A stretch of 64,000 nucleotides of DNA, from the NCBI GenBank assembly GCA_017303555.1, contig JAFLCN010000002.1, positions 124,001-188,000 on the forward strand. Direction: 5' to 3'. Source of the stretch: Planctomycetota bacterium (GTDB lineage Bacteria > Planctomycetota > Phycisphaerae > Phycisphaerales > UBA1924). Positions 1-64,000 of this stretch are shown here, one piece after another. Under the pieces are notes generated by a model. The model was not told where the DNA came from. It ran no database searches and was given only the letters and a program-made list of their open reading frames with translations. Both the position numbers and the translations under genes were made by a program. Each line of letters begins with the position of its first letter. The stretch's first letter is position 1.

Positions 1-486
1 CATGTGCATCATGAAGTGGCTGGTCAGCATGAACGTAATCGCGATTCCGACCGTGGGGAAGCTCTGGCGGTAGCGCTCATCGGGGGTCGGGTTCTGCAGG
101 ATCGAGTCGTCGAGCGCTGCGATGCGTTCGTAAGCCGCATCGTGCCCGCGATAAAAGACCTGCGTGATCTTTTCCATCGAGGGGTAGATCGTGCCTTCCG
201 GATCGTCCTTGCATTCGACTCCGGCCTTGAACAGATCGGTGAATTCCGCGGGCGCAGCGACGGGAGCCGGATCGAGCCCGGCGAGCATCAAAAGACGTGC
301 GGGGTAAAGCGAAAGGTGGCCGTAGACGAAAGCCGGATGATTGCAGTCGATCACCTTTGTGCCGCTCGTGGTTTCAAATCGGGGCTTGCGTGCAAAGGTT
401 TGAGGGGTCACGCCGACGAGCATCTTTTCGGAAAGGCCTCTGCCTCTGCGGGCGGCGACGATCAGTTGCTCGAAGACTTGACCCAT
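1..486 (-). CDS. DinB-like family protein (3' end cut off by the window edge)
   Basis: Reading the minus strand from the ATG at 484-486 gives 162 codons open to the window edge. An AAGGAG ribosome site lies about six bases upstream, which supports this start. The translation contains the segment CNHPAFVYGHLSLYPARLL near residue 50 and a second histidine-rich segment (LTSHFMMHM) at the cut end. Paired, widely spaced histidine motifs on a four-helix bundle are typical of DinB/YfiT-like proteins, where they bind a divalent metal; many are thiol-dependent transferases or damage-inducible proteins of unknown substrate. The family call is inference from these motifs, and no substrate can be named. 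The C-terminus lies outside the window. Confidence 0.7.
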   Translation of the reverse strand, partial: MGQVFEQLIVAARRGRGLSEKMLVGVTPQTFARKPRFETTSGTKVIDCNHPAFVYGHLSLYPARLLMLAGLDPAPVAAPAEFTDLFKAGVECKDDPEGTIYPSMEKITQVFYRGHDAAYERIAALDDSILQNPTPDERYRQSFPTVGIAITFMLTSHFMMHM

Positions 487-542
487 TTCCAACTCCTTGT
501 TTGAACCCGTGTGTTTCGACTCGTATGAACACACTCGATGAT

Positions 543-1679
543 CTACGCACCGACGTACCGATCGTAGAGGGCACGCGCCTCTCCTTCGTTCGCCGTCCCT
601 CGCACGACCGCCCGCGCATCGGCGAAAACGGTCATCTCCACTCCCGGGCGCGGCGCGATCCGGACGAAAAACTCGTTCGCGGTAACCGGCGCGACGGGAG
701 CGACCTTGGATGCGAGCCGCGACAAGTCGATGCGGGATCCGGCCGCGGGAATCTGGAAAGATCCGCGCCCGCAGAGTGTCGCGGCGGGCCGGGTTCGTTC
801 GCCCGAAAGGAACTCGTAGCGTCGTTTGGCGCAGCAGATGCACTCCGCCCGGGAAGCCGAATCGGAATATGCAGAGAGATCGATCGTGCGGAACCGCGTG
901 GATGCGAGATCAAACTCGATGAGGCACGGTTTGGTCTCCCGATCCGGATTCACGACCAGTTCGATCCCCGCCGCGGCCTGGAGCGACGACACGATCGCGA
1001 CCGCGGCCCCGAGCACACCGGCCGTATCGCAGGTCTCGGCTTCGCCATTGGATGATGGCTCGGGAAACACACAGCGCAGACAAGGGCCGCGCCCCGGCCG
1101 GATTGTCATCTGCATCCCTCGCCGGGCGATGACGCCCCCGTAGACGAGCGGGATGCCGTGCTTCACCGCCAGATCGTTCAGCAGGTAGCGGGTTTCGAGA
1201 TTGTCGGTGCCATCGAGAATCAGGTCGGGCTTTCCATGTGCGATGATGAGCGATTCGGCATTCTCGTGTGTCAGGTCGGCGATGTGAGCCGAGATTGCAA
1301 GCGTCGAATTGATCGCGATGGCACGGCGGCGTGCCGCGACGGCCTTGGGCTGACCGGTGCGTGCATCTTCCTCATCAAAGAGCGTCTGGCGCTGAAGGTT
1401 GCTCCACTCGACCACATCCCGATCGACGATTGTCAGCTTTCCGACTCCCGCCCGGGCCAGCTGGTCGATGACCCCGCACCCGAGCGCTCCGCAGCCAATC
1501 ACGACTGCGTGGGAACGTCCAAGAAGCTCCTGGCCGCCCTTGCCGATGCCGGGAAGGATTTCCTGCCGCGAATAACGATCTGCAGAATCCGTCACGTGCA
1601 AGGGTACGTATGGAACCGCGTCGCCCCGCCGGGGTCTCCGGTTGATTTCTAGGGTGGCAAAGAGCGGATTCTGTTCCAT
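543..1679 (-). CDS. ThiF/MoeB/HesA-type ubiquitin-like protein adenylyltransferase
   Basis: 378-aa E1-like enzyme that should adenylate the C-terminus of a small sulfur-carrier protein (ThiS/MoaD type) in thiamine or molybdopterin synthesis. Visible features: SRYSRQ-like entry (DRYSRQEILPGIG, about 35-46), nucleotide-binding GCGALG at 62-67, the VDRDVVEWSNLQRQ segment at 85-98, zinc-binding CxxC pairs at 200/203 and 280/283, and the candidate thioester cysteine C217 in ETCDTAGVLG. The last ~95 residues replace the rhodanese domain seen in many MoeB homologues and are not recognised. The frame is open further upstream to 1898, but that would overlap the divergent gene at 1723; the ATG at 1677-1679 avoids this. 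The partner carrier protein is not in the window, so the pathway is undecided. Confidence 0.88.
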   Translation of the reverse strand: MEQNPLFATLEINRRPRRGDAVPYVPLHVTDSADRYSRQEILPGIGKGGQELLGRSHAVVIGCGALGCGVIDQLARAGVGKLTIVDRDVVEWSNLQRQTLFDEEDARTGQPKAVAARRRAIAINSTLAISAHIADLTHENAESLIIAHGKPDLILDGTDNLETRYLLNDLAVKHGIPLVYGGVIARRGMQMTIRPGRGPCLRCVFPEPSSNGEAETCDTAGVLGAAVAIVSSLQAAAGIELVVNPDRETKPCLIEFDLASTRFRTIDLSAYSDSASRAECICCAKRRYEFLSGERTRPAATLCGRGSFQIPAAGSRIDLSRLASKVAPVAPVTANEFFVRIAPRPGVEMTVFADARAVVRGTANEGEARALYDRYVGA

Positions 1680-1722
1680 ATTCAATCGTGGGGATTGAGC
1701 CCGCTCGGGCCGGGAGTTCTCG

Positions 1723-2451
1723 ATGAACTGCATTTGGGGTGCATGTGCGGCGGCATTGGCGGTGACGTCCGCGTCTGCGGTACTGATCACATCGCGTGAA
1801 AGCACGCTCCGGGAGTATCGAGTGAACTCGCTCGGTGCACCGCCTCTCGCGGACGGGTATGACCAGTCGGCCTCTTTCTCCGGCGTGGGGAACAGCAACC
1901 TCAGCTTGCCGCACAGCGGATTTCGATCGAACGTAACCGAATCCCTGATCTATGCGAGCGGCAGCGGCTACCGCCAACTCCACGCGTTCCAAGCGCCCGA
2001 TGTGCGCCCGGAATCGGGAAGCATGAGTCAGTTGGAAGTTCGTTTCTCGGTGGCGGGCGCCGGGGCAAACGTGCAAGTGCGTTTGAACGGGAGCATGAAT
2101 CCGGCGAGCGCCCATTCGTCACCCGAGCAGGAGAACATGTTTCTTGCACTATACAACGCGACGACAAATGATCTGCTCTTTGACTCGTTCGCGCTGGCAA
2201 CCGTGTCCGGGGGGTTGAATCCGACGGCGAGCTTCAATCCAAATAATGCGTGGAGTTCGATCCTTGCCGCGGGCGACTATCGAGTCGTCATCGGGTTCAG
2301 CGGGACGAAGACGGGTGCGACAGGCGATGCGTTCTACGGTCAGGGCAAGGGCGATGTGACGATGTCGCTCGCGGATGTCGTTCCGGCACCCGGTGTCGCG
2401 GCGATCCTCGCGTTCGCCCTCCTGGCTCAGCCACGCCGGCGTGAGGCCTGA
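1723..2451 (+). CDS. Secreted protein with PEP-CTERM-like C-terminal anchor
   Basis: 242-aa protein, not recognised by domain. It starts with a hydrophobic signal-like segment (about 3-20, ending ASA) and ends with VPAPGVAAILAFALLAQPRRREA-type architecture: a PAPG motif, a short hydrophobic helix and a basic tail, which resembles the PEP-CTERM sorting signals common in planctomycetes. The middle part is rich in Ser, Asn, Gly and beta-type sequence (NVQVRLNGSMN, DYRVVIGFSG), as expected for an extracellular beta-sandwich. It diverges from the ThiF gene and is followed by a strong terminator at 2573-2598. Function unknown; probably surface-exposed. Confidence 0.7.
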   Translation: MNCIWGACAAALAVTSASAVLITSRESTLREYRVNSLGAPPLADGYDQSASFSGVGNSNLSLPHSGFRSNVTESLIYASGSGYRQLHAFQAPDVRPESGSMSQLEVRFSVAGAGANVQVRLNGSMNPASAHSSPEQENMFLALYNATTNDLLFDSFALATVSGGLNPTASFNPNNAWSSILAAGDYRVVIGFSGTKTGATGDAFYGQGKGDVTMSLADVVPAPGVAAILAFALLAQPRRREA

Positions 2452-2572
2452 GCCCCTGGCAAGACTTGAAGAAGCCAGATCTGGTAACACGCGACAGCGT
2501 TCATCCAATGGTCCGGGCAACGGCGGGCGTCGCCTGCAATCTCTTGAAAACCAACAAAAACGGAACCAAAGA

Positions 2573-2598
2573 AAAGGCCCGGCAATCGCCGGGCCTTT
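2573..2598. terminator. Bidirectional intrinsic terminator between the secreted-protein gene and rpsG
   Basis: Perfect 11-bp stem (aaaggcccggc / gccgggccttt) with loop AATC. The A-tract on one side and T-tract on the other let it work in both directions. It lies between two convergent genes, so it can end both transcripts. Confidence 0.85.
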
Positions 2599-2621
2599 GT
2601 ACGTGCGGGTTGGAGGCGTGA

Positions 2622-3113
2622 TCAGTTCGCGAAGTGGGCGAAAGCGCGGTTGGCTTCGGCCATCTTGTGCGTCTGGTCGCGGGTCATCATGGCCTTGCCT
2701 TCCTTCTTCGCGGCGGCATAGAGCTCGTCGGCGAGACGGTTGGCCATCGGGCGGCCCTTTTCAGCGCGGCAGGAATCGATGATCCAGCGGAAGGCCAGCG
2801 ACTGCTGACGCTTGTGGTTCACCTGCATGGGGACCTGGTAGTTCGCACCGCCGATTCGCTTCGAGCGGACTTCGACGAATGGCTTGACGTTCTCGAGCGC
2901 CATGCGGAAGAGGGCGATGGAGTTCTCCGGCTTCTCGGGCGCGGTTTCCTTCGTCAGCTTCTCTTCGATGATGTCCATCGCGTCGTAGACAACGCGCTGC
3001 GCGACCGACTTCTTGCCCTGACGCATCACGCAGTTGATAAAGCGCGACAGCACCTTGTCGCCGAAACGCGGGTCCGGACGCAACTGTTCGTCAGCCTTGG
3101 TGTACTTGCCCAT
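2622..3113 (-). CDS. rpsG: 30S ribosomal protein S7
   Basis: 163 aa, close to the usual ~156. S7 binds the 3' major domain of 16S rRNA and starts assembly of the small-subunit head. The start MGKYTKADEQLRPDPRFGD and the segments VLSRFINCVMRQGKKSVAQR, VEVRSKRIGGANYQVP and TRDQTHKMAEANRAFAHF are characteristic of the family. It lies 137 bp downstream of rpsL, the order found in bacterial str operons. It is followed at once by a terminator, so fusA and tuf, which follow in many bacteria, are not part of this unit here. Confidence 0.98.
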   Translation of the reverse strand: MGKYTKADEQLRPDPRFGDKVLSRFINCVMRQGKKSVAQRVVYDAMDIIEEKLTKETAPEKPENSIALFRMALENVKPFVEVRSKRIGGANYQVPMQVNHKRQQSLAFRWIIDSCRAEKGRPMANRLADELYAAAKKEGKAMMTRDQTHKMAEANRAFAHFAN

Positions 3114-3196
3114 CGGAAAGAAACTCCCGTGTGACCTTTCGGTCGGGGTTTTCGGCGTGGCCGGGAGCGACGTGCCCCGCGGAACTTTTCACCGTT

Positions 3197-3224
3197 TCGG
3201 CGAGCGTGGGCTCACGCTCGCCGA
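3197..3224 (-). promoter_or_regulatory. Perfect 12-bp hairpin in the rpsL-rpsG intercistronic region
   Basis: Inverted repeat tcggcgagcgtg / cacgctcgccga with a 4-nt loop, placed between the rpsL stop (3251) and the rpsG start (3113). No T-run follows on the minus strand, so it is unlikely to be a simple terminator. In E. coli the S12-S7 spacer is the binding site for repressor S7, so a translational or processing role is possible; that is inference from position. Confidence 0.5.
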
Positions 3225-3250
3225 CGATTACTCGCCGGGTAGTGATCGGA

Positions 3251-3646
3251 TTACTTCTTCGCGGCCGCTGCGCCGCCCTTGGCCTTCTTCGCGCCGTACT
3301 TCGAGCGGCTCTGCTTGCGGCCTTCGACGCCGAGGCAGTCGAGGCTGCCGCGGACGACGTGGTAACGCACGCCCGGAAGATCGCGGACGCGGCCGCCGCG
3401 GACGAGGACGATCGAGTGTTCCTGCAGGTTGTGGCCTTCGCCGCCAATGTACGCCGTGACTTCGCGGCCGTTCGACAAGCGAACGCGGGCGATCTTTCGC
3501 AGAGCCGAGTTCGGCTTCTTCGGCGTCATGGTGCGCACGATCAGGCACACGCCGCGCTTCATGGGCGAAAGGTTGAGATCGCGCACCTTGGATTTGTTGC
3601 CAGGGCTGCGGCGGGGACGGCGAACGAGCTGATTGATCGTGGGCAT
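3251..3646 (-). CDS. rpsL: 30S ribosomal protein S12
   Basis: 131 aa; S12 sits at the decoding centre and affects accuracy and streptomycin response. [12 protein letters not shown] at the start, the [24 protein letters not shown] loop region and [17 protein letters not shown] are diagnostic. The lysine of [11 protein letters not shown] and the aspartate of RVRDLPG, sites of resistance mutations and of methylthiolation in other bacteria, are unchanged. The tail is Lys/Ala-rich. The reading frame is open further upstream to 3868, but homologues begin at this ATG (3644-3646). A promoter-like sequence lies at 3723-3751. Transcribed ahead of rpsG. Confidence 0.98.
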
Positions 3647-3722
3647 GGTGTCTACACGTGATCCGGCTGGAAAAGTCCCCGCGGGCTCAGCGCCCGGAGT
3701 GGGGCCCCTGTGGAGGGTCGAA

Positions 3723-3751
3723 ATACTAGGCTCAAGCCCGTGGGCGGGCAA
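3723..3751 (-). promoter_or_regulatory. Probable sigma70-type promoter of rpsL-rpsG
   Basis: On the minus strand TTGCCC (-35), a 17-bp spacer and TAGTAT (-10) stand about 75 bp upstream of the rpsL start. Spacing is ideal and both boxes match consensus at four or more positions. Based on sequence inspection only. Confidence 0.5.
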
Positions 3752-3785
3752 TTTTCGGTGCCGATTGGGGTGGAATTCTGCCCGA

Positions 3786-4283
3786 TCAGCTTCGGGCTTG
3801 ATCGCGGAATGCCCTGAGCTGCGACAGCGTCCGCTGCAGTTCCGCCTGCATTTTGCTGATCCGAACAAGCGATTTCACCCGGGTCAGCAACTCCAGCTTG
3901 TTCACAGGCTTACTCAGAAAATCGTCCGCGCCGCACTCGATCGCGCGCTCCACATCGCTGACCTCGTTCAGCGCCGTCACCATGACGATCGGGATGTCTT
4001 TGGTCGCCGGATCCTGTTTCAGCTTCTCGCACACCTGAAAACCGCTCATCCTCGGCATCATCACATCGAGCAGGATCACATCCGGGTGTTTCGCGGCAAC
4101 AGAATCCAGGGCTTCCATCCCGTCGCGGGCGAGCCGCAATTCGCAGGAAAGGTCCTCCAGGTACGCCTCGAGCAATTCGAGATTCTGGTCGTTGTCGTCC
4201 ACAAGGAGCACATTGACCCCAGAACCGTCCCAGGGGTCGCTCAGGGGGCTCTGGGAGGCCGGAATGGAGGTTTCGGAGGCCAT
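3786..4283 (-). CDS. Single-domain response regulator (CheY-like receiver)
   Basis: 165 aa with one receiver domain (about 23-140) and no output domain. The acidic pair D29-D30 (LLVDDND), phosphoacceptor D73 ([12 protein letters not shown]), T103 (MVTALNE) and K125 (FLSKPVN) are all present, so it should accept phosphate from a histidine kinase. After the receiver there is a short, probably coiled, tail ([19 protein letters not shown]). No kinase gene is nearby, so the partner is unknown. The ATG at 4281-4283 is chosen because homologous sequence begins shortly after it; the frame is open further upstream. It lies upstream of rpsL on the same strand, with a separate promoter for rpsL between. 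Confidence 0.9.
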
Positions 4284-4474
4284 TGTGCTGGCAGGATAGG
4301 GGCCCGGTAGGAGGGGCGGAAGGGAACGGAATAGGGGCTTTACCTGAGGCCCGAGGCAGCGAATAATATTGGGACGGGTTTCAGCAGGGAAGGCTCGGGA
4401 GCTGAGCGCGTCGTGAGTTCGAGAGCGTTCGGGGAAATGGGTTCTGGGGTTGGGTTCCACAGCGCGGAGTTTGT

Positions 4475-4948
4475 ATGTCCAGCGGCACGGTCGCCCGTTT
4501 AGCGTGGAGTGATCGGTTTCGCAAGCCGAATGCGGACCTTTTGATCTCCGAGATCGCAAAGTCGCTCCAGCCGGCGGCGGGTCTCCTGCGCGAGCAGTTG
4601 CTCGCGATGGAGGGGGCTTCTGAAGAAATCAGTTGGCAGGGGGTGCCCTGGCGCTGGTCGGTGCTTTTCCGCCACGAGGCGATCGCCGGTCGCGCGTGGG
4701 CGTACCTTGTGCCCCAGCCGCAGGCCCCGCTTCTGGTGATTCCGCTCACGGCCGATGCGATCGCGGCCCTGCCGATGCGGAAACTGCTGAAGCCGGTGCG
4801 CGATGCAATCACCCACGCCAAGCAGGTCGACGGAATCCGCTGGGCGCAGTGGGAAGTGCAGAGCAAGTCGCAGGCGGAAACCCTGGTCAAGCTCGCGCGG
4901 ATTCAGCTCGAATCCGCGGCCGCCGGCGAGGCCGTTGGCGCCCGCTGA
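4475..4948 (+). CDS. Conserved hypothetical protein (possibly DUF3788-like)
   Basis: 157 aa, no signal peptide or membrane segment. Tryptophan-rich middle (ISWQGVPWRWSVLFRHE, about 53-69) followed by a compact alpha/beta stretch (PLLVIPLTADAIAALPMRKLLKPVRDAI). The pattern of a small soluble domain in which a substrate-like molecule is measured by Trp residues recalls DUF3788 proteins, but this is a weak resemblance. The gene stands between the divergent response regulator and a peptidase gene on the same strand; nothing in the context indicates its job. Confidence 0.6.
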   Translation: MSSGTVARLAWSDRFRKPNADLLISEIAKSLQPAAGLLREQLLAMEGASEEISWQGVPWRWSVLFRHEAIAGRAWAYLVPQPQAPLLVIPLTADAIAALPMRKLLKPVRDAITHAKQVDGIRWAQWEVQSKSQAETLVKLARIQLESAAAGEAVGAR

Positions 4949-5040
4949 GATTGATTCGAACAAAGCGGAAGTTGGAAGCGTTTCCAATTGCAGCGGGGCG
5001 GTGCGGCTGGTCGATACCCCAGCAACCGCCGGAATCTGCT

Positions 5041-6612
5041 ATGCACATGCCGAAGAACTTGCGTTTGATCCCCGCAGCATTCTCCCTTTGCGCCCTCGCG
5101 GCGTGCTCGATGTTCGCGTCGGGCCAGCCTCTGCAGGCCGACGTTGATCGCCTGATCCACGGGGCCAAGCTCGGCAAATCACGCATCGGCGTGAGCGTGA
5201 TCGACGTGAAAACCGGAGAGGTGCTCGCGGCGAGAAACTCCGAGCAGGATTTCTGTCCCGCCTCCAACATGAAGCTGCTCACGACCGGCGCGGCGCTCTG
5301 GACACTCAAGCCGGATTTCGTTTTCAAAACCGAGCTCCGCCTCGACGGCGACCGCCTGGTGGTTGTTGGATCGGGCGACCCGGCTTTCGGCGATCCGGAA
5401 ATTCTGCAGAATGCTTCACCCCGGATGACGGTGTCGGACATGCTCGACGCCTTGACCGGGAGTGTCTCGAAGGCGGGCGTGAAGAAACTCTCGGAAGTGA
5501 TCGTGGACGACCGGATCTTCGATCGCGACTTTGTGCATCCGAGCTGGCCGAAGGATCAGCTCGATCGGTGGTACTGCGCGGAAGTTTCGGGTTTGATCTT
5601 CCACGCCAACGTGCTCGATGTGTACCCGCGTCCGGGTTCGGACGGCCAGCGGCCGACGGTTTCGATCGATCCGGAAACTTCGATTGTCGAGGTGGATGTT
5701 TCCAAGGCCCGGAGCGTTTCGAGCGGGAGCAACAGCGTCTGGCTGAAGCGCGACGCCAATGAAAATCGGTTCCAGCTCATGGGTGATGTGCGGTTCGCGG
5801 TGACGCAGCCGGTGCGGGTGACGCTGACGCAGAATCCGACCTTTTTCGGGCAACTGCTGGCGGACAGGCTGGAGCGCTCGGGGGTGGTTGTTTCGGGTGC
5901 CGCGGCACCCGCGCCCGGGGGCGGCGGTGCGGCGCAGACTGTCCGGATCGCGGACCCCGGAGAATCGCTCTCCGGTGACCGGACGATTGCGGTGATCACG
6001 ACGCCGTTGTCGGATGTGGTCCGGCGCTGCAACGTCGAGAGCCACAATCTTTACGCCGAGGCGATGATCAAGCGGATCGGGCACGATGTGACAGGCCAAC
6101 CGGGAAGCTGGGAAAACGGCGGCGCCGTGATCCGGATGCTGCTGACGGAGAAGCTCGGGCCGAATTCCGCCAAGAACACGGTGGTACGCGACGGTTCGGG
6201 AATGTCCAAGGACAACCGGGTTTCGCCCGCGACGATGACGAGGTGGCTCGCGGCACTTGCGAACGACTCGGCGGTTGCGCCGACTTTCATTCGCTCTCTT
6301 CCCAAGCCGGGGGAGGGAACTCTGGAACGACGGTTCCGCAACAACCGGCCGAAGAACGAGCTCCGGGCAAAGTCCGGCTACATCCGCAACGTCCGGTGCC
6401 TTTCGGGCTATGTCATCGACGAGAATGGGCGTGCGATCGCGTTCTCGATCCTGGCGAATGAGGTTCCGGCAGGCGAGGAAGATCAGGCGGCGCTGCAACT
6501 GCACGAGCAGGTGGTGTCGTTGATCGATGGCTACTTGAATCGGGACGGTGCGCCGAAGGCTCCGAGTGAGAGCCGGCCCGCTCGGGGATCGGGCGTGAAG
6601 CCGCGCCGCTGA
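5041..6612 (+). CDS. dacB: D-alanyl-D-alanine carboxypeptidase/endopeptidase, PBP4 type (peptidase S13)
   Basis: 523 aa, normal length for the family. It trims or cleaves peptide bridges of peptidoglycan outside the inner membrane. The three penicillin-binding motifs are visible: SxxK as SNMK at 75-78 (CPASNMKLLTT), SxN as SHN before LYAEAM, and KSG (variant of KTG) in LRAKSGYIRNVRCLSGYV. The N-terminus has a hydrophobic segment ending LAAC at 19-22, which fits a lipobox, so the enzyme may be a lipoprotein. Two ATGs (5041 and 5047) are possible; neither has a clear ribosome site. A perfect terminator follows at 6655-6680. Evidence that the organism makes cross-linked peptidoglycan. Confidence 0.93.
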   Translation: MHMPKNLRLIPAAFSLCALAACSMFASGQPLQADVDRLIHGAKLGKSRIGVSVIDVKTGEVLAARNSEQDFCPASNMKLLTTGAALWTLKPDFVFKTELRLDGDRLVVVGSGDPAFGDPEILQNASPRMTVSDMLDALTGSVSKAGVKKLSEVIVDDRIFDRDFVHPSWPKDQLDRWYCAEVSGLIFHANVLDVYPRPGSDGQRPTVSIDPETSIVEVDVSKARSVSSGSNSVWLKRDANENRFQLMGDVRFAVTQPVRVTLTQNPTFFGQLLADRLERSGVVVSGAAAPAPGGGGAAQTVRIADPGESLSGDRTIAVITTPLSDVVRRCNVESHNLYAEAMIKRIGHDVTGQPGSWENGGAVIRMLLTEKLGPNSAKNTVVRDGSGMSKDNRVSPATMTRWLAALANDSAVAPTFIRSLPKPGEGTLERRFRNNRPKNELRAKSGYIRNVRCLSGYVIDENGRAIAFSILANEVPAGEEDQAALQLHEQVVSLIDGYLNRDGAPKAPSESRPARGSGVKPRR

Positions 6613-6654
6613 ATTCCGCTCCGGCTCGCTTTCATTCGAGATGGATCAAACAGA

Positions 6655-6680
6655 AAAGGGGCCCCCTGCGGGGCCCCTTT
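6655..6680. terminator. Bidirectional intrinsic terminator between dacB and the M16 peptidase gene
   Basis: Perfect 11-bp stem (aaaggggcccc / ggggccccttt) around a 4-nt loop CTGC, placed between two convergent genes, with A and T tracts on its flanks. Confidence 0.85.
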
Positions 6681-6702
6681 GTGCTTCTTGCGGCCGAACA
6701 GC

Positions 6703-9471
6703 TTACTTGGCCGCCTCGAGATCGCCGGCTTGCAACTCGAAGAACTTGACGCCCGAGAGCCGGCGCTTGATCGTGTCGTTGACGTCCTGAACGTTCAGCG
6801 ATTCGATCCGGCTGAGCCGGTCCGCGTCCCACTGCATCGTGCGGTTCAAGTAGAGGCCGCTGGCGAGCATGGCGGCGACGACGTTGTCTTCGTTGAGTTC
6901 AGAGAGGAACTCGAGCTGGTAGCTCTTCTTCGCTTCGGAGAGCTCCTTCTCATCGACGCCCAGGTCGATCCAGCGGGTCATCTCCTCGTTCATCGCGGAG
7001 GCCGCTTTCGCCGCGTTCTGTTTCGCACAGATCGCAAAGGCGGTCACCGAGGTGACGGGATCAACCGGGCTTTGCTGGATGTTCGCGCCAGCGCCGTACG
7101 AGAGGCCGTCCTTCTGACGAAGCCGGTCGCTCATCCTGTTCTTGGAACCTCCGCCCAGCATGTAGCCGCCGATCTCGAGCGCGGGAGAATCCGGATCGGT
7201 TTCCTGCATCTTGATCGCGGTGGCCATGCCGACAACCGCCATGGGCTTGTCGGGCGTCACGATCACCTTGGTCCCGTACTCGCTCGGAATGAACGGGCGG
7301 GCGATGCGGGTGAAGGGCTTCTTGACCTGCCATCCGGCGAAGAGCTTCGAAAGTCCGGCATCGAGCGCCGGCTCTTCGAACTGGCCGACCGCAGCAATCT
7401 GCACGCTCGCCGGTCCGACCTGTTCGTTGTACAGCTTCGTGATGTCGTCGAGCTTGACCGCTTTCAATTCGGCGACACGCTCTTCGATCGTCGGAACGTA
7501 GTTGAAAGAGTCCTTCGGGAACGGCGCGAGCGCCCGCTGAATCGCGTTCTGGGCGAGATTCTGCGGGTTGCTGACCGAAGCCTCGAGCCCCGCGAGCCGC
7601 TCCTTCACGATCGTGTCGAACTCCTGCTGCGGGAAGGACGGGTTGCGGAGCATGTCGGTTGCGATCTCGATTGCCTTGCCGAGATTGTCCTTGTCGGACG
7701 TGATGTTGACACGCAGCGCTCCCGGCGAAGACGAGATGCCAACGGTGGACTGGATCTTGTCGAGTTCGTCCGAGATCTGCTGGAAGGTCCGGCTGGTTGT
7801 CCCGCGGCGGAGAATCGAAGCGAGCAGTTCGCTCGGCACGCGTTGACCCATGAGCGACTGCTCATCGCCGAAACGGACGGTCAGGGCGACGCTGACGGCT
7901 TCGCCACGCGTCTGCTTGTTCAGCGAGGCCAACGCGATGTTGTCTCCCAGCTTGGAGCGCTTGACTCGTGCTTCGATGTTCGCTGGTGTCGGCTCGAAAA
8001 CCTCACCCTCGCTCACGGTTTCCGTGCCCTTGTAGTTCTCCACGATCGGCGCGATATCCGGGCGCGCGGGGATCTCGGCCCGGATCGGGCTCTTGGTTGG
8101 GGTGAACTTCGCGGAGGTGCGGTTGTTCTCGACGAGATAACGCAGCGCGACCGCCTGGACTTCGGGCGTCTTGATCTCCTTGATGCGATCACGTGCGATG
8201 AAGAAGAGCCGCCAGTCGCCGAGTGCCGCGGACTCGGTGAGATCGATACCGATCCGGTTGCTGTCGGTCATGGCGAGCTTGATCTGGGCGAGTTCGGCGG
8301 CGCGGGCGCGTTCGACCTCCTCGTTCGTGACGGGGTTGGCCGCGAAGCCCTGGGTGACTTCTTCCATCTTCTTCAACGCGGCATCGGGATCCTGGCCCTC
8401 CTTCAGGGTCGCGACGATCAGGAACTGACCTCGCTCGGCCATGCCAAAGGGCAGAACGGTGACGGCGGCGGCGAGGTTGCCCTCGACGAGCGCCTTGTAC
8501 AGCCGGCCCGACGGGCGTGCCCCGAGCACCTGCCCGAGGATGGTCGCGCCGGTGGCGTCCGGGTGCGAACCCGCTGGGATGTGATAGAGCGCGCCGACCG
8601 TCGCTTGCGAACCTTCTCGACGCACTTCGACAAAGCGCGGGCCGTCCTGCACGGGTTCATCGGTGTAGGTTGCGCGCAGCGGCCATTCGGGGTTCTTCAA
8701 CTGGCCGAAGTACTTGTTGATCAGCTCGAGCGCTTTCGCCGGCTCGAACTTTCCCGCGACGACGAGCATCGCGTTTTCCGGGCGGTAGAAGTGCTTATAG
8801 AACGAACGGAGGTTCTCGGCCGGTACACGCTCGATGTCCGAGCGGTTCCCGATCGTGGAATCCCGGTATGGGTGCCATGTGTAGGCCTTGGCGAAGAGCT
8901 CCTTCATCAGGATGCCGAAGGGGTTGTTCTCGCCCATCTCGAACTCATTGCGGACGACGGTCATTTCCTTCGACAGCGCTTCGGCGGAGATGAAGGAGTT
9001 GACCATCCGGTCGGCTTCCAGCCGCAGCGCGAACGCAAGGTTCTCATCGCTGGCGACCATCGTTTCGTAGTAATTGGTGCGGTCGGTCCAGGTCGTGCCG
9101 TTGAAATCGGCGCCGTGGTCCTTCAGGCTCTTCCACGGATCCGGATGATCGGGCGTGCCCTTGAACACCATGTGCTCGAGAAGGTGAGCCATGCCCTTTT
9201 CGCCGAGCCCCTCGTGCCTCGATCCGACGAAGTACGTGATGTTGACCGTGACGTTCGATGAACTCTGATCGGGGAAGAGCAGCACCCGCAGCCCGTTGGG
9301 CAAGCGATACTCGGTGATCCCCTCGACCGTTGTCAGAGGGTTGTTCCACCAGTCACCCTGCTTCGCACCGGCTGCTGCGGGCGTGTCCGCGCCGAGCGAA
9401 AGGGTGGGCACCGCCATGAACGCGCCGAACAGTGCGGCAGCGCTCAATGCACCAATCACAAACTTCTTCAT
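6703..9471 (-). CDS. Secreted M16-family zinc metallopeptidase, two-domain (pitrilysin/insulinase type)
   Basis: 922 aa with a signal peptide (MKKFVIGALSAAALFGAFMA, then cleavage near LGA). The inverted zinc motif HLLEH is at 96-100 in the first domain (EKGMAHLLEHMVFKGT), with the RxxNEFEMGENN segment further on. A second M16 half (about 480-900) contains the FERGGGS-like loop YMLGGGSKNRMSDRLR but no second HxxEH, as is normal: the two halves form a clam-shell that encloses peptide substrates. A GGAGGA ribosome site stands just upstream of the ATG at 9469-9471. It probably degrades peptides in the periplasm. Not obviously linked in an operon to UbiD, which lies 120 bp upstream on the same strand. 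Confidence 0.94.
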   Translation of the reverse strand: MKKFVIGALSAAALFGAFMAVPTLSLGADTPAAAGAKQGDWWNNPLTTVEGITEYRLPNGLRVLLFPDQSSSNVTVNITYFVGSRHEGLGEKGMAHLLEHMVFKGTPDHPDPWKSLKDHGADFNGTTWTDRTNYYETMVASDENLAFALRLEADRMVNSFISAEALSKEMTVVRNEFEMGENNPFGILMKELFAKAYTWHPYRDSTIGNRSDIERVPAENLRSFYKHFYRPENAMLVVAGKFEPAKALELINKYFGQLKNPEWPLRATYTDEPVQDGPRFVEVRREGSQATVGALYHIPAGSHPDATGATILGQVLGARPSGRLYKALVEGNLAAAVTVLPFGMAERGQFLIVATLKEGQDPDAALKKMEEVTQGFAANPVTNEEVERARAAELAQIKLAMTDSNRIGIDLTESAALGDWRLFFIARDRIKEIKTPEVQAVALRYLVENNRTSAKFTPTKSPIRAEIPARPDIAPIVENYKGTETVSEGEVFEPTPANIEARVKRSKLGDNIALASLNKQTRGEAVSVALTVRFGDEQSLMGQRVPSELLASILRRGTTSRTFQQISDELDKIQSTVGISSSPGALRVNITSDKDNLGKAIEIATDMLRNPSFPQQEFDTIVKERLAGLEASVSNPQNLAQNAIQRALAPFPKDSFNYVPTIEERVAELKAVKLDDITKLYNEQVGPASVQIAAVGQFEEPALDAGLSKLFAGWQVKKPFTRIARPFIPSEYGTKVIVTPDKPMAVVGMATAIKMQETDPDSPALEIGGYMLGGGSKNRMSDRLRQKDGLSYGAGANIQQSPVDPVTSVTAFAICAKQNAAKAASAMNEEMTRWIDLGVDEKELSEAKKSYQLEFLSELNEDNVVAAMLASGLYLNRTMQWDADRLSRIESLNVQDVNDTIKRRLSGVKFFELQAGDLEAAK

Positions 9472-9591
9472 TCTGTCCTCCGAACGAGACATTCCCCAAG
9501 GGTGGGGGGGTGAGGCGGGCACCCGAAGCCAGCCGCTACCCAAGAGTAGGGATTCGTTCCGCTCAGCTTCGGAAAGGTTGCTGTTTCCGGG

Positions 9592-11763
9592 TCAGGGAAG
9601 CCCGAATTCCCGCCAGCGGGCGGAGATCGAATCGCGCGTCCGTTGATCCATCCGGATCAGGGGGGGCCACGCACGTACCGGTTGGCCGTGTGCCTCGTCG
9701 CCGGGGAGTTTCGGAGTCGCATCGAACGCGATCCGTCTGCCGCAGATGCTGAGGTATCGGTCGCGATCGGGTGATGAGTTGGCCATCCAGTGGAAGAGCG
9801 CGGCATCCGGATTTGCAAGATCCGAGTCGGCGCCGACGATCAGCATCCAACGAGGCAGAGCGCATTCGCCGGTCAAGCCTCCCAGAGCTTTGACGATCGC
9901 CGCGCCGTCTCCCGCGTTCTGCTTCGAAATCTGAACCAGCAGCCACCAACCCCCAAACTCGTCGGGCACGCGGGCATTCAGCACGCCGGGCAGCGAGCAA
10001 ACCCGGGTTTCGGTGTTGCGCGCCGCGGTTCCGATGACGGCATCGATGGGCCCGGCCTCGCAGAGTTGGCGCTGGAGGTCATTGAGTGTGCGGTGTGTTT
10101 CGGATGCATCGCTCTTGCGTGTCGCGTCGAATCCGATCTTTCCGCCGCCCCCGAGAAACGGCGCTGCGTGATCGAGAATGTCGATCGGCCCGCGAACGAG
10201 CTCGCTGTCTCGGGCAGGGATGCATCTCTCGCCAACAGCCCGCAGGACAGCCCCCTCATCATGAACATCGACATCGTGATCGACGACGACGATGGTCTTG
10301 GTCCAGGACATCTGCCCCGCGCCCCAGATCGCGTGCATCACGCGCCGTGCGTGCAGCGGATATTCCTTCTTGATCTTGATGAACGCGCAGTTGTGGAACG
10401 CGCCGAACATCGGCAGGTGATAGTCCACAATGTCCGGCACGATCGTGCGCAAGAGAGGCAGGAAGATGCGCTCCGTCGCCTTGCCCAGGTAGTAATCCTC
10501 CTGCGGCGGTAGCCCGACGATCGTGGTGGGATAGACAGGATTCCGCCGGTGCGTGATCGCGGTGACTTCCATCAGTGGATAGCGGTCGGGGAGCGAGTAG
10601 AAACCGGTGTGATCGCCGAACGGCCCCTCGAAGATCGCGCCGGGCCCGAGTTGCGTCGCCCAGAATGCTTGATCGGCACCCATGCCGTTTGCAAAGCGCG
10701 TTCCGATCTCTTTGGGATCGAATCCGATCAGCCCCGCTTCGTTGCTGACATACCCCTCGATCACGATTTCCGCATTCGCGGGCACACTCAAGGGCACGGT
10801 CTTGCAGGCCACGATCGGGATGCCGCTGCGATTCAGAAACCCCGCCAGCAGCATCTCGCTGATCCCCGGAGGCATCGGGGCCGTCGCGGCATACGGCAGC
10901 ACGCTTTCCCCACCCAGCACGATTGCCACCGGCATCTTCTCGCCCCTGGCTTTCCATGAGCGCCAGTGCCGCGCTCCGTCATGATGCATGTGCCAGTGCA
11001 TCGCCAGATGCTTCTTGCCCAGCAACTGCGCGCGGTACATCCCCACGTTGCGCGACGGAGGCACATCCTTTCCGATGTCGTCCGCGTGAATCGTGTGGAT
11101 CGTTCCGAGCGTGATGTAGCGCCCGCGGAAATCCCGCTCCCAGTCCGTGCCGCTCCCCAATCCGTTCGCCCGGATCGCCCCGTCGTTCACGCCCGCCGGA
11201 TATCCGAGCGATGCGAAATCGCCGTCGTGAGGCCAGCACCGGATGATCGGTAAACGCGTCAGATCAACGTGGTTTCCGGTCTGCACCACATCCTGACAGA
11301 TGCCGCCGCGAACCTTCTTGGGCGGGATCTTCGCGATCTCCATCAACTCGGGGATCTTCTGCAATTTCGCGATCAGCGTTGGCGGCGGCTCGGGCTTCAC
11401 CAGCTTCTCGATCTTCTCCGCAAGACCGTCGAATCCGCCCGGAACATGCCCCCGGCCAACGCCGGGTTCGGCGTCGTTGCAGCCGAGCGCCATCTCGACC
11501 CGCCGATACGAACCCCAGCCGTTGATGAGGACAGGAATGTCGGAACCCCGCACGTTCTCGAAAAGCAGGGCGTGCCCGCCGCCGCCAAAGAACCGCGGAT
11601 CGGACCGCTTGGCGCTCGCGGTGGGGGCGTGGGGAGCGGGCGACTTGCTCACCCGGTCCGCGATCTCGGCAATCTCGAGTACCGGCGAGACCGGCGCCTT
11701 CACCCGCTTCAGCTCACCGGCGTGCTCAAGGGCCTTGATGAAGTCTTGCGTATTCTCGTACAT
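9592..11763 (-). CDS. UbiD-family decarboxylase
   Basis: 723 aa; UbiD enzymes use prenylated FMN to decarboxylate aromatic or unsaturated acids, for example in ubiquinone or menaquinone synthesis. Typical motifs are AFWATQLGPGAIFEGPFGDHTGFYS (split here only for description) with the catalytic glutamate and HTG, and VGLPPQEDYYLGKATERIF. The protein is longer than UbiD of E. coli (~500 aa) because of added segments near 60-130 and a C-terminal extension of about 150 residues. A prenyltransferase to make the cofactor (UbiX) is not in this window. An AAGGATCC ribosome site precedes the ATG at 11761-11763. The start is only 13 bp from the divergent methyltransferase start. Substrate not predictable; a quinone-pathway role is likely. 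Confidence 0.9.
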   Translation of the reverse strand: MYENTQDFIKALEHAGELKRVKAPVSPVLEIAEIADRVSKSPAPHAPTASAKRSDPRFFGGGGHALLFENVRGSDIPVLINGWGSYRRVEMALGCNDAEPGVGRGHVPGGFDGLAEKIEKLVKPEPPPTLIAKLQKIPELMEIAKIPPKKVRGGICQDVVQTGNHVDLTRLPIIRCWPHDGDFASLGYPAGVNDGAIRANGLGSGTDWERDFRGRYITLGTIHTIHADDIGKDVPPSRNVGMYRAQLLGKKHLAMHWHMHHDGARHWRSWKARGEKMPVAIVLGGESVLPYAATAPMPPGISEMLLAGFLNRSGIPIVACKTVPLSVPANAEIVIEGYVSNEAGLIGFDPKEIGTRFANGMGADQAFWATQLGPGAIFEGPFGDHTGFYSLPDRYPLMEVTAITHRRNPVYPTTIVGLPPQEDYYLGKATERIFLPLLRTIVPDIVDYHLPMFGAFHNCAFIKIKKEYPLHARRVMHAIWGAGQMSWTKTIVVVDHDVDVHDEGAVLRAVGERCIPARDSELVRGPIDILDHAAPFLGGGGKIGFDATRKSDASETHRTLNDLQRQLCEAGPIDAVIGTAARNTETRVCSLPGVLNARVPDEFGGWWLLVQISKQNAGDGAAIVKALGGLTGECALPRWMLIVGADSDLANPDAALFHWMANSSPDRDRYLSICGRRIAFDATPKLPGDEAHGQPVRAWPPLIRMDQRTRDSISARWREFGLP

Positions 11764-11776
11764 CGAGGATCCTTGC

Positions 11777-12514
11777 GTGGCAACAAACGACCAATCCAAT
11801 TCAGGCCAGGTCCCGCAGCCCCGGCGCAGCACGCTCAGTGCCGAGTATCAGCGCGACTGGACAGAGTACTACAGCGCCGTCGCGGGCAAGCCGCCCCGCG
11901 ACACCCTGCTCAAGGCCGCCGATCTTTTCGACCAGGGCCAGAACCAGAACCAGGACCAGAACCAAAGCCCAGGCGGCGCGGCAACCGCCTCGCGCCACGC
12001 GATCGACATCGGCTGCGGCGTCGGTCGCGATTCGCACGAATTGCTCCGGCGAGGCTGGAGAGTCTGGGCAACCGACTTCAACGACGATTCTCAACGGCAC
12101 ACGATCGGGGCCGCACCCCCGGGGACGAGCGGCCGCCTCACGTATGTCGCATCGGCGATGGAAGAACTCCCCGCGAATCCCCAATTACCCCGCGTGGCCG
12201 ATCTGATCAACGCCAGCTTCGCGCTCCCGTTCTGCAATCCCGAAAAGTTTGCCGATCTCTGGCGCTGGATCGAGCGGACGGTTCGCCCGGGTGGGCGCTT
12301 CGCCGGCCAGTTCTTCGGCGACCGCGACGAATGGGCGTGCATCCGGCCCAAGAGCCATTTCACTCGGGCACAAGTCGAAGAGCTTTTTCACGGATGGGCG
12401 TTCGAGCACTTCGAAGAAGTTGAGAAAGAAGGCGACGACGCCATGGGCAACACGAAGTATCACCACGTCTTCCACATCGTCGCGCGGCGCGACACCGGAG
12501 CGGAGCACGCATGA
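11777..12514 (+). CDS. Class I SAM-dependent methyltransferase
   Basis: 245 aa starting at a GTG (11777) preceded by AGGAT. The SAM-binding motif DIGCGVGRDSHELL lies at 77-90, followed by VWATDFN (acidic motif II), SAMEELP and the RPGGRFAGQFFGDRDEW region. Residues 54-63 form a Gln-Asn run (QGQNQNQDQNQ) coded by a short hexanucleotide repeat, inserted between the N-terminal helix and the Rossmann core. The C-terminus YHHVFHIVARR matches small methyltransferases of the Tellurite-resistance/TehB-like group. Its stop overlaps the ABC ATPase start by 4 bp (ATGA), so the three genes to 14783 are likely co-transcribed. Substrate unknown. Confidence 0.85.
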   Translation: MATNDQSNSGQVPQPRRSTLSAEYQRDWTEYYSAVAGKPPRDTLLKAADLFDQGQNQNQDQNQSPGGAATASRHAIDIGCGVGRDSHELLRRGWRVWATDFNDDSQRHTIGAAPPGTSGRLTYVASAMEELPANPQLPRVADLINASFALPFCNPEKFADLWRWIERTVRPGGRFAGQFFGDRDEWACIRPKSHFTRAQVEELFHGWAFEHFEEVEKEGDDAMGNTKYHHVFHIVARRDTGAEHA

Positions 12515-13542
12515 CCGATCTTGCAATCGATCTCCGGGGAATCGACAAGGTCTACGGCAGTATGTTCTCGCGGCGCGTGCATGCGCTGCGCGGGATCGAC
12601 ATGCGCGTCGGCCGGGGCGAGATCTTCGGCCTGCTCGGGCCCAACGGCGCGGGCAAGAGCACGCTTGTCAAGATATTGATGACCGTGATCAAGCCGACGC
12701 GCGCCACCGGAACGGTCCTGGGACGCGGAGTCGGCCACAAGCCCACGCTCGGACGCGTCGGCTATCTGCCCGAACACCATCGCTTTCCCGACTACCTCAC
12801 CGGGCGACAGGTTGTCGAGTTTTACGGCGCGATGGGCGGAGTGGACCGGCGCGACCGCAAGAAACGCGGCGCCGAGCTGCTCGACTTTGTCGGCATGTCC
12901 AAGTGGGCCGACACCCGGGTGCGGGGCTACTCCAAGGGCATGCGCCAGCGGGTGGGGATTGCGCAGACTCTTGTCAACAACCCCGATCTGGTCATCTGGG
13001 ATGAACCCACCGACGGCGTCGATCCCGTCGGCCGACGCGACATCCGCGAGATGACCGTCGAACTCAAGCGCCGGGGCACGACCGTCATGCTCAATTCGCA
13101 CCTCCTCAGCGAACTCGAGATGGTCTGCGACCGCGTCGCGATCCTTGTGCAGGGCCGCGTCTCGTCGCAGGGGTCGGTCGCCGAACTCACGGTCGATCGT
13201 CAACGCTACGAGATCGAAGTCCTCGCAGAAGACAGCAACGTCGATACCGCGATCCGTGGCGCCCTCGCAAAGTGGCTGACGCCCGGTTCGCTCACCGGGA
13301 CTCTGGCAACGGGTGAATCGCTGCATGTTCAACTCGACGGGGCCCACGCCCCGGCGCTGCTGAAGGTGAACTCGGCCGAGGCGAGTGTGGTGCAGCCCCT
13401 GATCGATGCGCTCCGTTTCGCACGTCTGACCGTTCGGGCCGTCAAACCGATCCGCCCATCGCTCGAAGACCTGTTCATGGAAGCGGTCACCGATCCGACC
13501 ACCGGGCGTGCGCTCGCCCCCGGCGCGAAGGAGGGCCACTAA
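12511..13542 (+). CDS. ABC-2 type transporter, ATP-binding protein
   Basis: 343 aa, cytoplasmic ATPase subunit. Walker A GPNGAGKST at 43-51, Q-loop region LPEHHRF, signature YSKGMRQR, Walker B LVIWDEP with the D-loop DGVDP and the switch histidine in LNSHLL. A ~110-residue C-terminal extension (from about 215) is shared with ABC-2 ATPases of the Nat/Ccm/Yhi type. Directly followed by its permease (stop and start overlap as TAATG). Exported substrate cannot be predicted. Confidence 0.93.
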   Translation: MTDLAIDLRGIDKVYGSMFSRRVHALRGIDMRVGRGEIFGLLGPNGAGKSTLVKILMTVIKPTRATGTVLGRGVGHKPTLGRVGYLPEHHRFPDYLTGRQVVEFYGAMGGVDRRDRKKRGAELLDFVGMSKWADTRVRGYSKGMRQRVGIAQTLVNNPDLVIWDEPTDGVDPVGRRDIREMTVELKRRGTTVMLNSHLLSELEMVCDRVAILVQGRVSSQGSVAELTVDRQRYEIEVLAEDSNVDTAIRGALAKWLTPGSLTGTLATGESLHVQLDGAHAPALLKVNSAEASVVQPLIDALRFARLTVRAVKPIRPSLEDLFMEAVTDPTTGRALAPGAKEGH

Positions 13543-14783
13543 TGGTTCTCAAACAGACCATGGCGATGCTCGTCGATGCCTATCGCGAGTTGAACGCAAA
13601 GAAAATGTTCTGGATCACGCTGGTGCTTTCGGCATTGGTCGTGATCGCAATCGCGTGCGTCGGGATCAATGACAAGGGAATAACGGTTCTGTGGTGGACT
13701 TTCCCCGTCGATGTCTTCAACGCGACGATCGTCTCGCCTGCGTTCTTTTACAAGCTCATCTTCATCAACTTCGGTTTCAAGGTCTGGCTGACGTGGGCCG
13801 CCACCATTCTCGCGCTGGTCTCGACCGCTTCGCTGATCCCGGACTTCGTCGCCGGGGGCAGCATCGATCTTGTCCTGTCGAAACCCATCGGCCGCCTGCG
13901 GCTCTTTCTCACCAAATACGCGACCGGGCTTCTCTTCGTCGCGCTCCAGGTTTCGGTCTTCGCGGCCGCGAGTTTCCTCGTCATCGGCATACGTGGCGGC
14001 GCTTGGGAGCCCAGGATCTTCCTTGCGATCCCGCTCGTGGTGCTCTTCTTCAGCTTCCTGTACTGCGTCTGCGCGCTGATCGGGCTGCGCACGCGATCCA
14101 CAATCGCGGCGCTGCTGCTGACGTTGCTTTTCTGGCTGCTCGTTTTCATCGTTCATGCTTCCGAGCAGTCCGTGCTGCTTTTCAAACTGAACGCCGAGGA
14201 TCGCGTCGCGTCGATCGAAACCAAGGCCGGGCCGTTGGCGGATTCAGTGGCGAAACAGCGGGCCGCGATCCAGAAACTCTCCGACGTGCCGGCCGACGAA
14301 ACGCCCGAGGCCAGGCTGGAGCGGGAGAGCCAACTCGTCACCGCTCAGGCTTCGCTCTCCGGCCTTGAACTGCGCCAGCAGACAAGCACATCCAGCCTGA
14401 AGGAGTATCAGAGTTCCGAACGATTTCTCGGGCGCTTGTACGCCGGCATCTTCGCCCTGAAAACTGTTCTTCCCAAGACCTCGGAAACGATGGGAATACT
14501 GGAGAACTCGCTCACCTCGCTCGATGAAGTCGCCAAGCTCCGCAAAGCTGAGGAAGAGCGTCGCGAGGAGCGACGTGCCCAGCGGCGCGGGAGCGATGCA
14601 CGCCCGCCGAACCGCACCGGTGATTCCGAACGCGACTCCGGCGAATTCAGCTCGGCCGTCGCGGAGCGCCAGCAGGAGATCATCCGCTCCCGCTCGATCT
14701 GGTGGATCCTCGGAACATCGCTCGCGTTCGAGGCTGTCGTTCTCGCGGTCGCCTGCACGATCTTCGCGCGCCGGGATTTCTAG
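13542..14783 (+). CDS. ABC-2 type transporter, permease with large coiled-coil insert
   Basis: 413 aa. Hydrophobic segments near 21-43, 71-100, 116-150, 160-180 and 185-203 form a membrane bundle; a last one lies at about 385-408. Between the fifth and last segments there is a ~180-residue soluble, highly charged region (LNAEDRVASIETK ... KLRKAEEERREERRAQRRG), predicted by composition to be alpha-helical and partly coiled-coil. Such inserts occur in ABC-2 permeases of the GldG/YhhJ type. The gene overlaps its ATPase partner by one base, so the two proteins should form one exporter. Confidence 0.85.
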   Translation: MVLKQTMAMLVDAYRELNAKKMFWITLVLSALVVIAIACVGINDKGITVLWWTFPVDVFNATIVSPAFFYKLIFINFGFKVWLTWAATILALVSTASLIPDFVAGGSIDLVLSKPIGRLRLFLTKYATGLLFVALQVSVFAAASFLVIGIRGGAWEPRIFLAIPLVVLFFSFLYCVCALIGLRTRSTIAALLLTLLFWLLVFIVHASEQSVLLFKLNAEDRVASIETKAGPLADSVAKQRAAIQKLSDVPADETPEARLERESQLVTAQASLSGLELRQQTSTSSLKEYQSSERFLGRLYAGIFALKTVLPKTSETMGILENSLTSLDEVAKLRKAEEERREERRAQRRGSDARPPNRTGDSERDSGEFSSAVAERQQEIIRSRSIWWILGTSLAFEAVVLAVACTIFARRDF

Positions 14784-14820
14784 GTCGTTCAGAACCGCGG
14801 CGAGTTCTCTCTGCGAACGG

Positions 14821-15705
14821 TCATTGTGATAGCTCGCGACCTCTCTCCGTCGCGTGCCCGATCGCGCTCGCGATGATGTCTTTCAGTCGTGCATCATCCA
14901 GCACCTGCGTTGCCGCCGCGGTCGTTCCGCCCTTGCTGGTAACCGCAGCCCGAAGCGCAGCAGCGCTCTGGCCGGCTTCGCGAAACAAAAGGTCCGCCGA
15001 CCCCGCCAGCATCGACCGCACAACCGATTCCGCCTGCGAAGGCTGGAAACCCTGCCCGACAGCCGCTTCGATCAGTGCTTCCGCCAGATAGAAGACATAG
15101 GCAGGTCCGCTCCCGGCGACTGCGGTGAAGGCGTCGAACAGCGATTCGTCGAGATCAACCACCGTTCCAAGCGAGTTGAAAAGCGCTCGGGTTGAAGCTT
15201 CATCTCCGTTCCGGCAGGAGCTTCCGCAGGCGAGCGCGGTTGTGCCGCGGCGTATCCGGGCCGGGGTGTTGGGCATGGCACGAATGACGCGAGCCGAGTC
15301 TCCGATCGCGTGCTGCAGCTTGGTCGTTGGAGTGCCGGCAAGGATTGAAACGACGCGTCGGCTCGGCGCGCGATTCCCAAGCAGCGACCGCAGCTCGGCC
15401 GCGACGCCGGGCATCATCTGCGGCTTGATGGCGAGCAGCACATGCCCGTCTCCGGGCGATGGCTCGATCGAAATGATCCGCTCGAACCCTTCCCGGGCGC
15501 TTGCAAAGGCCGATATGCCCCTCGCCCCAAAGAATGCCCGTTTCTCGGATTCGATCTCAACGATCACGAAGCGTTCGGGTGCAATCGCACCCGCTTCGAT
15601 CGCGCCCAGCACGATCGCCTGTGCCATATTCCCGCCCCCGATGACGCACCAGGCGGAGGTGGCGAGCGAAACGGCGGACTGATTCTGGGGTGAAAGGTCC
15701 GGCAT
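14821..15705 (-). CDS. proC: Pyrroline-5-carboxylate reductase
   Basis: 294 aa. Catalyses the last step of proline synthesis, NADPH-dependent reduction of 1-pyrroline-5-carboxylate. Evidence: Rossmann motif VIGGGNMAQAI at the N-terminus, AIKPQMM, MPNTPARIRRGTTAL, and the signature AVAGSGPAYVFYLAEALIEAA followed by TSKGGTTAAA. The ATG at 15703-15705 (MPDLSPQN) is preferred over an upstream in-frame start since homology begins soon after. Convergent with the ABC permease; its start is 43 bp from the divergent accA start. Confidence 0.96.
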   Translation of the reverse strand: MPDLSPQNQSAVSLATSAWCVIGGGNMAQAIVLGAIEAGAIAPERFVIVEIESEKRAFFGARGISAFASAREGFERIISIEPSPGDGHVLLAIKPQMMPGVAAELRSLLGNRAPSRRVVSILAGTPTTKLQHAIGDSARVIRAMPNTPARIRRGTTALACGSSCRNGDEASTRALFNSLGTVVDLDESLFDAFTAVAGSGPAYVFYLAEALIEAAVGQGFQPSQAESVVRSMLAGSADLLFREAGQSAAALRAAVTSKGGTTAAATQVLDDARLKDIIASAIGHATERGRELSQ

Positions 15706-15748
15706 GGTGCCCCAGCCTAGCGACAAGAACCCCCATAAACTTGCGTTG

Positions 15749-16753
15749 ATGGCAACGTACTACCAGCTTGATTTCGAGAAGCCGCTCGTTCAACTCGATC
15801 AGAAAATCGACGACATCGAGTCCCGTATCCGGGTGGAAGAACCGGACCCGGCGCTGGCAACCGGCGTGGAGTCGCTCCGTTCGCAGGCCCAATCGCTGAA
15901 GACCGAGCGCGCCGGCATGCTAAGCGACATCTACTCCAAGCTCACGGCATGGCAGACTGTCCGTGTCGCCCGCCATCCGCTCCGGCCTCAGACCCGCGAT
16001 TACATCGAATTGATGACCCGCGACTTTGCCGAGATGCACGGCGATCGGCGCTTCGGCGACGATCCGGCTCTTGTGACCGGCATGTGCCGCATCGGCCCGA
16101 TCAAGGTCATGCTGGTCGGGCACCAGAAGGGCCGAGAGACCAGCGAGAAAATCGCGTGCCACTTCGGCTGCGCCCACCCGGAGGGCTATCGCAAGGCGCT
16201 CCTCAAGATGCAGCTCGCCGAGAAGTTCGGTCTGCCCATCGTGACCCTCGTCGATACTCCCGGCGCCTATCCCGGGCTGGGTGCGGAGCAGCGCGGCCAG
16301 GCCGAAGCCATCGCCGTCAACCTGCGCGAGATGAGCCGCCTCCGGGTCCCCATCGTGAGCATCGTGATCGGCGAGGGCGGCTCGGGCGGCGCGCTCGGAA
16401 TCGCCGTGGCGGATCGTGTCGCCATGTTGCAGCACGCGTGGTACTCGGTGATCAGTCCGGAAGGCTGCGCCGCGATCCTGTGGAAAGAAGCCAACGAGCA
16501 GACCAACACGGCCGCCGCGAAGAGCCTGAAGCTGACCGCCGCCGACAATCTCGAACTCGGCATCGTGGACGACGTGATTCCCGAAGCATTAGGAGGCGCT
16601 CATCGCGATCCGAAAGCGACCGCGAACAGCCTTTCCGATTGGATCGTTCGAACCCTTCAGGAACTGAAAAAGCAGTCCCCGGAAGACCTTGTGAACGCAA
16701 GGTACGAGCGTTTCCGCCGGATGGGGCAGTTTCTGGAGCAGGCGCCCGCCTGA
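15749..16753 (+). CDS. accA: Acetyl-CoA carboxylase carboxyltransferase subunit alpha
   Basis: 334 aa. AccA and AccD together transfer carboxyl from biotin to acetyl-CoA, the first committed step of fatty-acid synthesis. Visible: N-terminal helix LDFEKPLVQLDQKI, HPLRPQTRDYIELM, DDPALVTGM, GHQKGR, the oxyanion/CoA segments DTPGAYPGLGAEQRGQAEAI, IGEGGSGGALGIAVAD and SVISPEGCAAILWK. No zinc-ribbon AccD gene is in the window. No clear ribosome site precedes the ATG at 15749. Confidence 0.97.
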   Translation: MATYYQLDFEKPLVQLDQKIDDIESRIRVEEPDPALATGVESLRSQAQSLKTERAGMLSDIYSKLTAWQTVRVARHPLRPQTRDYIELMTRDFAEMHGDRRFGDDPALVTGMCRIGPIKVMLVGHQKGRETSEKIACHFGCAHPEGYRKALLKMQLAEKFGLPIVTLVDTPGAYPGLGAEQRGQAEAIAVNLREMSRLRVPIVSIVIGEGGSGGALGIAVADRVAMLQHAWYSVISPEGCAAILWKEANEQTNTAAAKSLKLTAADNLELGIVDDVIPEALGGAHRDPKATANSLSDWIVRTLQELKKQSPEDLVNARYERFRRMGQFLEQAPA

Positions 16754-16894
16754 AAGCCGGGCGACCGGTTTCGGCCTTTGACCGGGGCATGAGTCCGATC
16801 TACCCTTGCCCCGCCGTATGTGAGCCGCTTGGGTTTTCGCTCTCTTCGGCTGCACGGACGCCACGATTCGGCGTCAGAGAGGGCGGAGGATTTC

Positions 16895-17689
16895 GTGGCC
16901 CAGAAACCAGCAAAGAGCACCAAGTCGAAACCCGCTCCGAAACCCGCCAAGTCGGCCAAGCCCGCGCCCGTCGCCAAGGTTGCTCTGAAGAAGCCCGCGG
17001 CAAAGCCCGCGCCGGCGAAGCCCGTCGCCAAGGTCGCAAAGGCCGCAGCACCGACGCCCGCCGCGAGCTCGAACTCCAAGAAACCGCTGCGGAAGGGCAT
17101 CACAATCGTGACGCCCAAGCCTGTGAAAAAGGTGAAGGCCAAGCCGAACATCCCTTCTTCGATCTCGAATCTCGCGGGGAGTCTCTTCGGTGCCGGAAAA
17201 TCGCGGAAGCCGCTCATTCCATCCGGGCCGACGCTGAAAGGCTCGGGCGTGCCGCTGGGATACCAGGGCGGAGTCCAGGTGACCGAGATGCCCGAGATTA
17301 AGGCCAAGACTCCCTTCGACAAAAAGCAGCTCGAGCACTACAAGGCGATCCTGATCCGCAAGCGCCTCGAACTGGTCGGCGACGTTTCGAACATGGAGCA
17401 GGAAGCGCTCCGGGGTAACTCGGGCTCGCTCTCAAATCTCCCGCAGCACATCGCCGAGCAGGGGAGCGATACGTTCGATCAATCGCTCGCGCTCGACCTT
17501 GCCGCGGCCGACCGCAAGCTCATCAAGGAAATCGAGGATGCGCTCAAACGCATCGAAGACGGCACGTTCGGCATCTGCGAGCTCACCGGCAAGCCGATCA
17601 AGGCCGAGCGTCTCGAGGAATTGCCGTGGGCACGCTATTCGATCGATGCCGCACGCATGCTCGAACGCCAGCAGATGACACGCCCCTGA
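16895..17689 (+). CDS. DksA/TraR-family protein with Lys/Ala/Pro-rich N-terminal domain and degenerate zinc finger
   Basis: 264 aa from a GTG (16895) with GGCGGAGGA immediately upstream. Residues 1-75 are a low-complexity KPAK/PAKPVAK region that resembles histone-H1-like tails. The C-terminal ~120 residues (KKQLEHYKAILIRKRLELVGDVSNME ... GTFGICELTGKPIKAERLEELPWARYSIDAARM) follow the DksA pattern: a coiled coil with LxxRRxxL-type start and the YGxCxxxxxxIxxxRLxxxPxxxxC finger. Only one of the four zinc cysteines remains (C228). DksA proteins enter the RNA polymerase secondary channel and modify promoter response to ppGpp; a non-zinc version may still do this. lspA follows 9 bp downstream, a common pairing. 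Confidence 0.85.
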   Translation: MAQKPAKSTKSKPAPKPAKSAKPAPVAKVALKKPAAKPAPAKPVAKVAKAAAPTPAASSNSKKPLRKGITIVTPKPVKKVKAKPNIPSSISNLAGSLFGAGKSRKPLIPSGPTLKGSGVPLGYQGGVQVTEMPEIKAKTPFDKKQLEHYKAILIRKRLELVGDVSNMEQEALRGNSGSLSNLPQHIAEQGSDTFDQSLALDLAAADRKLIKEIEDALKRIEDGTFGICELTGKPIKAERLEELPWARYSIDAARMLERQQMTRP

Positions 17690-17698
17690 GTCGATCCC

Positions 17699-18373
17699 GT
17701 GGCGCAGAACGAGATGGAAAACACCGGTCCAGAAGCCACGAGCGGTGATCCGGCGGGGCTTCACTCGGCTCGTCCGGCGTGGCGCTCTCCATCGGCGTGG
17801 GCGCTGCTCATCGGCGTGATTGTCGTCGGGCTCGGAATCGATCTGGCGTCGAAGTACTGGGCGTTTTCGGCTGTTGCGGGCGTGCCGGTCGAGTTCACAC
17901 GCGAGCAGGCGCTTTCCACGACACCTCTCTCGGCGCTGATCCCGGTGCATCAGCCGCGGGTCATCGTGCCGTCGATTCTGAACTTCACGCTCGTGCTGAA
18001 CCCCGGCGCCGTGTTCGGCATCGGGGCCGGGCGGACGATGTTCTTCATCGTGGTCACGATCGTCGCGGTCGCGTTCGGTCTGGGGGTGTTTGTTTTCGCG
18101 ACGCGGAGCCGCGACCGTGTTTCGCACATCGGGCTCGGGCTGATTCTCGCCGGCGGACTGGGGAACCTGTACGACCGGCTGGTGTACGGATGCGTGCGAG
18201 ACTTCATTCACCCGTTGCCGAAAGTGACGTGGTGGGGCTCCACGCGCGAGGTCTGGCCGTACGTGTCGAACGTCGCCGACCTGTTTCTCCTGATCGGCAT
18301 CGCGATGCTGCTGTGGCACGCCTGGGCCGGCGACCGATCCACCAAGCGCCGGGTTGAGCCCGCGATCGCCTGA
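17699..18373 (+). CDS. lspA: Lipoprotein signal peptidase (signal peptidase II)
   Basis: 224 aa, longer than the usual ~165 because of an N-terminal extension of about 30 residues and an inner loop. Inner-membrane aspartyl protease that cleaves prolipoprotein signal peptides. Membrane segments near 32-54, 108-125, 128-150 and 185-205. The catalytic aspartates are in GNLYDRLVYGCVRDFIH and SNVADLFLLIG. The window holds several candidate substrates with lipobox-like N-termini (dacB, 40961 and 54845 genes). Start is a GTG at 17699; an ATG at 17714 is also possible. Confidence 0.93.
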   Translation: MAQNEMENTGPEATSGDPAGLHSARPAWRSPSAWALLIGVIVVGLGIDLASKYWAFSAVAGVPVEFTREQALSTTPLSALIPVHQPRVIVPSILNFTLVLNPGAVFGIGAGRTMFFIVVTIVAVAFGLGVFVFATRSRDRVSHIGLGLILAGGLGNLYDRLVYGCVRDFIHPLPKVTWWGSTREVWPYVSNVADLFLLIGIAMLLWHAWAGDRSTKRRVEPAIA

Positions 18374-18383
18374 TTCTGGCCGA

Positions 18384-18761
18384 TCACGAACCAGGCGTCG
18401 GGTCGCCGCAATCCCGTGTCACCGGAACCAGGCAGAGAAACCGCAGCCCGGCCTTCGTGTCGGCCTTGAACTGGTGCTCCTGATTCGCGGGAACGTAGAT
18501 CACATCGCCCGAACGGACGGGCTGTTCCGAGCCGTTGAGCAGCACGGTGCCGCCACCTTCGACGATGAACACTTCGTGCTCGTAGTCGTGGCTGTGGCGG
18601 GGGGTGTTGCCACCGGGCGTCACACGAAAATGGCGCAGCGCAAAGTTGGGCGCGCCGTGTTCGCGGCCGACCATGATCGCCATCTCGGCACCGTTGACGC
18701 CCGCCATTTGAACCGGGCTGGTCGGGACCGAATTGATATTGCGGATGACGCCTGTGGACAT
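18384..18761 (-). CDS. Small cupin-domain protein
   Basis: 125 aa, a single beta-barrel cupin. The metal-binding motif 1 is seen as TPRHSHDYEHEVFIVEGGG (H, H, E-like positions) and motif 2 as GDVIYVPANQEHQFKADT. Cupins of this size bind a metal ion and act as oxidases, isomerases or ligand sensors; the substrate cannot be told. It is convergent with lspA, its stop being 11 bp from the lspA stop, and diverges from the metallo-beta-lactamase-fold gene 42 bp away. Confidence 0.9.
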   Translation of the reverse strand: MSTGVIRNINSVPTSPVQMAGVNGAEMAIMVGREHGAPNFALRHFRVTPGGNTPRHSHDYEHEVFIVEGGGTVLLNGSEQPVRSGDVIYVPANQEHQFKADTKAGLRFLCLVPVTRDCGDPTPGS

Positions 18762-18803
18762 GCAACGCTCCTTGGTTCGTGCGGCCCGATCCTATTCTCA
18801 CCC

Positions 18804-19454
18804 ATGAACCCGCGTCCTCGGCTGATCATCCGGGCAACTCCGCTCGGGCCGTTCGAAACAAACTGCTACGTCGTCTCGGAAGACGGGGCGGACGAGTGCT
18901 TCATCGTCGATGCGGGTTTCGGGGCCTCGCGCCTGGCGGAGATTGTCCGCGAGTCGAAGCTGCGGCCGGTCGCCCTCGTGCTGACGCACGCGCACCTCGA
19001 TCACATCGGAGGCGTGCGAAGTCTCCGGGAGTCCTTTCCTCAGTTGCCGATCTGGATCCATGAGAAAGAAAAAGAGTGGCTGCTCGATCCGGTGCTGAAT
19101 CTCAGTGCCGCCGCGGGAATGCCCGTGACGGCGCCGCCGTGCGATCGAGTGCTACACGAAGGGGACGAACTCGATCTCCCGGGCGGGCCGTGGAAGGTGC
19201 TGCACACGCCGGGACATTCCCCCGGAAGCGTCACGCTTTTTAGCGCGGCGCACGGCACTGCATTTGTCGGCGATGCGTTGTTCGCGGGCTCGATCGGCCG
19301 GACCGACTTCCCCGGATGCAGTTTCGAGGAACTGCAAAAGAGCATTCGAGGAAAGCTGTACACCCTGCCTTTCGAAACGCGCTGCTACCCCGGCCACGGG
19401 CCGGAGACACAGATCGGACGCGAGCGGAAAACGAACCCGTTTGTCCGGCCGTGA
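18804..19454 (+). CDS. Metallo-beta-lactamase-fold hydrolase, glyoxalase II-like (YcbL type)
   Basis: 216 aa. Binuclear metal motif THAHLDHIGG (HxHxDH), then GHSPGSV, VGDALFAGSIGRTDFPG and CYPGHGPET supply the remaining histidines and the bridging aspartate. The GSIGRTDFPG segment is characteristic of the GloB/YcbL subgroup, which hydrolyses thioesters such as S-lactoylglutathione. The ATG at 18804 fits the homologous N-terminus (LGPFETNCYVV). Stop codon lies 6 bp from the convergent dockerin-protein gene. Confidence 0.9.
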   Translation: MNPRPRLIIRATPLGPFETNCYVVSEDGADECFIVDAGFGASRLAEIVRESKLRPVALVLTHAHLDHIGGVRSLRESFPQLPIWIHEKEKEWLLDPVLNLSAAAGMPVTAPPCDRVLHEGDELDLPGGPWKVLHTPGHSPGSVTLFSAAHGTAFVGDALFAGSIGRTDFPGCSFEELQKSIRGKLYTLPFETRCYPGHGPETQIGRERKTNPFVRP

Positions 19455-19460
19455 TCGGTT

Positions 19461-21152
19461 TCAGGGGCACGCCAGCAGCGCGTCGTACGCCGCGGCGAAC
19501 AGGACAAAGTCGGCATCGTCGGTGAAACCATCGCCGTTGAAATCGCCGTCTGTGGTTTCGAACAGGTCGTAGGCCGTTGCAAAGAGCACAAAGTCGGAAT
19601 CATCAACGAAGCCGTCGAGGTTGAGATCGCACGCGCCGTACACCTGGAAGCTCCAGATGCCGCTGGGCGAGAGCGCCGTCCCGCCGCGATTGGTCGCGGA
19701 GACGCTCCAGTAGTAGGTTCCGCAGTTGGACAGCAGGCCCGCGGGAACCTGGATGGATGAAGGCCCGCCCGGTCCGACCGGCGCGGTGAACAGCGGCGAG
19801 GACAAGTCGCTGTTCGCCGAGACTGTGACTTGATACCCCGTGACGCGCAGCCCCAGCGTCCACGCCAAGGTCGGCTGCTTGCCGAGGTTCAGCGACGCAT
19901 CCGCCGGGCTGTTGAGCACATGCCCGCTCGGCGCTGCGGGCGCGGGAAGCACAAAGTCGGCCACGACGGCGCGATGGTCGGTGAACGCCGAGATGTTGAA
20001 GTAGAGACCGGGGTAGCTCGCAAACTCCGGCGGTGTTGCGGTCGAGGGCATCGTGCTCGCTCGGAAGACAAACGACCGGCGCAGCGTCGCGATCGAATCC
20101 TGCCAGCAGATGTAGTCGAGCTTGTTGTTGGCGTTCGAGCCCTGGGTATTCCGGTTGTTGGTAAACGGATCGCGCGAATCGTCGTAGGCGCTGTCGGTTC
20201 GATCGCGGTCCGTGCCGTCGGTGGCCCCCGGGCTTGCCGCACCGGCGCGAGTCATCCAAAGCGCGGGCCCGTCGCGCCCGTTGTTGAGTTCGTCCTCGTT
20301 GAAATCGCCGGCCCAGACGACGGGGGTCTGCGCCGTCAGCACCTTGTTGGGACGGGGGAAGTTGCTGCAACGAACATTCGGGTCCGGCGTCGATCCGCCC
20401 AAACCGTTGAAAATCGCGTCGATGTAGTACGCGATCCGCTGGCTGGCAACGAGGCGCTCGGAAAGATCCGCCGCTGCTCCGCCGGATTTGAGGTGCCCGC
20501 CCCCCATGACAAAATCGCCCCCGTAGCGGTCATCGGGAAGGTTGATCTCGGAAAACAAAAATCCGCGCACCCCGGCGTTTCCGGCGGTGTAGTAGGGGTT
20601 GGCCGGATCGGCCGAGAGTGTGAAAGTTCCGATCGATGTTCTGAAATCGCCGTTCAGATCGACCAGCGGGAACCGCGAGAGCACGATGTTGCGATTGAAA
20701 TTGTCCGTCTGGTCGGACACGTACACGTATGGCAGGTCATAAGACGGGGCGTACTTCGTGACGTACGCGGTAACGGCCGGATTGCCCGCAACATACGGAT
20801 CGGTGCCGCCCCGCATGAACAGGTTGACGGTGTCGGTGAGCCGCTGCACGGTATCGACCGTGTTGTAGCCCTGCGCGGCGCCAGTGCCGTTGGCGCTGTT
20901 GTCGCCGCACTCGGCCATGAACACCACGTCCGGGCGCAGCGCCGCGATCTGCACGGCGATGGCCGTCCAGGAGTTCTGCCCCTCCTGTTTGATGTTGGTG
21001 GAGCAGATGCGATCCTGGATGTTGAACGTGACGACTCGGTAGTCATCGGGGTCGTCCTTGCCCCATTGCCGGTTCGCGGGATTCCACTGCGCCAGCGAGG
21101 CTGCGCCGCCGCATACCAGAGCCAAACCGAATGCGAAAGTCGAGCGGATCAA
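19461..21152 (-). CDS. Secreted endonuclease/exonuclease/phosphatase-fold protein with dockerin-like repeats
   Basis: 563 aa starting at TTG (21150-21152) with a GGAGG site eight bases upstream. Signal peptide MIRSTFAFGLALVCGGAASLAQ. Residues about 35-400 carry an EEP-type nuclease/phosphatase domain: VVTFNIQD, VVFMAECGD, MGGGHLKSGG, VWAGDFNED and FTDHRAVVADF correspond to the family's N, E, H, DxN and DH positions. A fibronectin-like segment follows (about 405-500), then two EF-hand-like dockerin repeats with CDLNLDGFVDDSDFVLF and DFNGDGFTDDADFVLF cores (506-560). It is probably exported and held at or released from the surface by the dockerin module. Substrate could be DNA, RNA or phospholipid/phosphate esters. 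Confidence 0.85.
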   Translation of the reverse strand: MIRSTFAFGLALVCGGAASLAQWNPANRQWGKDDPDDYRVVTFNIQDRICSTNIKQEGQNSWTAIAVQIAALRPDVVFMAECGDNSANGTGAAQGYNTVDTVQRLTDTVNLFMRGGTDPYVAGNPAVTAYVTKYAPSYDLPYVYVSDQTDNFNRNIVLSRFPLVDLNGDFRTSIGTFTLSADPANPYYTAGNAGVRGFLFSEINLPDDRYGGDFVMGGGHLKSGGAAADLSERLVASQRIAYYIDAIFNGLGGSTPDPNVRCSNFPRPNKVLTAQTPVVWAGDFNEDELNNGRDGPALWMTRAGAASPGATDGTDRDRTDSAYDDSRDPFTNNRNTQGSNANNKLDYICWQDSIATLRRSFVFRASTMPSTATPPEFASYPGLYFNISAFTDHRAVVADFVLPAPAAPSGHVLNSPADASLNLGKQPTLAWTLGLRVTGYQVTVSANSDLSSPLFTAPVGPGGPSSIQVPAGLLSNCGTYYWSVSATNRGGTALSPSGIWSFQVYGACDLNLDGFVDDSDFVLFATAYDLFETTDGDFNGDGFTDDADFVLFAAAYDALLACP

Positions 21153-21204
21153 TTCAGATGCCTCCAGGTCTTCCCGCGGACGGGGGAAACGGCTTCTTGC
21201 AAAG

Positions 21205-21234
21205 CCGCCCCCGGGCGGTCAGGCCCGGGGGCGG
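21205..21234. terminator. GC-rich stem-loop downstream of the 832-aa dockerin-protein gene
   Basis: Perfect 11-bp stem ccgcccccggg / cccgggggcgg with an 8-nt loop between two minus-strand genes. Following bases on the minus strand (CTTTGC) are only mildly T-rich, so termination may be partial. Confidence 0.6.
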
Positions 21235-21261
21235 TGATGGTTCTACTTCGGAAGCTGCGGC

Positions 21262-23760
21262 TTAGTTCGGCTGCAGCGTGCAGAGAAGCTGGTCGTAGGC
21301 CTGGGCGAAGATCACGAAGTCCTCGTCGTCGGTCAGGCTGTCGAAGTTGAGATCGCCGAAGGTATCGAGCAGGTTGTTGTAGGCCTGAGCGAAGATCACA
21401 AAGTCGGCGTCATCCACGAACGTGTCGCCGTTGAAGTCGGCATCGCACGAACGGAAGTTGATGTAGAAGATGCCCGAGTACTGCTCGTCCACCGAGTTCG
21501 GGTTGTTCGGAGCGGTGCCCGAGGGATCCTGGAACTGGTTGTCGCCGTCAACGTCGTAGAGGAAGTTGCCGCCGAGCACAAGGCCGCCGAGCGAACGCGG
21601 ATCGACAACCGCGCCGTTGGAGCCCCACGTCGAGACTTCGCCGTTGCCGATCGCGGCAGCGATGTCCATGTTGCGGTCGGCGTAGGGAGCGACGCTGCTC
21701 GAGAAGAACGTCGAGGGCGAGGTCGCGTTGTTCGCCGCGGCGAACACGAAGCCGCCGATCGAGTAGCGGGTCAGCGAGTTCTTGCCCAGGATGCGATCGC
21801 CAAACTCCGCCACGAGTTCAAGGTCATAGGTAAACGTGTCCGGGTTGTACACGCCACGGATCAGCGCGCTGTTGTAACGGCTGAACGTGGTCTGCGTGTT
21901 GGAGTTGTAGGTGTTGATCGCGGCGACGCGGGCCGTGAACCACACGTTGCCGACCGAGTCGAACGCCGGCATCGAAAGCGCCGGCGAGCCGAGCACCGAG
22001 GGGCCGGGGAAGGACAGCGAGGGCTGCAGGCGGCCGATCGGACGGTCGTACAGAGCAGAGCCGGGATCAAGATCAACCGTGCCGTCGAACTGGCCCGGGC
22101 TGGCCAGGGCGCTGGCGGACTGACCCGCATTGCCCCAGTCACCACGGATCGCCGAACCGTCGCAGTTCGCGACATCGCTGCCGTTCGCGTACGTCCAGGC
22201 AACAACGGTCCACTGCACCGTGCCGGTGGGGTTGTTCGGATCAAACCGACCGACCACGATCGCGTTGTTCGGCGTCGGAGTCGCGTCGGTCGTCGGGATG
22301 CCGAAGTTCTCGTAGTAGAGGCCGGCAACGAGGCCGCGCCCGGCGAGATCCTTGCCGATCGCAACTTGCGAATTGCCGCCCTGGAAGGCGGTCGCACCCT
22401 GGTGGCCTGCGAACGAACCCGCGAACGTGATCTCGGAAGGAGTGATCACGGTCGGCGGGAAGGCCGGGTTCGTGATCGTGTCGAAGATGTCGGGGCCGTT
22501 GGGCGAATTGTCCGAGTCCGGGGCGCGGCTGCATGTGACCGTGGCCGGCGCCTCAATGGCGTAGACCTTGCCCGCGGTGATGCCCGCGTTGCTGTCCAGG
22601 CCCCAGATCGCGATATAGTCGTTGTTCGGGCCGTCCACGCCGCTGCGTGCCAGCACCGCACCCGTTGCCACCGACGTGCCGCCGAACAGCGAGCCGGGGA
22701 ACACGCAGATCGCGCCGCGCTGATCCGGGTAGGTCGCGTCGATCGGCTGGCCCGATTGCGAAGCAACCGTCGCGAGATAGCTGCTGGCCTGAACGACGGC
22801 CGTCGCCGAACCCGGAGTCCCCTCGTACTGGTACGCCTTGTTGAAGTCCGGTCCGAGGTATCGAGCGTTGCCGCCCTGTGCGAGCGAGGCGGGGAGCATG
22901 CTGGGAATCGAGTAGGTGTTGTTGTTCGGAGCGGGCGGGTTGTTGACAACGAAGGTCGTCGCGCTCGCATCCGCTGCGACGGTGCTGCCGCCGCTGCCCG
23001 AAAGGGTGTTGATCGAGCTGTTGCGGGCGATCAGATTGGTCCGAAGGATGTTCTGATTTTGAATGCGATTGGCCGCCGGCGAGCTCGCGCCGTTCGCGTC
23101 GGCGCGGAGCGTGAACAGGCCGTTCGAGTCCGAAGCGCCGATCGAGAGCGAGCCGTTGCTGTTGCTCGCCGCGCCGTCCGGGCTTGCCGCGGCAAGCAGC
23201 GAACGATCAACGTAGAAGCGACGGATGTTGTCGCCGGCGTAGTTGACGACAGCGCCGATGCCCGAGTTCACCGTGGAGGACGGAGCGGTCGCCGCGCCGA
23301 ACTGGTTCACGAAGGCCGTGAACTGGTACGAGCTGCCCGTCGGGGTAGCCGACGGATAGTTCAGGCTCTGGTCGTTCTCGGTCGGGTTCAGGCCCGCCGT
23401 CGCGGCCTGCCACCACTGGTAGTTGGTGCCGCGGAAGTTGGCCGTGCGCTGCGTGCGGCTCAAGCCGAACGAGCCGCTGAGGTTGTTGAAGAACGTCGTG
23501 GTCTGGCCGAGAGCCGGGTTCACCGGACGATCGGTCTTCACGAGCGGCACGATGCCGAACTTGACGCCCCAGGAGGTCGTCAGGCGCTGCGACTCGACCA
23601 CGTAGCGGCCGCGCTGCGCCAACGGATCGGTCCAGTTCAGCGCGTCGCCGGGCAGGCCGCTGCCGCCGTTCGCGTTCTTCGAAATGCTGTCCTGGGCCAT
23701 GGCCGAGGCCGCGAAGCCGGCGACCATCACGAGTGCGAGCAGATTCGCCTTCCGATCCAT
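21262..23760 (-). CDS. Large secreted protein with C-terminal dockerin-like EF-hand repeats
   Basis: 832 aa. Signal peptide MDRKANLLALVMVAGFAASAMA, preceded by AAGGAG. The body (25-770) is rich in Asn, Ser, Ala and Gly with few charged clusters, as in extracellular beta-rich proteins; no catalytic motif is recognised. The end has two dockerin-type calcium loops (CDADFNGDTFVDDADFVIFAQAY and DLNFDSLTDDEDFVIFAQAY) flanked by cysteines, near-copies of those in the neighbouring 563-aa protein. Transcribed upstream of that gene, with a stem-loop between them. Likely a surface or secreted protein; function unknown. Confidence 0.85.
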   Translation of the reverse strand: MDRKANLLALVMVAGFAASAMAQDSISKNANGGSGLPGDALNWTDPLAQRGRYVVESQRLTTSWGVKFGIVPLVKTDRPVNPALGQTTTFFNNLSGSFGLSRTQRTANFRGTNYQWWQAATAGLNPTENDQSLNYPSATPTGSSYQFTAFVNQFGAATAPSSTVNSGIGAVVNYAGDNIRRFYVDRSLLAAASPDGAASNSNGSLSIGASDSNGLFTLRADANGASSPAANRIQNQNILRTNLIARNSSINTLSGSGGSTVAADASATTFVVNNPPAPNNNTYSIPSMLPASLAQGGNARYLGPDFNKAYQYEGTPGSATAVVQASSYLATVASQSGQPIDATYPDQRGAICVFPGSLFGGTSVATGAVLARSGVDGPNNDYIAIWGLDSNAGITAGKVYAIEAPATVTCSRAPDSDNSPNGPDIFDTITNPAFPPTVITPSEITFAGSFAGHQGATAFQGGNSQVAIGKDLAGRGLVAGLYYENFGIPTTDATPTPNNAIVVGRFDPNNPTGTVQWTVVAWTYANGSDVANCDGSAIRGDWGNAGQSASALASPGQFDGTVDLDPGSALYDRPIGRLQPSLSFPGPSVLGSPALSMPAFDSVGNVWFTARVAAINTYNSNTQTTFSRYNSALIRGVYNPDTFTYDLELVAEFGDRILGKNSLTRYSIGGFVFAAANNATSPSTFFSSSVAPYADRNMDIAAAIGNGEVSTWGSNGAVVDPRSLGGLVLGGNFLYDVDGDNQFQDPSGTAPNNPNSVDEQYSGIFYINFRSCDADFNGDTFVDDADFVIFAQAYNNLLDTFGDLNFDSLTDDEDFVIFAQAYDQLLCTLQPN

Positions 23761-24069
23761 TCTCAATCTCCTTGCGAAAGAATTCCAACCAGTCGATGCG
23801 GGGACGTTGGATGCGCAGATCTCGCGCGGTGCGAGTTTCCTGGGAACCCGGATCATTGCCAACGGCGGCGGGTTGTTCCTGAAAAGGGCTCTCTCAACTC
23901 CCCGGTCGCTGACGTCTTAACAATTGTACCAGAAGCCTACCCCGGCGCTCCCGTCGAAGGGGTTGGAATGGCGTGAAAGTTCCGTAAAGGCGGGGTGAGT
24001 ACCCCCCGTTGCCGAGCGATCACGCTCGCCCTTCGCGTCCGACAATTCCGAGAACCCCTGAATGGGCGG
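23761..24069. other. Gene-free leader region upstream of the 832-aa secreted protein
   Basis: No coding sequence supported here. It holds the ribosome site of the 832-aa gene (AAGGAG at about 23768-23773), an extended -10-like promoter at 23923-23931, and a GC-rich stretch next to the psuG stop. No strong hairpin was seen. Confidence 0.6.
23923..23931 (-). promoter_or_regulatory. Possible extended -10 promoter element for the 832-aa gene
   Basis: The minus strand reads TGGTACAAT, matching the extended -10 form TGnTATAAT. No convincing -35 box stands 17 bp upstream. It would give a leader of about 155 nt. Confidence 0.35.
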
Positions 24070-24921
24070 TTAGTGCCCGCTCAGATGCGAAGCCAGCCGC
24101 GCTCCGAGCGCGGTGTTGGACCGAATCAGATCCAGATTCGCCCGCAGCGTTGCTCCTCCGGAAACCTCGTGCAACTTTCCGAGCAGGCTGGGAGTGGCGT
24201 TGCGCCCGAGTGCCGCCGGACCGACCGCGTTTTCTGCTGTCGCCAGCCAACGCGCGAAATCCCGGGAGTCAAGCTCCGCTTCGACCGGGATCGGGTTTGC
24301 GATCAACAGCCCGCGCCGGGTGCGCTCGAGCTCCGCCCGAACAAAGCGTGCAAGTTCCGACGGATCGTCGAATCGTGCATCCACGCCGACTCCCGAATCA
24401 CGCAGGTAAAAAGCGGGGAACGCGTCGGTTCGAAACCCGATGACCGGCACGCCGAGTGTTTCCAAAACTTCGCGCGTCGCGGCAACATCGAGGATCGACT
24501 TCACGCCGCTCGCGACGACGGCGACCGGGAATCGCGTCAGGGCGAGGAGATCGGCCGAAATGTCAAGGTGCTTTGCGAAGCCTTTGTGGACGCCCCCGAT
24601 CCCGCCGGTGGAAAACATCAGGATGCCCGAGGCCGCTGCGATCTCCATTGTCGCAGCGACGGTGGTCGAAGCGTGAGAGCCGCGCTGCATCAGGACGCCG
24701 AGGTTTGCGGAGTTGGCCTTCGGAACATCGGCGGTTGCGAGAATCTCGATGAGCTGTGTCTCGGAGAGCGACGCCACCGGAACACCGCGATACACGCCGA
24801 CGAGCGCGGGCTCGGCTCCGTTCTCCTCGGCGATGCGTCGCAGTTCGCGAGCGAGCGGCAGCGCCGAATCGCGTGGAACGCCGTGCGTCAGAATAGTTGT
24901 TTCAAGCGCGAGTCGGCTCAT
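24070..24921 (-). CDS. psuG: Pseudouridine-5'-phosphate glycosidase
   Basis: 283 aa, slightly shorter than E. coli PsuG (~312). It splits pseudouridine 5'-phosphate into uracil and ribose 5-phosphate during pseudouridine salvage. Diagnostic segments: LETTILTHGVPR, VGVYRGVPVASL, the TTVAATMEIAAASGILMFSTGGIGGVHKG run (with the metal/substrate loop), FDISADLLAL-like HLDISADLLAL, and the catalytic lysine in VASGVKSILDV. The pseudouridine kinase partner (psuK) is not adjacent. The ATG at 24919-24921 (MSRLALET) is chosen because the homologous sequence starts there. Confidence 0.92.
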   Translation of the reverse strand: MSRLALETTILTHGVPRDSALPLARELRRIAEENGAEPALVGVYRGVPVASLSETQLIEILATADVPKANSANLGVLMQRGSHASTTVAATMEIAAASGILMFSTGGIGGVHKGFAKHLDISADLLALTRFPVAVVASGVKSILDVAATREVLETLGVPVIGFRTDAFPAFYLRDSGVGVDARFDDPSELARFVRAELERTRRGLLIANPIPVEAELDSRDFARWLATAENAVGPAALGRNATPSLLGKLHEVSGGATLRANLDLIRSNTALGARLASHLSGH

Positions 24922-24981
24922 GGGTGCATTGTGCCATTCCGATGCAGTTTGTCCAATGGTCGGCGCGGCCAAAAAGGCAAA

Positions 24982-25003
24982 CGCCCCGGCGTTGACCGGG
25001 GCG
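24982..25003 (-). terminator. Intrinsic terminator of the HU-like gene
   Basis: Stem cgccccgg / ccggggcg with a 6-nt loop, followed on the minus strand by a T-rich stretch (TTTGCCTTTTTGG). It lies 46 bp past the stop codon of the HU-like gene. Confidence 0.8.
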
Positions 25004-25048
25004 TCGCGGAATTCTGTTTCGAACAAGGTGGGATTCCACCGTCGCCGA

Positions 25049-25402
25049 TCAGACCATCGCCTTGAGGGCTCGCAGAGCGCGGACCTTGACGACCTTGCGG
25101 GCCGGCTTGGGCTTCACTTCCATCATCTCGCCCGGCTTGAACGGGTTCGGACGCATGCCGCCCTTGGTGGCGGGCTTCTTGATGACGGTGATCTTCATCA
25201 TGCCCGGGACGGCGAACATGCCGCAGCCCTTGGCGAGGTCGGCCTTGATGATTTCGCCCATGGTGTCGAACACACCGGCGACCTGCTTGCGGGCAAGGCC
25301 CGTGTGAGCGGCGATGGTGCCGTACACATCACCCTTGCTGCGGACCTTCGGGGACGGGACCAGTTTCGGGGCTTTGACTGCTGCGGGTTTCGATTTCGCC
25401 AT
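25049..25402 (-). CDS. HU-like nucleoid DNA-binding protein
   Basis: 117 aa, compared with ~90 for typical HU. Residues 20-105 follow the HU/IHF pattern: KGDVYGTIAAHTGLARKQVAGVFDTMGEIIKADLAKG for the two N-terminal helices, then VPGMMKITVIKKPATKGGMRPNPFKPGEM for the beta-arm with the near-invariant RxNPxxGE-like tip (RPNPFKPGE), and a basic C-terminal tail. The N-terminal ~20 residues (MAKSKPAAVKAPKLVPSPK) are a Lys/Pro/Ala-rich extension. It should bend or wrap DNA as a dimer. The gene has its own promoter (25492-25520), two leader hairpins and a terminator, so it is a single-gene unit. Confidence 0.92.
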   Translation of the reverse strand: MAKSKPAAVKAPKLVPSPKVRSKGDVYGTIAAHTGLARKQVAGVFDTMGEIIKADLAKGCGMFAVPGMMKITVIKKPATKGGMRPNPFKPGEMMEVKPKPARKVVKVRALRALKAMV

Positions 25403-25428
25403 GTGTCGTCTCCATTGACTCGGTTCAC

Positions 25429-25447
25429 GCGTGTCCTCCGGACACGC
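25429..25447 (-). promoter_or_regulatory. Leader hairpin 2 of the HU-like gene with GGA in the loop
   Basis: 8-bp perfect stem (gcgtgtcc / ggacacgc) whose three-base loop on the mRNA strand is GGA. It ends about 26 nt before the start codon. GGA in a hairpin loop is the core of CsrA/RsmA sites; csrA lies in this window. A regulatory link is inference. Confidence 0.45.
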
Positions 25448-25453
25448 CTCGGC

Positions 25454-25480
25454 CCCTGTGAAAGACTGTTTTTCACAGGG
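25454..25480 (-). promoter_or_regulatory. Leader hairpin 1 of the HU-like gene
   Basis: 10-bp perfect stem (ccctgtgaaa / tttcacaggg) with a 7-nt loop, beginning about five bases after the predicted transcription start. A stem at the extreme 5' end often protects an mRNA from decay. Confidence 0.55.
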
Positions 25481-25491
25481 ATTTCGCGGTG

Positions 25492-25520
25492 TTTGTATCG
25501 CAGAACAACGTGCTCTGCAA
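25492..25520 (-). promoter_or_regulatory. Probable sigma70-type promoter of the HU-like gene
   Basis: Minus-strand TTGCAG (-35), 17-bp spacer and TACAAA (-10). Predicted start of transcription near 25485, giving a leader of about 83 nt. Confidence 0.6.
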
Positions 25521-25530
25521 GTCCGTCGGG

Positions 25531-26337
25531 TCAAAAAATCGCCGTTTCCCGCATCAAATCCTCACATTTTTGTGAAATCGCTTCGGCCGGAGCGAGATCG
25601 ATGATCATGGCGGAGTGGTCTGAAACACCTGTTTCACGCACGGAATGCACGTACTCAGCCCGGACGAGTCGCGGTGCCGCCCGCTGTGACACCAGCGCCG
25701 TATCCAGCCGAAACCCGCTGGAAGATGCTGTATTTGCAGGCTTTACGTGCGATCCTGCCGGCGCGTGCCATGTCCATTCTCGCTTGTTTGGAGCAAAGAC
25801 CCGGAACGCATCGACGTATCCGAGCGTGCATACGGCACCGAGTTGGCTCGTGCAGGTGAACGTCCGGCCCGCTTCATCAAGGCCGTGCCGGCCGGTGTTG
25901 AAGTCCCCGATAAAAATGTGCGATTTCTCGCGATTGAGCTTCGCTGAAGCCACCATCCACTGCCAGCAAACCGCGCGGGCGGTCGGCCTCGAATCGTCCG
26001 GAATGTGCACCCCGGTCAAATGCAGGTCGTGCCCCGCGACGCGAACATCAAGCCAGCGGCTGCTCAGGCCGTGGGCGGTCGGACCCGGCTGTTCTGCGCG
26101 ATCGAGCGCAAAGCGTGAAGCCCACATCAGGCCGTTCTTGTGCCGAGCCGGAAGAGAGGTCTGCTGGTGCTCGAGTCCGTGGTCGGCGAGAATGCCCCTG
26201 ATCTGCCCTCCGATGGTTGTGCGGTACTCCGAAAGCAGAACGAGGTCCGGTTTGTGCGTGAGGAGCGCGAGCACGATCTCCGGCATCCTCCGGGATCCGC
26301 CGCCGTGAAGGATGTTCCAGTGCAGAATCCGAAGCAT
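25531..26337 (-). CDS. Endonuclease/exonuclease/phosphatase-fold protein (cytoplasmic)
   Basis: 268 aa with no signal peptide. EEP-family positions are seen in order: ILHWNILHGGG (Asn), DLVLLSEYR (catalytic Glu), LTGVHIPDD (His-like strand), IFIGDFNTGRHG (DxN) and TGVSDHSAMIIDL (Asp-His). Proteins of this fold include exonuclease III, DNase I and inositol phosphatases; the substrate of this one is not clear. Two ATGs are possible (26337 and 26361); the inner one is used because it has the better upstream purine run and starts directly with the fold. Divergent from the 2-hydroxyacid dehydrogenase gene. Confidence 0.85.
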   Translation of the reverse strand: MLRILHWNILHGGGSRRMPEIVLALLTHKPDLVLLSEYRTTIGGQIRGILADHGLEHQQTSLPARHKNGLMWASRFALDRAEQPGPTAHGLSSRWLDVRVAGHDLHLTGVHIPDDSRPTARAVCWQWMVASAKLNREKSHIFIGDFNTGRHGLDEAGRTFTCTSQLGAVCTLGYVDAFRVFAPNKREWTWHAPAGSHVKPANTASSSGFRLDTALVSQRAAPRLVRAEYVHSVRETGVSDHSAMIIDLAPAEAISQKCEDLMRETAIF

Positions 26338-26373
26338 GGTTCTCTCGTTCGGGCCGGTCATAGGCTAACGCCC

Positions 26374-27369
26374 ATGACTCTCCGGCCACCACTGAAATCG
26401 GCGCTTGTTGTCGCGACCCGCGAAGTTCCGGGCGTGCTCAAAGTAGACGCTCCGGGAGTACATATCACGCTCAAGAGCGGTCCGACGGAACGTCTGGATC
26501 GGGCCGGCCTGCTCCAGCATGTTCGCGGCGCCGACGTCGTGATCTCGATGTACTCGGACAAAGTGGATGCGGAGTTTCTGGATGCCGCGGGTCCACAGAT
26601 CCGAGGGGTTTGCAATCTCGCTGTCGGGTACGAGAATATCGATCTGGCCGAATGTGCCAGGCGCGGCGTGCTGGTGGGCAACACGCCCGACGCCGTGACG
26701 GAGGGCACGGCGGACATGGCCTGGTTGCTGATCCTTGCAACCGCCCGGCGCCTGATCGAAGCGGACCGATTCGCTCGCAGCGGCGAGTGGGCCAAGCACG
26801 GGCCGTTGAGCATGGCCGAGTTTCTTGGGCTGGATCTCACGGGGAAGACCCTGCTTGTGATTGGCGCCGGCCGCATCGGATACGCCACCGCGTTACGGTC
26901 GGTCGGATGGGGAATGGAGGTGCTCTATGTCGCACGGACGCAGCACCTCGAATTCGAGATGGCTCCGCTCGCCGGGTCGCGTGTTTCTCTGCTCGACGGT
27001 CTCGAGCGAGCGGATGTGGTCAGTATCCATACGCCTCTCAATTCCGAAACCCGTCATCTGATCGGCAGAGACGCGCTCGCAAAGATCAAGAGGGGCGCCA
27101 TTCTGGTCAATACCTCACGCGGCCCGGTTGTAGACGAGCAGGCCTTGGTTGATGCTCTCAAGGAAAAGCGGTTGTGGGGCGCGGGTCTGGATGTCTTCGA
27201 GCGCGAACCCGAGATTCACCCGGAGCTAAAAACAATGACCAACGTGACGCTTTCACCCCATATCGGGAGTGCCGCGGCACGGTTCCGGGCGGTTATGACG
27301 CAGTTTGCGTGCGAGAACGCGGCGGCGATTCTTCTGGGAAAAGCGCCGCCTCATCCCGTGCATTTGTAA
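26374..27369 (+). CDS. D-isomer-specific 2-hydroxyacid dehydrogenase (glyoxylate/hydroxypyruvate reductase-like)
   Basis: 331 aa. NAD(P)-dependent reduction of a 2-keto acid such as glyoxylate, hydroxypyruvate or a related acid. NLAVGYENIDLAECARRGV and VGNTPDAVTEGTADMAWLL belong to the catalytic domain; VIGAGRIGYATALRSVGWGM is the Rossmann motif; the catalytic Arg, Glu and His are in VNTSRGPVVDE, EREPEIHPEL and LSPHIGSAAARFR. The EREPEIHPEL form is shared with GyaR-type glyoxylate reductases. Start ATG at 26374, 36 bp from the divergent nuclease-fold gene. Confidence 0.93.
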   Translation: MTLRPPLKSALVVATREVPGVLKVDAPGVHITLKSGPTERLDRAGLLQHVRGADVVISMYSDKVDAEFLDAAGPQIRGVCNLAVGYENIDLAECARRGVLVGNTPDAVTEGTADMAWLLILATARRLIEADRFARSGEWAKHGPLSMAEFLGLDLTGKTLLVIGAGRIGYATALRSVGWGMEVLYVARTQHLEFEMAPLAGSRVSLLDGLERADVVSIHTPLNSETRHLIGRDALAKIKRGAILVNTSRGPVVDEQALVDALKEKRLWGAGLDVFEREPEIHPELKTMTNVTLSPHIGSAAARFRAVMTQFACENAAAILLGKAPPHPVHL

Positions 27370-27370
27370 A

Positions 27371-27739
27371 TCAGAAGCGACGCGGCGATTTCTCGACAAA
27401 CTCGAGTTCGAGATAGCGGGCGACGTAGTCGATGATCGACTGGGCCTCGGGAATCTCGGGGTTACTGGTCTGTCCCATGGGCTCGAAGCGCATGTTCTTG
27501 AATCGCGCCACGGCTTCCTTCAGCGGCAACCCGAACTGGAGCGCCAGGCTGAACGCGCGGCAGAAAGCCTGGGCCATCCCGCAAATGGTCGAGCCCTCTT
27601 TCGCCATCTTCACAAAGATCTCGCCGGGCCGACCATCGGGGTAGAGCCCGATCGTGAGGTATCCCTCGTGGCGAGCGATCATGAACTTGTGAGTGATCGA
27701 TGCACGGGTTGCGGGCATCACATCGCGGGTTGCAACCAT
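27371..27739 (-). CDS. Free-standing C-terminal domain of B12-dependent ribonucleotide reductase (NrdJb-like)
   Basis: 122 aa. Segments HKFMIARHEGYLTIGLYPDG, RPGEIFVKMAKEGSTICGM, LALQFGLPLKEAVARFKNMRFEP and NPEIPEAQSIIDYVARYL match the region just before the end of class II ribonucleotide reductases, here without the 600-plus-residue catalytic barrel. Split NrdJa/NrdJb reductases are known in Pseudomonas; no NrdJ catalytic gene is in this window. The ATG at 27737-27739 is chosen because of an AAGGA site and because codon use upstream in the same frame is unlike coding sequence. Stop codons of this gene and the dehydrogenase are 1 bp apart. It may modulate or complete a reductase encoded elsewhere. 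Confidence 0.75.
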   Translation of the reverse strand: MVATRDVMPATRASITHKFMIARHEGYLTIGLYPDGRPGEIFVKMAKEGSTICGMAQAFCRAFSLALQFGLPLKEAVARFKNMRFEPMGQTSNPEIPEAQSIIDYVARYLELEFVEKSPRRF

Positions 27740-28036
27740 GGATCCGTCCTTGGATACAGAGGGTGAATGAGCGGGGGCTGAATCCGGTCCCCCAGAGGTT
27801 TCTGGCGTTCCATCGCCTGGCATGGCTCGAAAGTACATCCGCCGACACGCCGGGTCCACTTTCGAACCGGTAAATCCGATCGGCCTTTGGAATCCGCACG
27901 CCTCACATATCGGGCTGCCAAAGCGGCAGGAACCGGCCGGGGGCGCTGTGCAGAACAAGTTTGTGGCGGGTTCGGTACAATGACTGCGGTCGTTCGTGTT
28001 GCTTCAACCGACGATCGGGCCGATACTTGAAGACCT

Positions 28037-28381
28037 GTGGAAGAGATCCTGGACCAACCTCGCCCGTCTGCCGCCCGCCGGAGCGTCTCGCTCTTGGTGG
28101 TGGTGGCTTTGGCGCTGCAGGTCGGTCTCGGGCTTGGACAGACTTCGACCCTTCTGCGTGAGTCGGCCGGACAGACGAGCGCGATTCGGGCGCTCGCCGA
28201 GGCGGTTGTTCGGTACGCCTCGAAGCCGGTGAAGGAGCAGCAGGAACGCCCGGCACGAGTTTCGTCAAGCGAACTCGCGCGGCTTGCCGTCCGGGTGGAG
28301 AGCCAGCCCGTGGTCAACGGGCATGCGCAGCCCCGCATGCTGCTGGTGGGCCTGATTGCGTTGCCTCCCCCCGTTGCCTGA
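28037..28381 (+). CDS. Hypothetical small membrane-anchored or secreted protein
   Basis: 114 aa from a GTG at 28037. A hydrophobic stretch (SVSLLVVVALALQVGLGLG, 16-34) looks like a signal anchor; the rest is soluble, ending in IALPPPVA. No domain recognised. The opposite strand is also open here, so reality of the gene rests on the signal-like segment and its position just upstream of secA on the same strand. It could be a conserved planctomycete accessory protein. Confidence 0.45.
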   Translation: MEEILDQPRPSAARRSVSLLVVVALALQVGLGLGQTSTLLRESAGQTSAIRALAEAVVRYASKPVKEQQERPARVSSSELARLAVRVESQPVVNGHAQPRMLLVGLIALPPPVA

Positions 28382-28422
28382 TCGGGGCGAGCGAACCACA
28401 GTTTAAACCACAAGAGTGCGAT

Positions 28423-28452
28423 TTGTCGGACGCCTCTGGCGTTTGCGATATT
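28423..28452 (+). promoter_or_regulatory. Possible secA promoter
   Basis: TTGTCG (-35), 18-bp spacer and GATATT (-10) in the gene-free 175 bp ahead of secA. A modest match; leader would be about 95 nt. Confidence 0.35.
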
Positions 28453-28556
28453 CGCGTTGATTCACGCAGGCATTTTCAATTCAAGAGATCGCGGCATTCG
28501 CGTGTGCGGGCACCCCCAAGGGCGTTTCCGGCGCGATCCGTCAGGAAAGGTGTTCC

Positions 28557-31500
28557 ATGGCTGAGCAAGGGATTCCCGTTGTCGGTTGGATTCTGAACAA
28601 GATGATCGGTACGCGCAACGACCGCTTCGTCAAGCGCTACACGAGCAAGGCGGATCAGATCAATGCGCTCGAACCTGAGATGCGGAAGCTGACCGATGCG
28701 CAGATCAAGGGGAAGCTGGCCGAGTTCCGGGCCCGGTTCGACAAGGGCGAAACCGAAGAGAAGCTGATGGTCGAGGTCTTTGCCGTCGCACGCGAGGCGA
28801 TGGACCGTGCTGTCGGCATCCGCAACATTCTGAATCCCAGCGCGGGATTCGATCCATCGAAGCTCCCACCCGAAGCCCGAGCGATGTACGACGCCGTGCA
28901 GGCCCATGTCGCGACACTTCCGGATGCCGAGCCCGCCGGGGACTTCCTCGGCTGCACGACGCCGATTCCCGCGTGGCGCTACGTCGATATTCCGATCGAG
29001 TTGTACGAGGCGGTCCGTGCCCTTTATCCGGAGAGCCGCCCGCCCTTCCGCGCACGCCCGTTCGATGTGCAGTTGATCGGCTCGATGGTGCTCTGCCAGG
29101 GCAAGATCGCGGAGATGAAGACGGGCGAAGGCAAGACGATTGTTGCGCCCCTCGCCTGCTACATGGCCGCGGCGGAGCACTCCCGTGTGCACGTCGTCAC
29201 CGTGAACGATTACCTGGTGCAGCGCGATCGCGACTGGACGTTCCCGTTCTTCTGGGCCCTGGGCATGACGGTGGGGGCGATCCACCCGATGCACATGCAG
29301 AACGAAGACGAGAAGCGCCGGATGTACCGCTGCGACGTGACGTACGGAACGACGGCGGAATTCGGCTTTGACTATCTGCGCGACAACATGAAGCGGAGCG
29401 TGGATCAGCAGGTGCAGCGCCGCCGGCAATTCGCGATCGTGGACGAGGTGGACAGCACGCTGGTGGACGAGGCCCGCACGCCGCTCATCATTTCGGGACA
29501 GGCGCACAACGACAAGCCGCGCTACGAGCTGGCGGATCGGCTTGCCCGCCACCTGCTCGAGAAGCAGAAGCCGTGGGCGGAGCACGACGAACGCGTGAAG
29601 CATCTGCAGATGCGGGCCAAGGGACTCGAGGGTGACATCCGCCAGGCCCGCGACAAGTCGAAGGTGCCGGAGCTTCAGGCGCAGATGAAGGAAGCGATCG
29701 CCGAGGCGGCCCGCGCCGAGATCGAGCGGAACAAGTTCCCGCAGTTCTACGAGGTGATGATCGAACGCAAGCAGGCGTTTCTCACGCACGATGGCGTGGC
29801 GGAGGCGCAGCGCGTCGCGGGCATCGGCTCGTTCTATGTCGATGAGAACATGGACCTGCCGCACCTTGTGGAGCAGGCCGTGCGTGCGCACGCCGTGTAT
29901 CAGCGCGACAAGGACTACGTGGTGATCCCGCAGGAGGATCAGTACACCGGACGCGCCCAGCCGGCGGTGGTCATCGTCGATACCAACACGGGCCGCCCGA
30001 TGGTGGGGCGGCAGTGGTCGGACGGCCTGCACCAGGCGGTCGAGTGCAAGGAAAAGGTCAACATCAAGGAAGAGACGCAGACCGTCGCCACGATCACGAT
30101 TCAGAATTACTTCAAGATGTACAAGCGTCTTGCGGGCATGACCGGTACGGCGGACACGGAAGCGCAGGAGTTCCACGACATCTACAAGCTCGACGTCGTG
30201 GCGATCCCGACCAACCGTCCCGTCTCTCGCGCCGACTACAACGATCTGGTCTTCCTTCCCGCGAAGGACAAGTGGAACTACATCACCGACGAGATCAAGG
30301 GCTTCCACGACATCGGGCGCCCGATCCTTGTCGGCACGACGAGCGTCGAGAAGAGCGAGATGCTCGGCCAGATGCTCATGCGAAAGCACGCGGTGCCGCA
30401 CGAGATCCTGAACGCGAAGCAGCACGAGCGCGAGGCGCACATCGTCGAGAACGCGGGCCAGCTCGGCGCGGTGATGATCGCGACCAACATGGCCGGGCGC
30501 GGCACCGACATCAAGCTCGGCAAGGTGACGCGCGAGCAGCTCCTTGATCACTGGCTGCGCCGGGGCATCGCGCCCCGCACGCTCACGCCCGATGCGAGCG
30601 TCGAGCAGCTCCGCGAGGCGATCTTCCGGAAGATCGCTCCGCAGGAGATCGACATCCGCAAGAAGGAGGCGGACGAGATCCCGTTTGCCGAGCTTGAGCT
30701 CAAGCTCCTCCGCGCGTGGGCACAGCGGCACACGCTCGAATCGGCCAAGACGATTGACAAGCTCGATGCCCCGAAACTCCGGGCGCTGCTCGACGAATCC
30801 GGCCGCTTCCTGCTCCACAATCTCCGCTGGTTCGAGTCCATCGAGGACATGGGCGGCCTGCACGTCATCGGCACCGAACGCCACGAGGCCCGGCGCATCG
30901 ACAATCAGCTCCGCGGCCGATCCGGCCGCCAGGGCGACCACGGCTCCAGCCGCTTCTTCGTCAGCCTCGAGGATGATCTGATGAAGATCTTCGCGGGCGA
31001 AACGACCATGAAGCTGCTCGGTCGCATGGGCATGAAGGAAGGCGAATCAATCGAGCACGGCATGCTCAGCAAGAGCATCGAGAACGCGCAGCGCAAGGTT
31101 GAAGAACGCAACTTCCAGGTGCGCAAACAGGTGCTCGAGTACGACGAGGTGATGGAGCACCAGCGCCAGACGTTCTACGGCCTGCGCCAGCGCGTGCTCG
31201 AAGGCCGCGATGTCAAGGGGCTGCTGCTCGACTGGATCCGCGAGAGCGTGCAGGATTCGGCCGGCGAATATCTCGACGAGAACTACACCGCCAAGTGCAT
31301 CGCCGATTTCGCGAACACCACGCTGGGCGTCACCATCGATCCCAAGCGCTTCAAGGGCAAGGAAGCCTACGAGATGGACGCGATCATCCGTGAGGAGGCC
31401 CGGGCCGACGCACGCCAGATGATCGAGATCACGCTGGGCGAATACATGCCCGCCGAGGGGTCGGAGATCCAGATGGATTTCGACGCCAGCGGGCTGATCA

Positions 31501-32537
31501 GTTGGGCGAAGAACCGTTTCGGCGTCGAGATCACCGAGGCCGAGCTGCACGGGGCCGATACCGGCAATCGGTACGCGATGGCCGACCGGCTGCACGCCGC
31601 GGCGTGCGAGAAGATCGATACGACCGATCTGAGCGGTCTGGAGCAATACCTGCAGCCGGGCTACGGCGTTCAGCAGTTGGTGCACTGGGCGATGAACAAG
31701 CTCACGATCGACGTGAAGCCGGAAGAGATCGCGGCGGCGCAGCGCGATCCGGCCCACCCGCCGACCGAGCTCATCATGAAGAAGGCCGAGGAGCTCTACC
31801 TCCAGCGGGAGATCGTCTATCCGGTGGAGATGACGATGGAGCTGGGCATGATCATCGCCCGGCGCAGCCCGACGGAAGCGTTCGAGTTCATCGCGAGCTG
31901 GGCGAACCAGCGCCTCAACGCCGGTTGGGCGCCGGAGCAGGTCCGCACGATGCCGCCGAACAAGGTGTTCGCATCGCTGCGCGACCTGAGCGAGAAGTTC
32001 GTCAAGTCCGGCAAGCTGGATGAGGAGATCGCGGCGGCGCTCGCCATCAAGAACGATGATGAGCTCGACGCGTATCTGAAGCAGAGGTACAAGGTTGACA
32101 TCGGCGTCACCGAGCACATGCGGTATCTGGAGGGCGAAGAACGCGCCAACGCCGTGCGCTCCCGCGTAGAGAACATCCTGCGGACCGAGCTCCTTCAGCT
32201 CGAACGCATGCTCTGCCTTGAAACGCTCGATTCCACCTGGAAGGACCATCTGTACGCGATGGACCAGCTCCGGGATTCAATCGGCTTCCGTGCGTTCAGC
32301 CAGCTCGATCCGCGGACGGAGTACAAGCGGGAGGGCAGCCGCATGTTCCGCGGCATGCTCAAGAACGTGCGGGAGCGCGTGACCGACATGGTCTTCAAGG
32401 CCAAGCTCACGCCCCAGGCTCCGCCCCCTCCTCCCGCGCCCGTGCGTGCGCCGCAGGTCGGACCGATGCCGATCATCAGCGGGCCGGGTCTTGATGATGT
32501 CGGCGCCGGGATCGGCGGCGGCGGCAACCTGGCCTGA
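28557..32537 (+). CDS. secA: Preprotein translocase ATPase SecA, enlarged planctomycete form
   Basis: 1326 aa against ~850-950 in most bacteria. SecA drives unfolded preproteins through SecYEG. Walker A MKTGEGKT is at 187-194, the DEVDSTLVDEARTP segment near 295-308, the preprotein-binding domain to ~560, GTADTEAQEFHDIY near 530, AGRGTDIKLG near 645-655 and RIDNQLRGRSGRQGD near 780. There is an insert of about 70-80 residues before Walker A (around 92-165). The C-terminal half is expanded: between ~910 and ~1190 five weakly similar units recur about every 60-69 residues. The usual C-terminal zinc tail is absent; the protein ends in a Pro- and Gly-rich stretch. AGGAAAGG ribosome site. Bidirectional terminator follows. 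Confidence 0.96.
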   Translation: MAEQGIPVVGWILNKMIGTRNDRFVKRYTSKADQINALEPEMRKLTDAQIKGKLAEFRARFDKGETEEKLMVEVFAVAREAMDRAVGIRNILNPSAGFDPSKLPPEARAMYDAVQAHVATLPDAEPAGDFLGCTTPIPAWRYVDIPIELYEAVRALYPESRPPFRARPFDVQLIGSMVLCQGKIAEMKTGEGKTIVAPLACYMAAAEHSRVHVVTVNDYLVQRDRDWTFPFFWALGMTVGAIHPMHMQNEDEKRRMYRCDVTYGTTAEFGFDYLRDNMKRSVDQQVQRRRQFAIVDEVDSTLVDEARTPLIISGQAHNDKPRYELADRLARHLLEKQKPWAEHDERVKHLQMRAKGLEGDIRQARDKSKVPELQAQMKEAIAEAARAEIERNKFPQFYEVMIERKQAFLTHDGVAEAQRVAGIGSFYVDENMDLPHLVEQAVRAHAVYQRDKDYVVIPQEDQYTGRAQPAVVIVDTNTGRPMVGRQWSDGLHQAVECKEKVNIKEETQTVATITIQNYFKMYKRLAGMTGTADTEAQEFHDIYKLDVVAIPTNRPVSRADYNDLVFLPAKDKWNYITDEIKGFHDIGRPILVGTTSVEKSEMLGQMLMRKHAVPHEILNAKQHEREAHIVENAGQLGAVMIATNMAGRGTDIKLGKVTREQLLDHWLRRGIAPRTLTPDASVEQLREAIFRKIAPQEIDIRKKEADEIPFAELELKLLRAWAQRHTLESAKTIDKLDAPKLRALLDESGRFLLHNLRWFESIEDMGGLHVIGTERHEARRIDNQLRGRSGRQGDHGSSRFFVSLEDDLMKIFAGETTMKLLGRMGMKEGESIEHGMLSKSIENAQRKVEERNFQVRKQVLEYDEVMEHQRQTFYGLRQRVLEGRDVKGLLLDWIRESVQDSAGEYLDENYTAKCIADFANTTLGVTIDPKRFKGKEAYEMDAIIREEARADARQMIEITLGEYMPAEGSEIQMDFDASGLISWAKNRFGVEITEAELHGADTGNRYAMADRLHAAACEKIDTTDLSGLEQYLQPGYGVQQLVHWAMNKLTIDVKPEEIAAAQRDPAHPPTELIMKKAEELYLQREIVYPVEMTMELGMIIARRSPTEAFEFIASWANQRLNAGWAPEQVRTMPPNKVFASLRDLSEKFVKSGKLDEEIAAALAIKNDDELDAYLKQRYKVDIGVTEHMRYLEGEERANAVRSRVENILRTELLQLERMLCLETLDSTWKDHLYAMDQLRDSIGFRAFSQLDPRTEYKREGSRMFRGMLKNVRERVTDMVFKAKLTPQAPPPPPAPVRAPQVGPMPIISGPGLDDVGAGIGGGGNLA

Positions 32538-32562
32538 CCGAACCGGACCGTGCCGGAATGAA

Positions 32563-32588
32563 AAGGGCCTCCCGATCGGGAGGCCCTT
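32563..32588. terminator. Bidirectional terminator between secA and the convergent 200-aa gene
   Basis: Near-perfect palindrome aagggcctcccg-at-cgggaggccctt flanked by AAA and TTG, between convergent genes. Confidence 0.8.
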
Positions 32589-32620
32589 GTTCGTTGTTGG
32601 AGCTTGTCATGCGGGGCGGT

Positions 32621-33223
32621 TCACTCGGCGATGACGCCTTCGGGCAGGCGCGTCGCGGCGAGGTACTTGCGGGCCCGCGAAGACTTATCCCGGCTGTCGA
32701 TCATCGTCCCATCGGCACGGTAGCGGATAATCCGGCCGACTTTGCAGAGCTTGGCGAGCGCCTGGTTGATGCTCGACTTGAGGCTCGCCGGCGCGGCGGA
32801 CGTTTCGTATCCGATGCTCTTGACAGCATCGGCCAGTTCGTCGGTGGTGAGCGGTTCGGCGTAACGATCCTGCTGCCAGACCGAAAGTATGGCCTCGCCG
32901 AGGTTCTTCGGTTCCGCGATAAAGGACGGAGCACGCCCGAACTTCGACTGCGCCGGCGCCGGGGCCTGCTTGACGCCGAGCAGCCCATCGAACGCCGCCA
33001 TCTTCTCGCGGTTGGCTTTCAGCAGGCGTTCCGCGTAGGCGCGGATTGTGGCCACCTTGGCCTCGACCTCGCTCGTCACGGCGTCGTACACCTTCCGTGC
33101 TTCGCGCTCGCGGACCCGCTCGGCTTCGATCCAACGGGTGACGTTCTCGAGTGCGCTGCCGATCTCGGTAATCGACATGTCCGTAACAGGCTTGGAATTG
33201 TCGAAAGGTAGATTGGTATCCAT
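32621..33223 (-). CDS. Hypothetical protein with coiled coil and possible winged-helix C-terminus
   Basis: 200 aa, unrecognised. Residues 15-90 are heptad-like and highly charged (ENVTRWIEAERVREREARKV, EVEAKVATIRAYAERLLKANREKM). Residues ~125-190 (LGEAILSVWQQDRYAEPLTTDELADAVKSIGYET ... INQALAKLCKVGRIIRYRADG) have the spacing of a winged-helix domain with a recognition-helix-like part and a KVGRIIRYR wing. A DNA-binding or dimeric regulatory role is possible. An AAGGAAAC site supports the ATG at 33221-33223. Convergent with secA. Confidence 0.7.
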   Translation of the reverse strand: MDTNLPFDNSKPVTDMSITEIGSALENVTRWIEAERVREREARKVYDAVTSEVEAKVATIRAYAERLLKANREKMAAFDGLLGVKQAPAPAQSKFGRAPSFIAEPKNLGEAILSVWQQDRYAEPLTTDELADAVKSIGYETSAAPASLKSSINQALAKLCKVGRIIRYRADGTMIDSRDKSSRARKYLAATRLPEGVIAE

Positions 33224-33564
33224 GCTGCGTTTCCTTGCGATCGACCGGCAAAAAGGCCTCCGGCGACAAAGCAAATACCTTGCTTTGCACGGGCGAATTC
33301 CTCTGAATGCCGTCGAGGATGGAACAACATAGGCCCACCCGTGCGAGCCCGTCAATCGTTCTTACCGTGACAATCGCCGATTCTGCGAATCCTCGTGCGG
33401 GCTCATAACGTATGGAACTCGGGCGCGATTCGGGTTTCTTCCGGTCGGCAAGAGTGTGGAGCCTGTATTGGCTTCGGCAACTTGCGGCTTGGGCGGAGCA
33501 TGCGGGCCGCCCGTCTCGTATGGTTGATCGGGGCCAGGATTCGGAGCAGACCGTGGAGGGTTCA
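33224..33564. other. Gene-free divergent intergenic region
   Basis: Separates the 200-aa gene from the pseudopilin gene. A 7-bp hairpin (caaagca / tgctttg, 33267-33287) stands in the leader of the 200-aa gene. No conserved small gene seen; open frames here have no ribosome site or coding-like codon use. Confidence 0.5.
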
Positions 33565-34359
33565 ATGTCCGACGTCAGTTTCAGCCGCACACGTGCGCAC
33601 GGGTTCACCATCATCGAACTGCTCGTGGTGATCACGATCATCGCGATACTGATGAGCCTGACACTCGCGGCGGGCTCAAAGGTCGTTTCGGTCGGTCGCG
33701 AGCGCGGCACGCAGTGGGCGATGCAGTCGCTCGATACATCCATCAGCGAGTACATCCAGTCGAGCGGGTCGATCCCGCCCGCGACGGTGCGGGACCCGAC
33801 CCCGGGATCGAATCAGCGCGTGCCGATTGTCGACGGCGGCATCGGCCCGGGCCCCGACAACTTGAAGCCGATGGATTCGACTGCGTGGTACATCTACCAG
33901 TTGCAATCGGAAGGCAGTTCGGCGCTCGCATCCATCCAGCAGATCGATCCGAAACTCCGAAAGGCCGGCCTCGCGAACACCGATGTGAAGTACGACGCGC
34001 AGAACACCGGCGCGCGGACCACTCAGATTCTGGACGTGTGGGGCAATCCGATCCGGTACGTACATCCGCGTTTCGGCGGAGTCCACGGAGTCGGTATCGG
34101 AAAGGCCGATCGACTTGATGATGTTCTGGGCACGTATTCGCCGGGTTACGGCACGCAGTCATTCCCGGTTTCGTATTTCAGCCGCGATCCGGCGCCGGTC
34201 AATCTGCCATCGGGCAAGAAAGTGACCGACTACAAGAACGATTCCGACGGCGGCGCACCGCCGAATCGTCGCCCGTACTTCTACTCCGCCGGACCCGACG
34301 GCAACCCTGCGACGACGGACGACAACGTGTACACCACGCGGCCGAATCTGCCCCGATAA
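33565..34359 (+). CDS. Type II secretion / type IV pilus-like pseudopilin
   Basis: 264 aa. After a short basic leader the prepilin peptidase site AHGFTIIELLVVITIIAILM appears (cleavage after G at residue 13), with the conserved Glu at +5 of the mature protein and a hydrophobic helix. The C-terminal part has the globular beta-type domain with TQILDVWGNPIRYVHP, reminiscent of GspG-like major pseudopilins (the DxWGxPxxY motif), followed by a long extended tail. Start ATG at 33565 has GGAGGG upstream. The secretion machinery genes are not in the window. tRNA-Pro lies downstream. Confidence 0.87.
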   Translation: MSDVSFSRTRAHGFTIIELLVVITIIAILMSLTLAAGSKVVSVGRERGTQWAMQSLDTSISEYIQSSGSIPPATVRDPTPGSNQRVPIVDGGIGPGPDNLKPMDSTAWYIYQLQSEGSSALASIQQIDPKLRKAGLANTDVKYDAQNTGARTTQILDVWGNPIRYVHPRFGGVHGVGIGKADRLDDVLGTYSPGYGTQSFPVSYFSRDPAPVNLPSGKKVTDYKNDSDGGAPPNRRPYFYSAGPDGNPATTDDNVYTTRPNLPR

Positions 34360-34408
34360 GCCCGACAAGCACGCGGCGAACCGGCGTTTCAGGATTTTCA
34401 GTTCCGAA

Positions 34409-34438
34409 TTGGCCGATGGCACCACCGGGCGCTATCAT
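34409..34438 (+). promoter_or_regulatory. Probable promoter of tRNA-Pro
   Basis: TTGGCC (-35), 18-bp spacer, TATCAT (-10); the -10 box ends 14 bp before the tRNA 5' end, so transcription would start within a few bases of the mature end. Confidence 0.5.
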
Positions 34439-34452
34439 CGCCCCACACCATA

Positions 34453-34526
34453 CGGGGTGTAGCGCAGTTTGGTAGCGCGTCTCGTTCGGGACGAGAAGGT
34501 CGCAGGTTCAAATCCTGTCACCCCGA
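34453..34526 (+). tRNA. tRNA-Pro (anticodon CGG)
   Basis: 74 nt. Acceptor arm CGGGGTG / CACCCCG with discriminator A, D arm, anticodon stem TCTCG / CGAGA with loop TTCGGGA giving anticodon CGG (reads CCG), and T arm GCAGG TTCAAAT CCTGT. CCA is not encoded, so it is added by a nucleotidyltransferase. A terminator follows within 15 bp. Confidence 0.95.
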
Positions 34527-34538
34527 TTGAATGAAAAG

Positions 34539-34571
34539 GCCCCGCGGGCAACTGGCTTGCGGGGCGTTTTT
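34539..34571 (+). terminator. Intrinsic terminator of tRNA-Pro
   Basis: Stem gccccgc / gcggggc with a 13-nt loop region (able to extend the stem by CAA/CTT-type pairs), followed by G and five T. Confidence 0.75.
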
Positions 34572-34639
34572 GTTGGCGGGTTGTTGCACCGAGTTGGAGT
34601 TCGGCTGCGGCCGAACCTGGTGGTCGATACGCTCGGGGC

Positions 34640-35365
34640 ATGAAGGCATTCTTCTGTATCGTGGTTGCTGTTTTCGCATTGATCGCGCAGGGCGGCTCGG
34701 CGACGCGGCCAGTGCCGGAGGGAGCGGCTGCGCAACCGTGGTACGAGCAGGAGATCCGGGCTTTCGAAGCGTCGGACAAGGTCTCGCGGCCGGCGCCGGG
34801 GCGGGTTTTGTTTCTTGGAAGTTCGAGCGTCCGGATGTGGGAGACGCTGGCGGAGGACATGAAGCCGGCGCCGGTGCTGAATCGCGGGTTTGGCGGGTCG
34901 AAGACGGGGGACGTGCTGGCGGTGTTTGATCGGATTGTGTTGCCGTATGCGCCGAGCGTGATTGTTTATTACTGCGGGGACAACGACCTGGGGACGGACA
35001 ACACCGATGCGCAGGCGGCGGCGGATGGGTTCATTGCGTTTGATACGCGCGTTCGCGCTGTGTGGCCGGAGATTTCGGTGTTCTATATCGCGATCAAACC
35101 GAGCGTGCAGCGGTGGAAGAACTGGGAGGCGATGAAGAAGGCCAATGAGCTGGTGCGGAAGTACTGCGAGAAGACGCCGGGCGCGGTGTTTCTCGATATC
35201 GCGACGCCCGCGCTCGGCGCGGATGGCAAGCCCGATCCGACAACATTTCGCGAGGACGGGCTGCACCTGAATGCGAAGGGGTATGCGATCTGGGCGAACG
35301 TGATTCGGGAACCCGTGGTGGAGGCCTGGAAGAAGCGGCAAGCGCCGCAACGGGATGAGAAGTGA
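34640..35365 (+). CDS. Secreted SGNH/GDSL-family hydrolase
   Basis: 241 aa. Signal peptide MKAFFCIVVAVFALIAQGGSA. SGNH blocks: block I VLFLGSSSVRMW (catalytic Ser), block II NRGFGGSKTGDV (Gly), block III VIVYYCGDNDL (Asn) and block V FREDGLHLNAKGYAIW (Asp-His). This pattern fits serine esterases acting on acyl groups of lipids or polysaccharides, outside the cytoplasm. It stands after the tRNA terminator and is convergent with hrpA. Confidence 0.88.
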   Translation: MKAFFCIVVAVFALIAQGGSATRPVPEGAAAQPWYEQEIRAFEASDKVSRPAPGRVLFLGSSSVRMWETLAEDMKPAPVLNRGFGGSKTGDVLAVFDRIVLPYAPSVIVYYCGDNDLGTDNTDAQAAADGFIAFDTRVRAVWPEISVFYIAIKPSVQRWKNWEAMKKANELVRKYCEKTPGAVFLDIATPALGADGKPDPTTFREDGLHLNAKGYAIWANVIREPVVEAWKKRQAPQRDEK

Positions 35366-35451
35366 GGCATCGAGGCCGTTCACTGCGCAGCGCAACAAGC
35401 TGCTTGGTTCGATGGAAGACGGCTGCGGTTGCACACTGCAGGAATTGAAGG

Positions 35452-39408
<3,957 letters not shown>

Positions 39409-39416
39409 ACAGAAGT

Positions 39417-40961
39417 CTATTTCTTCTCGATCGTTCCGAGGTCGATCACGATGCCATTGGGCTGGTAGTAGTCGACGTTGAGTTCTTCGGTGCCGATGCT
39501 GGTGAAGACGAGGCAGTCGCGTCCGTTGCGGGCGGCGTACGCGAGATCGCCGTGCGAGGGGCCCGCCACTTCGCTGTTCCGGGCGCGGTGGACGTGGAAG
39601 TGGAAATGAGCGATCGCGCGGTCGCTCGAGAGGATCATCTCCTCCGGGGCAACAAACTCGTTGTCGTTGGGGCGCTGGCCCGGGCGGGGTGGAAACAGCC
39701 AGGCCACCACCTTGCCGGGGTCGCTCACGGTGGCCTTTCCGTCGCCGACGTTGTGAGCGGTGAGGACGAGACCGCCGTACTCCGTTGTGGTGTCGGCGCG
39801 GTCGAGATCCACATAGATGAACATGCGATCAACGAAATCCTTCTGTCGCACCGAGCGATCGAGGAGCGCGATCGTGAGAAGATCGGCCCAGGAAAGCCCG
39901 TGCTCCCAGACTTCGACCTGCTCTTTCGCGGCTTTCACGGTCCCCTGAGCTTCGTTCGACCGCTGCACGGTTTTTCGGTTGGCGAGCACCGATTTGAGTT
40001 CGCTCAGCAGCATCGAGCGGTCTTTGGCAAACAGGTCGGGATGGAACTTGGAAGCAACACGCACCGGCTCCAGATGGCGGAGCTGAAGGCCGTCCAGCTT
40101 GTCGGGCGGCATGGTTGCCACGATCGCCTGGACCTCGGCCCACCAGGCGACATTGCGCGGGATCTTCGGATCGGCGAGTCTTTCGAGCCAGCGGAGTTCC
40201 TCGCCGCTGATCGGAATGACCTTGAGTTCGGCGACGCTTCGACGCAGCAGACGAACGACGGAATCATCGCCGGGCGTGAGTGTCGCGTCTTCGAGGAGTC
40301 GTTTGCGATACGCGCCGGAAACATCGAGCCGTCCGAGCACGTCGTACGCATCGGCTCTGGTCCGTGCGCGGAAGTCGGCGGGGGAATCCGGATCTTCGTC
40401 GGGCGGATTGAGGAAGACGCCGAAAACGACTTCGACCAGCGGGGTGCCGCCGCTGAGCTGGATCAGGGCGATCCGCTCCGCGCGGTCTTCATCCTTTACG
40501 AGCGGCACCGGGCGTGAATAGCTCCGGATCAGGGCGGGGATGCAATCGGTCCAGCCCTTGGCTCCGGCGGTCTGGCACAGAACGAGTTCCATCTCGCGGC
40601 TCGGCTCGCGCGGGATCATCAGGCGCGTCAGTTTGCGTGTGTCTTCGAGTGATTCGGGATCGGTGTCGCTTGCAAGGTGCTTGTACAACTTGGTCCGGAG
40701 CGAGGCCGGCAGCGAGGAGGACCAGACCATTTCCTTGAATGTCGCACGGACTGCGGCCTTGTCCTCCGGCGAGTTCTGGGCCTGCTTCCACGCCGCATCC
40801 GCGGCGTTCTCGCGCTCCCAGAGCGGACGCTGCGGATTGCGGAGCACGGTCAGCGGCTCGCGTTCGATCCGCGCTGCTGCCGAGGAAGAACAGCCCGGGG
40901 TTCCGAGCGATGCCAACGAGAGCGCGACAATGAGCATGAAACGCACAGCAGGGAATTTCAT
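39417..40961 (-). CDS. Putative lipoprotein with JAMM/JAB-like C-terminal motif
   Basis: 514 aa, not recognised overall. The N-terminus has a hydrophobic segment and TPGC (a near-lipobox), so the protein is probably lipid-anchored. The middle (~40-370) is helical. Near the end HFHFHVHR (452-459) is followed ten residues later by PSHGD (468-472), giving H-x-H-x(10)-S-x-x-D, the core of JAMM/JAB metalloprotease sites; a glutamate about 65 residues upstream (TTTEYGG) could complete the zinc site. Strand-rich sequence surrounds it (LTAHNVGDG, GIVIDLG). If correct it would be a periplasmic or outer-envelope isopeptidase-like enzyme. It lies directly upstream of hrpA on the same strand. Confidence 0.65.
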   Translation of the reverse strand: MKFPAVRFMLIVALSLASLGTPGCSSSAAARIEREPLTVLRNPQRPLWERENAADAAWKQAQNSPEDKAAVRATFKEMVWSSSLPASLRTKLYKHLASDTDPESLEDTRKLTRLMIPREPSREMELVLCQTAGAKGWTDCIPALIRSYSRPVPLVKDEDRAERIALIQLSGGTPLVEVVFGVFLNPPDEDPDSPADFRARTRADAYDVLGRLDVSGAYRKRLLEDATLTPGDDSVVRLLRRSVAELKVIPISGEELRWLERLADPKIPRNVAWWAEVQAIVATMPPDKLDGLQLRHLEPVRVASKFHPDLFAKDRSMLLSELKSVLANRKTVQRSNEAQGTVKAAKEQVEVWEHGLSWADLLTIALLDRSVRQKDFVDRMFIYVDLDRADTTTEYGGLVLTAHNVGDGKATVSDPGKVVAWLFPPRPGQRPNDNEFVAPEEMILSSDRAIAHFHFHVHRARNSEVAGPSHGDLAYAARNGRDCLVFTSIGTEELNVDYYQPNGIVIDLGTIEKK

Positions 40962-41030
40962 CCTGAGAGTCTACGGGCGGGTCGTCGGTGCGTTCGAGCA
41001 TGGTGCCCCGCAGGCTCCTAGTATGTTGCG

Positions 41031-41288
41031 TTGACCAGTGCGACCACGCCAACTTCCGAGCCGATCAGGGACCGCGTTGCCAAGGTGATCAGCCTTATCA
41101 GACCCGCGGTGCAGTCTGACGGCGGCGATGTTGAACTCGTCGGTATCACGCCCGACGGGGTGGTGGAGGTTCGGCTGCACGGCGCGTGCGTCGGCTGCCC
41201 GTCCAGCCGCATGACCCTTCAATTGGGGATCGAGCGGAATTTGAAGGCCCATGTGCCCGAGGTTCACGGAGTGCGGGCCGTCTCCTGA
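41031..41288 (+). CDS. NifU C-terminal-domain iron-sulfur protein
   Basis: 85 aa, the size of a single NifU-like domain. Fe-S scaffold CxxC is visible as ACVGCPSS within VVEVRLHGACVGCPSSRMTLQLGIE, following the family's LIRPAVQSDGGDVELV. Such proteins hold or transfer assembled clusters. No ATG is available; a TTG at 41031 is the best start and lacks a clear ribosome site, so translation may be weak or leaderless. Located opposite the lipoprotein gene, 69 bp from its start. Confidence 0.88.
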   Translation: MTSATTPTSEPIRDRVAKVISLIRPAVQSDGGDVELVGITPDGVVEVRLHGACVGCPSSRMTLQLGIERNLKAHVPEVHGVRAVS

Positions 41289-41519
41289 CCGAGCGACGGA
41301 GTGGGTCGGAAACGCTAATCGGCGGGCTGGTCGAGACTTAGGCGAAATTCCGGACCGGAATCCGCCGGATTCTGCTTCCCGGCGCTGCACCCGATCTGGT
41401 ATACCATTGCTTCGGTGGTTGGATCGCGGCCTCGTGGTGGAGGCTGCTGCTTGGAACGGGGATTGGGCACCCCGAAAAGGATTTGCCCGCGTCGGAAGAA
41501 CGAGCCAGGGAGTGGTCTC

Positions 41520-41738
41520 ATGTTGGTGATTACGCGTCGCGAGGGCGAAGAAATCGTGATCGGTGATCCACGCAACCCGATCGGGGTGGTGCGGATCGCG
41601 TCCATCAAGGGTGAGCGCGTGCGCGTTGCCTTCGATTTCCCCCGCCAGGTCGAGATCCATCGGCGCGAGATCGCGGACCAGATCGCAACGCAGGAGCCCG
41701 CGGTGGTGGGAACCATCCGCCCCGCTACGCCGGCTTGA
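41520..41738 (+). CDS. csrA: Carbon storage regulator CsrA (RsmA)
   Basis: 72 aa. Homodimeric RNA-binding protein that recognises GGA motifs, usually in hairpin loops at ribosome sites, and controls translation of carbon, motility and secretion genes. MLVITRREGEEIVIG at the start, VRIASIKGERVRVAFDFP and VEIHRREI are diagnostic; the conserved arginine that contacts GGA in strand 5 (IHRREI) is present. GGGAG ribosome site. A 231-bp region without genes lies upstream. Convergent with ridA, 15 bp apart. The GGA-loop hairpin before the HU-like gene is a possible target. Confidence 0.96.
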   Translation: MLVITRREGEEIVIGDPRNPIGVVRIASIKGERVRVAFDFPRQVEIHRREIADQIATQEPAVVGTIRPATPA

Positions 41739-41753
41739 GCGGGCGGTTCTCTG

Positions 41754-42185
41754 TCACGCACGATCGAAGGGTTCGATTTTCCGGCCGCAGGCGCGGATCG
41801 CTGTGACTTCGATTTCGATTCTCATGCGCGGATCGGCGAGGCCGGCCTGAATCATGGTCGCGGCGGGGCGAGATTCGCCGAAGTATCGCTTCAGGATCGG
41901 CCAGGTTTGTGAGAACTCGGCGCCGTCGGGGAGGATGTACTGCACGCGAACCACGTCGCGGAGCGAGGAGCCTGCCGCAATCAGGGCTGCCTCGATGTTC
42001 TTGAGGCACTGCTCGGTTTGTGCTTCGATTCCCGGCGGAATCGTCATCGTCGCGTAGTCGAATCCTGTGGTGCCGGAAACGAAAATCGAATCGCCAACGA
42101 CGACCGCGCGCGAGTACCCGATCTCGTCCTCGAAGGTCGAGCCCGATGAAATGAGGCGTTTGAAAGCCTCGGGCCCGCTGCTCAA
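41754..42185 (-). CDS. ridA: RidA-family enamine/imine deaminase
   Basis: 143 aa. RidA hydrolyses reactive 2-aminoacrylate and related imines. Seen: IGYSRAVVVGDSIFVSGTTG, EAQTEQCLKNIEAALIAAGSSLRDVVRVQYIL and RPAATMIQAGLADPRMRIEIEVTAI with the conserved arginine and glutamate of the inter-subunit site. The start is a TTG (42183-42185) four bases after the ndk stop with GGAG in the ndk end, indicating translational coupling to ndk. No ATG is present near the N-terminus. Confidence 0.9.
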   Translation of the reverse strand: MSSGPEAFKRLISSGSTFEDEIGYSRAVVVGDSIFVSGTTGFDYATMTIPPGIEAQTEQCLKNIEAALIAAGSSLRDVVRVQYILPDGAEFSQTWPILKRYFGESRPAATMIQAGLADPRMRIEIEVTAIRACGRKIEPFDRA

Positions 42186-42189
42186 AGCA

Positions 42190-42660
42190 TCACTCCGGCT
42201 TGCCGCCCGCCATGTCGTAGACCCAGCTCTCGCTCGCGCGATTCCAGTTCAGCACTTCACCGGGCTGGAAGAACAGCTTGAGTTCGCGCTCGGCGGCCTC
42301 GGGGCTGTCGGAGCCGTGGATCAGGTTGAAGGAGTTGCTGACGCCGAAATCGCCGCGGATCGTGCCGGGGTTGGCCTTGCTGCCGAAGGTGGCGCCCATC
42401 ATGTTGCGGGCGATGCCGATGGCGCCGTTGCCGCGAAGAGCAAGGACGACAACGGGCGAGCTGGTCATGAAGCGGACGAGACCCGCATAGAAGGGCTTGG
42501 CCTGGTGTGCCTCGTAATGCGTGGCGGCGAGCTGCTGGCTGATCTGCATCAGCTTCATGCCGACGATCTGCAGCCCCTTGTCTTCAAAGCGGCTGATGAT
42601 GCGGCCGGAGAGGCCGCGCTGGACAGAATCGGGCTTGAGGATGATGAGCGTGGTTTCCAT
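42190..42660 (-). CDS. ndk: Nucleoside diphosphate kinase
   Basis: 156 aa. Transfers gamma-phosphate among NTPs and NDPs through a phosphohistidine; here the catalytic His is in FNLIHGSDSPE. TLIILKPDSVQRGLSGRIISRFEDKG, GNGAIGIARNMMGATFGSKANPGTIRGDFG and LKLFFQPGEVLNW are the family landmarks. ATG at 42658-42660. First gene of an ndk-ridA pair; downstream of the trehalose operon. Confidence 0.97.
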   Translation of the reverse strand: METTLIILKPDSVQRGLSGRIISRFEDKGLQIVGMKLMQISQQLAATHYEAHQAKPFYAGLVRFMTSSPVVVLALRGNGAIGIARNMMGATFGSKANPGTIRGDFGVSNSFNLIHGSDSPEAAERELKLFFQPGEVLNWNRASESWVYDMAGGKPE

Positions 42661-42688
42661 GGAAAACTCCGAAAAATTGGGGGCAATA

Positions 42689-45229
42689 CTAGCCAGCGTG
42701 CCGGGCCCGCAATCCCTCGGAAATCGTGCAGGCGCAATTGATCAAACCGATGTGGGAATAGGCCTGCGGGAAGTTCCCCATGGCGATGCCGTGGCGCGGA
42801 TCCCATTGTTCCGGGAGCAGGCCGGTGGGGCCCTGAAACGAGAGATAGGTGTCGAAAAGCTGCCGGGCGGATGCCATCCGCCCCATGATGGCCAGGCACT
42901 CGATGAGCCACGCCGTACACAGCAGGAATCCGCCTTCGATTCCCGGTAACCCGTCTTCATAGTGGTAGCGCCAGACCACATTCCCTTCGACCAATTCGCG
43001 CTCGATGGCGGCCACTGTGGAGGCGAATCGTTCGTCGCTCGGATCGAGGAATCCGGTCAGTCCCATCGCGAGCACGGCGGCATCGAGTTCCGAGCCGTTG
43101 AGGTGGGCCGCGAAGTATCTCCCGGGGGCGTGCCAGGAGCGTGCCAGGGTGTCCTGCCGAATGGTCTCGGCGAGCGCATCCCACTCCGTCTTTCGTGCAC
43201 CGAGCACCAGTTCTGCGACGGTGGATGCGCGACGGAGCGCGAGCCAGCACATCACTCGTGAATGCGTGTGGAAGCGCTTCGCGGTTCGGACTTCCCAGAT
43301 GCCGTGGTCGGGCTCGGACCAGCGCGCGACGACGGCTTCTGCCATGGCGCTTGCGAGACGCCAGTATTCGGGAGTCACGGGTGCGCCCGCTTCCGCGAGC
43401 TTGGCGACGGTATCGACGATGGGACCGAAGACGTCGAGTTGGACTTGGTGGGCCGCGCCGTTCCCGATGCGGACCGGCGTGCTTCCGAGATAACCCTGCA
43501 TCCCCGGCAGCGTGCCCTCGGAGCCAAGTTCACGTCCGGCGAGCGAGTAGATGGGTCGGAGTTGGTCGGGCGCGTCGAGTTGATCGACGACGCCGCAGAG
43601 CCAGTCGAGCAGCTTCATCGGCATGCCGCTGTTGCCCAGGCGGAGGAGCGATTGCGCCGCGTAACAGGCGTCGCGAGGCCAGCAGTAGCGATAATCCCAG
43701 TTTCGTTCGCCTCCGATGGGGGCGGGCAGACTGGTTGTGGCGGCGGCGGCGATCGCGCCGGTGGGCCCGTGCATCAGGGCACGGAGCGTCAGGGCGCTCC
43801 GCTTCACCGCTTCGGGCGTGATGGACGGCAAACGCAGACTCGCGGCCCATGAACTCCAGTACTGGGCGGTCCGTGTGCGACGGACGGGTTCTTCGGTGGC
43901 GGGGCGGAACGACACAACGCCGTACCGAAGTTCGAGGATGTACGGTCGGTCGCGCGGGGCGAGTGTGGCGGTGGCGGTGGGCCCCGAGTCGGTCTGGGTG
44001 ATCGTCCAATCGACGTCGGGAGCGTGCAGGCTCATCGGATCGGCCCAATCGGTCACTTCGAGGCCGTGATCGCGTTCGACGAGACGGATGCGGTTCTGTC
44101 CGTAGCCCATGCGCGGGGCGAACTCGATCTGTACGGGCGACCGCGCTGCGATCACGCGGAGAAGATCGGTGCGTCCGGCGCGCTGGAAAGGGCGTCCCTC
44201 GCCGCAATCGAAGTAGTCGATGATGTCGGCCTCGGGCCACGACGTGCGAACGATGAGCGTGTCGCCGATGTAGGTTTGGCGGGGTGATGCGCTCGGCCGG
44301 ACCGGCGCCACGCGGAAGACGCCGTGCGAGTCGTCTCCGAGGATTGAGCCGAACGCGGAAGGTGAATCCAGCCGGGGAAGGCAGAGCCACTGGATCGATG
44401 CGTCGGGCGCGAGCAGCGCCATGGTGCGTTGGTCGGCGAGAACGGTGTGGTACTGGATAGGGACGGCGACGCGTGCCGCGAGCGCTTTTCGCCGTGCTTC
44501 GCACAGCGCGACCAGGAACTTCGCGACCCCGCTCGGATCGGAGGTTCTTCGTCCCGCAACGGATTCGCCCGGGCCGACCTTGATGCCGATGTCGGAAGCG
44601 TTGAGTGCGGCGAACGCGGACTCGTCGGTGTAGTCGTCACCGAGAAAAACCGTGCGCTGCGCGCCGGTGTGGAACCGGAGCCATTTCAGGCAGCGTCCCT
44701 TGTCGGCGTCGATGACCATGAATTCGGCGAGTTCAATTCCGCGGAGCCTCCGAGCGCCCGGAAACCGCTCTGCCAGGTTCTGAATTTCCTGCAGCAGCCT
44801 TGGCAGGGCGAGTCGATCGACGCCCCGGTAGTGCAGCGCGACCCCGAAGGGCTTGGACTCGACGAGCGCTCCCTTGAACTGTTCCGCGAGGGAGCGGCAG
44901 TGCAGTGTCACCGCTGTGAGCGTCTGCTCTTGTTCGGCGCTCAGCGGGGGCACGCGGCCGTATCCCTCTCCCCCGTGACTTCCGAACAGTCTGATCGCCC
45001 CTGACTCCGGGAGTCGGAGCGCGAGATCGGCGAGGGCACGCCCACTGACGACGGCGCTGTAGGTGCGGGGCATCGCCGAAAGCTCTCGCAGTGCTTGAAG
45101 CGCGTGCGGATCTCCGACCGCTCCCTCCGGTGTGGCGCTCAATTCGGCCAGCGTTCCGTCGAAATCGCTGGCGACAAGCAGGATCGGCGTTGCCGCGAGG
45201 AGTGCGATGCTGTCTGCGAAGTCGTTCAT
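42689..45229 (-). CDS. Fusion: trehalose-6-phosphate phosphatase (OtsB) + GH15 glucoamylase/trehalase-like domain
   Basis: 846 aa. Residues 1-~240 are an OtsB-type HAD phosphatase: DFDGTLAEL at 22-30 (Asp nucleophile), VVSGRALADL, GSHGGEGYG, DKGRCLKWLRF and FLGDDYTDESAFAAL. The rest (~250-846) is a GH15 alpha/alpha-toroid glycosidase: RNWDYRYCWPRDACY, LDAPDQL, HTHSRVMCWLALRRA, EGGFLLCTAWLIE (candidate general acid) and LPEQWDPRHGIAMGNFPQAYSHIGLI. OtsB removes phosphate from trehalose 6-phosphate; GH15 domains hydrolyse alpha-glucosides including trehalose or starch. The start overlaps the end of otsA by 4 bp (45226-45229), so the two are co-translated. Confidence 0.92.
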   Translation of the reverse strand: MNDFADSIALLAATPILLVASDFDGTLAELSATPEGAVGDPHALQALRELSAMPRTYSAVVSGRALADLALRLPESGAIRLFGSHGGEGYGRVPPLSAEQEQTLTAVTLHCRSLAEQFKGALVESKPFGVALHYRGVDRLALPRLLQEIQNLAERFPGARRLRGIELAEFMVIDADKGRCLKWLRFHTGAQRTVFLGDDYTDESAFAALNASDIGIKVGPGESVAGRRTSDPSGVAKFLVALCEARRKALAARVAVPIQYHTVLADQRTMALLAPDASIQWLCLPRLDSPSAFGSILGDDSHGVFRVAPVRPSASPRQTYIGDTLIVRTSWPEADIIDYFDCGEGRPFQRAGRTDLLRVIAARSPVQIEFAPRMGYGQNRIRLVERDHGLEVTDWADPMSLHAPDVDWTITQTDSGPTATATLAPRDRPYILELRYGVVSFRPATEEPVRRTRTAQYWSSWAASLRLPSITPEAVKRSALTLRALMHGPTGAIAAAATTSLPAPIGGERNWDYRYCWPRDACYAAQSLLRLGNSGMPMKLLDWLCGVVDQLDAPDQLRPIYSLAGRELGSEGTLPGMQGYLGSTPVRIGNGAAHQVQLDVFGPIVDTVAKLAEAGAPVTPEYWRLASAMAEAVVARWSEPDHGIWEVRTAKRFHTHSRVMCWLALRRASTVAELVLGARKTEWDALAETIRQDTLARSWHAPGRYFAAHLNGSELDAAVLAMGLTGFLDPSDERFASTVAAIERELVEGNVVWRYHYEDGLPGIEGGFLLCTAWLIECLAIMGRMASARQLFDTYLSFQGPTGLLPEQWDPRHGIAMGNFPQAYSHIGLINCACTISEGLRARHAG

Positions 45230-46599
45230 CCCGCGAGCGCCCGGAGGAAATCATCGGCCCATTCGAACACATCGTGGCGGCGGACGACGGTACGGAGGAC
45301 GGCCATCCGATGGCGCGCGTCGCGTTTGGACATGGTGAGTGCGGTCTCGAACGCGTCCGCCATGCCCTCGATGTTGCGTGGATTGACGATGATGGCCTGG
45401 CGCATCTCCCGGGCGGCTCCCGCGAACTCGCTCAGCACGAGCACGCCGGAGTAGTCGGAGCGGGTCGCGACGAACTCCTTCGCAACCAGGTTCATTCCGT
45501 CGCGCAGGGGCGTCACCACCATGATGTCGGCGGCGCGGTAGTACGACGCCAGTTGCTCACGCGTAAAGCCGCGCCGGAAGTAATGCACGGCGACCCGCCC
45601 CGGTTCGCTGAACTCGCCGTTGATGCGGCCGACAAGCTGTTCGATCTGTACACGCATCTGCGCGTATTCGTGCACGGGTTCGCGGCTCGGCGAGGCGATC
45701 TGGATGAAGACGCAGTCGTTGGCCCGGGAACGCCGGCGCTTGAGCATCGCCTCGAACGCGAGCAGGCGGAGATCGATGCCCTTGGTGTAATCGAGGCGAT
45801 CGACGCTCAGCAGGATCTTTCGCGACGCGCCCACGCGCCGACGCAGCACCGTCGCTTCCCGAATTGCTTCCGGGGTCGCGGCGGCATCGGCAAACCAGTT
45901 GAAGTCGATCGAGATCGGGTAGCTGGCGACCCGGATCTTCCGCTTGTCGAAGTGCAGTTCGGAATCGGTGCCTTCGGCGGGACTGAACTCGCGTGCCGCG
46001 CGAGAGAAGTTCCGGGCCGAAGCCTGCGTCTGAAAGCCAACAACGTCCGCGCCCAGGAGCCCTTCGAGGATGCGCTCGCGCCAGGGAAGCCACGCGAACA
46101 GCTCTTCGGGCGGAAACGGAACGTGCAGAAAAAAGCCGATCCGCAGGTCCGGCCGCATCGCGCGCAGCATCGCGGGAACGAGTTGCAGGTGGTAATCATG
46201 CACCCAGACCAGTCCGTTTCGGGGCGTCGCGGCGGCCGCGGCTTTCGCGAAGCGATGGTTCACCACGACGTACGGGCGCCACCAACTGTGATCGAACTCG
46301 GGCGTGCGGATCGCATCGTGGTAGAGGGGCCAGAGCGTCCGATTGGAGAGCTGGTTGTAGAAGCCCTCTTCCTCGGCCTCTGAGATATGTACCGGCTGAA
46401 TACGGAAGTTCTCGTAGCGGAAAGACCGGGTGGGCCCGCGGGTGTGGCCGGACCAGCCGACCCACGCGCCGCCGCGTGCCTTGAGCGCGGGGACGAGCGC
46501 GGTCACCAGCCCGCCGGCATTCTCGACAAAGCGATCTCCCACGCGATGCACGGGAAGACGATTGGCGACAATGACGATCGGTCGTGGTTTGGGCAACAT
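45226..46599 (-). CDS. otsA: Alpha,alpha-trehalose-phosphate synthase (UDP-forming)
   Basis: 457 aa, GT20 family. Joins UDP-glucose (or another NDP-glucose) and glucose 6-phosphate. Evidence: N-terminal IVIVANRLPVHR, G-loop GGLVTALVPAL, WVHDYHLQLVPAMLR, FFLHVPFPPEELFAWLPWR, LLSVDRLDYTKGIDLRLLAFE and VTPLRDGMNLVAKEFVATR. Together with the downstream phosphatase fusion it forms a complete trehalose-synthesis pair, probably for osmotic or desiccation protection. A 330-bp gene-free region separates it from a divergent secreted-protein gene. Confidence 0.96.
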   Translation of the reverse strand: MLPKPRPIVIVANRLPVHRVGDRFVENAGGLVTALVPALKARGGAWVGWSGHTRGPTRSFRYENFRIQPVHISEAEEEGFYNQLSNRTLWPLYHDAIRTPEFDHSWWRPYVVVNHRFAKAAAAATPRNGLVWVHDYHLQLVPAMLRAMRPDLRIGFFLHVPFPPEELFAWLPWRERILEGLLGADVVGFQTQASARNFSRAAREFSPAEGTDSELHFDKRKIRVASYPISIDFNWFADAAATPEAIREATVLRRRVGASRKILLSVDRLDYTKGIDLRLLAFEAMLKRRRSRANDCVFIQIASPSREPVHEYAQMRVQIEQLVGRINGEFSEPGRVAVHYFRRGFTREQLASYYRAADIMVVTPLRDGMNLVAKEFVATRSDYSGVLVLSEFAGAAREMRQAIIVNPRNIEGMADAFETALTMSKRDARHRMAVLRTVVRRHDVFEWADDFLRALAG

Positions 46600-46929
46600 G
46601 GACCTCCGGTGCTCGATCGGCCGAGAACCGCAACGTTTCCGGGCCGCTTGATCTATATCCGCTCCGCAAGCGTCGGGCAGCGTGAGAATGTCCGAAAAAT
46701 CTGCACGGAAATGAAAGCGGATTCACGCGGCGCGGGCCGGTTCGATGGCGTGGCTCGCGGTCCGGTAGCGCCGAGATCGCGGGGCTTGCGCCGGAAGTTG
46801 TGTCGATCGTGACGCGTGCGCGGGGGCTTGAACATGCAATCGCGTGCGGCGGAATGCTCCGGATGGGTGGGAGTCGGAACGTGCGCCACACTCGACCTGA
46901 CACGCTGGTGTGTCGGGAGAGAGAAGCAA
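46600..46929. other. Gene-free divergent region between otsA and a secreted-protein gene
   Basis: Must contain both promoters. No consensus-like promoter stands out except a TATAGA-type box on the minus strand near 46654. A small 5-bp hairpin (gacac / gtgtc) is near 46899-46914, just ahead of the plus-strand ribosome site. Confidence 0.45.
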
Positions 46930-47595
46930 ATGAAAAAGTCCCATATCGCGATTGTGGCCGGTCTGGCTGCTGCTGTTTCCGGCATCGCTTCCGCGGACGT
47001 GCTGAACATCAGCATCACCGCCGACAACCACTACGCCCTGTATTCGAGCACGGGCGGCATGTATATGTATCACGGGGGGAACGAGCTCGGTTCCGGGGGC
47101 AATCCGGGTAGCTACAACTGGTCGCTTCCGGAGTCGTACGTGGTCCAGGGCGGCGATCGCCTGTTCATCGCGGCGTGGTCCGATGACTCGGTTGCGCAGG
47201 GTGTGCTCGCTCAGATCTTCAACCAGAATGAGCAGTCGCTTCACTCCGGCAATGCCGCGTGGCGGGTCTATCGCACCGATGTGAACCGAGGCGACGGCGA
47301 TGCGCACCCCGGCATCGAGGAGATGGCGGCGCACGTTCTGACTGCCGATACGCAGAATCTCTGGGAAACGCCTTTCGTCGGCGAGGAGAACGGCATCGGC
47401 CCCTGGGGCACCGTGCCGGACATCGTGGCGAACGCCCGTTGGATGTGGGGGAATGTGGCGGGTGACCCGGATCCGCTCCGCGATGGTTCGGGCGCGGGTG
47501 AGATGCTGATCTTCAGCATGAACATCCCGACCCCCGGCACGCTCTCGCTCGCGGGTCTCGGCGGACTTTGCCTTGCTCGGCGCCGCCGGAACTGA
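46930..47595 (+). CDS. Secreted protein with PEP-CTERM-like C-terminal anchor
   Basis: 221 aa. Signal peptide MKKSHIAIVAGLAAAVSGIASA, preceded by a purine-rich ribosome site. The body is unrecognised, with beta-type sequence (LNISITADNHYALY, DRLFIAAWSDD) and many Trp, Asn and Gly. The end has PTPGTLSLAGLGGLCLARRRRN: PTPG, a short hydrophobic stretch and arginines, as in the secreted protein at 1723. Probably surface-attached. Followed by a perfect 13-bp terminator stem. Confidence 0.75.
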   Translation: MKKSHIAIVAGLAAAVSGIASADVLNISITADNHYALYSSTGGMYMYHGGNELGSGGNPGSYNWSLPESYVVQGGDRLFIAAWSDDSVAQGVLAQIFNQNEQSLHSGNAAWRVYRTDVNRGDGDAHPGIEEMAAHVLTADTQNLWETPFVGEENGIGPWGTVPDIVANARWMWGNVAGDPDPLRDGSGAGEMLIFSMNIPTPGTLSLAGLGGLCLARRRRN

Positions 47596-47622
47596 GGCGG
47601 GTGAACAACCTCATGCACACCC

Positions 47623-47652
47623 CGCCACCCCGGCCTTCTGGCCGGGGTGGCG
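47623..47652. terminator. Bidirectional stem-loop between the secreted-protein gene and abgT-like gene
   Basis: Perfect 13-bp stem (cgccaccccggcc / ggccggggtggcg) with a TTCT loop between convergent genes; T-rich bases follow some 10 bp later, so termination strength is uncertain. Confidence 0.65.
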
Positions 47653-47672
47653 TTCGTGCGCTGTTTTCGCAA

Positions 47673-49430
47673 TCAGTGCGGCGGCGTGTACCGGAGCGGC
47701 CCGCCGGGGCCCAGATTGAAGCCGGCGAAGTACCAGAGCAGCAAGAAGCCGGTCCACACGATGAAGTAAACGACCGAGTACGGGAACATCAGCGCGATCT
47801 GGGTCCCCAGTCCCGCGCCGGGCTTGTACTTCTGAAGGACGGCGAGGACGATCAGCGCGTAGCTGTTGAGGGGCGTGATGACGTTGACGACGCTGTCGCC
47901 GATCCGGTAGCTGGCCATCATCAGCTCCGGGCTGATGCCGACGAACATGAACATCGGAACGAAGATCGGGGCCATCACGGCGAACTTGGACATGAGCCCG
48001 CTCATGGCAAAGTCGCCGAGCACGACGAGCGCCACGAACGAGACGATGAGCAGGGGGATCGGCAGATCCGCCGTCACCAGGAGCTGGCCGCCCGCGTACG
48101 CCAGCATTTTGTCGAGGTTGGTGTATTTGAAGTACTCGACGAACTGGCCGAGAAAGAATGCGATGACCAGCACCGGTACCACGCTTTTCACGCCGTGGTA
48201 CATGCCGTTGATGAAATCTTTCTGTGACCGCATCGTTCCGACGATCGCGCCGTACACCATGCCGGGCACGATGAAGATCAGGAGCATCATCGGGACGATG
48301 ACGTGCGACCAGCGCGGCCCCGGTGGCTCGACGAGTCGCAGGCCGCTCTCGCCCTTCGGAGCACCCGGCGGCCCGCTGAAAAGCACATGTCCCGATGCGA
48401 GAGTTTGCTGTCCCTGGCCGTGGAGCGGCCAACCGGGAATGAAGATCATCGCCATGAAGAGCCCGATGACGGCCGTCATCGCGAGCATCGCGGCGATGAG
48501 CGCTTGCTTTTCGATCGGCTTCAGTTCCATCGAAGCGATCGTCTCCGCGTCGGAAGGCGCTTCCTTCTGCCGCTCGGCGCGGAGGAGCCGGGGTTCGACG
48601 ATCTTGTCGGTGACAAACCATCCTGCCATCATCAGGACGAAAACGCTCGCAGCCTTGAAGTACCAGTTGGCCGTTGCGACGACCTCGCGTTCGGGGTCGA
48701 TGATGTGTGCGGCCTGTTGAGCCTGGCCGGCCATGAAGGTATCGCTCGCATTGAGGCTGAAGCCCGCGCAGAAGCCGCCGGCGACTCCGCTGAACGCCGC
48801 GGCCATGCCGGCGATCGGGGAGCGCCCCATCGCGGCGTAGAGAGCGGCGGCAAGCGGGGGCAGGATGATGTACCCGGCATCGCTGGCGATCGAGCTGTTC
48901 GCGCCCACCATGATGATGATGGGTGTGAGAAGATGCTTGGGCGCGATCATCGCGAGCCAGCGCATCGCGGCACCAAAGAGCCCGAACTTCTCGGCGGCGC
49001 CGATTCCCAGAATGCTGACGAAGATCAGCCCGAGCGCCGGAAGGTGCGTGAAGTTCCGGATCATCGACGACAGCATCCAGTAGACGCCGTCGGAAGTGAG
49101 AAGCGTGCGGGGCGAAATGGGGTCGCCCCGGTTTTCGAGTTTGATCTTGGGCCGGCCATCTGCGCCGAGGACCGGCACCATCACGGGGGAACCATCGGCG
49201 TGCAAAACGGCTTTGCCGGCTTCGTCGTGCTTTTCGATCAGGTGGACGGTCGGCTGGACGGGCTGAACCTTCCAGCCCATGGCGTTCCCGATGGCGGCGA
49301 GCACAACGACCACGCCCGCGAAGAGGGCAAACAGGATGGCGGGCTCGGGAATCTTGTTTCCGAGCCACTCGATGAGGTCGAGGACGGAATTCGACTTGGG
49401 AGCGGGGTGAGAGGAGGGCGGGTGGTCCAT
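47673..49430 (-). CDS. AbgT-family transporter (p-aminobenzoyl-glutamate/antimetabolite type)
   Basis: 585 aa with about ten to twelve membrane segments. The family signature is visible as GANSSIASDAGYIILPPLAAALYAAMGRSP, GGFCAGFSLNASDTFMAGQAQ and, near the end, DFAMSGLMSKFAVMAPIFVPMFMFVGISPELMMASYRIGDSVVNVITPLNSY. AbgT transporters move p-aminobenzoyl-glutamate; some export sulfonamides. A ~70-residue extracytoplasmic loop (IEKHDEAGKAVLHADGSP) lies after the first helix. ATG at 49428-49430; divergent from the POT transporter, 68 bp apart. Confidence 0.93.
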   Translation of the reverse strand: MDHPPSSHPAPKSNSVLDLIEWLGNKIPEPAILFALFAGVVVVLAAIGNAMGWKVQPVQPTVHLIEKHDEAGKAVLHADGSPVMVPVLGADGRPKIKLENRGDPISPRTLLTSDGVYWMLSSMIRNFTHLPALGLIFVSILGIGAAEKFGLFGAAMRWLAMIAPKHLLTPIIIMVGANSSIASDAGYIILPPLAAALYAAMGRSPIAGMAAAFSGVAGGFCAGFSLNASDTFMAGQAQQAAHIIDPEREVVATANWYFKAASVFVLMMAGWFVTDKIVEPRLLRAERQKEAPSDAETIASMELKPIEKQALIAAMLAMTAVIGLFMAMIFIPGWPLHGQGQQTLASGHVLFSGPPGAPKGESGLRLVEPPGPRWSHVIVPMMLLIFIVPGMVYGAIVGTMRSQKDFINGMYHGVKSVVPVLVIAFFLGQFVEYFKYTNLDKMLAYAGGQLLVTADLPIPLLIVSFVALVVLGDFAMSGLMSKFAVMAPIFVPMFMFVGISPELMMASYRIGDSVVNVITPLNSYALIVLAVLQKYKPGAGLGTQIALMFPYSVVYFIVWTGFLLLWYFAGFNLGPGGPLRYTPPH

Positions 49431-49498
49431 GGGGCGGACAATCTACCGGAAGTGGGGGGTGGAATGCCAGTAAATCTGGTTTGCTACATTGTCGGAGC

Positions 49499-51133
49499 AT
49501 GTCAAGCACCGCGATTCGCTCCGACCGGACATTCCTGGGACACCCGATTGGCCTCTTCCTTCTCTTTCTCGTCGAGATGTGGGAGCGGTTCAGCTACTAC
49601 GGCATGCGCGGGCTGCTGGTGCTGTACTTGGTCTGTCCGACCACGGGCATGACCGAGCCACCTGCCGGACGGCCCGAGGGTTACAACCCCGGACGCGGCT
49701 GGAGCGACGCCGACGCATCCACGCTCTACGGGCTCTATACCGGCCTTGCCTATCTGTTTCCCATTTTCGGCGGCATGATCGCCGACAAGTTGATTGGCAC
49801 GCATCGATCGATGATCGTGGGTGGCCTGCTCATCGCTTCGGGACATATTGCCCTTGCCGTGTCGGGGTTCGGCAACCTCGAGCACACGTCGCTCGGTATG
49901 TCGATCTTCATCTTCGGCCTCGCGGTGATCGTGTTCGGCACAGGCCATTTCAAACCGTCGGTCTCGGTGATGGTGGGACAGCTCTATCCCCCCGGTGATC
50001 CGCGGCGCGATGGTGCGTTCTCGATTTTCTACATGGGCATCAATCTCGGTGCGTTCCTGTGCAACATCGTCTGCGGCATTCTGGCGTATCGGTACGGATG
50101 GCACTGGGGCTTCGGCGCTGCTGCTGTGGGCATGCTCGCGGGTCTCGCGCTCTATATGTGGGGCAGGCCGCGTTTCCTTGGTGATATCGGAGAAGCGCCA
50201 AAGGCAAGCACAGCGCGATGGGCGGGGATGTTCATCATCGGTGGCCTGGCTCTTGCAGCCGTTGCCGGTGTGATCTTCCACATGGGCATCTTCGGAGACA
50301 TCCAGCGGGCGATCGGAGACTTCACACGTGCGCAGCCCACGCTGGCCAGTGCAATCGCGATCGGGCTCTTTGTTGCTTCGGTTGCCGCGGCAGGCTGGTT
50401 CAGCCTGAGCATGCCGCCGGGGGATCGCGGGCCGGTCGCCTCGATTTTCATCTTTATGTTCTTCAACGCGTTTTTCTGGCTGGCGTTTGAACAGGCGGGG
50501 TCGTCGATCAATCTCTTTACGGATCGATACACGCAGCGCCAGCTCAATATCTTCGGATGGACTCCGACGATCGACACGCCCTTGTTTCAGTCGGTCAATG
50601 CATTCTTTGTGATCGTGCTCTCGCCGATCTTCGGAATGATCTGGGTCGGATTGGCGCGGCGTGGAAAGAACCCTTCGCAGCCGGTGAAGATCGCACTCGG
50701 ATTAATCTTCCTTGGCCTGGGATTTGTGTTCATGGTCTGGGGCGCGAATATCGCTCAGGCGGGCGTTCCCGGTGCGCAGACCGTTGTGAAGGCTTCGGTG
50801 CTCTTCATCCTGATGACCTATTTCCTTCACACGGTGGGTGAGCTTTGCCTTTCGCCGACTGGTCTTTCATACGTGACGAAGGCGGCGCCTGTCCGCTTCG
50901 TCTCACTCCTGATGGGCATCTGGTTTGTCTCGTCGTTTATCGCCAACCTGGGAGGCGGCCTGATCGCTGCTCAAACCGAAAAGGTGGAGTCGGGCGAGAT
51001 CAAGCTCCCGTGGAATTTCGGGGGCCAGGCCGACTTCTTCATGCTGTTCGTCGTCACGAGCATCGGGGCTGGCGTGGTCATCCTGATCTTTACGCCGGTG
51101 CTGAAGAAGCTGATGCGCAACGCGACCGACTGA
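49499..51133 (+). CDS. Proton-dependent oligopeptide (POT/PTR2) transporter
   Basis: 544 aa, 12-14 membrane segments. The ExxERFxYYG signature of proton-coupled peptide transporters is present as EMWERFSYYGMRGLL (helix 1), followed by GGMIADKLIGTHRSMIVGG and GTGHFKPSVSVMVGQLY, and in the second half FNAFFWLAFEQAGSSINLF. It imports di- and tripeptides with protons. An ATG at 49499 is used; GGAG stands very close to it, so a TTG at 49481 is an alternative. Together with nearby peptidases it suggests peptide use as nutrient. Confidence 0.95.
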   Translation: MSSTAIRSDRTFLGHPIGLFLLFLVEMWERFSYYGMRGLLVLYLVCPTTGMTEPPAGRPEGYNPGRGWSDADASTLYGLYTGLAYLFPIFGGMIADKLIGTHRSMIVGGLLIASGHIALAVSGFGNLEHTSLGMSIFIFGLAVIVFGTGHFKPSVSVMVGQLYPPGDPRRDGAFSIFYMGINLGAFLCNIVCGILAYRYGWHWGFGAAAVGMLAGLALYMWGRPRFLGDIGEAPKASTARWAGMFIIGGLALAAVAGVIFHMGIFGDIQRAIGDFTRAQPTLASAIAIGLFVASVAAAGWFSLSMPPGDRGPVASIFIFMFFNAFFWLAFEQAGSSINLFTDRYTQRQLNIFGWTPTIDTPLFQSVNAFFVIVLSPIFGMIWVGLARRGKNPSQPVKIALGLIFLGLGFVFMVWGANIAQAGVPGAQTVVKASVLFILMTYFLHTVGELCLSPTGLSYVTKAAPVRFVSLLMGIWFVSSFIANLGGGLIAAQTEKVESGEIKLPWNFGGQADFFMLFVVTSIGAGVVILIFTPVLKKLMRNATD

Positions 51134-51187
51134 TTCATGCGAGTGCGGCGTTTGCTCCGTGCGTTACGCTGCTGAGGGAGGCTCCGC

Positions 51188-52027
51188 ATGGACTATTCGC
51201 AGAATCAGCAGGGACCTCGTATTCGAATCCCGCCTCGATTGATCATCGGCGCGGTGATCGCGCTCATCGCGGTCGGCAGCTACTTCGCAAACTCATCGAA
51301 GAATGCGATCACGGGACGGACGCAGCACATCTCGATTTCGCCGGAGCAGGAGGTGGCGCTCGGGCTGCAATCGGCGCCGCAGATGGCGCAGCAGTTTGGT
51401 GGGTTGAGCAACGACCGGGACGCGACGGCGCTCGTGAAGCGGATCGGCCAGAAGCTTGTGAGCAAGTTGCCTTCCGAAGCAACGCCGTATCCGTTTGAAT
51501 ATCACTTGCTCGCAGATCCGAAAACGGTGAATGCGTTTGCGTTGCCGGGCGGGCAGATTTTCATTACGGAAGCGCTGTTTTCAAGGTTGGAGACCGAAGG
51601 GCAGCTTGCGGGTGTGCTCGGGCATGAAACCGGGCACGTCTTGGCACGGCATTCGGCGGCGCAGATGGCAAAGAGCCAGTTGACGCAGGGTTTGGCGCAG
51701 GCTGTCGGCGTTGCAAGTTCAGATTCGGCGCAGGGAGCGCAGAACGCGGCGCGGATTGCCCAGATGGTCGGGGGCTTTGTCAATTTGAAGTACGGGCGAG
51801 ACGATGAGCTCGAGGCGGATCGGCTCGGCCTTCGATTCATGCTGGCGAGCGGATACGACCCGCGGTCGATGATCCGTGTGATGGAGATTCTGAAGGAAGC
51901 TTCGGGCGGATCGGGCCAGCCGGAGTTCATGAGCACGCACCCAGATCCGGGCAATCGTGTGCAGGTGATCGAGGGGTGGATCAAGGAGGCGTATCCGTCG
52001 GGTTTGCCTGAGGGGTTGCAGAAGTGA
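51188..52027 (+). CDS. Membrane-anchored M48-family metalloprotease
   Basis: 279 aa. N-terminal membrane anchor (about 17-33). Zinc motif HETGH at 146-150 (VLGHETGHVLARHSAAQM) and the third ligand in DELEADRLGLRFMLASGYDPRSM; the substrate-binding FALPGGQIFITEALFS precedes them. Members such as LoiP/BepA degrade misfolded envelope proteins. The Loip-type arrangement suggests the catalytic domain is in the periplasm. 54 bp after the POT gene; possibly its own promoter. The gene's wobble bases are less GC-rich than its neighbours. Confidence 0.92.
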   Translation: MDYSQNQQGPRIRIPPRLIIGAVIALIAVGSYFANSSKNAITGRTQHISISPEQEVALGLQSAPQMAQQFGGLSNDRDATALVKRIGQKLVSKLPSEATPYPFEYHLLADPKTVNAFALPGGQIFITEALFSRLETEGQLAGVLGHETGHVLARHSAAQMAKSQLTQGLAQAVGVASSDSAQGAQNAARIAQMVGGFVNLKYGRDDELEADRLGLRFMLASGYDPRSMIRVMEILKEASGGSGQPEFMSTHPDPGNRVQVIEGWIKEAYPSGLPEGLQK

Positions 52028-52075
52028 TTCCGAAGAGGCTGGAGCAGCCGGATCGTGCTGCGCCGGCGATCGGTT

Positions 52076-52405
52076 TCAGGCGTCCTCTTTAGGCGGGGAC
52101 CTCATGAGGAGGACGAAACCGGCGCCGACAAGGCTGAGGCAGGCGATGCCTCCGGTGATGGCGGTTCCGGCACCCAGATAGACCATGGCGATGCCTGTGC
52201 CACGGTCGCCCGGACCTCGCGGCGTGTACCAGATTCTTGAAGCATTGGACGATCGATCGGCGATGAACTGCTCGCGGTCGGACTTTGCGGCGCTCGCGGC
52301 CTTGCCCAGCCAGAAGGCGACGACCCCGAAGATGATGGCGAGGGCGATGAGGCCGGCGGCGCTGCCGAGGCGATTCTGAAAGCTCCAAGTCTGCTCGGAC
52401 GACAT
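52076..52405 (-). CDS. Hypothetical small membrane protein
   Basis: 109 aa with two membrane segments (about 13-35 and 74-100) separated by a charged loop with many Ser and Arg. No family recognised. It is convergent with the M48 protease and divergent from top6B, 78 bp away. Codon use is normal for the window. Confidence 0.6.
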   Translation of the reverse strand: MSSEQTWSFQNRLGSAAGLIALAIIFGVVAFWLGKAASAAKSDREQFIADRSSNASRIWYTPRGPGDRGTGIAMVYLGAGTAITGGIACLSLVGAGFVLLMRSPPKEDA

Positions 52406-52483
52406 GGGCGGAAGATTACCACGCGTACAGGGTGGGCAGTGATGTAGAATGTCGCTGGAAAACCGCAGCCAAGGAGGGCCGCG

Positions 52484-54814
52484 ATGTCGCAGTCAGCACT
52501 TCTCGAGGAAGCAGATCACGCTTCCTCTTCTCAATCCAAAGCCATGAAAATCAAGAACGCCCCGCGCGCCAATGCCGAGTCCATGGCGGCCAAGCAGCGC
52601 GATATTTCCGTTTCGGAGTTCTTCGCCAAGAACCGGCACCTGCTCGGGTTTGACAACCCGCGCAAGGCGCTTCTGACGACCGTGAAGGAAGCCGTGGATA
52701 ACTCGCTCGACGCGTGCGAGGAAGCGGGCATCCTGCCCGACATCACGGTCATCATCGAAGACTTGCAGCCGGATCGCCCCGCGAGCGCGAAGTCGGCTCG
52801 CTACCGCGTGAGCGTGGTCGACAACGGGCCCGGCATCGTCCGCAAGCAGGTCGAGAATATTTTCGGTCGCTTGCTGTATGGCTCGAAGTTCCACCGCCTC
52901 AAGATGAGCCGTGGCCAGCAGGGCATTGGTATCTCTGCCGCGGGAATGTACGGGCTGATCACCACGGGCAAGCCGATGGTGATCCACACCAAGCCCAACG
53001 CGAAACAGCCGGCTCACCACATCGAGCTGGCGATGAACACCAAGACCAATCGCGCCGAGGTGACCGAGGATCGCGAGACGAAGGATTTCCCCCCCGAGCG
53101 GTTCGGTCAGCTCACTTCGGGCACGCGAGAGCTGAGCGAACGGGGCGAGATCTTGTCGCCGGATGTCTATCCGACCGGCACGAGCGTCAGCATCGAGCTT
53201 GATGGTCGCTATCAAAAAGGCCGCGGCAGCGTCGATGAGTTTCTTGAACTCACGGCGATCGCAAATCCGCACGCTCGCTTCACGTTTGTTCCGCCAAGCA
53301 AGGTGAGCGAAGATGAAAAGGAAGATGCGCCGCTTCTCAAGCAGAAAGCCGCAAGCAAATTCAAGGTCGCGGGCGATGACGGAAAGATCGTCGAGACGAC
53401 GGCTGCGGTCGAGCCGCCACCAAAGCCGGTTGAGCCGCTGGTAACGACCGAAACCGGCGGCGTCGTGGTCTTCCCGCGCGCTGTGGAGGATCTGCCACCC
53501 GAAACGAAGGAAATTCAGCCCCATCCAAAGGGAATCGAGCTTGGCATTCTGCTTCAGATGCTGAAAGAAGCGGAGATCGAGAAGGGCGGCTACACGCTCT
53601 ACAACTTCCTGCAAGATCGCTTCAGCCGCGTGAGCGCTGCGACAGCGAGCACGCTCTGCGAGAAGATCGGGAAGACCTCGCGCACGCGCGTGGCCGACAT
53701 GGATCACGATTCGACGGAAAAGCTGTTTCGCGAACTACAGGATGCAAAATTGCCGCCGCCCCCGACGGATTGCCTTGCGCCCATCGGCGTGCAGCAATTG
53801 CTGAAGGGCATGTTCAAGGGTGTCCGCGCCGAGTTCTACGCCGCGAGCAGCCGCGAACCGGCGATTTATCGCGGTCGCCCATTCCTGATCGAGTCTGCGA
53901 TTGCGTTCGGTGGCGAGCTCCCCGGTGATGAGCCGTGCCGCGTGATCCGGTTTGCAAATCGCGTTCCGCTGCTCTTCCAGCAGAGCGCCTGTTCAAGCTT
54001 CAAAGCGGTTGTCGAAACCAACTGGCGCAACTACGACCTGCAGCAACCCCGCGGCGCGGTGCCGATCGGCGCGATCGTGATCATGATCCACATGGCCAGC
54101 GTGTGGGTGCCGTTCACGAGCGAGAGCAAAGAGGCGATCGCCGACTACGACGAAATCCGCAAGGAGATGAAGCTCGCGCTCATGGAGTGCGGCAGAAAAC
54201 TCGGTACCTATCTCAACAAGCGTCTCAAGATGCGTCGCGAGTCGGAGCGCCGCGATGTCTTCGAGCGCTACATCGGCGAGATCGCGAAGGCCTGCAACGC
54301 CATCAACGGCGCCGATGCGAAGAAGCTGTACGAGGCGATGCTGGCGCAGGCGAAGAAGCGCACCGCGATCGCTGATCTTCAATTGGACGAAGAAGGCAAG
54401 AAAGTCAAGGAAGAGGATCCGGCCGATCAAGATGGTGTGATCATCGTCGAGCAGGCGATGACGCAGACGACCACCAACAGCGACACTCCGCCTACGGGAA
54501 AGTCTTCGAGAGCGGAAAAGGCGATGCTCGAGGTGGCCGCTCGCGGCAGGCAGGCCGAAGAGGACGCCCAACCGAAGTTGCTTGAATCGCCCGGTCGCGG
54601 AGCGAAAGGCAAGCCCGCGAAGGACGATGGAAAGTCGGCGAAGAAGGCCGAGAAGTCCGCTGTTTCCAAGCCTCCCACGAAGAGCGGAACGGGATCAAAG
54701 CCCGCGGCCCAGGGCGAGACGAAGCCCGACCCGAAGCCCGACCCCAAGGCCAAACCCAAGATGCGCCTCGTAAACGGTAAACTGGTTCCGGCGGATCAAC
54801 CGGGACTGTTTTAG
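52484..54814 (+). CDS. top6B: DNA topoisomerase VI subunit B
   Basis: 776 aa, longer than archaeal subunit B (~530). Type IIB topoisomerase ATPase of the GHKL family: VKEAVDNSLDA at 67-77 (Glu general base and Asn), VVDNGPGI at 111-118, SRGQQGIGISAAGMYG at 142-157 (ATP lid), and PTGTSVSIEL; then the H2TH-like and transducer parts with FPRAVEDLPPETKEIQPHPKGIELG, DRFSRVS and FANRVPLLFQQSACSSFKAVV (switch-lysine region). A ~60-residue insert (about 260-320) splits the transducer entry, and after ~590 comes a long Lys/Pro/Ala-rich tail with no known domain. AAGGAGG ribosome site. Subunit A is encoded 3.3 kb downstream. Confidence 0.95.
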   Translation: MSQSALLEEADHASSSQSKAMKIKNAPRANAESMAAKQRDISVSEFFAKNRHLLGFDNPRKALLTTVKEAVDNSLDACEEAGILPDITVIIEDLQPDRPASAKSARYRVSVVDNGPGIVRKQVENIFGRLLYGSKFHRLKMSRGQQGIGISAAGMYGLITTGKPMVIHTKPNAKQPAHHIELAMNTKTNRAEVTEDRETKDFPPERFGQLTSGTRELSERGEILSPDVYPTGTSVSIELDGRYQKGRGSVDEFLELTAIANPHARFTFVPPSKVSEDEKEDAPLLKQKAASKFKVAGDDGKIVETTAAVEPPPKPVEPLVTTETGGVVVFPRAVEDLPPETKEIQPHPKGIELGILLQMLKEAEIEKGGYTLYNFLQDRFSRVSAATASTLCEKIGKTSRTRVADMDHDSTEKLFRELQDAKLPPPPTDCLAPIGVQQLLKGMFKGVRAEFYAASSREPAIYRGRPFLIESAIAFGGELPGDEPCRVIRFANRVPLLFQQSACSSFKAVVETNWRNYDLQQPRGAVPIGAIVIMIHMASVWVPFTSESKEAIADYDEIRKEMKLALMECGRKLGTYLNKRLKMRRESERRDVFERYIGEIAKACNAINGADAKKLYEAMLAQAKKRTAIADLQLDEEGKKVKEEDPADQDGVIIVEQAMTQTTTNSDTPPTGKSSRAEKAMLEVAARGRQAEEDAQPKLLESPGRGAKGKPAKDDGKSAKKAEKSAVSKPPTKSGTGSKPAAQGETKPDPKPDPKAKPKMRLVNGKLVPADQPGLF

Positions 54815-54844
54815 CCAAGCGGGGTGCGAGTGATTCAGGGCAGC

Positions 54845-56272
54845 ATGCGGAGCACGGTTCGAAGGAAGTCGCTTTGCGTTCTGCGCAGTGCAGCCATGCT
54901 TGCTGCGATCGGAGTCACGCAGGGTTGTCTTTCGCCCGATGTCGCGATGTCGCACAAGGTGCACGAGCGGCCTCATATCACCATGCGCGACCCTGACACC
55001 GGCCAGGTGCTTCAGGTGCTGACCAAGGTGCAGCTTCAGAATCGGCTGTTTGATCTGTGCGACCTGTGGGCGAGCGTGATCAAGAACCTGTACGACCCGA
55101 TGATCGATGAGGAAACCGATACGGAGATCCGCTCGTCCCTGATCGAGCAGAAGCTGCGGTCCATCGTTTCGGGCTACACGATCGGCGTGACGTCGGATCC
55201 GGTGAGCGGGATGCTTGACATGATGGTTCTTTCCAGGCTTTCGGCACGGATGTGGGAGCCCGGGCCGCGCGTCACCGACTGGTTTGGCGACATGGCGCCG
55301 CGGGTTTCCGCAGGGCTCGCGGCGGCGGATGCAAAGATCTGGAAGATCGGCAGCCAGATGCTCAGCCCGAACGAGCGGAAGCAACTCGAAGAACGCATCG
55401 AGCGCTGGATAAGCGATTCGCCGGATCTCAAATCTGTGTCATTCGCGCGTTTGAGTGATATCGACTCGGGGTTCGATGCGAAGCTGGAAGCCGAAGTCGC
55501 GAAGTCTCAGGGGCTGATGGATGTGCTCGACGAGGCGATGCGTTCGGCGGAAGAATTTCGGCTGCTCGGTGAGCGCTCGCTGTGGATCGCTTCGCGAGCG
55601 CCCATTCTGCTGCGCATGACCACCGAAGCGAGCATCGTCTCGGCCTTCGACATCCCGCAGGTTCAAGAGGCATTGAAATCGACCCACGCACTTCCAGTCG
55701 CCGTCGATCATCTTGCCGATCGAGTTCATGAGATTGCTTCGACCGTCGATACCCAGCGCCGAGAGATCTTTGCATCGATCGAATCCGCTCAGGGCGCGGT
55801 TCAGCCGATGCTGAAGCAGGTTACCGAGGCGATCAATCGCGCCGATGAGGTCGTGAAGGAAGCACGCAAACTCGCTTCGGAGCGCAGCCAGGCGGCGGAT
55901 GTCGCGGCAGGTGCTGCCAAGGACCTTCGCGAAGCGTTGGCCACGCTCAACGGCATGGCGCAGCGGTACTTTCCGCCGGATGCGTCGGGGGCGCCGAGCG
56001 GGCTTTCGCACACAACGACCGACCTTGCGCTTGCCGCGGAGCGGTTCAATTCTGCGGTCACCACGTTGCAGTCGCTCGCCAAGCCCGGAGACTCGACCAA
56101 TGCAGTCGCCGAACTATCCAACCTCGCCGACGCAAAGGTTGCGGTGATCGCGGCTAGCGGCGACGCAGCGATTGATCGAGCGTTCTGGCGTGGTCTTATC
56201 TTGATTGCCGTCGCGTTTGTACTGGCGGTCGTCTACCGAGTCATTTCGCCACGGCTCGCGCCGCGTTCCTGA
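54845..56272 (+). CDS. Hypothetical lipoprotein with long helical region and C-terminal membrane segment
   Basis: 475 aa (starts at GTG 54824 or 54830 are also possible). A hydrophobic segment ends in VTQGCLS, a lipobox-like cysteine site. Most of the rest is helical and charged, with coiled-coil-type sequence from about 285 to 370 (VDTQRREIFASIESAQGAV, VVKEARKLASERSQAADVA). A membrane helix is at the end (GLILIAVAFVLAVVYRVI), so both ends may be membrane-bound, as in some methyl-accepting-like or spacer proteins. No family recognised. Lies 30 bp after top6B on the same strand. Confidence 0.65.
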   Translation: MRSTVRRKSLCVLRSAAMLAAIGVTQGCLSPDVAMSHKVHERPHITMRDPDTGQVLQVLTKVQLQNRLFDLCDLWASVIKNLYDPMIDEETDTEIRSSLIEQKLRSIVSGYTIGVTSDPVSGMLDMMVLSRLSARMWEPGPRVTDWFGDMAPRVSAGLAAADAKIWKIGSQMLSPNERKQLEERIERWISDSPDLKSVSFARLSDIDSGFDAKLEAEVAKSQGLMDVLDEAMRSAEEFRLLGERSLWIASRAPILLRMTTEASIVSAFDIPQVQEALKSTHALPVAVDHLADRVHEIASTVDTQRREIFASIESAQGAVQPMLKQVTEAINRADEVVKEARKLASERSQAADVAAGAAKDLREALATLNGMAQRYFPPDASGAPSGLSHTTTDLALAAERFNSAVTTLQSLAKPGDSTNAVAELSNLADAKVAVIAASGDAAIDRAFWRGLILIAVAFVLAVVYRVISPRLAPRS

Positions 56273-56291
56273 AAGCTGGATACTTGCTGCG

Positions 56292-57185
56292 ATGGTTGCC
56301 GTCTTGGGTCATCTTGGCGTCTGGGCCGGCCTGTATGCGCTCGCGGCATTCATTTGTTTCAGTCAGCTTGCGGGATTGCCCGCGGACGCGCCGCTTCCGC
56401 GTTGGGAGGCGATGCTCTGCGTTTTCCTGACGGCAACCGGCGTGTACTCGCTCGATCGCGTCAAACTGATATCGCGATGGCTCGATCCGGCGGATGTGCA
56501 GGCGCAGCCCGAGCGATACCAGTTTCTGATGCCTCGATCGGTGCGTGTACGCGTCATGGCGGCCGTGGTTCTCGTGGCGGCAGCTTTGGTCGGATATACA
56601 TTTCACCCGCTCGCTGCGGCTCTCATTGCACTGTCTGCTTTGGGAACGGTGATCTACGCGCCCATGCCGCGGCGGAGGACTGCACGCATCAAGGATCGCC
56701 TGTGGCTCAAAAATCTGTATGTCGCGCTCGGGATGACCCTGTTCTGTGCTCTGATCGCCCTGCTGGCGCGCCCGGAAGCCTCGGTCCGCAGCTTGCCGGG
56801 TTTCGTTTTGAACTCATGGGCCGTCCTCGTCCTTTCATTCACGACTGTCGGATTCCGCATTCTCTTGGATGCCGCCCTTTGCGATATTGATGACGAACCC
56901 ACCGATCTTCGGTTTGGCACCGACACATTTGCAACTCGATTGGGAGGCAAACCGGTCTGGAACTGGGCGGGATTCGGACGGCTGGCAATCGCTGCGGGGC
57001 TTGTCGTCGCACGTCCGCTGCCAGTCACCGCCCGCATCGGATGGGCGGCCGCAATGGTGCTCGGGATGATCGCTCTTCGCTGGCGACATCCGGTGCGAAT
57101 CCGCGATACTGTCGATCTCCGGTTCCTTCCGGAAGCCTGCTTTGTCGCCATCGTTCTTTGGATCAGTCAGCCCGCCCATTCCTAG
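56292..57185 (+). CDS. UbiA-superfamily prenyltransferase-like membrane protein
   Basis: 297 aa with about eight membrane helices. A UbiA-like first acidic motif occurs as TGVYSLDRVKLISRWLDP, and a second as LLDAALCDIDDEPTDLRFGTDTFATRLGG, the latter close to the family's DxxDxxxDxxxGxxTLPxxxG pattern. UbiA enzymes attach isoprenoid chains to aromatic acceptors such as quinone precursors or haem. The first motif is weakened (no NDxxDxxxD), so the acceptor or even activity is uncertain. An upstream frame overlaps the lipoprotein gene; the ATG at 56292 is used. A UbiD-family gene is elsewhere in the window. Confidence 0.75.
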   Translation: MVAVLGHLGVWAGLYALAAFICFSQLAGLPADAPLPRWEAMLCVFLTATGVYSLDRVKLISRWLDPADVQAQPERYQFLMPRSVRVRVMAAVVLVAAALVGYTFHPLAAALIALSALGTVIYAPMPRRRTARIKDRLWLKNLYVALGMTLFCALIALLARPEASVRSLPGFVLNSWAVLVLSFTTVGFRILLDAALCDIDDEPTDLRFGTDTFATRLGGKPVWNWAGFGRLAIAAGLVVARPLPVTARIGWAAAMVLGMIALRWRHPVRIRDTVDLRFLPEACFVAIVLWISQPAHS

Positions 57186-57206
57186 CACTCGCAGAGAGGA
57201 AATCCG

Positions 57207-58013
57207 ATGCGAAATCTCCTGATGTGCCTTCTGACATTTGCATTATCGAATCTTGCGACCGCCGCCGTTCAGACGAAAGTCATCGAGTACAAGGACGGGG
57301 ACACCGTGCTTGAAGGGTTCCTCGCTTGGGATGATGCAATCGCGACCGAGCGGACGCCCGGCGCAGCCGTTCTAGTGATTCCCGAGTGGTGGGGGAACAA
57401 CGACTACTCGCGTGGCCGCGCCAAGCAACTCGCAGAACTCGGCTACGTTGCCTTCGCGATTGACATGTACGGGAAGGGAAAGGTCACGGCTGATCCGAAG
57501 CAGGCGGGCGAGTGGTCGGGTGCGATCATGAAAGATGTTGCTGCCCGCCGCGCTCGCGCCAGCGCGGGGCTGAACGTTCTCAAGAGCCAGAAAATTGTGG
57601 ACGGCGCCCGGATCGGTGTCATTGGCTACTGCATGGGCGGCACGCTCGCGATCGACCTCGCCCGGACGGGTGCGGACTTGAAGGCCGCTGTCGCGTTCCA
57701 CGCGTCGACCTTTGCCGCGGCAAGCCCCGAAGAGAACAAGCAGATCAAGGGCACGCTTCTCATCTGCCACGGTGCGGAAGACGCCTTTGTCCCCGCGGGC
57801 GAAGTCGATAGATTCCAGGCGCAGATGAAAGAGGCCGGCACCGACTTTGTGTTGATCTCGTACAGCGGGGCGGTTCACTCGTTTACAAACTCCGGCGTGG
57901 ACAAAATGGGCGTTCCGGGGGCAAAGTACAACTCCAACGCCGACAGGCGTTCCTGGGCGGAGATGCAGGAAATCTTCCGCGAGAAGCTTGGAAACACCAA
58001 AGCCAGCGGCTGA
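57207..58013 (+). CDS. Secreted dienelactone hydrolase-family protein
   Basis: 268 aa. Signal peptide MRNLLMCLLTFALSNLATAA. Alpha/beta hydrolase with the DLH triad Cys-Asp-His: GVIGYCMGGTLAIDLAR (Cys nucleophile), CHGAEDAFVPAGE (Asp) and SGAVHSFTN (His). PEWWGNNDYSRGRAKQLAELGYVAFAIDMYG is the typical N-terminal core. It hydrolyses lactones or esters, probably outside the cytoplasm. GAGAGGAAAT ribosome site. 21 bp after the UbiA-like gene and 77 bp before top6A. Confidence 0.9.
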   Translation: MRNLLMCLLTFALSNLATAAVQTKVIEYKDGDTVLEGFLAWDDAIATERTPGAAVLVIPEWWGNNDYSRGRAKQLAELGYVAFAIDMYGKGKVTADPKQAGEWSGAIMKDVAARRARASAGLNVLKSQKIVDGARIGVIGYCMGGTLAIDLARTGADLKAAVAFHASTFAAASPEENKQIKGTLLICHGAEDAFVPAGEVDRFQAQMKEAGTDFVLISYSGAVHSFTNSGVDKMGVPGAKYNSNADRRSWAEMQEIFREKLGNTKASG

Positions 58014-58090
58014 ACCGCTGGTGAGTTTCTAGAATTGCAGATTCGCGCCGGCGTTTGTTCCGTTCGCTCCATGTTTTCAAGGATGATTCC

Positions 58091-59221
58091 ATGGCCAAGT
58101 CCAAGCCGAGTGTTTCGCAGAAGACCAAAGAGCGCGACAAACGCACGCTCGAGAAGATCGTCGCCCTTGCGGACGATCTCTCCAAGAAGACCTTCGCGGG
58201 CAAAGAGCCCACTTTTCATATCCCGACCCGGTCGAAATCCAACACGATCTGGAACAAGAAACGTGGCATCCTCGAAATGGGCGACGGCAAGGCCGACCGT
58301 CCGCTCTTCGACCTAAAAACCGCCAAGCAGTTCATGCAGACCGTTTTGCACGGCAGCACGATCAAGGATCTGATCGAGGCCGGAAAGACTTCGAGCCTGC
58401 GAGGCGTGTTCTACAAGGCAAAGCACACCGTCGCCGGCACCAAAGAAAACACGTTCGACACGCAGGAAGAATCCGACCCGATTCTCGAAGACCTCGAGGT
58501 CACGCTGGGCGCGCTGCGTGAAGAGTTACATGTGTTTGCCGAGAATCGCGGCGTGATCGCCGGCAACATCACTGTCGTTGACGGTGGCGACACGATTGAT
58601 TGCCGGGCCGCTGGCCGAGGCGGCCACGGAATCCCCTCCATTGTCGAGCCCGACGTCTTCGAGTTCGGCAAGTGCGAGGCCAAGTTCGTGCTGCATGTCG
58701 AAAAAGGCACGGTCTGGAATCGGTTCAACGAAGATCGATTCTGGGAGAAAAACAACTGCATTTTGACGCACGGTGCAGGACAGCCGCCGCGCGGCTGCCG
58801 CCGGTTGCTGCAGAGGCTGAATCAGGAGCTCAAGCTCCCGATCATCTGCGTTCTCGATTGCGATCCGTGGGGCCACTACATCTACAGCGTGATCAAGCAG
58901 GGATCGATCTCTCTCGCGTTCGAGAGCTCGCGCCTTGCTATTCCCGATGCGAAGTTCCTGGGCCTCCGCGCCAAGGACTACGAAGAGTGCAATCTTGGCG
59001 ATGCGGTCAAGATTGATCTCACCGAGAACGACATCAAGCGCGCCAAGGAAATCGCGGCGTACCCGTGGTTCGAAAACCACAAAGGCTGGCAAAAGGAGAT
59101 TCAAAAGCTCCTTTCCAACGGCTTCAAGATGGAAGTCGAAGCCATGATCAACAAGGGCATCAGCTTCGTGACCGAGGAATACGTGCCCGCGCGTTTGAAG
59201 GCGAAAGACTGGCTCGACTAG
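58091..59221 (+). CDS. top6A: DNA topoisomerase VI subunit A (Spo11/Top6A family)
   Basis: 376 aa, the normal length. The DNA-cleaving subunit that forms a 5' phosphotyrosyl bond and moves one duplex through another. The winged-helix (5Y-CAP) active site is SSLRGVFYKAKHT with candidate tyrosine Y108 (FY instead of the usual YY). The Toprim domain shows E204 (FVLHVEKGTVWN) and the DxD pair D256/D258 (ICVLDCDPWGHYIYSVIKQG). FLGLRAKDYEECNLGD follows as in archaeal enzymes. ATG at 58091 with AAGGA nine bases upstream. A zinc-ribbon gene follows 14 bp later. Confidence 0.96.
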   Translation: MAKSKPSVSQKTKERDKRTLEKIVALADDLSKKTFAGKEPTFHIPTRSKSNTIWNKKRGILEMGDGKADRPLFDLKTAKQFMQTVLHGSTIKDLIEAGKTSSLRGVFYKAKHTVAGTKENTFDTQEESDPILEDLEVTLGALREELHVFAENRGVIAGNITVVDGGDTIDCRAAGRGGHGIPSIVEPDVFEFGKCEAKFVLHVEKGTVWNRFNEDRFWEKNNCILTHGAGQPPRGCRRLLQRLNQELKLPIICVLDCDPWGHYIYSVIKQGSISLAFESSRLAIPDAKFLGLRAKDYEECNLGDAVKIDLTENDIKRAKEIAAYPWFENHKGWQKEIQKLLSNGFKMEVEAMINKGISFVTEEYVPARLKAKDWLD

Positions 59222-59235
59222 TTCTGGAGTAGCAC

Positions 59236-59655
59236 ATGCACACCACCCCTCCCGGAAAGATCCGCTGCCCGAAAGACGCGACCATCATGGAGAAGCTCTC
59301 CATCGGCGGCAGCGATCTCGTGGTGGACCACTGCGGCCGCTGCGGCGCGATCTGGTTCGATGCATACGAACTGGAACGCGCCATCAAGGCGAAAGAGCAG
59401 GGCGCAGACCTCGACGATGTTGACTATGGCACCGCCAAGTCCAACTACGAATACAAGGTGCTGCGCGATGACTTCCTTGAGTGCCCGCGTGATCACACCA
59501 AGCTGCTCCAGGTCCCCGATCCGCGTCAGCCACACGTGATCATCGATCTCTGCCGCGATTGTGGCGGCGTGCTGCTCGATGCCGGTGAACTCAAGGATCT
59601 CAGCGAGTTCACGCTCGGCGAACGCGTCCGCAGTATTTTCCGAAGCAAGAAGTAA
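59236..59655 (+). CDS. Double zinc-ribbon (TFIIB-type) protein
   Basis: 139 aa with two similar halves. Each has a CP-x-D/H start and a CxxCG ribbon: IRCPKDATIMEKL ... VDHCGRCGAIWFDAYELERA and FLECPRDHTKLLQV ... IDLCRDCGGVLLDAGELKDL. This is the zf-TFIIB family, soluble proteins whose roles in bacteria are not established; zinc binding and possible nucleic acid or protein contact are inferred. It lies 14 bp after top6A, so it is likely co-transcribed with it. Confidence 0.85.
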   Translation: MHTTPPGKIRCPKDATIMEKLSIGGSDLVVDHCGRCGAIWFDAYELERAIKAKEQGADLDDVDYGTAKSNYEYKVLRDDFLECPRDHTKLLQVPDPRQPHVIIDLCRDCGGVLLDAGELKDLSEFTLGERVRSIFRSKK

Positions 59656-59680
59656 CGGCGTACCTGAGCCTCACGCGTGA

Positions 59681-60967
59681 TTACTCAGCGGCCGGCTTCG
59701 CGCCTGGGGCGGTGTCCGTTGCCGTTGCGGGGTGCGTGTCGCGGGCCGTGTATCCGCGCGTCGCCCAGGCCGCAACAGCCGTTCCGAAGACCGAAAAAAC
59801 CGCGCCGAGGAAGAACGATGCTCCCGGGAGGTAGATCGGCGCGCTGTCGGAGATGAAATACCCGAAGGCACGCGTCGCCATCAGTGGACCGATGATCTGC
59901 GCCACGCACTGAAGTGAGGTCAACGCACCCTGAATCTCCCCTTGCTCGTACGGCCGCACCGTCTTGGTGATGATCGCCTGTGCCGCGGGCTGTGCGATGC
60001 CTCCGAGCGAGGCGAACGCGATGATGACGTAGATCATCCATCCCTGCGTCGCGGCACCGTATCCGACATACGCCAGGCTTCCGATTCCGATGCCGATGAG
60101 CAACGAGCGTCGCTCGCCGAGCCAGGGCACGATCTTCCGCACAAGCCCGGCTTGCACGATCACCGCGCCCAGTCCAACGCAGAACAGCGAGAAGCCCACG
60201 TACATCGGGCTCCAGCCGAATCGGTGCTTGGTGTACAAAACCCACGTCATGTGCAGCCCGAACATGGCGAGGTTGAGCAGGAACATGGCGCCCGCAAGCC
60301 CGGCGACGAGCGGATAGCGTCCGAGCCCGAAGAACGCACCGATCGGGTTCGCCCGCGCAAGCGTGAGTCGCGAGCGCCGCTCCGGAGGCAACGATTCCGG
60401 CAACACGAGATAGCCGTAAAGCCAGTTTGCGAGCGAAAGCCCTCCGGCGACGTAGAACGGGAGATGGATATCGATCTCCCCCAGCAAGCCGCCCCCCAGC
60501 GGGCCGAGGATGAATCCAAGCCCGAACGCGGCGCCCACCATGCCGAACGCCGCGGCACGCTTCTCCGGTGGCGTGATATCCGCGATGTACGCGTTGCACA
60601 CCGTCATGCTCGCGCCCGAAAGCCCGTTCAGGGCTCGTGTGATGAAGAAGAAAAAGAGCGTCGGCGCAAACGCCATCGCGAAGTAGTCGATGCCCGACCC
60701 CAGAATCGCGACGAGCAGCACCGGCCGACGCCCGACACGATCCGACAGTGCGCCGAGCAGCGGCGAGAACAGGAACTGCATGATCGCATACGTCGCCGCG
60801 AGCCAGCCGACGACATACGCCGCTTCGGAATCGGTCCCGCCCGCGCCGTTGTGCAGCAGTTTCTCGATCAGGCGCGGCGCGACCGGAATGATCACCCCGA
60901 ACCCGAGCACATCGAGCAGCAGCGTTAGAAAAATGAACCCGATTCCGGGTGTGGGCTTCGATCGCAC
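59681..60967 (-). CDS. MFS transporter of the TetA/multidrug (TCR) type
   Basis: 428 aa, 12 membrane segments. Typical start FIFLTLLLDVLGFGVIIPVAPRL, the motif A-like LGALSDRVGRRPVLLVAI between helices 2 and 3, ALNGLSGASMTVCNAYIADITPPEKRAAAFGMVGAAFGLGFILGPLGGG (motif C) and, in the second half, the VLYTKHRFGWSPMYVG pattern. An antiporter for drugs or metabolites. GTG at 60965-60967 (VRSKPTPG) is the preferred start; a GTG at 61033 would add 22 residues with no match to the family. Convergent with the zinc-ribbon gene. Confidence 0.9.
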   Translation of the reverse strand: MRSKPTPGIGFIFLTLLLDVLGFGVIIPVAPRLIEKLLHNGAGGTDSEAAYVVGWLAATYAIMQFLFSPLLGALSDRVGRRPVLLVAILGSGIDYFAMAFAPTLFFFFITRALNGLSGASMTVCNAYIADITPPEKRAAAFGMVGAAFGLGFILGPLGGGLLGEIDIHLPFYVAGGLSLANWLYGYLVLPESLPPERRSRLTLARANPIGAFFGLGRYPLVAGLAGAMFLLNLAMFGLHMTWVLYTKHRFGWSPMYVGFSLFCVGLGAVIVQAGLVRKIVPWLGERRSLLIGIGIGSLAYVGYGAATQGWMIYVIIAFASLGGIAQPAAQAIITKTVRPYEQGEIQGALTSLQCVAQIIGPLMATRAFGYFISDSAPIYLPGASFFLGAVFSVFGTAVAAWATRGYTARDTHPATATDTAPGAKPAAE

Positions 60968-61043
60968 GGCACGGCAGCGTAGTGAAGCACGGTGCCGGTG
61001 GCGCGCCACGTATTCAAAGCGATCTGCGAACACGAATTGAGAC

Positions 61044-61889
61044 TCAGTCGCTCTTGCGAATCGTGAGATCGACCCGCGTCGGATGCCCGAACCAGCCGTT
61101 CACCCCCCCAGGTCCGGGGTACTTCTTTTCCAGCAGCTCGGCGACTTCGGCGATGTTGCCGCGGGCATCGACCCAGCCGCCGTTGATGTCCGGGAAGTCG
61201 ATGCAGCACTTCTCGCACTTCTCGGGGGAGGTGTACTTGATCGGGCACCAGAACGACTCGACATTCCGCAGCATCTCGCTGCCCAGGCTCCAGACGCCCG
61301 TCATCCAGTCGCAGTAGAGACACCAGATGAGGTCGTAGCCGACCAGCCCGCTGAATTTCTGGCGGCTGATGTTGATCCACTCGTTCACGTTGTACTTCGG
61401 CAGCCGCACCAGCCAGTGCAGCGGGGGATAGAGCAGAATTTCGCCCAGCCGCACCATTGTGAAGAGCGGTACCGCCCACGCCGTCCACCAGACCGCGGCA
61501 TGATTCCGGAACCATCCGACCCGCCGATTGAGCGTGCTGACGATCCGCGGCCCCTTGCGGATGCCCGGGTTCATCGCTTCGTGCATCCATGACCAGAGCA
61601 CGAGCGTGACCATCTGCGACAGAACGGCCGTTGCCAGCACCGCGGCAAACGACGCGAACGAGTGGCGAGAGCCCGAAACCTGAGGATCGCAGTTCCACCA
61701 CCACACGATCCCCGCCACCCACGGCCCGTGCGTGAAGTAGAACACGGTCAGATCGAGCAGATACCCCTTGGAACACGCATCGCAGATCGCGCTGCCGAAC
61801 TTGCCCATTCGTGCCAGCACGTGAAACACGATCGCCGAGAGCAAGAGGCCGACCACGCACGCGAGAAAGAACCAAAGCAATGGATGCAT
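61044..61889 (-). CDS. Cysteine-rich membrane protein of unknown function
   Basis: 281 aa, unrecognised. Membrane-like segments at about 4-24, 52-65, 80-100 and 130-155. The last 100 residues hold CLYCDWMTGVWSLGSEMLRNVESFWCPI and EKCEKCCIDFPDINGGWVD: six cysteines, with two CxxC pairs (LYC-type and EKCEKC) that could bind Fe-S or zinc. The end (GPGGVNGWFGHPTRVDLTIRK) is probably soluble. The stop is 77 bp from the start of the MFS gene on the same strand. Could be a redox or metal-binding membrane protein. Confidence 0.6.
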   Translation of the reverse strand: MHPLLWFFLACVVGLLLSAIVFHVLARMGKFGSAICDACSKGYLLDLTVFYFTHGPWVAGIVWWWNCDPQVSGSRHSFASFAAVLATAVLSQMVTLVLWSWMHEAMNPGIRKGPRIVSTLNRRVGWFRNHAAVWWTAWAVPLFTMVRLGEILLYPPLHWLVRLPKYNVNEWINISRQKFSGLVGYDLIWCLYCDWMTGVWSLGSEMLRNVESFWCPIKYTSPEKCEKCCIDFPDINGGWVDARGNIAEVAELLEKKYPGPGGVNGWFGHPTRVDLTIRKSD

Positions 61890-61969
61890 GATGCGAGGGT
61901 ATCAGGATGCGAGCTGATCACGAGCGCCGCTCTTCTCGGTGGCCGAACTGAAACTCTCCCTCGGCATTT

Positions 61970-62010
61970 CTCCGTGCCACCTCCGTGGCTCTCCGTGGCC
62001 CGCCGTGTTG
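61970..62010. repeat. Short direct-repeat element (CTCCGTGGC units)
   Basis: Four degenerate 10-11-bp units in a row: ctccgtgcca, ctccgtggct, ctccgtggcc and cgccgtgttg. They stand between the membrane-protein gene and amn. Similar short-unit arrays are common in spacers of some bacterial genomes; no function can be assigned. Confidence 0.5.
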
Positions 62011-62086
62011 AACGGCCCGTTGCCTTTGCCGAAATCTCCGCCACTCCGCGTTCGCCCTCGTCTTCACATATCCTGTAACCACAGCC

Positions 62087-62875
62087 ATGAAAACCAAAGC
62101 CGACATCGTCCGCGACTGGCTCGTCCGCTATACCGGTCGCCCGCTTGAGCAGTGGGGCAAGTACATCCTGCTCACCAATTTCGGCAGCTATGTGGATTCT
62201 TTCGCCACACGCTTCGGTGTCGAAGTGCTCGGCCGCGACCGGCCCATGCAGTCTGCGACCGGCGCGCCGGGAACACCCGGAGCGAACATCTCGATCGTCA
62301 ACTTCGGCATGGGGTCCGCCATGGCAGCGACCACGATGGACCTCCTCAGCGCGGTCGAGCCCGAAGCGGTTCTCTTCCTCGGCAAGTGCGGCGGCCTGAA
62401 AAAAGCCAAGCTCGGCGACTTCGTGCTCCCGATCGCCGCGATCCGGGGCGAAGGCACCAGCAACGAGTACATGCCCCCCGAAGTTCCCGCGCTGCCTTCG
62501 TTCCGCCTGCAGCGCGCCGTTTCGACGGCCATCGTCGAGCACAAGTGCGACTACTGGACGGGCACGGTCTACACCACCAACCGGCGCGTCTGGGAGCATG
62601 ATGAGAAGTTCAAGGATTACCTCCGCCAGATCCGCGCCATCGGCATCGACATGGAAACCGCCACGCTCTTTATGGTCGGCTTCGTAAACTCCATCCCCAA
62701 GGGCGCGCTCTTGCTTGTCAGCGACAATCCGATGTCGCCCGAGGGCGTGAAAACCGGCGAAAGCGATCACTACGTCAGCGAAAACTTCGTCAAGAAGCAC
62801 CTCGAGATCGGTATCGATGCGCTCATCGACCTCCGCGACAGCGGCGAAAGCGTGAAGCATCTGCGTTACGAGTAG
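62087..62875 (+). CDS. amn: AMP nucleosidase
   Basis: 262 aa, the short Bacteroidetes-type length rather than the ~480-aa E. coli form. It hydrolyses AMP to adenine and ribose 5-phosphate. Phosphorylase/nucleosidase-fold segments: VNFGMGSAMAATTMDLLSAVEPEAVLFLGKCGGLK, YTTNRRVWEHDEKF and IDMETATLFMVGFVNSIPKGALLLVSD (catalytic Asp follows in VSDNPMSPEGVKTGESD). Start MKTKADIVRDWLVRYTGR is as in homologues. It may help to balance adenylate pools or recycle adenine. Confidence 0.93.
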   Translation: MKTKADIVRDWLVRYTGRPLEQWGKYILLTNFGSYVDSFATRFGVEVLGRDRPMQSATGAPGTPGANISIVNFGMGSAMAATTMDLLSAVEPEAVLFLGKCGGLKKAKLGDFVLPIAAIRGEGTSNEYMPPEVPALPSFRLQRAVSTAIVEHKCDYWTGTVYTTNRRVWEHDEKFKDYLRQIRAIGIDMETATLFMVGFVNSIPKGALLLVSDNPMSPEGVKTGESDHYVSENFVKKHLEIGIDALIDLRDSGESVKHLRYE

Positions 62876-62941
62876 TGTGGCGCCGCCCTTCCGGGCGGTG
62901 CCTGCTCCGCACGTACCTGGATAGGCACTCACAACACGACC

Positions 62942-63346
62942 ATGCCAGAATCGTCGTCAAATCTACTTCTCGTTCAATCCCTCTACACCGCCTTCGCCTC
63001 GCGCGACCGCAATCGCATCCTCGCGATCATGCATCCCGAGATCGAGTGGATCCAGAACGACGGCTTCCCAGGGGGCGGCCTCCATAGAGGCGCCACCCAC
63101 GTGCTCGACGACGTCCTCTCTCAGTTCCGCCGCGACTGGGACAACTGGCGTGCCCGCGTGACCGAATGGCACGATGCGGGTGAGACGATCATCGCGATCG
63201 GGGTTTACGAGGGCACCAACAAGGCGACAGGCAAACACCTCGCCGCGGCATTCGCCCACATCTACACCGTCTCGAACGGGCAGATCGTGCGCTTTCGACA
63301 GTTCACCGATACCGCCCTCGTGCATCGCGCGATTCTCCCCTCGTAG
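62942..63346 (+). CDS. SnoaL-like / NTF2-fold protein
   Basis: 134 aa. Single NTF2-like barrel: LYTAFASRDRNRILAIMHPEIEWIQNDGFP at the N-terminus, then FRRDWDNWRARVTEWHDAGETIIAIGVYEGTNKATGK and HIYTVSNGQIVRFRQFTDTALVH. Such proteins include polyketide cyclases, isomerases and ketosteroid-like enzymes, as well as non-enzymatic ones. The active-site residues cannot be assigned. Located 67 bp after amn. Confidence 0.85.
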   Translation: MPESSSNLLLVQSLYTAFASRDRNRILAIMHPEIEWIQNDGFPGGGLHRGATHVLDDVLSQFRRDWDNWRARVTEWHDAGETIIAIGVYEGTNKATGKHLAAAFAHIYTVSNGQIVRFRQFTDTALVHRAILPS

Positions 63347-63358
63347 CGTCCTTCCGAA

Positions 63359-63388
63359 ACCCCCTCCTCGAGGGAGGGGCCAGGGGGT
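63359..63388. repeat. Nested palindromic element after the SnoaL-like gene
   Basis: An inner hairpin (cccctcc / ggagggg around TCGA) overlaps an outer pair accccct (63359-63365) and agggggt (63382-63388). Alternative stems are possible. It is in the 161-bp spacer before the tricorn-type gene and could end transcription or be an interspersed repeat. Confidence 0.45.
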
Positions 63389-63507
63389 GGCTTTGAAATC
63401 TCGGCTTTGACCCCACAGGCATTCTGCGCAAACTGCGATTCCCTCGGGGGCAACTTCCTTCCGAGATTGCGGTACCCTACCCACCGCACCCCGGAGCCCC
63501 CGCACCT

Positions 63508-64000
63508 ATGCGAATCTTCGTCGTTCCCGCCACGCTCACCCTTGCTCAACTCGCTCTCGCCCAGCCCGCGCCGACGGCCGGACCAAACCCAAATCCGCAA
63601 ACGCACGGCTACTACCGCCAGCCCGCGATCAACGGCGACACGGTCGTTTTCGTGAGTGAAGGCGACCTCTGGCGTGTTCCGGTCACCGGCGGCATGGCTG
63701 CCCGGCTCACGAGCGGCTCGGGCGATGAGTATCAACCTTCGATTTCGCCCGACGGCAAGACCGTCGCGTTTGTCGGCACCTACGAAGGTCCCGCCGAGAT
63801 CTACACGATGCCTATCGAAGGCGGCTTGCCGGTGCGTCAAACGTACGGCGCATCACGCATCACGTTCGTCGGCTGGACGCCGGCATCCAAGATCATCTAC
63901 TCGACGCGCGAGTTCGCGACGCTTCCATCCAACCAGCTCGTGACATTCACGCCCCGCGCTCGCGAAGCCAATCCTTCCGAAGCGCCCGCCATCGAGCGCA
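63508..64000 (+). CDS. Tricorn-type protease, N-terminal part (cut off by the right edge)
   Basis: 164 codons before the window end. A signal peptide (MRIFVVPATLTLAQLALAQ) is followed by WD40-like/TolB-type beta-propeller blades: GYYRQPAINGDTVVFVSEGDLWRVP, GGMAARLTSGSGDEYQPSISPDGKTVAFVG and AEIYTMPIEGGLPVRQTYG. This beginning matches tricorn protease and bacterial homologues, which end in PDZ and C-terminal-processing-protease (S41) domains outside this window. The family cleaves peptides released by other proteases. Confidence 0.85.
   Translation, partial: MRIFVVPATLTLAQLALAQPAPTAGPNPNPQTHGYYRQPAINGDTVVFVSEGDLWRVPVTGGMAARLTSGSGDEYQPSISPDGKTVAFVGTYEGPAEIYTMPIEGGLPVRQTYGASRITFVGWTPASKIIYSTREFATLPSNQLVTFTPRAREANPSEAPAIER

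Follow-up and report, generated by a model that had tools for sequence, protein, structure and literature searches.

The closest described relatives of the enzyme reported here are the archaeal Topo VI enzymes of Methanosarcina mazei and Saccharolobus shibatae (2Q2E, 9O0G, and 2ZBK), whose subunits are the solved chains nearest by sequence to the Top6B and Top6A of our locus. The M. mazei enzyme acts preferentially as a decatenase (PMC8837201), and its complementation of an E. coli parE-ts strain is mentioned as unpublished in a 2024 survey by Allen and Maxwell (PMC11302465). That survey, which took one species per family, reports Topo VI without Topo IV in planctomycetes (Anaerohalosphaera, Sedimentisphaera, Pirellula, Lacipirellula, and Thermogutta are listed) and states the role of bacterial Topo VI to be open. 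Our locus resembles those cases in phylum, in the presence of gyrase, and in the absence of Topo IV; since this combination was already reported, it is not new as a headline. What we add, measured against the main text of the survey, is a class-level pattern of replacement and a motif in the tail of Top6B; replacement within an order, two Topo VI lineages in a single class, and the tail motif are not described there. Bacterial Topo IV (ParC/ParE) presumably does the same job, the removal of catenanes, but is a type IIA enzyme with a different A-subunit architecture.

We analyzed a window of 64,000 nucleotides from a Phycisphaerales MAG (Planctomycetota; 4.06 Mb in 42 contigs, 94.5% complete), in which the genes for Top6B and Top6A lie on the forward strand (Table 1). 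Against GTDB contigs, the nearest named match of Top6A was Phycisphaerales bacterium isolate new MAG-60, at 99% identity. A whole-genome search for gyrase, proposed in an earlier reading of this DNA made from its sequence only (hereafter the sequence-only reading), found it present: the host has one PF00521 locus (GyrA, with a GyrA-box-like QSRGGKG) and one PF00204 locus (GyrB), and no second GyrA/ParC or GyrB/ParE homologue was detected in the 94.5% complete genome. A single type IA topoisomerase locus, of TopA type, was found, which led us to reject Topo III as an alternative decatenase. Topo VIII, a plasmid- or mobile-element-borne enzyme in which the A and B parts are fused, was also rejected, because the locus has two separate full-length genes on a 354-kb contig and is retained across the family. 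Neither Top6B nor Top6A matched the type IIA A-subunit family (PF00521), and an identity as Topo IV or gyrase was set aside. Judged from sequence and predicted structure, the two genes probably encode a working Topo VI that acts as a decatenase and is possibly tethered to the beta clamp.

Table 1. Features of the Topo VI locus, in positions of the window
Feature	Coordinates	Strand	Remarks
Top6B	52484..54814	+	776 aa: GHKL ATPase, H2TH region, transducer, long C-terminal tail
GHKL ATPase motifs of Top6B	52685..52948	+	near-invariant in type-1 and type-2 sequences
ESKEAIA of Top6B (aa 547-553)	54122..54142	+	K549 aligned to S. shibatae K427; conserved in relatives
GVIIVE patch of Top6B (aa 651-656)	54434..54451	+	second conserved tail spot; VI/IV/II dipeptides over-represented
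Tail segment of Top6B (aa 663-771)	54470..54796	+	poorly conserved, mostly low pLDDT
C-terminal QPGLF of Top6B (aa 772-776)	54797..54811	+	conserved xxxLF motif of type-1 Top6B, clamp-binding-like
Intervening gene 1, putative lipoprotein	54824..56272	+	482 aa, lipobox-like N-terminus
Intervening gene 2, 326-aa protein	56205..57185	+	between top6B and top6A
Intervening gene 3, dienelactone-hydrolase-family protein	57207..58013	+	Pfam DLH 4.7e-48
Top6A	58055..59221	+	388 aa from TTG; 376 aa from likelier ATG at 58091
RGVFY of Top6A	58400..58414	+	aligned with catalytic tyrosine motif of Topo VI A subunits
Toprim acidic residues of Top6A	58697..58873	+	E in VEKGTV, D-x-D in DCDPWG
Downstream gene with TFIIB-type zinc ribbons	59236..59655	+	adjoins Top6A in congeners only

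Both subunits have the parts expected of Topo VI. Top6B matched the curated NCBIfam model PRK04184 (6.6e-179), the transducer family Topo-VIb_trans (PF09239; 5e-55), and HATPase_c, and the complete reading frame was confirmed in its coordinates and strand. Its GHKL motifs, claimed to be kept, are located at residues 68-77 (KEAVDNSLDA), 113-118 (DNGPGI), and 144-155 (GQQGIGISAAGM). Its predicted structure aligned with 9o0g_B over 584 columns (E 3e-47) and matched 2hkj and 1z59 (TMt 0.87-0.88), with the H2TH region and overall fold of solved Top6B, and its transducer carries the K427-aligned K549, which we take to be the switch lysine. Top6A, also a complete reading frame on the forward strand as had been proposed, matched TOP6A-Spo11_Toprim (1.4e-58), TP6A_N (3.5e-16), and NCBIfam PRK04342 (3.6e-153, above the family cut-off). 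Its RGVFY pairs with LRELYY/IRDLYY in alignments to 2zbk_A and 2q2e_A, its tyrosine is invariant in relatives, and the Toprim glutamate and D-x-D are present and near-invariant among them, which bears out the claim that these residues are retained. The numbering Y108, E204, D256, and D258 given for them holds for a start at the ATG (58091), and 12 must be added when counting from the TTG (58055). The predicted Top6A structure matched Topo VI entries with an E of 4e-27 but superposed poorly overall (rmsd about 15-23 A), perhaps because of how the domains are placed in this model, for which 14 sequences were used. Structure modeling, which the sequence-only reading had named as a possible refutation, returned Topo VI entries for both proteins.

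Compared with the M. mazei and S. shibatae enzymes, to which identity is about 27-38% in structural alignments, the subunit architecture, catalytic residues, and fold are the same. The host, however, is a bacterium, WKxY is changed to WRNY and KGRR to KGRG, and Top6B ends in a tail with QPGLF where M. mazei Top6B has an Ig-like C-terminal domain. We rejected the two loop changes as a special feature, as they are common in both types of Topo VI in the phylum. These two types, about 35% identical in A, are lineages that coexist in the class: type 1, which includes the window, and type 2 each came out as a single group when two archaeal references were included in the tree. Type 1 grouped toward S. 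shibatae and type 2 toward M. mazei, a placement that is tentative given the long branches; the nearest PDB match of type 2 was M. jannaschii (395 bits). Two lineages fit the two or more transfers from archaea inferred by Allen and Maxwell (PMC11302465). Type-2 Top6B ends, after the transducer, about 31 residues past the point where the type-1 tail begins.

The one unusual part of the locus is the conserved LF motif at the end of the Top6B tail, a short motif that the sequence-only reading had overlooked and that had gone unremarked in the earlier work consulted. Type-1 tails are long, mostly of low confidence in the model (pLDDT is below 50 for residues 694-755 of the window's Top6B), and hardly alignable, and that of the window ends ADQPGLF. 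An LF was found in 69 of the 74 type-1 tails of a class sample (150 genomes drawn evenly across the class). When these were combined with tails from named and phylum loci and dereplicated, 87 of 94 contained LF, against a mean of 6.7 and a maximum of 17 when each tail was shuffled (5000 trials). LF was the most over-represented dipeptide of the tails, followed by the VI/IV patch. At position -3 relative to LF, Q occurred in 13 of the 87 tails versus 2.3 expected (p 6e-7; such p-values are rough because dereplication removes the relatedness of the tails only partly), and G, D, or E were often found there. Other enriched residues were D (at both -4 and -5), P or G (at -2), and S, G, or T (at -1). 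The motif is the extreme C-terminus in 25 of the 87 tails and internal in many others. It was absent from all 62 type-2 tails, from the ends of about 970 long open reading frames nearby (apart from Top6B itself, truncated copies included), and from the C-termini of ParC, ParE, and gyrase. Seven of the 94 type-1 tails have no LF and the type-2 enzymes in the class lack a tail of this kind, both of which speak against a tether to the clamp. We also considered an archaeal-style C-terminal domain driven by gyrase and rejected it: the tail is mostly low-confidence and is not an Ig-like domain. Tail-bearing type-1 hosts and tail-less type-2 hosts both have gyrase, so the presence of gyrase cannot explain the tail.

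In bacteria, the sliding-clamp motif reads QL(S/D)LF and varies a good deal (PMC9690074), and we compared the tails with two clamp clients, MutS and DnaE. Q-x-x-L-F was found in MutS of 15 of 16 of these genomes (QLGLF in the host), the sixteenth, G037, being read in a doubtful frame. Replicative DnaE has Q-x-x-[LM]-F in most genomes in which the region is covered, as in GQGALFG of a congener; a few have no match, and the host motif was not recovered. A short peptide resembling Q-x-x-L-F occurs in all three proteins, but its Q, almost always kept in MutS and DnaE, is usually missing in Top6B (13 of 87 tails). Since QPGLF has the same form as the cognate MutS and DnaE motifs, a clamp tether is a reasonable inference. 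We give just short of an even chance to type-1 Topo VI, from Phycisphaerae and some Pirellulales-named MAGs, being a clamp client whose putative tail peptide recruits a decatenase to newly replicated DNA.

It is also quite possible, although we lean against it, that the LF motif binds a partner other than the sliding clamp (an SSB-like tip or a chromosome-segregation protein). The C-terminus of SSB is an acidic-hydrophobic tip, and the tails resemble it in the D enriched at -4 and -5 and in the 25 of 87 that end in LF; the Q is, moreover, confined to a minority of tails. On the other hand, no residue at -3 is enriched more significantly than Q, the internal LF of many tails shows that no free C-terminus is required, the cognate MutS and DnaE share the form of the motif, and S, G, or T at -1 fits the clamp motif QL(S/D)LF (PMC9690074). 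In the literature searched, no report came up of such a motif linking a bacterial topoisomerase to the clamp, and the table of bacterial clamp partners in PMC9690074 includes no topoisomerase. That same source names Topo II-alpha as a partner of eukaryotic PCNA, and in Pyrococcus the Topo VI subunits co-purified with the PCNA-linked nuclease NucS (PMC4929162). If the tail motif does bind the clamp, a horizontally acquired archaeal-type enzyme would have been fitted into the bacterial replisome, wired to it by an acquired bacterial docking peptide, and a bacterial type II topoisomerase would have a direct clamp link.

The distribution of Topo VI bears on what the enzyme does. Topo VI had been described as sporadic in bacteria, which does not hold for this lineage: Top6A is present in 54 of the 61 nearest relatives of the host, and in the class sample 92 of 150 genomes have A, 92 have B, and 93 have Topo VI in all. 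None of these 93 genomes has a full second type-IIA A subunit, versus 16 of the 57 without Topo VI (Fisher 4e-8, uncorrected for kinship), and two of the 93 carry split fragments of a second A. In a phylum-wide sample of 246 genomes, a second type-IIA A subunit is strongly under-represented alongside Topo VI (odds ratio 0.14, 5.5e-11, likewise uncorrected for kinship) and occurs in 16 of 114 Topo VI genomes; the exclusion between Topo VI and Topo IV is thus strong across the phylum but not absolute. All seven genomes of one order-level family (f6) lack Topo VI and have two PF00521 and two PF00204 loci. The extra A subunits of the Topo IV lineages have no GyrA box, and a gene of ParE size (642-659 aa) lies near the extra A subunit in the four regions checked. 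A GyrA tree nests the lineages with Topo IV (f6, parts of f11, and genome G080) among those with Topo VI, and supported branches force at least three changes. Given this nesting, Topo VI and Topo IV appear to have replaced each other repeatedly in the class. Loss without a gain of Topo IV is recorded in genome G064, where only the last 37 codons of top6A are left, as a scar, with flanks on both sides collinear with a congener whose gene is intact.

We suggest the following mechanism. The two genes retain the fold, ATPase motifs, catalytic tyrosine, Toprim acids, and switch lysine, and would give a catalytically complete type IIB topoisomerase (Topo VI, A2B2). ATP-driven dimerization of B would clamp the transported duplex, and A would make a double-strand break with a 2-nt stagger through which linked sister chromosomes could be passed. 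Most likely, Topo VI does here the decatenation done elsewhere by Topo IV, and gyrase would keep up negative supercoiling. The flexible tail peptide of Top6B (QPGLF) might, at about even odds, dock on the beta sliding clamp and hold the enzyme behind the fork. The unlinking of sister chromosomes is the best reading in view of the preference of the M. mazei enzyme for decatenation, the topoisomerase toolkit of the host, and the replacement pattern.

Topo VI may instead be an active accessory enzyme, redundant with gyrase and kept for particular situations such as repair or conflicts, that is not the main decatenase. Gyrase alone can suffice, as 41 of the 150 class genomes lack both Topo VI and a second type-IIA enzyme and get by with a single gyrase A subunit; the recent loss without replacement in G064 and the 16 genomes of the phylum in which Topo VI coexists with a second type-IIA A subunit favor an accessory role too. 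We nevertheless consider this accessory role unlikely, because near-universal retention in the host's family and most of the order, and the lack of any class genome that combines Topo VI with a full second type-IIA enzyme, argue for a shared core job. The role of Topo VI as decatenase is testable, since closely related lineages that differ in having Topo VI, Topo IV, or only gyrase are natural experiments.

The genes between top6B and top6A were also considered as part of the system. The sequence-only reading had noted that three genes separate the two subunits, which is true here but no conserved operon feature, and had put the spacings at 20-80 bp, close to the measured 9, -68, 21, and 41 bp (77 bp to the ATG). 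The hydrolase that it placed between B and A does belong to the dienelactone-hydrolase family. The UbiA-like identity given to the 326-aa protein was not confirmed, as a Pfam search returned no match; a Pfam search with the 482-aa putative lipoprotein likewise gave no family match. That the three form a functional operon with Topo VI, as their common strand and small gaps might suggest, is very unlikely. In a comparison of 40 loci, none but the host and three congeners (L063-L065) had the same genes between B and A; they were not found there in congeners L062 and L066 or in other families. Adjacency of B and A recurs without them: 35 genomes of the class have A on the same strand as B and no more than 8 kb downstream of it, mostly with a short gap, and the separation in the host is the second largest among these. 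Hence, they are not partners of Topo VI and look like a local, late insertion. Scans of the Topo VI locus for promoters, terminators, and RNA families gave nothing above chance.

Finally, it is highly improbable that the genes are inactive or, in the manner of Spo11/Top6BL in meiosis, make double-strand breaks without being a topoisomerase: Top6A and Spo11 are homologous and Spo11 is among the fold-search matches, but Topo VI matches far outrank it (E about 1e-27 versus 1e-10), B has full GHKL, H2TH, and transducer regions, and all catalytic residues are kept.

One comparison genome, G064, keeps just the final 37 codons of a type-2 top6A, and the flanks of this remnant are collinear with the intact locus of its congener G074 (L399 versus L400). 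Top6B is absent from G064, in which gyrase was the sole type II enzyme detected. The remnant is the scar of a recent deletion. In another genome, G103, neither Topo VI, which is present in all three other sampled members of the same genus, nor a second type-IIA enzyme was found; the absence of Topo VI there reflects either loss or an assembly gap.

Within the host's own family, the Top6A of G016 (locus L070) shares only 55% identity with the Top6A of the window and clusters instead with the Top6As of family f5. This grouping and identity suggest that Topo VI was transferred or replaced within the order. In G132, whose genome measures 3.4 Mb, PF00521 matches six loci and PF00204 matches four, representing either a mixed bin or additional mobile copies.

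Coordinates of Topo VI features in the window and in compared loci
Feature	Location	Genome	Remark
GVIIVE, second conserved patch of type-1 Top6B tail	window:54434-54451		VI/IV dipeptides
Top6A C-terminus, partial second copy	L401:1219-1452	G056	
top6A remnant, type-2	L399:2749-2859	G064	compared with L400 (G074)

The dipeptides of the second Top6B patch occur in over half of type-1 tails. The partial second copy of the Top6A C-terminus in G056 lies ~1.2 kb away from the intact gene.
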